Made by a program: the position numbers and the translations under genes. Source: a virus. From it: a DNA stretch of 29,324 nt. The notes beneath the pieces were generated by a model, which did not search any database, had not been told where the DNA came from, and saw only the letters and a program-made list of their open reading frames with translations. Location: IMG/VR virus record IMGVR_UViG_3300021961_006674, positions 1-29,324 of that record. One strand, written 5' to 3'. This document shows positions 1 through 29,324 of this stretch, piece after piece. How positions within the stretch are numbered: position 1 is the stretch's first letter; the number at the start of each line of letters is the position of its first letter.

Positions 1-834
1 CCAAGCAGCGAGGAAGAAGTGCAGCGAACGGGAGTTATTGAACGAAGCATATTGGAAGATCAGTCGTCCAAAGTATCCGTGTGCGGCAACGATGTTGTAG
101 GTCTCTTCTTCTTGTCCGAACTTGTAACCGTAGTTCTGGGACTCGTTTTCTGTTGTCTCACGAACGAGACTAGAGGTGACGAGAGATCCATGCATAGCAG
201 AGAAAAGAGAACCACCGAAGACCCCAGCAACTCCCAACATGTGGAAAGGATGCATGAGAATGTTGTGTTCCGCCTGGAAAACAAGCATGTAGTTGAAAGT
301 TCCCGAAATCCCCAGAGGCATTGCGTCAGAGAAGGATCCTTGACCGAAGGGATAGACCAGAAAAACTGCGCTAGCAGCAGCAACGGGTGCGCTGTAGGCA
401 ACACAAATCCAAGGACGCATACCAAGTCGGTAAGAAAGTTCCCATTCACGACCCATATAAGCATAGATACCGATCAGGAAGTGGAAGACAACCAGTTGGA
501 AAGGACCACCGTTGTAGAGCCACTCATCTAGGGAAGCAGCTTCCCAGATGGGATAAAAGTGCAGTCCAATTGCGTTGGACGAAGGAATAACAGCACCAGA
601 GATGATGTTGTTTCCGTACATGAGTGAACCAGCAACGGGTTCACGGATTCCGTCGATGTCCACAGGGGGAGCACCGATGAAAGCGATGATGAAACAGATC
701 GTAGCAGCAAGAAGGCAAGGAATCATGAGGACTCCAAACCAACCAACATAAATGCGATTGTCGGTTGAAGTAACCCAGTTGCAGAACTGTTCCCAAGTAT
801 TCGATTGTCGTTGTTGTGAAAGTGTAGCAGTCAT
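1..834 (-). CDS. psbA: Photosystem II D1 protein, 5' part (cut by window edge)
   Basis: D1 is the reaction-centre core subunit of photosystem II in the thylakoid membrane. The first 278 residues are visible, out of about 360 usual for the family, and the gene runs off the left edge. It begins [20 protein letters not shown]. The donor-side stretch [16 protein letters not shown] holds the tyrosine and aspartate positions equivalent to Y161 and D170. [13 protein letters not shown] and the QB-site NNSRSLHFF are also present. The reading frame is intact, so the protein looks functional. Cyanophages use it to replace host D1, which turns over quickly under infection in the light. It has its own promoter upstream (997-1030) and a leader of about 160 nt. 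Confidence 0.98.
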
Positions 835-884
835 TGTTTTAAACAGATAGTAAGACCATCAGGGAAATGGTGGAGATACTATGC

Positions 885-905
885 TCCCCGCACCCTTAGC
901 GGGGA
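885..905 (-). other. GC-rich hairpin in the psbA leader
   Basis: Perfect 7-bp stem (TCCCCGC pairing with GCGGGGA) with a 7-nt loop, lying 51 nt upstream of the psbA start and downstream of its predicted transcription start. There is no T-run behind it on either strand, so it is not a standard terminator. It is more likely a leader structure affecting psbA mRNA stability or translation. Confidence 0.6.
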
Positions 906-996
906 TATGAGAGACGTGATTTATACACCCTATAGGTCTCGGTTTGGGGTGTGGACAATGTTAAGAAATTCTTGATTTCCGTAACATTTGTTTACC

Positions 997-1030
997 TATT
1001 TATCATAGCACGGTGTTCTGGTCCTGTCAA
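997..1030 (-). promoter_or_regulatory. psbA promoter: sigma70-type with overlapping late motif
   Basis: TTGACA (1025-1030), a 17-nt spacer and TATGAT (1002-1007) make a near-consensus host sigma70 promoter reading into psbA. The T4-type late motif GATAAATA (997-1004) overlaps the -10 box, so the same site could serve early and late transcription. The TGA of TTGACA is the stop codon of the preceding gene (1027-1029). Confidence 0.8.
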
Positions 1031-1566
1031 GCCCCCATTCCAGTCTTTTTCATATCCTTTTCTAATTGTATGATTTTTTCATCAATTAGTTCTGATCTTG
1101 TTTTTATTCTTGGTTTCTTTAAAAATCTAGCGGCAGTCTTTTTATTTCTACTTTGAAGTTTTAACTTTCTCTTTGGTCTTTCATACTCATTTACATAATC
1201 AACAGACAATAACTTATAAACAGTTTGAGGATCCTTGACATTTTTATATGTTTTTGGATCAGTAAGTTTAATACTTCTCTTAACTGCTTGCTGAACTTTA
1301 TTGAATAATCTTTGGTTTTCTGGAAAATGAGTATCAACATATTCTTTTGATGCTGAAGCCATTCCATCCAATTTGTATCTAATTTGAGAAAGTCTTGGAT
1401 CAGACTTGGGATATCTTTCTTTTAGATAGTCAATATACTCCGGATTCTGTTCGGCAATTTGATTTAACTTTTCTATAATTTTTTCATATTCCAATATTTC
1501 TTTGGCAGAAAGTTTAACTCCTTGCGTAAGATCTTTAAGAGTTAGTTTTGGATATTTGTTTTCCAT
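1027..1566 (-). CDS. Hypothetical protein, basic and mostly helical, 179 aa
   Basis: No family is recognised. The protein is rich in Lys, Glu and Leu, looks mainly alpha-helical and has a very basic stretch around residues 130-155 (PKRKLKLQSRNKKTA). There is no signal peptide or membrane segment. The ATG sits behind a good Shine-Dalgarno sequence (AAAGGAGT) one base after the stop of the upstream gene 1568-2620, so the two are co-transcribed and probably work together. A helical basic protein next to a Pro-rich one could be a minor virion component, but this is only inference. Confidence 0.8.
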   Translation of the reverse strand: MENKYPKLTLKDLTQGVKLSAKEILEYEKIIEKLNQIAEQNPEYIDYLKERYPKSDPRLSQIRYKLDGMASASKEYVDTHFPENQRLFNKVQQAVKRSIKLTDPKTYKNVKDPQTVYKLLSVDYVNEYERPKRKLKLQSRNKKTAARFLKKPRIKTRSELIDEKIIQLEKDMKKTGMGA

Positions 1567-1567
1567 T

Positions 1568-2620
1568 TTATACTCCTTTTAAAGCATTTCTCAAATTTCT
1601 TATTTGTTTCTGGACATCTGGACTAGAAGGATCTCCAGCACCACCACCAAGAAAAAAGTCAAGCATTTCACGGTTTCTCTTTCTTTCTTCAGCATCACTT
1701 TCACCATATCCAGTATATGGATCATATGATATTAGTTGATTATAAGCTTCTTGACTTAATCCCCACTTACTTACAATTTGACTTGGAATAGGTCCAGGAT
1801 AATAATTAGGATCTCCCAATTCATTTCTACTTAAAACAACAGGTTTAGGAGGACCTTCAGGAACAGCAGGAATTTCTGGAGACCCTGGATCTGTTTGAAA
1901 CCTATTTGGTAGAACATTACCATCAGCATCAGCAGGTATCCATAATGTATAAGCATATAAAGCACGATCTGCTTTTGGAGTTGATGTAGCACTCCGATCA
2001 GAAGGATAATATTGAGATGCTCCCTTACAAGATCCAGAAAGACAATCTAATGAAGCCCAAAGATAAATTGTCTTTGTTATTTTACCTGGAAAAGGCCATC
2101 TATAATATGCGTCAAAATATGCTCGTCCCAAGTCAGTAGAATAATTTCCATAAACTCCAACAGAAGCAACGGCAGAAAATCCACCAGAACTCAAATACCC
2201 AACAGAGTTTGTAGACAACCATCCATCACGAATTACATATCCCAATGGTATTACACCATCTGGATATGTGCCTTCAATATATCTTGCTGCTGCTACTTGT
2301 TCACCATTATAAGTTGTGTATAAATTATCAGGAATAACCACAGCAGCATCAGGATCACTACCGTCTCCCTGATCACCCCACGCAAAATCATCTGGATTAG
2401 AAAGTCCACCAGTTACATCTTCATAAGTTGGATCAACTGCTGGAACTGCGGGAATAGCAGGATCACCTGGCTCAAAACCAGTAACCGTATATAAACCTGA
2501 AGTGCTATTTGCTATTGCTTCCCCAAGAGTTTTCTTAAGATCTTGGTCAAGAGACCTTATCTTCTCATTAATCTCAAGAGAAGGTTTAGAATATTTTTTT
2601 ATCTTACTAAACGTTCCCAT
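1568..2620 (-). CDS. Hypothetical protein with two Pro-rich linkers, 350 aa
   Basis: No family is recognised. The N-terminus (about 40 residues) is Lys-rich and helical and lacks a signal peptide. Two similar proline linkers, PGDPAIPAVPAVDP near residue 50 and PGSPEIPAVPEGPP near residue 245, bracket a central Tyr/Ser/Gly-rich region of about 180 residues, as if a domain sits between duplicated hinges. The C-terminal 100 residues are polar and end in a helix. The start is set at the ATG at 2620; a TTG one codon earlier is possible. A late-type motif lies at 2642-2649. Late expression and the hinged layout would fit a structural protein, but that is unproven. Confidence 0.8.
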   Translation of the reverse strand: MGTFSKIKKYSKPSLEINEKIRSLDQDLKKTLGEAIANSTSGLYTVTGFEPGDPAIPAVPAVDPTYEDVTGGLSNPDDFAWGDQGDGSDPDAAVVIPDNLYTTYNGEQVAAARYIEGTYPDGVIPLGYVIRDGWLSTNSVGYLSSGGFSAVASVGVYGNYSTDLGRAYFDAYYRWPFPGKITKTIYLWASLDCLSGSCKGASQYYPSDRSATSTPKADRALYAYTLWIPADADGNVLPNRFQTDPGSPEIPAVPEGPPKPVVLSRNELGDPNYYPGPIPSQIVSKWGLSQEAYNQLISYDPYTGYGESDAEERKRNREMLDFFLGGGAGDPSSPDVQKQIRNLRNALKGV

Positions 2621-2641
2621 CAAAAATAAAAATCTTTTAGA

Positions 2642-2649
2642 TATTTATT
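2642..2649 (-). promoter_or_regulatory. Late promoter motif AATAAATA
   Basis: Matches T4-type late promoters at seven of eight positions (TATAAATA) and lies 21 nt upstream of the ATG at 2620. It shares a 74-nt divergent intergenic gap with a plus-strand late-like motif. Confidence 0.5.
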
Positions 2650-2661
2650 TTAGAAGCATTT

Positions 2662-2669
2662 ACTAAATA
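2662..2669 (+). promoter_or_regulatory. Late-like promoter motif ACTAAATA, plus strand
   Basis: Late-like motif 25 nt upstream of the first plus-strand gene (ATG 2695). It is the only promoter candidate seen for the four-gene plus-strand block. Confidence 0.45.
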
Positions 2670-2694
2670 CTTCCAGTGTTTATTAATCAAGAAA

Positions 2695-3156
2695 ATGAAA
2701 AGACTTCTATTAGCCTTTTCGTTATTCTTTGCTATTCCTGTTAATGCTGCTGAAATTACATCAAAGATTACTGATTCTATTCAATTGAAAGTTGATGGTG
2801 CTGCTGTTCAATCGACTCGAATCGGTGCTTCATACTCCGTATCAGGAACTAACATCCAATCCACATCCTTTGGTGGTGTAGGTGGTGCTGGAACCTACGA
2901 TATCAATACTGCAGGTCAGGCATTCTCATTCAGCGAGAGTCTCAACGCTGCTGATACACCTGTAACTTCACAGTCAGTTACCGCTGGTGTAATCGGTTCG
3001 CCCAATCTCTATGGCGACAGCGTAACTCAAACTGGTGGTGACAAGGGCACTCTTGCTGGTACTCTATCCGCAACTGGTGTTCCTACTGTAACTGCTGGTG
3101 GTGCTGGCACTACCGCTACAGGTCAAAGAACGATTGAGTTGAGCGTATTCAAGTGA
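2695..3156 (+). CDS. Secreted Ser/Thr/Gly-rich protein, 153 aa
   Basis: Begins with a clear signal peptide (MKRLLLAFSLFFAIPVNAA, cleavage after NAA about residue 19). The mature part is rich in Ser, Thr, Gly and Val and predicted to be all beta. It has no Cys and ends IELSVFK. It resembles the next gene: ASYSVSGTNI with ESYTVTGTNI, FSFSES with FQFSET, and a similar C-terminal strand, so the two are diverged paralogs. Exported beta-rich phage proteins may act in the periplasm or at the surface of the infected cell. No named family is recognised. Confidence 0.85.
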   Translation: MKRLLLAFSLFFAIPVNAAEITSKITDSIQLKVDGAAVQSTRIGASYSVSGTNIQSTSFGGVGGAGTYDINTAGQAFSFSESLNAADTPVTSQSVTAGVIGSPNLYGDSVTQTGGDKGTLAGTLSATGVPTVTAGGAGTTATGQRTIELSVFK

Positions 3157-3512
3157 AATATCTCCTAGCAGGTTTGATCCTGCTAGGGACTTCTTCACCT
3201 GCCCTAGCAGAGAGTGTTGTGCCTAATTTTACTAGAGGCACAATCAACGCTACAACAGAATCAACTACAAGAATTGTAGAAACTATTCGTCAAGTTGAAT
3301 ATACAACTGGTGAATCTTATACTGTAACTGGAACAAATATCAACATCCCTGGTGTCCCTCAACGTGGTGCTGGGTATTCGATCATAGATCAAGGTGCTCC
3401 TTTCCAGTTCAGCGAAACATACCTCGGACCTGGATTGGCTAAAGAAACATGGATAGATCGAACAACCGAAACTCAATCAACCACTACATCCATCTCTGTA
3501 TTTACGCAGTAA
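3153..3512 (+). CDS. Secreted beta-rich protein, paralog of the preceding gene, 119 aa
   Basis: Starts at a GTG that overlaps the preceding stop (GTGA), which indicates translational coupling. It has a signal peptide (MKYLLAGLILLGTSSPALA, cleavage after ALA about residue 19). The mature chain is Thr-rich with an amphipathic beta pattern. The block ESYTVTGTNI...FQFSET and the final TSISVF match the preceding protein. No enzymatic motif is visible. Its 3' end overlaps the start of the next gene by 64 nt in another frame. Confidence 0.82.
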   Translation: MKYLLAGLILLGTSSPALAESVVPNFTRGTINATTESTTRIVETIRQVEYTTGESYTVTGTNINIPGVPQRGAGYSIIDQGAPFQFSETYLGPGLAKETWIDRTTETQSTTTSISVFTQ

Positions 3513-4024
3513 TTGCATGTGGAACACTACCAGTTCTTGCGCAAAGTGCTCCCGCTCCTTCTAATACTAACATCGCTGGTCCTAGTGCTTCCGCTACAGG
3601 TAATGTCACTAATCAGGCTGTCCAAGTATTACAAGGACCATATGCAGTCAACACCTATGGATCTGGAGTCAGTTGTCAAGGAGCAACCTTCAGTATCTCA
3701 CCCTTCGCATTAGGAAGTAATAATAGTAGCGAAGATCCAGAAACATTTACGTCCCGTAATGGTAACTATGGCGTCTCTGCTGGTTTCAACATTCCTTTAG
3801 ACGGTGGATTGATGGAGTTATGCAAAGCGAGAGCAAAGGTAGAGATTCAAAGACAGCAAGCAGAAGCAGATAAAGCACGTCTTGACTTTGAATTAGTTAG
3901 GCTACTGAAGTGTGGTGAAGCAATCAAAGGGGGAATTACATTTCATCCAGATAGTCCCTACTACAAAATCTGTGCTGACGTAGTTGTGAGGTATCCGAAT
4001 GGAACCAATACCATCAATAAGTAA
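3449..4024 (+). CDS. Secreted protein with C-terminal helical region, 191 aa
   Basis: The N-terminus contains a hydrophobic export signal (CIYAVIACGTLPVLAQ, about residues 17-32) after an unusually long polar leader. The next part (35-75) is Ser/Ala/Asn-rich and low in complexity. Residues 120-150 are a charged helix with a coiled-coil look (ARAKVEIQRQQAEADKARLD). Cysteines occur near residues 74, 124, 155 and 171. The ATG at 3449 lies inside the preceding gene and no later ATG, GTG or TTG precedes the signal sequence, so it is the best start despite a weak ribosome site. Family unknown. Confidence 0.78.
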   Translation: MDRSNNRNSINHYIHLCIYAVIACGTLPVLAQSAPAPSNTNIAGPSASATGNVTNQAVQVLQGPYAVNTYGSGVSCQGATFSISPFALGSNNSSEDPETFTSRNGNYGVSAGFNIPLDGGLMELCKARAKVEIQRQQAEADKARLDFELVRLLKCGEAIKGGITFHPDSPYYKICADVVVRYPNGTNTINK

Positions 4025-4859
4025 TGCCAACGGTATTGCCAATATAGCAACTAATGCCAATAATATTCCCAAAATTGGTATTCAGGGTCCCTCAATTATA
4101 CCAACAATAGATCCTCCAGTTGTTAGATCAGCGGAGGTTCCTGTTGTTCGTGGTCTAGCATTACCTGTTTTTGAAGCACCAGATACATCTATAAAGTATC
4201 CAGTAATTAATGTACCAACACAAGAAGAGTTTGATGCTGCTGTAAGAGCAGATAAAGAAAAACAAGCAGCAGAGGAAGCAGAAAAAACTAGAGGATTACC
4301 AGACAGCACCCCTCCACCTCAACTACCCCCAGCAGCTCAAACTCCACCACCTGAACCTGTTATTACAGTTCCACCAACAACCAAACCACCTACATTTACA
4401 GTTAATGGAGTCGATATTAATTTACCTGATCCTTCTCTTGTTGCTACGGCTGGTTCTGTCGCAGTAGTAACTACCGCTGCTACGATGGTTGCTACAACCA
4501 CCTTCAACGCCATCAAGAACGCTGCTGAACCACTCATCAAAGAAGCAACGAAAAAGAAGTTCAAGGTCAAGATCAAACAAGTCAAACCAGTTCTACATTA
4601 TGTCCTAGCAGAAGGAGGACATATTGATATCTTTGAATATTCTGCGGATGGAACAAGACTTGTAGAGCAGGTTGATAATGTAGAGCAGTATATTCGTGAC
4701 CAAGTTGAGATCAATTCTCTTTATGAGATTGATAATAAGATTATTATTGATGATGTTATAGCGGACAAGTTCACAAAAGAAGGGCAAAAGAGATTTAAAC
4801 CTCTGTTTGCCCCTGCTAAAAAGATTGCTAAGAAATTATCCGCTAAGTTTTCAATCTGA
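3999..4859 (+). CDS. Pro-rich membrane-anchored protein, 286 aa
   Basis: Good ribosome site (GAGGT about 8 nt before ATG 3999); overlaps the preceding gene by 26 nt. The N-terminal 60 residues are Asn/Ile/Pro-rich. Residues 68-85 are a charged helix, 90-135 a proline-rich linker (TPPPQLPPAAQTPPPEP), and 147-165 an Ala/Val/Thr hydrophobic stretch that could span the membrane. A mixed alpha/beta domain follows with a basic start (KKKFKVKIKQVK). There is no cleavable signal peptide. The Pro-rich spacer before a membrane segment recalls envelope-spanning anchors, but no family is recognised. Its last bases overlap the convergent gene at 4851-4982. Confidence 0.8.
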   Translation: MEPIPSISNANGIANIATNANNIPKIGIQGPSIIPTIDPPVVRSAEVPVVRGLALPVFEAPDTSIKYPVINVPTQEEFDAAVRADKEKQAAEEAEKTRGLPDSTPPPQLPPAAQTPPPEPVITVPPTTKPPTFTVNGVDINLPDPSLVATAGSVAVVTTAATMVATTTFNAIKNAAEPLIKEATKKKFKVKIKQVKPVLHYVLAEGGHIDIFEYSADGTRLVEQVDNVEQYIRDQVEINSLYEIDNKIIIDDVIADKFTKEGQKRFKPLFAPAKKIAKKLSAKFSI

Positions 4860-4982
4860 AATCTTTTCCCACAACCAAGAAATAACCAAGACTGGAAGAT
4901 ATACTACAAGATTGTATAGCATGTCAAGGAAGATATTATCTTTATCTTCTTTACGCTTCTCCTTCGCTGGTGAGTTAGTCAT
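4851..4982 (-). CDS. Small single-span membrane protein, 43 aa
   Basis: A 43-codon frame beginning MTNSPAKEKRKEDKDNIF. A highly charged N-terminal half is followed by one hydrophobic segment (about 21-37, MLYNLVVYLPVLVISWLW). The start codon overlaps the end of the preceding gene (ATGACTAA), as in other junctions of this operon. The last 9 bases overlap the convergent plus-strand gene. A charged head plus one membrane span would fit a holin-like or membrane-anchored accessory peptide; this is a guess from topology only. Confidence 0.65.
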   Translation of the reverse strand: MTNSPAKEKRKEDKDNIFLDMLYNLVVYLPVLVISWLWEKISD

Positions 4983-5190
4983 TCTGTATCACCTTAAACA
5001 AATCTTTACTATTTAACAACGACGTATCAAACTGTAAAGATTTTTTACGTCCTCTTCGTGCGGGTCTCCTAACAAAACGAATCACCTCTGGTGCAAGACT
5101 CTTGGGAATAGGTCTTCTATTCTCAAGCATTATACCATCATTTGTTAGTAATCTTAGAACTATTAGAAGATCTAAGAAAAAGAGTTTCAT
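4975..5190 (-). CDS. Small hypothetical protein, 71 aa
   Basis: Begins MKLFFLDLLIVLRLL, a hydrophobic N-terminus that could be a signal anchor, then a polar stretch and a strongly basic segment (RFVRRPARRGRKKS, about residues 38-51). Its ATG overlaps the stop of the nuclease gene (ATGA), so it is translationally coupled to it. No family is recognised. The basic patch next to a nuclease gene might bind nucleic acid, which is inference only. Confidence 0.7.
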   Translation of the reverse strand: MKLFFLDLLIVLRLLTNDGIMLENRRPIPKSLAPEVIRFVRRPARRGRKKSLQFDTSLLNSKDLFKVIQND

Positions 5191-5618
5191 TCTACCAGAG
5201 TTCCATTCCTTCTTCTGATTTCTTTAAGTGGTTCCCAATCTTTGTCTTTGGTTCCACCATCATAAGGAAGAGCATATCCTTCAGTAATCATTCTATTGTT
5301 TAGTGATTCATCTTCACCATTAATATAAAGATTACCGATAATTCTTCCGTATTTTTCTGTACTATCTGGTTTCTCAGTCCGAATAATAATATCATATGCA
5401 TCATGAAGCATATGTTTTAACCAATTTTTTGCATCAAGACCTAATGCTTTTTCTGCGAGGTCTCTTGTTCTGCTTTCTGGTGTGTCAATACCCGCCAAAC
5501 GAATTCGCTTAGTGAGACTAATATCAAACCCCAAATCAATGTCAGCGTCAATAGTGTCGCCATCTACAACTCTACCTACCGATTTAATTCTGTAAATATA
5601 CGGATCTTTATCTGCCAT
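5187..5618 (-). CDS. Thermonuclease (staphylococcal nuclease fold)
   Basis: Staphylococcal-nuclease-like, Ca-dependent phosphodiesterase that cuts DNA and RNA. The SNase signature is complete: VVDGDTI (17-23), RIRLAGIDTPES (38-49, holding the Arg, Asp and Glu of the active site) and EKYGRIIG (88-95, second catalytic Arg). ITEGYALPYDGG follows at 111-122. At 143 residues it is a single compact domain without a signal peptide, so it should act inside the cell. SNase genes are common in T4-type cyanophages, where recycling of host DNA is a plausible role. It is joined to the upstream gene by TAATG and to the downstream gene by ATGA. Confidence 0.92.
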   Translation of the reverse strand: MADKDPYIYRIKSVGRVVDGDTIDADIDLGFDISLTKRIRLAGIDTPESRTRDLAEKALGLDAKNWLKHMLHDAYDIIIRTEKPDSTEKYGRIIGNLYINGEDESLNNRMITEGYALPYDGGTKDKDWEPLKEIRRRNGTLVE

Positions 5619-5860
5619 TAGAAAGGAAACTTAATATTCCCTGTATTTAGTTCACCAATACCACCTTTAAATTTTGGAAGACCAGGAATAGGTAGTTTCT
5701 CAAATGCTTTTTGAACTTGTCTATCAACAACCTTTCCAACAAACTCTTCTGGGTTATCTAAAATTTTCTGTGCTTTCTGATAGGTGATATATGCTCCAAC
5801 ACCAATCGCAGCACTAATGCTCAGACTCGTCAGGGACAGAATCAGACTGAGGTGTTTCAT
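5618..5860 (-). CDS. Small membrane-anchored protein, 80 aa
   Basis: N-terminal hydrophobic segment (MKHLSLILSLTSLSISAAIGVGAYI, about 1-26) followed by a charged helix (YQKAQKILDNPEEFVGKVVDRQ) and a Gly/Pro/Lys-rich tail (LPIPGLPKFKGG). It is a signal anchor or an uncleaved signal with the body outside the cytoplasm. The start lies inside the 50-aa gene upstream (47-nt overlap, different frame) and the stop shares a base with the nuclease ATG. Family unknown. Confidence 0.78.
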   Translation of the reverse strand: MKHLSLILSLTSLSISAAIGVGAYITYQKAQKILDNPEEFVGKVVDRQVQKAFEKLPIPGLPKFKGGIGELNTGNIKFPF

Positions 5861-5966
5861 CTTTCATTTCCTCGTATGCTAGCCGAAGTATATAGTAAAT
5901 TATCCACGCAGTAAATGCTAGACCACACGAAAGAATGATAAAAACACCCCAGTTGAATTCAGACAT
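5814..5966 (-). CDS. Small single-span membrane protein, 50 aa
   Basis: Fifty codons beginning MSEFNWGVFIILSCGLAFTA. Residues 7-29 form one membrane span, followed by an acidic tail (YEEMKDETPQSDSVPDESEH). The ATG overlaps the stop of the upstream gene as TGATG. The 3' end overlaps the next gene in another frame, giving dual-coding DNA. Short N-out/C-in spans with a charged tail occur in many phage lysis and membrane modules, but no family can be assigned. Confidence 0.72.
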   Translation of the reverse strand: MSEFNWGVFIILSCGLAFTAWIIYYILRLAYEEMKDETPQSDSVPDESEH

Positions 5967-6169
5967 CAGTACTTTGTATTAAAGTAGTGCATTGCTTGAA
6001 CACATGTCAAATAATTCTGCCAATCTTCATCACTACTTTTTGTAGGATTTTGTGTACCAGTCAATTCAGCACAAACAGCAGAAGCACTAAAGGTTACTGT
6101 ATCATCATACGGAGCAGCAGAAACACTCAGAGGAAAGAGTGCGAGTGTAGCAATCATAAAATTTTTCAT
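5966..6169 (-). CDS. Small secreted protein with two cysteines, 67 aa
   Basis: The start is placed at ATG 6169 because it gives a clean signal peptide (MKNFMIATLALFPLSVSAA, cleavage about residue 19) and sits 4 nt after the upstream stop; an ATG at 6199 would overlap and add ten residues. The mature peptide of about 48 residues has two Cys (SAVCAEL and YLTCVQAM) that could form a disulfide in the periplasm. Family unknown. Confidence 0.75.
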   Translation of the reverse strand: MKNFMIATLALFPLSVSAAPYDDTVTFSASAVCAELTGTQNPTKSSDEDWQNYLTCVQAMHYFNTKY

Positions 6170-6173
6170 TTGA

Positions 6174-6545
6174 TTAATCCCAAGAAACGTTTTGAACAAG
6201 AAAACCAGGCATTACGTAAGTCCAGGCTCCAAGATCGCCATTACCACCGATCTTATACTCCCATTTATATTCAAACTTATTATGACTATCCCAAGTCATG
6301 TATCCTTTCTCTTTATCAAAGCGACCCTTGATAGTGAGACCATGCTTATTTGAGAAGATATTACGTGTGCGTAGTGCTCCACCTTTTTCACGGGTTTCAA
6401 TTACAACACAAGTATCAGGATAGGTCGCAAGACCTCTCTCTATCATACAAGCAGTTTCATATCGGAATGGACGATATGTATTATTCTCTTGTGCAAATAC
6501 AGGAGAAGTTAATAGCAGTATAGCAGAAATTAGAAATTTTTTCAA
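6174..6545 (-). CDS. Secreted protein, 123 aa, TTG start
   Basis: The start is taken as TTG 6545, which overlaps the upstream stop as TTGA and follows GGAGG by 8 nt. It yields a perfect signal peptide (MKKFLISAILLLTSPVFAQ). An ATG at 6563 would add six residues and lacks a fitting ribosome site. The mature domain has two Cys (TACMIER and PDTCVVIE) and Trp/Tyr-rich strands (MTWDSHNKFEYKWEYKIGG), suggesting a small disulfide-bonded beta domain in the periplasm. Family unknown. Confidence 0.75.
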   Translation of the reverse strand: MKKFLISAILLLTSPVFAQENNTYRPFRYETACMIERGLATYPDTCVVIETREKGGALRTRNIFSNKHGLTIKGRFDKEKGYMTWDSHNKFEYKWEYKIGGNGDLGAWTYVMPGFLVQNVSWD

Positions 6546-6856
6546 CCTACAACCCTCCAACAAACAGTAGCATTTCCCTTACGGGTAGATTCAATATGAG
6601 CAAATGCAGCGTAACTCAAATCAATATCTGCATGTGAATATGGACCACGATCATTTACGCGAACAATAACCTGTTTCATATTGTCCTGATTAGTCACCCT
6701 AATTTTTGTACCCATAGGAAGATAAGGATGAGCTGCAGTCCAACGATAAGCATTAAACCGTTCACCATTCGCGGTTGTTTGTCCATGGAATCCATCTCCA
6801 ATACCATAGAATGTGGCAATACCACAAGTGAGTCCAGCAATAATAGTTTCAATCAT
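6542..6856 (-). CDS. RlpA-like double-psi beta-barrel protein
   Basis: RlpA-type barrels act on peptidoglycan; some are lytic transglycosylases that cleave glycan strands lacking stem peptides. The signature is nearly complete: ATFYGIGDGFHGQTTANGE (14-32), TAAHPYLPMGTKIRVTN (40-56) and VIVRVNDRGPYSHADIDLS (63-81), where D69 of VNDRGP is the catalytic or structural Asp and DIDLS closes the barrel. At 104 residues it is a bare domain with a short hydrophobic N-terminus that may be an export signal, and it lacks the SPOR domain of bacterial RlpA. Its place among exported proteins suggests a wall-degrading role in lysis or entry. Confidence 0.88.
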   Translation of the reverse strand: MIETIIAGLTCGIATFYGIGDGFHGQTTANGERFNAYRWTAAHPYLPMGTKIRVTNQDNMKQVIVRVNDRGPYSHADIDLSYAAFAHIESTRKGNATVCWRVVG

Positions 6857-7250
6857 TTAAAATACAATCTTCAACCCAAGGAGCACATAGACGCATTTCA
6901 CCACCTAATAGTTTCTGAGCTTCAGAGTTATCTGGAGCTTTCTCTATCAACCGTGGCAAAGGTATTCTAACGTCAGCAGAGTCCCCTGTCAAGCGTTCAT
7001 AGTCTCTGATCGCTTTGTCCACATCCCTTTTGGTTCTCCTGTCCACCACACCAGGGTCTTGAAGCAGGATATCGTTGATTATGGTCTGAGGGAATACGTT
7101 CCTTTGGAGTTCGTCTAAGAGGTCCCAGAGACGCTCTGAGGACACTCCTGTGCATTGTGAGAGTGTTGCTACGATAGCACTTAATACTACGCTTATAATT
7201 ATTATCTGCTTCTTATCTGGTTTCTTCTTTCCGAAGTTAAAATTAAACAT
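6849..7250 (-). CDS. Membrane-anchored hypothetical protein, 133 aa
   Basis: Basic N-terminus (FNFGKKKPDKKQ) followed by one hydrophobic segment (IIIISVVLSAIVATLSQC, about 16-33), then a polar helical body with charged repeats (DRRTKRDVDKAIRDYERL). LSQCTG near residue 33 is only a poor lipobox match, so a signal anchor is more likely. It is the first gene of a nine-gene coupled block and overlaps the RlpA-like gene by 8 nt. A late motif (7280-7287) lies 30 nt upstream. Family unknown. Confidence 0.8.
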   Translation of the reverse strand: MFNFNFGKKKPDKKQIIIISVVLSAIVATLSQCTGVSSERLWDLLDELQRNVFPQTIINDILLQDPGVVDRRTKRDVDKAIRDYERLTGDSADVRIPLPRLIEKAPDNSEAQKLLGGEMRLCAPWVEDCILND

Positions 7251-7277
7251 AAAAAAAGGAGAGTAGCAACACTCCCC
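7251..7277 (-). terminator. Rho-independent terminator
   Basis: Minus-strand stem GGGGAGT with ACTCTCC (7 bp, one G-U), 6-nt loop, followed by seven T. It ends transcription from the tail-lysozyme gene 7299-7946. Confidence 0.85.
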
Positions 7278-7279
7278 TC

Positions 7280-7287
7280 TATTTATT
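7280..7287 (-). promoter_or_regulatory. Late promoter motif AATAAATA upstream of 6849-7250
   Basis: T4-type late motif lying just upstream of the terminator hairpin. With a start about 6 nt downstream, the new transcript would begin inside the 5' arm of the hairpin and so could not form the full terminator. Confidence 0.5.
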
Positions 7288-7298
7288 ATTTTATTGTA

Positions 7299-7946
7299 TC
7301 AAATTTCTACCGTAATCATTCTGTTAGCATATTCATGTGCATAATGTGTACGGGCACCATGAATACCCCAACCAATCCAACTGTACGCATAGTTCATGTA
7401 GCGGTTGATCGACTTACCAGGAGTTTTCATTTGATTTTCGATACGTTGCCACTGAACTTCATTTGTTAGATAGCGAAGTTGCGTTGGAAGTGTAGAAGGA
7501 TTACCCTCATACTTCTTGGCAAAATCACCCAATCCATAATAACGATTGGCAGATGTCCATTGGATCAGTCCATAGCCACGTCCGCAGCCATGGTAACTGG
7601 TCCTTGCACCACCTTCACAGATATTAGGCACGAATCCAGATTCCTGCTTAATGTTACCCATGATGGTAGCAAGGGCGTTTCTGTCTTTAATACCACGATC
7701 CTGGAAAAACGCCAGGGTGACATTCTCATTTTCATTACACCCTTTACAAATTAGCCTTAACTCTTTTGGCTTTTCGGGAGCAACCTCTTTGGTCGCTGTC
7801 TTCTCTTCATCTACAAGATTAAAATTCTTGAGCAATTCAAGAACAGGAGGTGGTCCTTGCATCTTGTAGTTGACGAATGGCAGTGTTGCCGCATTGGTTG
7901 TAACCGCTGCCAGAAGGGGCATGGCTACAGTAAAGAATTGTTGCAC
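7299..7946 (-). CDS. Phage tail-lysozyme-type peptidoglycan hydrolase, exported
   Basis: The C-terminal half matches the phage tail lysozyme family: NVTLAFFQDRGIKDRNALA (75-93), IMGNIKQESGFVPNIC (95-110, with E102 as probable catalytic Glu) and GYGLIQWTSANRYYGL (124-139). It is a muramidase or transglycosylase-like domain of lysozyme fold. The N-terminus has a hydrophobic stretch with Ala at -1 (MPLLAAVTTNAA, about 9-20), indicating export, then a Pro/Glu/Lys linker (45-65). The start is GTG 7946; ATG nine codons in would also give a signal peptide. No clear ribosome site is seen for either. The gene has its own strong promoter (8080-8108), a structured leader and a terminator. Confidence 0.85.
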   Translation of the reverse strand: MQQFFTVAMPLLAAVTTNAATLPFVNYKMQGPPPVLELLKNFNLVDEEKTATKEVAPEKPKELRLICKGCNENENVTLAFFQDRGIKDRNALATIMGNIKQESGFVPNICEGGARTSYHGCGRGYGLIQWTSANRYYGLGDFAKKYEGNPSTLPTQLRYLTNEVQWQRIENQMKTPGKSINRYMNYAYSWIGWGIHGARTHYAHEYANRMITVEI

Positions 7947-7960
7947 TAAATTTAATTGAA

Positions 7961-8015
7961 CTCTACATCCGTATAGAGAAAGGGGTACACCCTCCTCTCA
8001 GAGGGCAATCTCCAC
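7961..8015 (-). other. Structured 5' leader or candidate small RNA
   Basis: GC-rich region between the promoter at 8080-8108 and the GTG at 7946. It can form CTCTA/TAGAG (7961-7965 with 7974-7978) and CCCTC/GAGGG (7990-7994 with 8001-8005); a longer arrangement pairs CCGT with ACGG. No reading frame of note was found. It may be an mRNA leader controlling the hydrolase or a separate small RNA. Confidence 0.4.
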
Positions 8016-8050
8016 GGCTCTAATTGTCACTTCAATATCTCATAATATAA

Positions 8051-8073
8051 AACCCACCTTTGTGGGGTGGGTT
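8051..8073 (-). terminator. Hairpin terminator after the metallopeptidase gene
   Basis: Perfect 8-bp stem AACCCACC/GGTGGGTT with a 7-nt loop, followed on the minus strand by TTTTAT. It lies 32 nt after the stop of 8105-8851. It also begins almost exactly at the predicted transcription start of the downstream promoter. Confidence 0.7.
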
Positions 8074-8079
8074 GTAAGC

Positions 8080-8108
8080 ATTATAAGTGATTATTTAGAT
8101 TTTGTCAA
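8080..8108 (-). promoter_or_regulatory. Perfect consensus sigma70 promoter
   Basis: TTGACA (8103-8108), 17-nt spacer, TATAAT (8080-8085), reading into the tail-lysozyme gene. The TGA of the -35 box is the stop codon of the metallopeptidase gene (8105-8107). A late-like CTAAATAA (8091-8098) lies in the spacer. Confidence 0.85.
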
Positions 8109-8851
8109 TATTTACCCTCTACACACATTTGTGCTTTCTTATTTGGATAATATGGATACAAACCATCTTGCGGTTTCATCCAGTTGCATCCAATCAACCA
8201 TTCTTTAGTCATAGGAGTCGGTTCAACTTGTTCCCATAAAGGACCTTGTGCTATCATTTCAAGGTATCTTGCAGTCTGGTTAAGTTGTTCTTCTGCCCAG
8301 TTTGCATCTGCTTCCCAAGGAACAGCACGACTTTGACCGATTGATTCATATGTGAGTCTAGTGTTCTTCATAATCCAAGCAGGAATCTCAGAGTCCTGAT
8401 GAACCTGAGCCATGAATGATGTCTCTAATCCACCACCCATAGCATCTTGAACTGCGTGCCAACCTTCGTGTCTCAAAGTTCCAAGAAACTCTCTTTCATC
8501 ACCTACCAATTTCTCATTAATAAAGAAACGGTTGTAGTTTGGTTTATAAAGTCCTACAGTTCTTGGAGTAAAATATCTGTCAGGAGCAAGATAAACTCCA
8601 ATTTCAAGTTTGTTTAGTGCTGCAATAATTCTTACAATCTCTTCTCTGAAAGGATCAAATCCTTCTTTCTTAAAGACTTCAGAATCGGGAGTCAGTTTTT
8701 CAACTCCTTCTGTGCATTCTAAAAGAATCATACAACCCATCGCTGCTAGGCTGTATGGTTTTACAGTTGGTTGTTTTGGTTCTAATGAATTAGCAAATAC
8801 GGGAGATGCCAAACTAAGAGATAAACCAATCGTTGCAAGGAATTTTTTCAT
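8105..8851 (-). CDS. Exported zinc metallopeptidase (HExxH)
   Basis: Signal peptide MKKFLATIGLSLSLASPVFA (cleavage about residue 20). The zinc motif HEGWH is at 128-132 in the helix TLRHEGWHAVQDAMGGG: two zinc-binding His and the catalytic Glu. E180 in PWEADANWAEEQ is a likely third ligand, as in Glu-zincins. Cysteines at about 40, 46, 219 and 243 could form disulfides in the periplasm. Substrate unknown; envelope proteins or peptide cross-links during lysis are plausible. The start overlaps the upstream gene's stop (ATGA), and a terminator follows. Confidence 0.82.
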   Translation of the reverse strand: MKKFLATIGLSLSLASPVFANSLEPKQPTVKPYSLAAMGCMILLECTEGVEKLTPDSEVFKKEGFDPFREEIVRIIAALNKLEIGVYLAPDRYFTPRTVGLYKPNYNRFFINEKLVGDEREFLGTLRHEGWHAVQDAMGGGLETSFMAQVHQDSEIPAWIMKNTRLTYESIGQSRAVPWEADANWAEEQLNQTARYLEMIAQGPLWEQVEPTPMTKEWLIGCNWMKPQDGLYPYYPNKKAQMCVEGKY

Positions 8852-9048
8852 TCATTCCACCATCCTTCTTGTTTATGTATCCAAACTTTTAAATCCTTGA
8901 CATACTTTCGTAACATTTCTGCTTGCTCTTCATGCCAAAAATCACCCGTCTCCATGAAGAGACGAGTGTGGTTATCAATTGCTTTTAAGATTTGATGAAT
9001 GGGAGCATTCCAACACTCCCTCTTGGGAGTATTCCATTCTCTTGGCAT
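8848..9048 (-). CDS. Small Trp-rich hypothetical protein, 66 aa
   Basis: A soluble, charged, helical protein with six Trp (W5, W13, W38, W56, W63, W64), no signal and no membrane span. The ATGA overlap with the metallopeptidase gene supports it as real and coupled. Its 5' end overlaps the frame at 8985-9152. Family unknown. Confidence 0.75.
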   Translation of the reverse strand: MPREWNTPKRECWNAPIHQILKAIDNHTRLFMETGDFWHEEQAEMLRKYVKDLKVWIHKQEGWWNE

Positions 9049-9152
9049 TTGTATTCGACCGTATAAAGTTGGTCTTGGTATATTAGATCAGCCTGACATA
9101 AATTAGGACCAATCATTACATTACCAGCAATCAAAACATCAATCAAAATCAC
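8985..9152 (-). CDS. Candidate small protein, 55 aa, GTG start
   Basis: Begins (GTG) MILIDVLIAGNVMIGPNLCQ with a short hydrophobic N-terminus and two Cys. The GTG overlaps the stop of the preceding small gene as GTGA, a junction used elsewhere here. The last 64 nt overlap 8848-9048 in another frame, which weakens the case. Without it there would be a 100-base hole in an otherwise continuous operon. Confidence 0.55.
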   Translation of the reverse strand: MILIDVLIAGNVMIGPNLCQADLIYQDQLYTVEYKCQENGILPRGSVGMLPFIKS

Positions 9153-9256
9153 TTTTTCTTTCCTCCATTTTTTGCCTTTTTGGCAGTTGCATTACCTTGG
9201 TTCTGCTTTTTATTACCAGCAGAACCTTTTTTACCTTTGTTAGCGGACTTAGCCAT
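9149..9256 (-). CDS. Tiny highly basic protein, 35 aa
   Basis: Thirty-five residues, mostly Lys, Asn, Gly and Ala (start MAKSANKGKKGSAGNKKQNQ; end GGKKK). No hydrophobic residue is present apart from Met and Ala, so it is disordered and probably binds nucleic acid or an acidic partner. The ATG shares a base with the upstream stop (TGATG), and its stop overlaps the next GTG. The upstream neighbour has a very acidic run (GDDDDDHKEE), so a charge-pairing partner is possible but speculative. Confidence 0.7.
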   Translation of the reverse strand: MAKSANKGKKGSAGNKKQNQGNATAKKAKNGGKKK

Positions 9257-9615
9257 CAGAGATCACCTCTTGAATAAGTAGGTCTCTCCTCATCTACTGC
9301 AGACTCAAGTGCTTCAACTCTTTCTTCAAGCGATGAAGGTGTTTGAACCGAAGCAACTTCTTCTACAGAAACTACTGGTTCTGGAGAAGGTCTATGTGGA
9401 GATTCCACAAACTCAGTTCTTCTTGGTGCTTCTTCTTTGTGGTCATCGTCATCATCACCACCCTTCTTCATAGTATTGATACCGAAAGTAGCAGCAGATG
9501 CTGTGAAGACCGTCGCAATAAATGTGGGGTCCATCTTAGACAGAGCCCCAGCATAACTTGCGGTAAGAAGTGCAGCGGACCAACTCAAAATTAAAATACG
9601 AATCAATGTTGACAT
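9256..9615 (-). CDS. Membrane protein with acidic tail and coiled coil, 119 aa
   Basis: Start set at ATG 9615, preceded by AAGGA at good spacing; an ATG at 9639 would add eight polar residues. Two hydrophobic segments (about 3-22 and 31-47) form a hairpin or a signal plus anchor. Then come KKGGDDDDDHKEE, a Pro/Ser linker and a short coiled coil (LEERVEALESAVDEE). A two-span membrane protein with a charged tail in a lysis neighbourhood fits a holin-like topology, but no family is recognised. A late-like motif lies at 9667-9673. Confidence 0.75.
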   Translation of the reverse strand: MSTLIRILILSWSAALLTASYAGALSKMDPTFIATVFTASAATFGINTMKKGGDDDDDHKEEAPRRTEFVESPHRPSPEPVVSVEEVASVQTPSSLEERVEALESAVDEERPTYSRGDL

Positions 9616-9666
9616 CTTATTTTCCTTTTGTTTGTTCATCAGTCCTATCTGTGATGAAGTCTAAGA

Positions 9667-9673
9667 TATTTAG
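9667..9673 (-). promoter_or_regulatory. Late-like promoter motif CTAAATA
   Basis: Lies 51 nt upstream of ATG 9615 in the short gap after the gene 9679-11625; candidate late promoter for the 9615-8105 block. Confidence 0.4.
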
Positions 9674-9678
9674 ATAAA

Positions 9679-11625
9679 TCAGAATCTAAATTTGACTTTT
9701 GCAGCAACAGAATTGTTAGTCATACCATCATATGAACTGTGAGATCCTTCAACAAATACGACCTTGTTGACATCAATCGCAGAAAGAACTTCATAAGAAT
9801 TGTCGGTAGCATAAGATCCTTCAACACTCATACCAATCAGATCACCTTTCTTACCACCAAATCTGGTTTCAAGTCTAAGTCCTGCTTCACCAACATTTGT
9901 TGTATTGTTGAATGCAGCAACAGTTCTTGCAGATCTTGGATCACCAGTTTCAACATACGCATCTCTCTTTACGTTACGAATAGTATGTCCAATAAATGGA
10001 TGAACATTACGTCCAAGATGTGCATACAATCTATTGTTTACCCACCACTGTTGTCCATCAGTTCTACCGTTATTGTTGAATACACCTTCAACATTTCTAG
10101 AATAGTTATACTTATCGTTTGATAATCCACCGTTAGTGATAAGTGACAGATGCTTACCGTGGAATGAATTGAAGACACCGAAGTGCTCTCTGTTCATGTT
10201 TGAGGTGCTATCTGTACCATTCAGTTTGGTGTTTAATGTATTGTATTGTCCACCGATAGTCCAACCTTTGCTGAGGTCAATCTCAAGTCCACCGCCGTAA
10301 GATGAAGTGAATGCATCATATCCATCAACAGTAGACCACATAAGTCTGTTGTTATTGAAGACCCTAACCTTCTGATTAGTTCTTGATGGGAGATGATTCA
10401 GCAAACGATTAGAAGCAACACTAACTTTATCAAGTGTTTCTAACTGATCAATCCTTCCAAAGTAATCTCTGGATGCATATGTTTCTGCATAAGAAGTGCT
10501 GTGCTCATATGTAATAACAGATGGATCTGTTGTAACTGTATCTGGTGAACCATCAGTATAAACCTTTGTATAAACTGCTGTTGTAGTTACAGTTCTTACC
10601 GTTGGTGTTGTTTTTCCAGTAGTGGTGTGGTGATTTACTTTTTGAGTATTGCCACTTTCAGTTGGTGTGTATCTATGCGTATGAACTACTGTTGGAGCAG
10701 CACCAGAAGGAGCATATGCAGTTCTTTGAACATCATACGTTCTTGTCTCTACCCATACAGGAACAGTTGATTCTGTGACTACGGAAGTTCCAGCACCAGA
10801 ATCAGCAGTTGATGAAGTGGTGGTGGTTGTTCCGTTTGTTGTTACAGTTGAACCATCACTATAAGTATCAACTGTTGTTGGGGTTGTGGAAGTTACCGTT
10901 GTAGTTGTAGGAATAGTTGTGGTAACAGTATCTCTATAATATGTTCTTGTATCACCTGCTGTATTGAACACATAACGATCCTGTGTGGAAGTTACTGTTC
11001 TGCTACCAGAAGAAGTGCTGGTAGTAACGATATCAGCACCAGCAGCAGAAGATACTACTGTTGGTGTTGATGGTGTTCCAAACTCTTGAACGTCTGGGAT
11101 ACCATTTCCATTAGCATCACCAGAAAGAATTGCAGATGAAAGAGTTACTGTGGAACTACGAATAATTTGATCCATAGGTTCCCAGTCTTGGGTTGGAAAT
11201 GCATTTGGGTCATATGACTGAGCATCTCCCAAAGGAATATAGGTGAAGAGATAATCACCTGCAGCAAGACCAGTGAAGGTTACACCCTGCCAAGTATATG
11301 ATGTTTGAATATTAGTATCGTAAGGAACAAGTTGTGTTCCATCCGATGTAAAGTAGTTCGTGCCAGGAATCAATCCCGCTGGTGTAGAATTTTGAAGTAA
11401 GTCAAACTGTGTGATGGTAGGACCATAAGTTGTTCCATTAATACCATCCAATCTAATTTCAGCTTCATTAAATGTGGTTCCACTGTGCCAAGAACCATAC
11501 CAGAAGGTAATACCACCTTGTCCATCTCCAACGTAACCAATAGAGTTAGTGTGCGACAGTGCTGCTGTTGGACTTAAACCAAACGCAAGCGCACCTGCAG
11601 CAGCAAGTACTTTTTTCGTAGACAT
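9679..11625 (-). CDS. Autotransporter-like outer-membrane protein, 648 aa
   Basis: Layout: signal peptide 1-24 (ends SPTAALS), N-terminal globular region 25-165, an EF-hand or dockerin-like calcium loop D170-E181 (DANGNGIPDVQE), and a very Thr/Ser-rich stalk about 185-380. From about 415 to 648 there are alternating amphipathic strands typical of a beta-barrel. The chain ends VKFRF, with the terminal Phe expected of a BAM-recognised outer-membrane strand. This is the plan of a classical autotransporter: exported passenger, stalk and barrel anchor. The host outer membrane is the likely site. Roles could include changing the surface of the infected cell, blocking other phages or aiding release. 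Good ribosome site (AGAGGA, 5 nt spacing), held in a switch-like leader. Confidence 0.82.
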   Translation of the reverse strand: MSTKKVLAAAGALAFGLSPTAALSHTNSIGYVGDGQGGITFWYGSWHSGTTFNEAEIRLDGINGTTYGPTITQFDLLQNSTPAGLIPGTNYFTSDGTQLVPYDTNIQTSYTWQGVTFTGLAAGDYLFTYIPLGDAQSYDPNAFPTQDWEPMDQIIRSSTVTLSSAILSGDANGNGIPDVQEFGTPSTPTVVSSAAGADIVTTSTSSGSRTVTSTQDRYVFNTAGDTRTYYRDTVTTTIPTTTTVTSTTPTTVDTYSDGSTVTTNGTTTTTSSTADSGAGTSVVTESTVPVWVETRTYDVQRTAYAPSGAAPTVVHTHRYTPTESGNTQKVNHHTTTGKTTPTVRTVTTTAVYTKVYTDGSPDTVTTDPSVITYEHSTSYAETYASRDYFGRIDQLETLDKVSVASNRLLNHLPSRTNQKVRVFNNNRLMWSTVDGYDAFTSSYGGGLEIDLSKGWTIGGQYNTLNTKLNGTDSTSNMNREHFGVFNSFHGKHLSLITNGGLSNDKYNYSRNVEGVFNNNGRTDGQQWWVNNRLYAHLGRNVHPFIGHTIRNVKRDAYVETGDPRSARTVAAFNNTTNVGEAGLRLETRFGGKKGDLIGMSVEGSYATDNSYEVLSAIDVNKVVFVEGSHSSYDGMTNNSVAAKVKFRF

Positions 11626-11630
11626 AAAAA

Positions 11631-11707
11631 TCCTCTGTACTTTGTGTGACTAAACAAAACAAACCGAAGTATGAAAAGTAAAGTAATCGCAAAGTCCAGA
11701 GGACTTT
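11631..11707 (-). promoter_or_regulatory. Leader able to switch between two hairpins; one hides the ribosome site
   Basis: Upstream hairpin AAAGTCC-TCT-GGACTTT (11691-11707, 7 bp). Its sequence 11690-11703 is also complementary at 13 of 14 positions to 11631-11644, which contains the Shine-Dalgarno AGAGGA (11631-11636) of the autotransporter-like gene. The two pairings exclude each other. Confidence 0.55.
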
Positions 11708-11755
11708 ATTTTATGTTAACCCAGACCAGTTAAGATCAAAGATCAGATCTATGGG

Positions 11756-11763
11756 TATTTATT
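11756..11763 (-). promoter_or_regulatory. Late promoter motif AATAAATA
   Basis: Immediately after the lysozyme stop codon; would give the autotransporter-like gene a leader of about 125 nt that contains the whole inverted repeat. Confidence 0.5.
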
Positions 11764-12294
11764 CTATCCCTTCTTCCAAGATTCACCTTCTGCTTTTCTT
11801 CTACGTGCAAGACCTGCTTCTACATTAGAACCAGGATTGCGGTAGAGATAAAGTGCATCAGGAACCTTGTCCCACTCTTTGTTCTTTAAAACGCGAGTAA
11901 TTGTATTAAAATTGCTACCACCGTAGAACCCTGCTCCTAGATTATAAGCAAAACTTAGAAGTGCTCCACGCTTACCATCACTCATTTCATTCCAGTGTGG
12001 AATCTTAGTAAGTGCTGGAATAAACTGACTCTTGCATTGACTGATCAGAAGTTCATCTGCTTCTGCTTGAGTAATCTTATCACCCATCTTGAATGGTGAA
12101 CCATCCTTCTTACGGGTGGATCCCCAACCAATAGTGATTGGTAGGTTACCTGATAGAGGATCTGGATAAGCAGATAAGTGACATCCTTCAAACTCTTTGA
12201 TTAACTTCAGACCGCTCGCAGGAACATCACCAGGGGCAGCGGTAGCACCACTACCCCCACTTACTTTCCCAGAGACTTGCCACAATGAGGACAT
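11764..12294 (-). CDS. GH24 lysozyme domain, probably made as a -1 frameshift fusion
   Basis: T4/P21-type lysozyme that cleaves peptidoglycan. Motif LIKEFEGCHLSAYPDP with E36 and D45, then ITIGWGS with T54, matches the Glu/Asp/Thr catalytic set. LLSFAYNLGAG (115-125) and the C-terminal NVEAGLARRRKAE are also typical. There is no signal peptide; residues 10-29 are a Gly/Ser/Ala/Pro linker. The frame has its own ATG at 12294 with AGGAG close by, but it overlaps the 3' end of 12261-12479, where a -1 frameshift signal lies. The shift would give a 238-residue protein: 72 residues from the upstream frame plus 166 from this one. The linker makes most sense in that fusion. Confidence 0.9.
   Translation of the reverse strand: MSSLWQVSGKVSGGSGATAAPGDVPASGLKLIKEFEGCHLSAYPDPLSGNLPITIGWGSTRKKDGSPFKMGDKITQAEADELLISQCKSQFIPALTKIPHWNEMSDGKRGALLSFAYNLGAGFYGGSNFNTITRVLKNKEWDKVPDALYLYRNPGSNVEAGLARRRKAEGESWKKG
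12232..12270 (-). promoter_or_regulatory. Programmed -1 ribosomal frameshift signal
   Basis: Slippery heptamer G GGA AAG (12264-12270) in the zero frame, directly followed by the stop TAA (12261-12263). A 5-nt spacer (TAAGT) leads into a 12-bp stem: GGGGGTAGTGGT (12258-12247) pairs fully with ACCGCTGCCCCT (12243-12232), three G-U pairs, 3-nt loop. GGGAAAG is the heptamer used by lambda gpG-T. Slipping leads exactly into the lysozyme frame. Confidence 0.8.
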
Positions 12295-12479
12295 ACATCT
12301 CCTGCAGGTGCAGCTGCAGTAGACCCTGCTTTATTACCTCTATAAAGTTCTGCCCAATCAATATCATCTTCTAGATACTTAACTGGAAGATTATCCTCTA
12401 ACCATTGAACTGCTTTGACGTGGTTAGGGTTCTTCTCATCATAATATTGAAAAAAGTTATGTAAATCAACTCTTGCCAT
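12261..12479 (-). CDS. N-terminal LHNFF-type domain protein, 72 aa; zero-frame part of lysozyme fusion
   Basis: Residues 4-31 (DLHNFFQYYDEKNPNHVKAV and WLEDNLP) are nearly identical to the N-terminus of the C39 peptidase at 12587-13258, so this is a discrete module carried by two wall enzymes. Ala/Gly/Pro linker residues follow, then CPHCGKSLGK, a half zinc-ribbon knuckle, before TAA. The stop comes right after the slippery heptamer, so most ribosomes would make this 72-residue form and a fraction the lysozyme fusion. It has no export signal. The module may target the enzyme to the virion, the wall or a partner; its function is not known to me. Confidence 0.85.
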   Translation of the reverse strand: MARVDLHNFFQYYDEKNPNHVKAVQWLEDNLPVKYLEDDIDWAELYRGNKAGSTAAAPAGDVCPHCGKSLGK

Positions 12480-12612
12480 CTTGTCCTCCTATATTTGGAA
12501 AGTATATGTTAAAAAGTTCTGATGCTTCTTTGTGTTTACCTTGGTCCGTGAGTTTCTTCACCTCTTCCAGAATTTTCTTTTTAAACTCAGGCGAAGATCC
12601 TTCCCCACCCAT
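12466..12612 (-). CDS. Small charged helical protein, 48 aa
   Basis: Begins MGGEGSSPEFKKKILEEVKK, a single amphipathic helix region followed by ASELFNIYFPNIGG. Two in-frame ATGs stand side by side; the second (12612) is best spaced from GGAGG, the first is 12615. It overlaps the end of the C39 peptidase gene and the start of 12261-12479, bridging the two in a coupled chain. Family unknown. Confidence 0.7.
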   Translation of the reverse strand: MGGEGSSPEFKKKILEEVKKLTDQGKHKEASELFNIYFPNIGGQDGKS

Positions 12613-13258
12613 CATTACCTCCTGGACACCAACGGTGCTTTAATACTGCTTTAGTATAAATGGTCTTCTTACCATTTGTTACTGGACCACTATAGTTATC
12701 GTTGAGAGAACCATATGGATCATTAACATAGTATCCCTTTCCATCTGGAGTCTTACCAATTACTACACACATGTGACCGCCAGTAGGAGCAGATAAAGAA
12801 CCCCTGTGGAGAATGCCAATAACAACAGGCTTCCCTCTATCAAGGCTCTTATCAATATCAGCAAAGGAAAGATTGTAGCTAAAATGAGACTTAACTCCAT
12901 AACCCGCAAGAACTTTTGTTTGAACTGCGTGGTCGGTTGTATCACCAATCTCAAATACTTTCTTGACATACTCATCATCACCTTTGATGCTTCCTGGCTT
13001 GAGGAAAGCAAGACACATAGCACACGATGAACTGTTACAAGTTCTATGTGCATCTCTGTAGTTATCTACCTGATTGAAATAAGGAACGTCAAGAACCGCA
13101 GGTGCAGGGGGTTTTGTTCTAAAAATTCCTACCCAATCGGATTGTGAATCATCCAAAAATTCCTCAGGAAGATTATCTTCCAACCACTGAACCGCTGCTA
13201 CATGATTGGAGTTCTTCTCATCATAATACTTAAAAAAGTTATGAAGATCTAGAGTCAT
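12587..13258 (-). CDS. C39-type cysteine peptidase with N-terminal LHNFF domain
   Basis: Papain-like cysteine peptidase of the C39 group. The N-terminal module 4-31 (LHNFFKYYDEKNSNHVAAV) is shared with the lysozyme fusion. After a Pro/Ala linker (about 48-55), the catalytic domain starts VLDVPYFNQVDNY. It carries C74 in RTCNSSSCAM (catalytic Cys), H162 in GGHMCVVIG and D180 in YVNDPYGS, a full Cys-His-Asp set. No signal peptide is present. Such domains in phages cut peptide bonds in the wall or process proteins; the shared module with a lysozyme favours a wall substrate. A perfect late promoter lies 24 nt upstream. Confidence 0.87.
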   Translation of the reverse strand: MTLDLHNFFKYYDEKNSNHVAAVQWLEDNLPEEFLDDSQSDWVGIFRTKPPAPAVLDVPYFNQVDNYRDAHRTCNSSSCAMCLAFLKPGSIKGDDEYVKKVFEIGDTTDHAVQTKVLAGYGVKSHFSYNLSFADIDKSLDRGKPVVIGILHRGSLSAPTGGHMCVVIGKTPDGKGYYVNDPYGSLNDNYSGPVTNGKKTIYTKAVLKHRWCPGGNDGWGRIFA

Positions 13259-13281
13259 TGGATATTACTTAAAACACACAA

Positions 13282-13289
13282 TATTTATA
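13282..13289 (-). promoter_or_regulatory. Perfect T4-type late promoter TATAAATA
   Basis: Exact TATAAATA, 24 nt upstream of the C39 peptidase ATG at 13258 and directly after the peroxiredoxin terminator. Confidence 0.8.
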
Positions 13290-13291
13290 AA

Positions 13292-13316
13292 AAAGCACCC
13301 CCTTTCGGAGTGCTTT
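13292..13316 (-). terminator. Rho-independent terminator of the redox operon
   Basis: Ten-bp stem AAAGCACTCC/GGGGTGCTTT (one G-U), 5-nt loop, T-run on the minus strand; lies 9 nt after the peroxiredoxin stop. Confidence 0.9.
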
Positions 13317-13324
13317 GATTACGT

Positions 13325-13867
13325 TCAAGCAGTAACAGTTTCTCTTACTGTAGATTTGACATACTGCAGAACATTTTCTGGAGTTGATACTTCATAGGGA
13401 TCTGTGTCTGCGTTATCACGGAAACCTTCTTCAACGAAGATCTTTTCAATAAGTCCGTTATCAACAACAGCAGCATAACGCCAACTACGCTCACCGAAAC
13501 CAAGGTTAGATTTGCTAACCAGATAACCCATGCTACGGGTGAAGTAAGCATTTCCATCTGGAATAAGTTTTACTTTCTCAATACCCTGGTCTTTGCCCCA
13601 GGCATTCATCACAAAGCCATCATTAACAGAGATGCAGTAAATATCATCAATCCCAAGTTGAACAAACTCTTCAAATCGTTCCTCAAATCCAGGGAGTTGA
13701 TAAGCACTGCAAGTAGGAGTAAATGCACCAGGTAGACTAAAAATAACCACACGCTTACCGCTGAAGAGATCCAGGGATGGTGTAGCAACAAACTCTCCAT
13801 TCTCACGGAAAACAAATTCTACTTGAGGGACTTGATACTGTTCTTTACGCATTTTTACTTCTATCAT
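13325..13867 (-). CDS. Peroxiredoxin (Prx5 type)
   Basis: Thiol peroxidase reducing hydrogen peroxide and alkyl hydroperoxides. The catalytic motif PGAFTPTCS (46-54, peroxidatic C53 with P46 and T50) and LPGFEERFEEF are diagnostic of the Prx5 group. The spaced GERSWRYAAVVDNG holds the conserved active-site Arg. A second Cys at 78 (DIYCISVND) could be structural. At 180 residues, without signal peptide, it is a cytoplasmic single-domain enzyme. The ATG follows the upstream stop by one base; an ATG five codons later is possible. It is the last gene of the hli-ferredoxin-hli operon and would protect host photosynthesis from oxidative damage. Confidence 0.93.
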   Translation of the reverse strand: MIEVKMRKEQYQVPQVEFVFRENGEFVATPSLDLFSGKRVVIFSLPGAFTPTCSAYQLPGFEERFEEFVQLGIDDIYCISVNDGFVMNAWGKDQGIEKVKLIPDGNAYFTRSMGYLVSKSNLGFGERSWRYAAVVDNGLIEKIFVEEGFRDNADTDPYEVSTPENVLQYVKSTVRETVTA

Positions 13868-13868
13868 A

Positions 13869-13997
13869 TTAGTTAATTGGATTATAAGCGGGGATCATTT
13901 TACCCCCGCCAAAGTCATCATCATCGTCAGCACCATTATTACCAAGGGCGATGATGAATATCCACATTCCCAGTAACATTGATGCTAACAACAACAT
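13869..13997 (-). CDS. Small membrane protein with Asp run, 42 aa
   Basis: Begins MLLLASMLLGMWIFIIALGN, a single membrane span, then GADDDDDFGGGK and a short polar tail. The ATG shares a base with the stop of the hli gene (TGATG), placing it in the same operon between hli and peroxiredoxin. Family unknown; being tied to an Hli protein it may sit in the thylakoid membrane. Confidence 0.7.
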   Translation of the reverse strand: MLLLASMLLGMWIFIIALGNNGADDDDDFGGGKMIPAYNPIN

Positions 13998-14104
13998 CAC
14001 CAAATACCTGGAATAATTTGACCAGTAGCAGCATAGCTACCCATCGCAGCAATAATACCGATCATCGCTGCCCAACCATTAATACGTTCTGCTTTTTCGT
14101 TCAT
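13997..14104 (-). CDS. hli: High-light-inducible (Hli) protein, minimal form, 35 aa
   Basis: A single chlorophyll-binding-type helix: AERINGWAAMIGIIAAMGSY fits the Hli/CAB signature (ExxNGxxAMxG). At 35 residues it is near the smallest possible Hli. These thylakoid proteins bind chlorophyll and carotenoid and protect photosystem II assembly under stress. Its ATG overlaps the stop of the 97-aa gene upstream (ATGA). Confidence 0.9.
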   Translation of the reverse strand: MNEKAERINGWAAMIGIIAAMGSYAATGQIIPGIW

Positions 14105-14394
14105 TTGTTTTCTCCTTGATAGGGATGTTTTTGTTTGAGATCAGGATTGGGTTGAGAAGGAATCATAGGATTCCTTGACTTATTTTTGATTACAATAAAA
14201 GCATCATTTTGATAAGTAACAGTTCCATATGGTTTTGCCCATTTTGGATTTGCATCTGGATGAGTAGCAGTTCCTGTTACTGCTACTCCACCAATCTCAA
14301 CTGAGAGTTCATCATTACGATCCCAGTTAAGTTTTTCAAGAGCAATAGCAAACTGACCCAGCATAGCGACAGAAGATGGTTCAATTGCCGTCAC
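14101..14394 (-). CDS. Hypothetical protein in the redox operon, 97 aa
   Basis: Soluble, without signal or membrane segment. An N-terminal helix ([16 protein letters not shown]) is followed by beta-strands with Gly/Thr/Val and a polar Pro-rich tail. It starts at a GTG overlapping the ferredoxin stop (GTGA) and ends overlapping the hli ATG. Its position between ferredoxin and hli suggests a redox or photosynthesis link, but no family is recognised. Confidence 0.78.
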
Positions 14395-14684
14395 AGGTTC
14401 TCCTCTTGCTCAGTCAGAATTACGCAATCGCTGGTGGGATATGCCACACAAGTCAGCACCCAACCATCAGCAATCTGGTCATCATCAAGGAACGACTGCT
14501 CCTCATTATCAACGGTGCCAGAGATCAGTTTTCCTGCACAAGCAGAACAAGCGCCCGCTTTGCATGAAGAAGGAAGGTCAACACCTGCTTCTTCTGCTGC
14601 TTCAAGAATGTACTGATCATCAGGACACTGAATAATGGTTTCGGTGCCGTCGGGAGACTGGAGAGTAACATTAAAGACTGTCAT
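14391..14684 (-). CDS. petF: Plant-type [2Fe-2S] ferredoxin
   Basis: Soluble electron carrier normally reduced by photosystem I. The four cluster ligands are C41, C46 and C49 ([14 protein letters not shown]) and C79 (VLTCVAYP), in the standard plant-type spacing. Length 97 fits the family. The start is ATG 14684; an in-frame TTG five codons earlier is less likely because the ATG shares a base with the preceding stop (TAATG). Phage ferredoxins may feed reducing power to phycobilin, nucleotide or other biosynthesis. A further sigma70-like promoter (14748-14776) could drive it. Confidence 0.95.
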
Positions 14685-14770
14685 TAGTAAGTTTCGCAAA
14701 GTTTTTCAACGGATGCTGCCAGTAGTACGAAGAAGGCAACTGATGTCATTGTAAACAAAAGTGAAGTCAT
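14684..14770 (-). CDS. Candidate 28-aa membrane peptide
   Basis: Begins [20 protein letters not shown] and ends VEKLCETY: one hydrophobic span with a short charged tail. It fills the gap between hli and ferredoxin and its stop overlaps the ferredoxin ATG (TAATG). Size and layout resemble the small subunits of photosystem II or cytochrome b6f, but the sequence matches none I know. A promoter overlaps its start, so it may be only leader sequence. Confidence 0.45.
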
Positions 14771-14776
14771 TGTCAA
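14748..14776 (-). promoter_or_regulatory. Sigma70-like promoter before ferredoxin
   Basis: TTGACA (14771-14776), 17-nt spacer, TACAAT (14748-14753). It starts just after the hli stop and would give the ferredoxin gene a leader of about 57 nt. Confidence 0.6.
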
Positions 14777-14779
14777 GTC

Positions 14780-14989
14780 TCAAACCACACCAAAGAAAAA
14801 GTTACCTGTCAAAGCATATGAGAGGAAACCAGCAACGATTCCAATCATAGCCCAACGACCATTCATTTTTTCTGCTTTCTCAGCGTAGGGTTCAATACCA
14901 TAACGCTCAAGATCTTCCTTAGTCATATACATGGAAGGTTCTTTGGCAAACATATTCATCTGACCAAATTCATTTTTAGTTACAGTCAT
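14780..14989 (-). CDS. hli: High-light-inducible (Hli) protein, 69 aa
   Basis: The C-terminal half is a classic Hli helix: AEKMNGRWAMIGIVAGFLSY, with the ExxNGRxAMxG chlorophyll-binding motif, followed by ALTGNFFFGVV. The N-terminal 38 residues are polar (TKEDLERYGIEPYAEK). The start is ATG 14989, preceded by AAAGGA at good spacing; an upstream in-frame start would lack a ribosome site. It is the first gene of the redox operon, behind a sigma70-like promoter. Confidence 0.95.
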   Translation of the reverse strand: MTVTKNEFGQMNMFAKEPSMYMTKEDLERYGIEPYAEKAEKMNGRWAMIGIVAGFLSYALTGNFFFGVV

Positions 14990-15016
14990 AATTCCTTTGT
15001 AAAGAACTGTTACACA

Positions 15017-15045
15017 ATTATATAGCAAATCTAAAGAAAAAACAA
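15017..15045 (-). promoter_or_regulatory. Sigma70-like promoter of the hli-ferredoxin-peroxiredoxin operon
   Basis: TTGTTT (15040-15045), 17-nt spacer, TATAAT (15017-15022). The -35 box overlaps the T-run and stem of the porin terminator, giving a compact terminator-promoter cassette. Confidence 0.65.
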
Positions 15046-15066
15046 GGGTGGAAACCCACCCTTGTT
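15041..15066 (-). terminator. Rho-independent terminator of the porin-like gene
   Basis: Eleven-bp perfect stem AACAAGGGTGG/CCACCCTTGTT with a 4-nt loop, running into a T-run on the minus strand. Confidence 0.92.
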
Positions 15067-15104
15067 AGAAAGTCCTGACTTAATTAAGTATTAATACTTA
15101 CAAA

Positions 15105-15464
15105 TCAGAAGGTGTACTTCACACCAGCCTTGATGTTGGAGGTCAGGTCATCACCAGTCAAGAACCAATACTCACCATAAACGCTCAGGTTCTCGGTAGC
15201 AGCGACGGAAGCGCCAGCCTTACCAGAAACCTTGACTTTAGAATCGCCACCCTCAGGAGTGGACAGAGCAGGACCTGCTTGAATATAACCAGAAACGGTT
15301 TCACTCAGAGCCCCTTCGTAACCGATATGTGCTTCGGTCAGGGTGCCAACGTAGTCAGAACCAGTCAGACCAGCATTAGCCTCAACATTCACATAAGGAC
15401 CAGCGAAAGCAGCGGTGGCAAGGAAAGGAGCAGCAGCAACAGCTGCGATTGCAGATTTAATCAT
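15105..15464 (-). CDS. Small porin-like outer-membrane protein, 119 aa
   Basis: Signal peptide MIKSAIAAVAAAPFLATAAFA (cleavage about residue 21). The mature 98 residues show alternating polar/hydrophobic strands (PYVNVEANAG, EAHIGYEGAL, SGYIQAGPAL, ENLSVYGEYW) and end AGVKYTF, a terminal-Phe outer-membrane targeting strand. This is enough for six to eight strands, less than a full porin. Ribosome site GAGGT lies 9 nt before the ATG. It has a strong sigma70-like promoter, two leader hairpins and its own terminator, so it is a single-gene transcript. A change in host envelope permeability or surface is a possible role. Confidence 0.83.
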   Translation of the reverse strand: MIKSAIAAVAAAPFLATAAFAGPYVNVEANAGLTGSDYVGTLTEAHIGYEGALSETVSGYIQAGPALSTPEGGDSKVKVSGKAGASVAATENLSVYGEYWFLTGDDLTSNIKAGVKYTF

Positions 15465-15489
15465 TTAATTAATACCTCGTAAATTTACT

Positions 15490-15534
15490 TGCGGAATGGT
15501 TACCCGCAGATGAAAGAAGACTTAACTTGTCTTC
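15490..15534 (-). other. Two hairpins in the leader of the porin-like gene
   Basis: GAAGAC/GTCTTC (15516-15534, 6 bp, 7-nt loop) begins at about the predicted transcription start. TGCGG/CCGCA (15490-15508, 5 bp, 9-nt loop) follows. The first could double as a weak terminator for the glycan operon, although its T-run is interrupted. Confidence 0.5.
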
Positions 15535-15542
15535 GTTTAACC

Positions 15543-15572
15543 ATTTTAACATTCTCTTTGGGATCATGTCAA
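15543..15572 (-). promoter_or_regulatory. Sigma70-like promoter of the porin-like gene
   Basis: TTGACA (15567-15572), 18-nt spacer, TAAAAT (15543-15548). The TGA of the -35 box is the stop codon of the glycosyltransferase gene (15569-15571). Confidence 0.7.
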
Positions 15573-16372
15573 GACTCTTCTTGCTTCTGAGATGGTTCGG
15601 TTACCCGACCAAGATAGGGATCATAATCCATGATTTCTTTAACATCTATACTAGCACTAACTTGTTGCCAGTAATTCCATAGAGCATCATGATTTCCTCT
15701 ATGGAAAGCATCAATATGTTCTGGGTGAATACTAGATCCCAACTCAATCTTATACATCAACAAAGGAATTGCAAATGTATTTCCAGAGTTATAGATCAAG
15801 TCATCAGCAACAGGGCGAGGTTTGACTCCTTGATCCAACTTATACTTCTCTCCACGACAGTGAAGACGCACAAGTTTTTCCGCATGATAACGACTAATCA
15901 CATAACATGCAGTAGAGAAGTCATTTACAAATCTCTTATGAAGTCTGACATGAAGATCTCCTGTGCAAATAATTGCAAGCTGAACCACATCATAGTCATA
16001 TGGAAAATGTGCGTAGAGATCATCCCAACTAAAATTCCAAAACCTCACCAGATCTAAGTTACAATCATCCTCCATCATGATTGCATATGGAGAATCAGAT
16101 GTCTCAAGATAATGCTTTATGGCTTTCAAATGAGATGTTATACATCCAATCTCACCAGAAGTCATATTATCTGGATATCTACCAGTAATAATATCACTTA
16201 GATCATCCTCTCTACCATCATATGCAGAGATACGTTCGTAATTTGATAATTCCCAATATTTAAATTGGTCCTCCATGTATTCCCATCTTTCTGGTTGACC
16301 ATCAAGATTAATACAATATACAGGACCAAAGTTCTTTAACTTATATACTGATTTGTTTTTCTCTCTATCCAT
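15569..16372 (-). CDS. GT25-family glycosyltransferase
   Basis: GT25 enzymes, including LPS galactosyltransferases such as Lgt, add hexoses to surface glycans. Signature motifs are VYCINLDGQPERW (18-30, nucleotide-sugar binding start), MTSGEIGCITSHLKA (70-84) and MMEDDCNLD (99-107, acidic metal-binding motif). Length 267 is usual. It is the last gene of the 15-gene glycan operon and overlaps its upstream neighbour by 8 nt. The sugar cannot be read from sequence. Confidence 0.9.
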   Translation of the reverse strand: MDREKNKSVYKLKNFGPVYCINLDGQPERWEYMEDQFKYWELSNYERISAYDGREDDLSDIITGRYPDNMTSGEIGCITSHLKAIKHYLETSDSPYAIMMEDDCNLDLVRFWNFSWDDLYAHFPYDYDVVQLAIICTGDLHVRLHKRFVNDFSTACYVISRYHAEKLVRLHCRGEKYKLDQGVKPRPVADDLIYNSGNTFAIPLLMYKIELGSSIHPEHIDAFHRGNHDALWNYWQQVSASIDVKEIMDYDPYLGRVTEPSQKQEES

Positions 16373-17309
16373 GAATGACTCTTTGTATATTTGGAAGAAA
16401 ATACTTACTCAACATTCTACACCATTCAAACTCTTTTGCATAGTCTAGAATTTCCTCTCTATTTTTAATTGAGTATTCCCTATTCTCAATAATCTTTTCC
16501 TCTACAAATTTTGTATCAGATACTTTATCTTCAGGGATTACTGTAATAAACTTTTTATCTAAGTCAAGGTTAGCAGTTGCCCACTCGCTTACAACGACCC
16601 CAAGACCAGCAGAAAATGCTTCTGGACAGACTAATGGGTGTGCTTCACCATCAGAAAGCAAAACAAGATTTCCATACTTAGTCAGGTTTCTGCGAAGAGT
16701 TTCTTTATCCCATTCACCAAGATAATTCTTAGAAGTATCAAATCTATTGTCTGCAATATTACCAGCATACCATAGAGATTGAATATCTTGAAAGAGAAAT
16801 TGTCTCTTTCTATGATCTATCTTAGCAAGATAAATGCTCCTATCAGAATACTCTGGTTTAGAAGCAACTTTGAAGATCTTACCATTCACACCGTTTGGAT
16901 TTAGATACAATCTCTCTTTTGGAATACCAGCAAGATTATTATAGATCTGATTAATACCATCAGATAATCCAAAGACATTTGGTTTAATCTTTGTAAACTG
17001 ATCAAACACTCTTTGCTTATATGGACCCATAAGTTCAGGTCTCTCAATATAAGCAAAGTGAGTTGTTACTGCACAAGGATATTGAATATAAGGATAAAGA
17101 GGAACCCAGTCATCATAGTTGATGTGAACAAAATCAGGACGAAACTGATTGATCATATTAATGATCTGATGAGGATCACCAATATTAATAATCTGAACAT
17201 CATGTCCCATGCTATTCAGAGTTAGTTTCATATCCCATATAAGTGATTCTACTGCACCCCATCCTACTGGAGGAATAGGGGTGTTAGGACCAATAATACT
17301 AATTCGCAT
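16365..17309 (-). CDS. GT4-like (GT-B) glycosyltransferase, second of a tandem pair
   Basis: The start is set at ATG 17309 by alignment with its paralog (MRISIIGPN with MKLALVGPG); an in-frame ATG at 17327 would add six residues. N-terminal Rossmann half: IPPVGWGAVESLIWD (18-32 region) and a conserved FVHINYDDW. C-terminal donor-binding half: LVLLSDGEAHPLVCPEAFSAGLGVVVSEWA, the GT4 E-x7-E region in variant form. It overlaps the upstream paralog by 11 nt. Probable retaining transferase using a nucleotide-sugar; donor and acceptor unknown. Confidence 0.88.
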   Translation of the reverse strand: MRISIIGPNTPIPPVGWGAVESLIWDMKLTLNSMGHDVQIINIGDPHQIINMINQFRPDFVHINYDDWVPLYPYIQYPCAVTTHFAYIERPELMGPYKQRVFDQFTKIKPNVFGLSDGINQIYNNLAGIPKERLYLNPNGVNGKIFKVASKPEYSDRSIYLAKIDHRKRQFLFQDIQSLWYAGNIADNRFDTSKNYLGEWDKETLRRNLTKYGNLVLLSDGEAHPLVCPEAFSAGLGVVVSEWATANLDLDKKFITVIPEDKVSDTKFVEEKIIENREYSIKNREEILDYAKEFEWCRMLSKYFLPNIQRVIHG

Positions 17310-18276
17310 TTGCTTCCATCTTCTCAATATTTTGAGCGTACAGTTTTACAAGACTTTCCCAAGAGAAATTATCTACAGCAAACTGTCTGATTTCATCACG
17401 CATACCAATAGAGGTTTCACGATTTTCTTTGATCTTTTCCTCAACAAAATGAATATCTTCTAACTTATCATCAGGAATAACAGTTACAAAAGGAAGACCT
17501 TCTGGAAGATCGTGTGCAGCATACTTAGAAATAACTACACCCAACCCATTTACCATCGCTTCCTTTACAACCAAAGGTGTCCCATTCTCACCATCTGAGA
17601 GGAGTACAAGACTACCGTAGTCAGTAAAGTGTTCACGCTTATATTCATCAGTCCATTCACCAAGATAATTGATCTTTGGATCAAATGAAGTAGCACCAGT
17701 ATTCTGACCAACGTAGTCAATTGAATCAATACTTTGGTACAACCATTGTTTCTTGCGATGATAAATCTGACCAAGATACAAAGAACGATCTGGTTTTACT
17801 GCTTCACTACGATAGGTAAATCGTTTATGGTTTGCACCATTCTCTGATAGGAGAAGTCTACTTTCATCTGCACCAGCATTCTTAAACGTTTCATAATCTT
17901 TTTTAGAGATGCAGAAAATATAATAACGCTTGTTTTTAGTAATCCAATCAAATACCCGATCATATCCATCACGACGATGCATATGTGGTTGATCAATATA
18001 TGGATAGTGACTACTGATTGCTAACTTTGGAATGTCAGTTTCAGCAGCGATTCTATCCATGATTGGGTAGAATACGTCATAGTGGACATGTGCAAAATCA
18101 TATGTATCTTCATTTAGATACTGAATGATTTCATCTGCATTTGGAGTGTTAACAATCGTTCCCTCATGACCAAGTTCTTCCAGTTCTAAAGCATAGTCCC
18201 AGATAAGACTCTCAACAGCACCCCATCCATCAGGAGGAATGGGCATAATACCTGGACCGACTAATGCTAACTTCAT
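17299..18276 (-). CDS. GT4-like (GT-B) glycosyltransferase, first of a tandem pair
   Basis: GT-B fold, 325 residues. Begins MKLALVGPGIMPIPPDGWGA and continues VESLIWDYALELEELGHE, the acceptor-side Rossmann domain. The donor-side domain has SLVLLSDGENGTPLVVKEAM and VNGLGVVISKYAAHDLP, similar to the E-x7-E motif of GT4. It is clearly paralogous over its full length with the next gene: the shared blocks YLGEW, LVLLSDGE and the FVEEKI.ENRE pattern lie in the same order. Overlaps its upstream neighbour by 4 nt (ATGA). Confidence 0.9.
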   Translation of the reverse strand: MKLALVGPGIMPIPPDGWGAVESLIWDYALELEELGHEGTIVNTPNADEIIQYLNEDTYDFAHVHYDVFYPIMDRIAAETDIPKLAISSHYPYIDQPHMHRRDGYDRVFDWITKNKRYYIFCISKKDYETFKNAGADESRLLLSENGANHKRFTYRSEAVKPDRSLYLGQIYHRKKQWLYQSIDSIDYVGQNTGATSFDPKINYLGEWTDEYKREHFTDYGSLVLLSDGENGTPLVVKEAMVNGLGVVISKYAAHDLPEGLPFVTVIPDDKLEDIHFVEEKIKENRETSIGMRDEIRQFAVDNFSWESLVKLYAQNIEKMEANAN

Positions 18277-19094
18277 TTTGCAAGCTCCGCGATAATCTCA
18301 TATTGACGATGCATGTGTGCATAGTTTTCAAAAACTGCAAACATATCATCATTATTCTTATACAGATATGCCATAGCATTCTGCTCATTATTAATCACAC
18401 CATTCTTCAGCATCTTCTCCTGAAGAACCTCATCCATCATATCACAAAACTTGGTAAGAACTTCTGCTCCACCACCCCAAAGTCCTGCCATAATCCAAGT
18501 CCTTGCATCCCAGAAATACTCCTCTGGGCAGAATTCAGCATTTACTATATCTGGATAATATGACATAGAAGCATGAATCAAAACACTATCCTTATTGTCC
18601 AGCAAAGTTTGTACAGCATCTTCGGATGGATATGGTCTCTGAGTTGTAACGCCATGTTGTTCAAAGAACCTGGATAGTCCCGCATCCATCCACATGAAGT
18701 ATTCAGATTCAAAAGGATTTTCTTCAATCACTCTCTTAACCCAAGGGAACTTGGAGTAAATAATAACATTATAAAGACTCATGTTACACTCAACTCTTTG
18801 AGGAGCACCAATCTTTGCTTTATAGTTTTCATCAGATAGGACTTCTTGAATTCTATCATTCAAAGAGTAGTAAGGTACTTCTTCAAGTGATTGTGTGATT
18901 ACTTTTGTAGGAAGACCTTTCCGATGCTTCTCTACAAAATCTTTCAAAGACTCATCTACAAAAATTACCATAGGAGACTTAACTTTTAAAGTCTCTCCAA
19001 ACCAGGAAAGATATTCATCAAAAGTTCTACCGTCACCTTCAACATCACGTTTGATATCGTAAAGAGCGGTTACTAAAGTTACTGACATTTTCAA
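18273..19094 (-). CDS. HtrL/YibB-like (WlaTC-type) probable glycosyltransferase
   Basis: The start SVTLVTALYDIKR, VIFVDESL (43-50), MSLYNVIIYSKFPWVKRVIE (105-124) and YFMWMDAGLSRFF (132-144) match the HtrL/YibB family, found in LPS and capsule clusters and thought to be GT-A-like transferases. The MDAG acidic motif may bind the metal and sugar nucleotide. Length 273 is usual. Both junctions are 4-nt overlaps within the glycan operon. The assignment comes from motif memory, so the exact activity stays open. Confidence 0.75.
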   Translation of the reverse strand: MKMSVTLVTALYDIKRDVEGDGRTFDEYLSWFGETLKVKSPMVIFVDESLKDFVEKHRKGLPTKVITQSLEEVPYYSLNDRIQEVLSDENYKAKIGAPQRVECNMSLYNVIIYSKFPWVKRVIEENPFESEYFMWMDAGLSRFFEQHGVTTQRPYPSEDAVQTLLDNKDSVLIHASMSYYPDIVNAEFCPEEYFWDARTWIMAGLWGGGAEVLTKFCDMMDEVLQEKMLKNGVINNEQNAMAYLYKNNDDMFAVFENYAHMHRQYEIIAELAK

Positions 19095-20128
19095 ACCTCC
19101 TTATTAAAAATTTTAGCGAGTGCATTTGCACGGTTTATGAAAGTATGATTTTCTTGAACGTGCTTCATCGCTTCGTACACAAGATCGTTATTTGGATTTT
19201 TTTCAAATCTCAAACAATCAATTGGTAATTGAGATTCATCGTCATTATAGATTACATAGTCTCCCAAAAGATCCCTGACTGCAGTAGAGTTAGTTCCTGG
19301 CATCCTACCATAACTAATCTGTTTAAGAAGTCTGCAAGGAATATAGCCAATTTTTTTATGGTTACCACCTGTAACTGGTTTTCCATTAACCTCTAGCAAT
19401 CCACCAGAATTGGTGTGATATGAATCACTACCTCGTACATCTAGTGAGATAACTGACTTCTTCATCAATTCCATGTTTTGCTCAAAATTGAGAGGAGTTT
19501 GCCATGGATTAAAATTAACAAACTCAATATTAAGTTGCTGGAGAGTAGTAACTACTTTTTGCATTTCAAGAGCAGGACTTCCACCAAGAGTTCCTACAAA
19601 GTAAAACTTATTATCCCTCTTCAAGAAACGATCTTCAAAATTAAATTCTTCTGGAAGAAGGTTGGTAGCCCACATCATGTAGACTGCTTCATATCCAGAT
19701 ACTCCTTTTTTCTTTTCATCTGCTAGGACAGTATCATCAGCATTTGCATCATAGAGTGTTACTGAATCAATATTTTTTAGTTTAGTCTTATCCAGAACAA
19801 AACTATAGTTAAGATCGTTTATCTCTTTTACATTAAATCGGATATCAACAAGTCTCAATCCTTTATTGACATACTTTGAAGGATCTACACTATTATGAAC
19901 AAAATAAGTTGACGTATCATTCAGAGGAATACCTTCATCAGCAAATCCTTCCGAAAAGAACAAGCAGTTTGAATAATCAAAAACAGAAGGATCTGGATGG
20001 TTTCCTGAATGGAACCAATAAGTTTCATGTCCAAGGTGTTGGAACGCTTTGTAGAAACTTGCGTGAATAAAGGAGTGTGTATGAGAGTATAAAGGTAGAC
20101 CCCAAATAACAACTTTTAATTTAGACAT
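19091..20128 (-). CDS. Probable GT-B-type glycosyltransferase, 345 aa
   Basis: Begins KLKVVIWGLPLYSHTHSF, a Rossmann-like start followed by a conserved-looking FYKAFQHLGHETYWFH. The second half has KFYFVGTLGG (donor-domain entry) and RLLKQISYGRMPGTNS, where a GT-B enzyme would bind the donor. No standard family signature is complete, so this is a fold-level guess supported by the neighbours. It starts 2 nt after the upstream stop. Confidence 0.65.
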   Translation of the reverse strand: MSKLKVVIWGLPLYSHTHSFIHASFYKAFQHLGHETYWFHSGNHPDPSVFDYSNCLFFSEGFADEGIPLNDTSTYFVHNSVDPSKYVNKGLRLVDIRFNVKEINDLNYSFVLDKTKLKNIDSVTLYDANADDTVLADEKKKGVSGYEAVYMMWATNLLPEEFNFEDRFLKRDNKFYFVGTLGGSPALEMQKVVTTLQQLNIEFVNFNPWQTPLNFEQNMELMKKSVISLDVRGSDSYHTNSGGLLEVNGKPVTGGNHKKIGYIPCRLLKQISYGRMPGTNSTAVRDLLGDYVIYNDDESQLPIDCLRFEKNPNNDLVYEAMKHVQENHTFINRANALAKIFNKEV

Positions 20129-20130
20129 AT

Positions 20131-20901
20131 TTAAAACCTAGGTAAAGAAACAACAAACGGATGCGACTGATGACCAATCCCAAAAATATCTAATGCTTTA
20201 CGATGAAGCATTTCATTTGACCACGCACCTCCAAACTCTTGATCACATCTCTCAAGAAGACTTTCCATAAAGCAGAAAGTACTCATAAATGCATTCATGG
20301 CTTTGGGTCCACCAAAATCTAAGTAATCATTAATCATACCATCTGGTTGATTTAACCAACCTGGATAATTAACAACACTTGGATCATATTCCTCATAGCG
20401 AATTTTATTCTGAACTACTGAATCAGTTCTACACTTTACAACCCAATCGTACTTGAAGTCATTAGCATATTCATATTCTTTTCTCAAAAGATTGACTTGA
20501 TTCAATCCATAATGATATGACATCCAATTATTAACAATTCTTGGAATGTAGTTAGGTTCTTTTTCTTCTTTCCAATGCTTGGACCAAGGAACCAAATCTC
20601 CGTTAGGATAATAAGAATAATCAGTCTTCATAGTAGAATCTTTAAAGACTTTACTCTTTTCTACCTTGTAAAGTTTTGGTCCATAAATTTTTAGAGCGTC
20701 GTCAATAGCAGTTGAAGGTATTCTTTGATTCTCCCATCCACCTGCACCACCATACTTATATGGTTTTGTTTGAAGGTCTTCATCAAACCACAGGTGAAAG
20801 AATACGTCTACATCATATCCCTGACACAGATTTTCAACGATATATGGTGCAACCTCTTTTACAAATCTAGGTTGACCAGATAAACACAACGCTACCTTCA
20901 T
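20131..20901 (-). CDS. Probable glycosyltransferase, paralog of 25434-26171
   Basis: MKVALCLSGQPRFVKEVAPY, DVDVFFHLWFDED and NLLRKEYEYANDFKYDWVVK, then CRTDSVV, recur in related form in the gene at 25434-26171 (KLAVCYRGHLR, DVDFFCHTWN, NSLRKEYSQSENVSYDAVVI, IRPDL). This type of protein is common in viral and bacterial glycan clusters and looks GT-A-like, with the R-x-D motif standing where a DxD would be. Exact family and sugar are not recognised. Confidence 0.7.
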   Translation of the reverse strand: MKVALCLSGQPRFVKEVAPYIVENLCQGYDVDVFFHLWFDEDLQTKPYKYGGAGGWENQRIPSTAIDDALKIYGPKLYKVEKSKVFKDSTMKTDYSYYPNGDLVPWSKHWKEEKEPNYIPRIVNNWMSYHYGLNQVNLLRKEYEYANDFKYDWVVKCRTDSVVQNKIRYEEYDPSVVNYPGWLNQPDGMINDYLDFGGPKAMNAFMSTFCFMESLLERCDQEFGGAWSNEMLHRKALDIFGIGHQSHPFVVSLPRF

Positions 20902-22001
20902 GATATTACTTTCATAGAACTATTAAATTTGTTCATAGCAGATTCAATAACTACATGCATGTCCATATACTTATACTCAGCTAGTCTACCTCCAAATATA
21001 TACTTTGTCAATTCTTTGGTTCTTTCAATATATCTTTTGTATATTTTTTGATTGCGACTACTGTTAATTGGATAGTATGGTGTTGTCCCTTCAGTATATT
21101 CACTTGGATATTCGTATGTAATAACTGTCTTTTCAGTCTTCGTTTTCTCAAAATGCTTATGTTCTATGATTCTTGTATATGGAACATAAGCATCACAATA
21201 ATTTATAACAGCATTTCCTTGATGATTTTCTTCCTCAAGAATATTATCTTTAAACTTCAAAGATCTGTATTCAAGTTTTCCATATTCATAGTCAAAGAAT
21301 TCATCAATACAACCAGTATAGACAATTTTATCTGCTATTGAATCAAAGTATTCTTTATTTTCAAAGTAATCTGTGGATAGTTTTACATCAATTCCATCAA
21401 GAATCTTTTCAAACATTTGAGTATATCCACCAATTGGAATACCTTGATATATGTCATTAAAGTAGTTGTTGTCAAAAGTAAATCTTAATGGAAGTCTTTT
21501 AATAATAAAAGTTGGAAGATCCTTTGCATTCTTTCCCCACTGCTTCTCAGTATATTCTTTAATCAGTTTATAGTAAATATCCTTTCCAACCAAAGATAAC
21601 GCTTGCTCTTCTAAGTTTGTCGGTTTACCCTTGAAACTCTGCAATTCAATAATTGTTTTTGCATTCTCAGGAGATCTAGTTCCCCAGATCTCATAGAATG
21701 TATTCATGTTAAATGGCAAAGAATATAGATTTCCCTTTGAAACTGCTTTTGGTGAATTAATGTAGTTATTAAATTCAGCGAATCTGTTCACAAAATTCCA
21801 AACAACTTTGTTACTTGTATGGAAGATATGAGCACCATATCTATGAACATTAATTCCTTCAATATTCTTTGTATAACAATTACCTGCGATGTGATCCCTC
21901 TTATCAATAATAAGACAAGACTTACCAGCATCTGTGGCAAGTCTTGCAAAAGTGGATCCAAAAAGACCGCAACCAACAATCAGATAATCATAGTTTTTCA
22001 T
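20898..22001 (-). CDS. glf: UDP-galactopyranose mutase
   Basis: Flavoenzyme that converts UDP-galactopyranose to UDP-galactofuranose, the donor for galactofuranosyl residues. The FAD-binding start is YDYLIVGCGLFGSTFARLA (4-22), with DKRDHIAGNCYT (34-45) and the family-typical HRYGAHIFHTSN (53-64). YTEKQWGKNAKDLP and GRLAEYKYMDMHVVI near the C-terminus complete the picture. Length 367 is normal. Overlaps the upstream gene by 14 nt. It implies that at least one transferase in the cluster adds galactofuranose. Confidence 0.96.
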   Translation of the reverse strand: MKNYDYLIVGCGLFGSTFARLATDAGKSCLIIDKRDHIAGNCYTKNIEGINVHRYGAHIFHTSNKVVWNFVNRFAEFNNYINSPKAVSKGNLYSLPFNMNTFYEIWGTRSPENAKTIIELQSFKGKPTNLEEQALSLVGKDIYYKLIKEYTEKQWGKNAKDLPTFIIKRLPLRFTFDNNYFNDIYQGIPIGGYTQMFEKILDGIDVKLSTDYFENKEYFDSIADKIVYTGCIDEFFDYEYGKLEYRSLKFKDNILEEENHQGNAVINYCDAYVPYTRIIEHKHFEKTKTEKTVITYEYPSEYTEGTTPYYPINSSRNQKIYKRYIERTKELTKYIFGGRLAEYKYMDMHVVIESAMNKFNSSMKVIS

Positions 22002-22920
22002 ACTTACTTAAAATATCCGTATTGTTCAGATATTGTCTCTGTGGCCAATAAGCATAGTGAACTGTACGAGTGTCACCAACAATAGCATTCTTCAAATCAT
22101 ATTTGAGAGGATAGAAAAGTGATAACCAAGGTTCATCATCAACGGACCTTACATTACCATCAAATTTTGCAAAATCTTCACCAGACCACATTACAAAATT
22201 AATAGAGACTGGTTCATAATCAAGAACAATATTCGGAATGTCTAAATCGGATAGTTTATCTTCAACAATATAATCATACGTATTGTTCAGAATTTCATAA
22301 GCAAAGTTAGGATCAGACCAATATAGAGGACTCATAATCCTATTCTCTGGAATATAATCTCTTGGTTTTGGTTCGTCAAGATTGTCACTCATGGTTCCAG
22401 AGCAAGCCTTCATCAAATCTCTTGCTTTTTCAAAGTCGGGATACCATGTCTTATCACATACAACACACTCTGGAACATCAATCGCATCATACTTTCTAAG
22501 GAAATGAGTACACCAATAGTTGTTAATAATTGTTGGGTATACTAAGAAAGTTTCTGGATTGTCAATTTTGTATTGTGCAAGTTTTTCAAATGTACCGTCT
22601 TCAATAAAGATAATATCATCATCAACTTTATAATATAAGGTATCTGGTTCTACACAATAATTGTAAAATCTTTTTACATTATGAGCTCTACCCATTTGTT
22701 TTGGATCTAGTTCATCACACCCGTACTTCAAAGTAACAAAGTCAGAATTCTTCTCTGCGTATTCGTTAATGTAATTAAGGTCTTCTTCTACAACAGTATT
22801 AACCCAAAGATGGTGCTCATCAATAACATGTCTGTGCTTAAGAATTTCCTTAAACAAACATTTCATAGACTCCTTTCTTCCGACAGGAGAACAAGCAATA
22901 ATTTTCTTTCCTTTATACAT
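21988..22920 (-). CDS. Probable GT-A glycosyltransferase, 310 aa
   Basis: Begins YKGKKIIACSPVGRKESMK, typical of sugar-nucleotide GT-A domains, and has the acidic metal motif YYKVDDDIIFI (96-106). The chain continues with aromatic-rich segments (PLYWSDPNFAYEIL) and SINFVMWSGEDF. No named GT family is certain. It shares one base with the stop of the upstream gene (TAATG) and overlaps glf by 14 nt, so the two are coupled; a galactofuranosyltransferase is a reasonable but untested guess. Confidence 0.7.
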   Translation of the reverse strand: MYKGKKIIACSPVGRKESMKCLFKEILKHRHVIDEHHLWVNTVVEEDLNYINEYAEKNSDFVTLKYGCDELDPKQMGRAHNVKRFYNYCVEPDTLYYKVDDDIIFIEDGTFEKLAQYKIDNPETFLVYPTIINNYWCTHFLRKYDAIDVPECVVCDKTWYPDFEKARDLMKACSGTMSDNLDEPKPRDYIPENRIMSPLYWSDPNFAYEILNNTYDYIVEDKLSDLDIPNIVLDYEPVSINFVMWSGEDFAKFDGNVRSVDDEPWLSLFYPLKYDLKNAIVGDTRTVHYAYWPQRQYLNNTDILSKYEKL

Positions 22921-23378
22921 TAGTTAATTTCTCCAACATAGTCTGAACAAATTCCATAACAGTTTAGTTTTGACAAATCCTTTAATTGATCTTTTGGTGT
23001 ATGATTCTCTGGCATAACGATAACAGATCTTTTAGTATATTCTTGTCCAGGATAAGTCCAGATATATTTTTTACTTGTTAAAGTAAAATAATCTTCTTGA
23101 TGCCAAAAGCAGTTAAAATCTATTGGACTAGAAGAGAATTCTTCAAAAGATTTTAAGTTCTTGCAATGTATCCAAAGAAAGTCTCTTCGGTGAACAATCC
23201 AGAGCATTTCAATTTGATACTGTGGTTCGTCGTGTCCAAGGTAGAGTTTATTGTCTATAACTCTAACATCAATCTCAGCATCATATCCCAGTTTTAATGC
23301 TTCGTCAATATATTCTGGATTATTTTCTTTAATAGGATTGGGTCCAGAAATGTTTCCTCTATGAGCGATCAGTTTCAT
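22920..23378 (-). CDS. Short GDPD-like phosphodiesterase, 152 aa
   Basis: The N-terminal half carries the glycerophosphodiester phosphodiesterase signature: LIAHRGN (3-9), KENNPEYIDEAL (17-28), YDAEIDVRV (32-40) and YLGHDEP (46-52), which hold the catalytic His pair and metal ligands. At 152 residues it is much shorter than the usual 240 or more, and the C-terminal part of the TIM barrel seems reduced. Small GDPD-like proteins do occur beside sugar-nucleotide enzymes. It may act on a phospho-sugar or a phosphodiester in the glycan instead of a lipid head group. Confidence 0.78.
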   Translation of the reverse strand: MKLIAHRGNISGPNPIKENNPEYIDEALKLGYDAEIDVRVIDNKLYLGHDEPQYQIEMLWIVHRRDFLWIHCKNLKSFEEFSSSPIDFNCFWHQEDYFTLTSKKYIWTYPGQEYTKRSVIVMPENHTPKDQLKDLSKLNCYGICSDYVGEIN

Positions 23379-24745
23379 CCTTTGTAATGCTCCAAGAAAT
23401 AGTTCAAGTCTTCAGGAGTCCCGATACCCCACATCCTTTCAATTTCTTTAATACGGATTTTTTTACCATCCCCAATTGCTTCGTTGAATACTGGACAAAC
23501 ATAAAATTCGTTATTTGTACGAATGTTCTTTTCAATCATCTGCTCAGCATACTTAACGTAGTCTGATCCTTTCTTCCAGAAATAAATTCCAACAGTTGCA
23601 TTATCACTAATTGGTTTCTTCTCAGCAACTTCAGAAACAAATCCATCATCACCAACTTTAGCGTAAGACCATTTGGGATGAGTTGCTTTGAAGCTAACAA
23701 TACCACCATCAATACCATCAGCGTTAAATGCATACAAACATTCGTTGCTATTCCATTCAACAAACTGATCTGAGTTTGCCATCACTAAGGGAGCATCATT
23801 ATTGATAAACTCTTTTGCAAGTAAAGTTGTACAAGCAGCACCTTCAGTCAATCCATCAACTTGAACAATATTACAATTTGGTGCAATCAGATTCAAGAGA
23901 TATTGTAGATTATACTTTTCATAATGTTCTCTTTGAACGATGAAAGTATAGTTTGCTTGAATGTTCAAGTTCTCTACAACAACCTGAATCATCGGTTTAC
24001 CATCAACTTCAATTAATGGTTTTGGAAATGTGTATCCAGCATTTGCAAAACGAGTACCAGCACCCGCCATCGGAATAAGAACATTCATTTTATCAGACTT
24101 CCAAGGAATATTTGTAACTCTTTTGGTTGAGAAGATTTTGAAAACCTTATTGATTTTATCCTGATTCAGGTCATCTCTATTTTCAATAGGAATCAAATGT
24201 GCTCCACTATCAAGAGCACCCTGTCTACCGATATGACTATCTTCAAAGATTACAGTATTTTTGGGAAGTGCATTACATGCAGTCATACACTTCCAATACA
24301 TTTCTGGAAATGGTTTATTTTTTACTACATCCTCATTACTCACATAGTAGTCAACAAACTCTAATACTCCCAGTTTCAATAGAACCAGTTTAACAGTATT
24401 ACGAATACTATTACTAGCAACAGCAACTTGGTAGTCTTTATGCTTGAGTTGTTGAAAATAATGCATCAACTCATAATCATGCTCCAAGTGAGAAAAGATT
24501 TCCAGAGTTGCTTTTTGCTTGTCTTCCCAAACTTGCTGATGTTTGTCAACGGGAAGATCTTTAGTTTCAGTCAACATGGACAACTTTCTGGAAGTCGGAA
24601 GTCCATCATACAAACTCAGATGTTCATCTCTTGTGATGATATACTTTGGATCTACTTTCTCAAGAGCACGATTAAGTGCTTCATAGTGCATGTCCCGACT
24701 ATCAATCAGGACTCCATCTAAATCAAAAATTATTAAATTATTCAT
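23375..24745 (-). CDS. HAD phosphatase fused to sugar nucleotidyltransferase, 456 aa
   Basis: Two enzymes in one chain. Residues 1-205: HAD-superfamily hydrolase of the beta-phosphoglucomutase type, with FDLDGVLIDS (7-16, nucleophile D8 and D10), VAVASNS (107-113), KNKPFPEMY (142-150) and FEDSHIG (167-173). Residues 220-456: nucleotidyltransferase, LIPMAGAGTRFANAGYTF and PKPLIEVDGKPMI (223-253), with NSDQFVEW as the later metal motif. The pair would dephosphorylate or isomerise a sugar phosphate and then activate it with an NTP. An internal ATG at residue 220 could allow separate synthesis of the second domain. Product sugar unknown. Confidence 0.92.
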   Translation of the reverse strand: MNNLIIFDLDGVLIDSRDMHYEALNRALEKVDPKYIITRDEHLSLYDGLPTSRKLSMLTETKDLPVDKHQQVWEDKQKATLEIFSHLEHDYELMHYFQQLKHKDYQVAVASNSIRNTVKLVLLKLGVLEFVDYYVSNEDVVKNKPFPEMYWKCMTACNALPKNTVIFEDSHIGRQGALDSGAHLIPIENRDDLNQDKINKVFKIFSTKRVTNIPWKSDKMNVLIPMAGAGTRFANAGYTFPKPLIEVDGKPMIQVVVENLNIQANYTFIVQREHYEKYNLQYLLNLIAPNCNIVQVDGLTEGAACTTLLAKEFINNDAPLVMANSDQFVEWNSNECLYAFNADGIDGGIVSFKATHPKWSYAKVGDDGFVSEVAEKKPISDNATVGIYFWKKGSDYVKYAEQMIEKNIRTNNEFYVCPVFNEAIGDGKKIRIKEIERMWGIGTPEDLNYFLEHYKG

Positions 24746-25437
24746 GGTTTAACTACATATGCGGAGGGAGCAATAAAGTTTAGTGATTGAATCTTAATAT
24801 CCTTATCTTGGAAAAATCTATCTACACCAATTGATTCTGACCAGTTATGATATGCATACTCATCAAATACAACAATACCACCACTACTTACTCTATCCCA
24901 AAGTGAAGTCAGAACATCGTAAGTTGGTTGCTCAAGATCTAAGTCAAGATAAAGTAAAGATATTTTTGCACCAGGACGTTCCTCAACAAAGTCTAAGACA
25001 GTCTTTGAAATGTCCCCAGCAATTAATTCAAACTCATGATCTTGAAATCCGTTTTCAAGAATTTTATTCTCAAGAAAAGTTTTGTATGAAGTTTCATGTT
25101 TGAAGTTTCTACCTTCAAACAAAAGAGTCATCGTCTTCTTATCTTGAGGAGACAAAGATTCTGTCAGATCTTTAGAGTTAAAGAAGTCAAATCCAATAAT
25201 CTTTTTATAAGAATTCGGACAGAAATACCTCTTCAGTTTGAGAAAAGTAAAAATACCAGTACCTTTAAAGACACCACACTCAACAACATCACCTGGGATG
25301 TTTTTAACTTTGTCAAAAAGAATTGTTCTTGCTAGAAGTTTACCAAAAACTTTTAGATCTGAACTAATGATAAAGTCATTAAAAGCGTCATAAAGTTTCT
25401 GATCAATAGAAACGAGTTCTAAATCTTTAATGTTCAT
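24742..25437 (-). CDS. TylF/macrocin-O-methyltransferase family protein
   Basis: SAM-dependent methyltransferase. GDVVECGVFKGTGIF (49-63) is the SAM-binding loop, LLYLDLDLEQPTYD (161-174) the metal and sugar-binding segment, and GGIVVFDEYAYHNW (186-199) is characteristic of the TylF group, which O-methylates sugars. Length 231 is usual. Overlaps neighbours by 4 nt on both sides. It probably methylates a sugar in the glycan; methyl caps can end chains or mask them. Confidence 0.9.
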   Translation of the reverse strand: MNIKDLELVSIDQKLYDAFNDFIISSDLKVFGKLLARTILFDKVKNIPGDVVECGVFKGTGIFTFLKLKRYFCPNSYKKIIGFDFFNSKDLTESLSPQDKKTMTLLFEGRNFKHETSYKTFLENKILENGFQDHEFELIAGDISKTVLDFVEERPGAKISLLYLDLDLEQPTYDVLTSLWDRVSSGGIVVFDEYAYHNWSESIGVDRFFQDKDIKIQSLNFIAPSAYVVKP

Positions 25438-26171
25438 TTGTCAATATTTGTGTAGTATCCTTCGTAACCAGCAGTTCGTATAACTGAATGTATTGTGTTT
25501 ATCATGTTAACTTGTATTGAGTTTGACTTTACATGCCAACCCAAGAGAAGTTCAGGACCCATCGGTACTCCCTGATTAAAATAATATGCAGGGATGTAAA
25601 GAAAACAATCGCTATAGTAGTCAATAGTTTCTTCCTTAGATATTGCGATGTGATCAATAATTGCCATCTGGTGATCCAAATGATCACCAATATTTTCAAA
25701 CCAAGAAATGTTTAGTTTATTCAAATCCACTTCATTATACATGAAGTCATCGTAAAAGTAAAGATCTGGACGTATAATTACAACCGCATCATAAGAAACA
25801 TTTTCCGACTGAGAGTATTCCTTTCTCAAAGAATTAACTTTATTCAAGGAATAGAGCATACTCAAGACATTATAAGGTCGTCCTTGCAAATATCCATCAC
25901 TAAGAAACTTTTCTTTGTCAAAGTTTTGATCAACACAAAGGTTGCTGACAGTCATAGAGTTATATGGATTTTTCTCCATCATCTTGATGTCTTCAACAAG
26001 AAGTCTTTTTGGTTTCACTACTTCTTTCATGAAATCAATTTCTTCATCATAGATGTTCCAAGTATGACAAAAAAAGTCAACATCATGATCTTTAAAAAGA
26101 TGTTGCTTTTGATTCTCAAATGATTTTGAAATGGTCCTTAGATGACCACGATAACAAACTGCTAGTTTCAT
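25434..26171 (-). CDS. Probable glycosyltransferase, paralog of 20131-20901
   Basis: MKLAVCYRGHLRTISKSFEN, DHDVDFFCHTWN and VNSLRKEYSQSENVSYDAVV, then IIRPDLYFYDD, align in order with the gene at 20131-20901. The IRPDLYFYDD segment may hold the metal-binding Asp residues. Length 245 is close to the paralog's 256. Lies between the GT6 and methyltransferase genes with 4-nt overlaps. Family name not recognised. Confidence 0.72.
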   Translation of the reverse strand: MKLAVCYRGHLRTISKSFENQKQHLFKDHDVDFFCHTWNIYDEEIDFMKEVVKPKRLLVEDIKMMEKNPYNSMTVSNLCVDQNFDKEKFLSDGYLQGRPYNVLSMLYSLNKVNSLRKEYSQSENVSYDAVVIIRPDLYFYDDFMYNEVDLNKLNISWFENIGDHLDHQMAIIDHIAISKEETIDYYSDCFLYIPAYYFNQGVPMGPELLLGWHVKSNSIQVNMINTIHSVIRTAGYEGYYTNIDK

Positions 26172-26884
26172 TGTTGATACTTGGAATTATCTTTTGCTAA
26201 ATGAATAATCTTAGGATCAAAATTACAGTACTCAGAAAAAACTTCTGGGTATGCAAAAGAAGGTCCAAGAATATGAACATCTTCACGTCTCTCAGAGAAG
26301 AATTTGTTCATCTGACTTTCATCATGCCATACTGCAATCACATCTCTTGAGAGATCATCTTGAGTTCTCCTATCAAGTTCTCTCATCATATCAATCACAT
26401 CAGGAACTCTTCCTCCCCAAAGACATCCCTGAAAATAGACTGATGTATCGTCACTATCAGCGATACATGCTAATGATTGTTTATTCGTTTCAAATGCACC
26501 AGGAAGTCTATTATGAGGATTCATTCCCATAAAGTGACATGGATGATGAACTCCAATATATTTCTTATCGGTGAATAATTCTTCTTCAGTCACTTCTGCA
26601 ACTGGAAGCATATCTGCATCAAGAAACAAAACCCAATCAGACTTTGAAAGAAAATCACTTGCTTTTAGAATAGTTCCAAATCGCAGAAGAGTAATATAAG
26701 GCCAAGACATATGTTCCTGATAGTAAGGAATCATATTTTCTGGTGGATCACTTAATTCACCATCAGTAAAAACATAATATTGCTTACTAATGTTTGGGAC
26801 TAGATACTTCTCACAAGATTCATACCATCTCGGTAGAAAGTTAAGATACTTTCCAGTACCAATAAAAACAACAGATAGGTTCAT
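26168..26884 (-). CDS. GT6-family glycosyltransferase (ABO-transferase type)
   Basis: GT6 includes the human A/B blood-group enzymes and alpha-1,3-galactosyltransferase; bacterial and cyanophage members are known. Seen here: VVFIGTGKYLNFLPRWYES (5-23), YYVFTDG (36-42), FLDADM (87-92, DxD-type metal motif), FQGCLWGGRV (151-160) and the nucleophile motif AVWHDESQMN (184-193) with E189. The human counterpart is WHDESHLN. At 238 residues it lacks the animal stem and membrane anchor, as expected. The start is ATG 26884, overlapping the fucosyltransferase stop (ATGA). Likely adds alpha-1,3-linked Gal or GalNAc. Confidence 0.9.
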   Translation of the reverse strand: MNLSVVFIGTGKYLNFLPRWYESCEKYLVPNISKQYYVFTDGELSDPPENMIPYYQEHMSWPYITLLRFGTILKASDFLSKSDWVLFLDADMLPVAEVTEEELFTDKKYIGVHHPCHFMGMNPHNRLPGAFETNKQSLACIADSDDTSVYFQGCLWGGRVPDVIDMMRELDRRTQDDLSRDVIAVWHDESQMNKFFSERREDVHILGPSFAYPEVFSEYCNFDPKIIHLAKDNSKYQQ

Positions 26885-27687
26885 ATTAACTGCCAAGAAT
26901 CAGGATATAAGTCTTTGGTGTCAAGATGTGCATTATTTGGACCAAACCATTTTGTAGGAGCGATTACTTGCTTACTATTTGCTAACCAAGCACCCCACCA
27001 AGAAAAAGTGGAGTTAGCGATAATGTGTCTGGTACATAAAGTCATCAAACACAAATCAACATAACTACTATTTCCTTGTGCTACAAGAAAACGATCACTC
27101 TCAAATAGTTCTTGTTCTTCACACCATTTAGGATCATCTGAGAAAATAATCACAGGAAGATCGGAATTAATCCGATTTAGTGCCTCTTTATAATAATCAA
27201 GATCAAGATTATGATGGTTACCAGAGTTCTTTAAAAAGTCCCCTCTACGAATATGAAGAGATACTGGTTCTTCAAGTTCCGAAACCATCTCCTTACAAGG
27301 AATTAGAATATCATCCTTAAAGGTAAAATCTTCACGAATTTCATCTTCAATATTTTTGAAGTATTTTTCTGATTGAAAATATCCAACAAGATTTACCCAA
27401 TCAGGACAGTTGTTGAATAAGTCTTCATCAAAGTGAAATCCAGATTCTTGAACTGATGGTCTTGAATCATCAATCTTCTGTAAGTTAAGCATACTTACAT
27501 TTTTTAGATTAAACGGATCAAAGAGTTCAATTCTCAACCTGTTACCTAGATTATCAACAACTACTTCATCATGATTTGGAATACAGAAATTGTAATTATT
27601 ATTCTTTGCGATTCCTTTTAAAGATGCAACTTGGAACATTTGATTTCCAAGTTGACCCATTTTACCAAGAAAATTAAATCCAATCAT
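26881..27687 (-). CDS. GT11 alpha-1,2-fucosyltransferase-like enzyme
   Basis: GT11 enzymes transfer L-fucose from GDP-L-fucose in alpha-1,2 linkage. MGQLGNQMFQVASLKG (10-25), SLHIRRGDFL (143-152, GDP-binding) and IIANSTFSWWGAWLA near 218-235 are the three family hallmarks. Length 268 is typical. No GDP-fucose synthase is seen in the window, but the gene just upstream makes GDP-L-galactose-type products, so the real donor may be GDP-L-galactose. Confidence 0.93.
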   Translation of the reverse strand: MIGFNFLGKMGQLGNQMFQVASLKGIAKNNNYNFCIPNHDEVVVDNLGNRLRIELFDPFNLKNVSMLNLQKIDDSRPSVQESGFHFDEDLFNNCPDWVNLVGYFQSEKYFKNIEDEIREDFTFKDDILIPCKEMVSELEEPVSLHIRRGDFLKNSGNHHNLDLDYYKEALNRINSDLPVIIFSDDPKWCEEQELFESDRFLVAQGNSSYVDLCLMTLCTRHIIANSTFSWWGAWLANSKQVIAPTKWFGPNNAHLDTKDLYPDSWQLI

Positions 27688-28754
27688 ACAGGGTGATACA
27701 TTACATGAACAGGTTTATTGATTTGCAGATTAATCCAATTATACGTTTTGCGAATACCCTCTTCAAGAGTCATGGAATAGTCCCAACCAAGTTCTTTACG
27801 AATCAAATCATTATTAGAATTACGACCACGAACACCAAGAGGTCCATCAATATGATTTCTGGTTACAGTTTTACCAGCCACCTTAGCAGCAGTATCAACT
27901 AGTTGATTGATAGTGACCATTTCTTCAGAACCAATATTTACAGGTCCCATGAAGTCAGAGTCCATGAGTCTGCGTGTTGCTTCCAAACATTCATCAATAT
28001 AAAGGAATGAACGAGTTTGTTCACCATCACCCCATACTTCAATCTCACCACCCTCCGCAGGGAGTTCTGCTACCTTGCGACAGATTGCTGCTGGTGCCTT
28101 CTCTCTACCTCCTTCCCAGGTTCCCTCTGGACCGAAAATATTGTGGTAACGAGCAATCCTAACTGGAATACCAAAATTGCGGTTATAAGCAAGGTACAGT
28201 CTTTCGGAGAAGAGTTTTTCCCATCCGTATTCTGAGTCTGGGTCTGCGGGATATGCATCAGATTCTTTAAGTCCAGGATTGTTAGTTTCCATTTGTGCAT
28301 ACTCTGGATACATACATGCGGATCCAGAATAGAAAATCTTAGTTTTATTTTCTCCCTTGGTTTCGTTCCACTTTCTCTGTTCTTCAAGAACATTCAAATT
28401 AATGGTGACGGAGTTGTGCATAATATCAGCATCGTTTTCGCCAGTAAAAACGAATCCTGCTCCGCCCATATCAGCAGCAAACTGATAGATCTCATCAAAA
28501 GGTTCAAGAAACTTGTCTACGATTTGTGCGTAGAAATTTTTATAAGGACCAGCATACTTAATACAACGACGCACAAAATCTACATCACGCAAATCACCTG
28601 TAACAAATTCATGCGCTTCAGTTTCACCAAACTCTGGATATTTTAAATCAACTCCACGAACCCAATATCCTTCTTCGCGGAGTCGTTTGACCATATGACT
28701 TCCAATAAAGCCACCAGCACCAAGTACAAGTGCTGTTTTTTTATAATCGCTCAT
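27684..28754 (-). CDS. GDP-mannose 3,5-epimerase-like SDR enzyme
   Basis: NAD-dependent extended SDR converting GDP-D-mannose to GDP-L-galactose (and GDP-L-gulose). NAD loop LGAGGFIGS (11-19); active site YSGSACMYPEYAQ with C147, SEYGWEKL with Y176 and K180, and WEGGREKAPAAICRK with K219. C147 and K219 fit the two acid/base residues of plant GME, and the whole 140-320 region resembles it. GDGEQTRSFLYIDECLE and GVRGRNSNNDLI follow. Length 356 is near the plant enzyme. First gene of the 15-gene operon, behind promoter 28781-28809. Confidence 0.92.
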   Translation of the reverse strand: MSDYKKTALVLGAGGFIGSHMVKRLREEGYWVRGVDLKYPEFGETEAHEFVTGDLRDVDFVRRCIKYAGPYKNFYAQIVDKFLEPFDEIYQFAADMGGAGFVFTGENDADIMHNSVTINLNVLEEQRKWNETKGENKTKIFYSGSACMYPEYAQMETNNPGLKESDAYPADPDSEYGWEKLFSERLYLAYNRNFGIPVRIARYHNIFGPEGTWEGGREKAPAAICRKVAELPAEGGEIEVWGDGEQTRSFLYIDECLEATRRLMDSDFMGPVNIGSEEMVTINQLVDTAAKVAGKTVTRNHIDGPLGVRGRNSNNDLIRKELGWDYSMTLEEGIRKTYNWINLQINKPVHVMYHPV

Positions 28755-28780
28755 AAAAATGTGAAATTCATATACTATGT

Positions 28781-28809
28781 ATTATACAAAAAAAGGATGG
28801 TTTATGCAA
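28781..28809 (-). promoter_or_regulatory. Sigma70-like promoter of the glycan operon
   Basis: TTGCAT (28804-28809), 17-nt spacer, TATAAT (28781-28786), 27 nt before the epimerase ATG. The -35 box lies in the loop of the terminator hairpin 28793-28817. It is the only promoter clearly seen for the 13-kb operon. Confidence 0.65.
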
Positions 28810-28817
28810 CCATCCTT
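28793..28817 (-). terminator. Rho-independent terminator after 28930-29154
   Basis: Ten-bp perfect stem AAGGATGGTT/AACCATCCTT, 5-nt loop, followed on the minus strand by a run of T. Confidence 0.92.
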
Positions 28818-28842
28818 GATTCCGTTTAGGTATGCAGGCTCG

Positions 28843-28872
28843 CCACTTGCTTTTTGACTAGAAGCAAGAAAC
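28843..28872 (-). repeat. Repeated hairpin element, copy A
   Basis: On the plus strand CCACTTGCTT...AAGCAAGAAAC; a 7-bp stem CTTGCTT/AAGCAAG with a 9-nt loop. The flanks and stem are the same as in copy B, only the loop differs. Confidence 0.75.
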
Positions 28873-28877
28873 TAGGC

Positions 28878-28889
28878 GGGGTTAACCCC
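28878..28889. repeat. Perfect 12-bp palindrome GGGGTTAACCCC
   Basis: Exact inverted repeat with no loop, lying between the two hairpin copies. It could bind a dimeric protein or act as a recombination or cleavage site. Confidence 0.75.
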
Positions 28890-28896
28890 ATCCGCA

Positions 28897-28922
28897 CCAC
28901 TTGCTTTTAGGAAGCAAGAAAC
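28897..28922 (-). repeat. Repeated hairpin element, copy B
   Basis: Same CCACTTGCTT and AAGCAAGAAAC arms as copy A, with a 5-nt loop. Lies 7 nt beyond the stop of 28930-29154. Confidence 0.75.
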
Positions 28923-28929
28923 CAATCAA

Positions 28930-29154
28930 TCACAGTTTTGTTGACGCTCCTGGAGCAGCTTGTTTAAGGGCTTCAACGACCATTTCAAGTCTTGCTTCTA
29001 ATGCAGCAAGTCTTTCGCTGTCACTACTACCACCAGCACCACCACAAGGTGTATGTGCTTTTGACTCTAGAGCAAGAAGTCTTTTTTCAACTTCCTGATC
29101 GTATTGAGACATACGTGCGCCACTATCAGAAGTAACTGTTTTTCTCGTTGCCAT
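28930..29154 (-). CDS. Small coiled-coil protein, 74 aa
   Basis: Soluble protein with two heptad-like helices (YDQEVEKRLLALESK, 18-32, and SERLAALEARLEMVVEALKQ, 46-65) split by a Gly/Ser loop (CGGAGGSS). Polar N-terminus, no signal. Antiparallel hairpin or oligomer is likely. No family recognised. Late-like motif CTAAATA lies 23 nt upstream, and a strong terminator (28793-28817) ends its transcript after the repeated hairpins, so those are part of its mRNA tail. Confidence 0.75.
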   Translation of the reverse strand: MATRKTVTSDSGARMSQYDQEVEKRLLALESKAHTPCGGAGGSSDSERLAALEARLEMVVEALKQAAPGASTKL

Positions 29155-29176
29155 GTTTAATAATTAACTCTTGAGT

Positions 29177-29183
29177 TATTTAG
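29177..29183 (-). promoter_or_regulatory. Late-like promoter motif CTAAATA
   Basis: 23 nt upstream of the ATG at 29154, next to an imperfect palindrome (TAACTC/GAGTTA, 29165-29178). Confidence 0.4.
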
Positions 29184-29210
29184 TTTTAAGAGGGTCTTTT
29201 GACTCCACCA

Positions 29211-29230
29211 CCTAGTTTGACTTAACTAGG
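29211..29230 (-). other. Hairpin overlapping a stop codon
   Basis: CCTAGTT/AACTAGG, 7-bp perfect stem and 6-nt loop, containing the TAG stop of the partial gene at the right edge. No T-run follows, so it is not a typical terminator; it could protect the mRNA end. Confidence 0.5.
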
Positions 29231-29324
29231 AAAAGTTGGATAAGTTTTGGTACTTCAATAGCAGCATAGAAACCACACAAGAAGAGGATGTCCCAGAACT
29301 TATATTTGATAGCAAAGGGAACAA
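29212..29324 (-). CDS. 3' end of a gene cut by the right edge
   Basis: The last 36 codons of a minus-strand frame: VPFAIKYKFWDILFLCGFYA, then AIEVPKLIQLF and a short polar end. The hydrophobic stretch could be a membrane segment. In frame up to the window edge, with the stop TAG at 29212-29214. Identity cannot be judged from this fragment. Confidence 0.55.
   Translation of the reverse strand, partial: VPFAIKYKFWDILFLCGFYAAIEVPKLIQLFLVKSN

Follow-up and report, generated by a model that had tools for sequence, protein, structure and literature searches.

The stretch of viral DNA analyzed here (the window; 29,324 nucleotides, IMG/VR record IMGVR_UViG_3300021961_006674) has a gene order of outer membrane protein, ferredoxin, peroxiredoxin, C39 peptidase and lysozyme that matches that of Synechococcus phage DSL-LC02 (Kyanoviridae). 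On the minus strand, a 72-aa frame with a strong start signal ends in CPHCGK-S-LGK-stop, written TGT CCT CAT TGT GGC AAG TCT CTG GGA AAG TAA, and the last two sense codons together with the preceding G form the heptamer G_GGA_AAG. Read at -1, the message continues as GTA AGT GGG GGT into a 176-aa ORF encoding a GH24 lysozyme (PF00959, E=7e-23), giving a protein of 72+166=238 residues. The features of the locus are as follows.

12587 to 13258, minus strand: C39-like peptidase, the upstream neighbour, with the same N-domain fused in frame
12485 to 12490, minus strand: Shine-Dalgarno sequence AGGAGG of the 72-aa/238-aa product (duplex energy about -10 kcal/mol, calculated for locus L166, which is identical to the window here)
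12261 to 12479, minus strand: zero-frame ORF of 72 aa, consisting of the N-domain (MARVDLHNFF...WAELYRG), an Ala/Gly linker, CPHCGKSLGK and TAA; predicted non-frameshift product
12292 to 12294, minus strand: ATG of the 176-aa ORF, a possible independent start that is not conserved
12276 to 12293, minus strand: CPHCGK motif (one CxxC knuckle) just before the slip site, present in every frameshift-type locus
12264 to 12270, minus strand: slippery heptamer G_GGA_AAG
12261 to 12263, minus strand: zero-frame stop TAA directly after the heptamer
12232 to 12258, minus strand: putative stimulatory stem-loop of 12 bp, including G-U pairs, with a 3-nt loop (about -21.5 kcal/mol), starting 5 nt after the heptamer
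11764 to 12264, minus strand: -1 frame part of the fusion, from GTA (12264-12262) onward, with the linker VSGGSGATAAPGDVPASG and the GH24 lysozyme; stop at 11764-11766
11788 to 12198, minus strand: GH24 phage lysozyme domain (PF00959)

The initial annotation had described this arrangement of heptamer, stop, stem-loop and lysozyme frame, and its coordinates are right; the observation is confirmed with one small correction, since it placed a 5-nt spacer between the TAA and the stem, whereas the 5 nt between heptamer and stem include the TAA. It had also pointed to the neighbouring C39 peptidase as a carrier of the same N-terminal domain, and indeed, this domain is fused there in frame, with 65% identity. 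A chance arrangement is excluded by this shared domain, by the codon use and stem stability described below, and by a comparison of the 103 ORFs of at least 40 aa in the window, of which only this one has an X_XXY_YYZ heptamer within 5 codons of its stop followed by a long open -1 frame and a strong stem.

If the two frames are joined by a programmed -1 slip, the heptamer, spacer and stem should be conserved in relatives, a comparison that had been proposed together with the interpretation. Therefore, we collected relatives from IMG/VR and phage genomes by homology and pattern scans and determined for each whether the N-domain and the lysozyme lie in one frame. Of 135 distinct loci with both parts, 107 are plain in-frame fusions, including those of the isolates DSL-LC02 and DSL-LC03; none of these has a stop between the parts and none has GGGAAAG as a zero-frame heptamer in the linker. 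The other 28 loci are out of frame, all by exactly -1, and all 28 keep YTG GGA AAG TAR (TAA in 20, TAG in 8) followed by a GC-rich stem whose core starts 5 to 6 nt after the heptamer. The sample was drawn by similarity and by pattern, so these counts are not frequencies in nature, but no out-of-frame locus without the signal was met. Relatives with an intact lysozyme frame but no heptamer, which had been named beforehand as a finding that would speak against frameshifting, were encountered mainly as in-frame fusions, and these support it, since they show that the fused protein is the usual product of the gene. Three in-frame loci (L035, L101 and L122) have a CxxCGK insert in the linker region without heptamer or stop; the cysteine knuckle can thus exist without frameshifting, and these loci may represent a step before or after the frameshift cassette.

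To avoid selecting for the heptamer, we scanned IMG/VR for any coding of CPHCGKxLGK. The scan returned 38 contigs, of which 37 are this lysozyme gene and one (L189) is unrelated; other pattern hits (L202, L203-L206) are unrelated genes as well. All 37 lysozyme contigs carry YTGGGAAAGTAR. From the codon usage of these genes, the probability of YTG GGA AAG for the peptide LGK is about 0.027 per sequence, yet 28 of 28 loci use it. Within the 26 recoded sequences aligned, GGA, AAG and GTA are 100% identical at synonymous sites, compared with 64.5% overall, whereas the equally conserved CPHCGK codons next to them vary at synonymous sites. All frameshift-type loci are metagenomic contigs, and no isolate with the site was seen in the phage records searched. 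Likewise, the pattern gave no hit in the bacterial genome contigs searched.

Next, we analyzed the stem. In each locus, a predicted helix begins close behind the stop. MAFFT did not align both stem arms because the loop lengths differ, and therefore, the arms were joined with a constant spacer for the pair count. A 7-bp core is paired in all 17 distinct arm sets (100% of cells), 6 of 7 pairs show changes on both sides, 27 cells are compensatory, and 0 of 500 shuffles reached the covariation score, with sliding controls well below. The arms were taken from single-sequence folds, which favours pairing by construction and inflates the percentage paired. Two sequence types exist (GCGGCAG/CTGCCGC and GGGCAGC/GCTGCCC), plus variants such as GGACAGC/GCTGTCC. 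When the same -1 peptide was recoded with synonymous codons, the stem was lost (mean z of -3.1, compared with -0.6 for the linkers of in-frame controls). Linkers rich in Ala/Gly form GC stems easily, however, and several loci of one stem type have a z of only about -1 to -1.9. The distance of the helix core from the heptamer agrees with published spacers, which are usually 5 to 9 nt (PMC5009743) or 5 to 8 nt (PMC4066793), and in E. coli G_GGA_AAG is reported as highly shift-prone, slipping on A_AAG being linked to weak pairing of a sole tRNA-Lys (PMC5009743). The tRNA-Lys set of the host was not determined; a search for Synechococcus genomes through ferredoxin returned only haloarchaea. The -1 frame leads to the GH24 domain in all loci, and the lysozyme is under purifying selection, with amino acid differences of 8% at a synonymous identity of 0.64 and with the catalytic E/D/T motif intact in 28 of 28 loci. 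Peptidoglycan cleavage and a role in lysis were not tested, and no holin was looked for in detail.

Other readings of the locus were then considered (ALTERNATIVES). The lysozyme could be translated on its own from a start in the -1 frame, with the heptamer and stem being incidental. Indeed, ATG 12294, which the initial annotation had named as a competing start, has AGGAG 4 nt upstream (duplex -7.4 kcal/mol), and stand-alone lysozymes without the N-domain exist in relatives such as S-SRM01. However, this start is not conserved: in 15 of 28 loci, the lysozyme frame has no open start upstream of the heptamer, typically because GGT AAA puts a TAA in that frame, so an upstream start cannot replace frameshifting there. 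The window itself has no start downstream before the lysozyme domain, and the downstream ATGs of the PMMG stretch found in relatives also occur in in-frame fusions and mostly lack a good Shine-Dalgarno sequence. Moreover, an independent start does not explain the frozen GGA AAG GTA codons or the covarying stem, and we consider it very unlikely. A frameshift mutation, a decaying gene or a sequencing or assembly error might be suspected because most relatives are in-frame fusions, but this is refuted by recurrence: the same break occurs at one exact site in 37 contigs (about 31 metagenome sets, judged from contig names) plus the window, down to about 75 to 77% DNA identity, and the lysozyme is under selection. 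Polymerase slippage would also join the frames without a conserved start, but GGGAAAG has no long homopolymer, and a conserved GC-rich stem at a typical frameshift spacing with an adjacent stop fits ribosomal slippage; polymerase slippage is very improbable.

Taken together, these data strongly support the interpretation of the initial annotation, and the site is almost certainly a programmed -1 ribosomal frameshift site in a cyanomyovirus lysozyme gene (probability of about 0.94). In this view, ribosomes start at ATG 12479 and read the N-domain, the linker and CPHCGKSLGK; with tRNA-Gly on GGA and tRNA-Lys on AAG and with the ribosome paused by the stem-loop, a fraction would slip back one base, avoid the adjacent TAA and make the 238-aa N-domain-lysozyme, whereas the rest would stop and release the 72-aa N-domain protein. 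The comparison of loci strongly supports the signal, its conservation, selection on the site to join the two frames by -1 and the full fusion as the expected product; the fraction of ribosomes that slip is inferred, and the use of the short form is inferred more weakly still. Neither translation nor a frameshift product was measured.

As to why both products would be made, our preferred guess, about as likely as not, is that the short form is a partner subunit that assembles with the full-length enzyme in a set ratio. The single CxxC in both forms suggests pairing through zinc, but that is a guess, and assembly was not assayed. Tentatively, and rather less likely than not, one may go further and envisage a two-component endolysin whose subunit ratio is set by frameshifting, in which most ribosomes release the N-domain subunit, a minority make the full lysozyme, and the two assemble, perhaps by a shared zinc ion, into the active or correctly placed enzyme, while the linker cassette with knuckle, slip site and stem spreads among cyanophage lysins by recombination. 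The main alternative is that the 72-aa protein has no role and that the signal only throttles the output or timing of the lysozyme, since a low-frequency -1 site would hold the enzyme level down. This is possible, although somewhat less likely than not: the CPHCGK part is invariant in amino acids beyond what the heptamer needs, with synonymous change, so the peptide itself is selected, though it is also part of the long form, and throttling alone would be simpler with a weaker ribosome binding site.

The closest known systems differ in several respects. The tail assembly chaperone gpG/gpGT of lambda uses the G_GGA_AAG heptamer. This tail chaperone frameshift, near the end of a short frame and giving a short and a long product, is widespread in phages (PMC5009743), but the gene found here encodes a GH24 lysozyme and lies next to a C39 peptidase and a peroxiredoxin rather than next to a tape measure gene, a stop sits directly after the heptamer, and a covarying stem follows. 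The dnaX gene of E. coli (tau/gamma) has a heptamer ending in A_AAG with a downstream stem-loop stimulator as well, but it uses A_AAA_AAG, has an upstream Shine-Dalgarno stimulator, and the frameshift gives the short product. Two-polypeptide endolysins of phages of Gram-positive hosts (CTP1L, LysIME-EF1 and others; PMC4777826, PMC9430671, PMC7098653) also yield a full-length enzyme and a shorter form from one gene, and in studied cases the two assemble and activity changes; there, however, an in-frame internal start gives a C-terminal form sharing the stop codon, whereas here the short form is N-terminal and ends at its own stop at the frameshift site. Frameshifting also adds Ig-like extensions to a fraction of phage coat and tail proteins (T3, A2, A118; PMC5009743), but the part added there extends a structural protein and here it is the catalytic domain itself. 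Finally, the in-frame fusions of Synechococcus phages DSL-LC02 and DSL-LC03 have the same N-domain, linker position and lysozyme and a similar neighbourhood but a single reading frame and no CPHCGKxLGK, heptamer or stop.

The mechanism is known, and its use in a phage cell-wall enzyme gene is the new part. The initial annotation knew of no phage lysozyme made this way, and literature searches for frameshifting with endolysin, lysin or lysozyme, restricted to open-licence papers and judged from titles, abstracts and term counts so that an unseen report is possible, surfaced no such case. A 2016 review describes phage cases in tail and coat genes and does not mention lysozyme or endolysin (PMC5009743). 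The present site would tie recoding to phage lysis and offers a compact natural cassette (heptamer, stop, covarying stem) for testing frameshifting in cyanobacteria. It also corrects annotation, since gene callers will report a 72-aa orphan and a truncated lysozyme.

On the lysozyme protein tree (121 rows), the frameshift state is scattered among closely related lysozymes, and at least 8 changes are forced by well-supported branches; DNA trees agree in direction but are less resolved. The cassette of knuckle, slip site and stem therefore seems to have been exchanged by recombination in the linker or lost several times. A C39 match is found in 33 of the 37 frameshift-type contigs, the other four having too little upstream sequence. 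The N-domain occurs only in Synechococcus phages in the collection searched, and where we looked, its carriers are lysin-type genes. The targeting function that had been suggested for it is unproven. An AlphaFold model of the 72-aa product showed three helices with a mean pLDDT of 58, too weak for a fold search, a profile search of solved structures found nothing significant, and neither fold nor binding target is known. Just downstream of the lysozyme, a 648-aa protein (9679-11625, minus strand) has a signal-peptide-like start, a long Thr/Ser/Val-rich stretch and a possibly barrel-like C terminus but no Pfam match; the gene at this place in DSL-LC03 is annotated as an autotransporter barrel. 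A second protein resembling a peptidoglycan hydrolase, judged by eye only, is encoded at 7299-7946 on the minus strand (CKGCNENENVTLAFF...GNIKQESGF). In Synechococcus phage S-CREM1 (L291:1992-3173), a single ORF annotated as lysozyme carries the lysozyme match first and the N-domain match after it, a shuffled order of the same modules.
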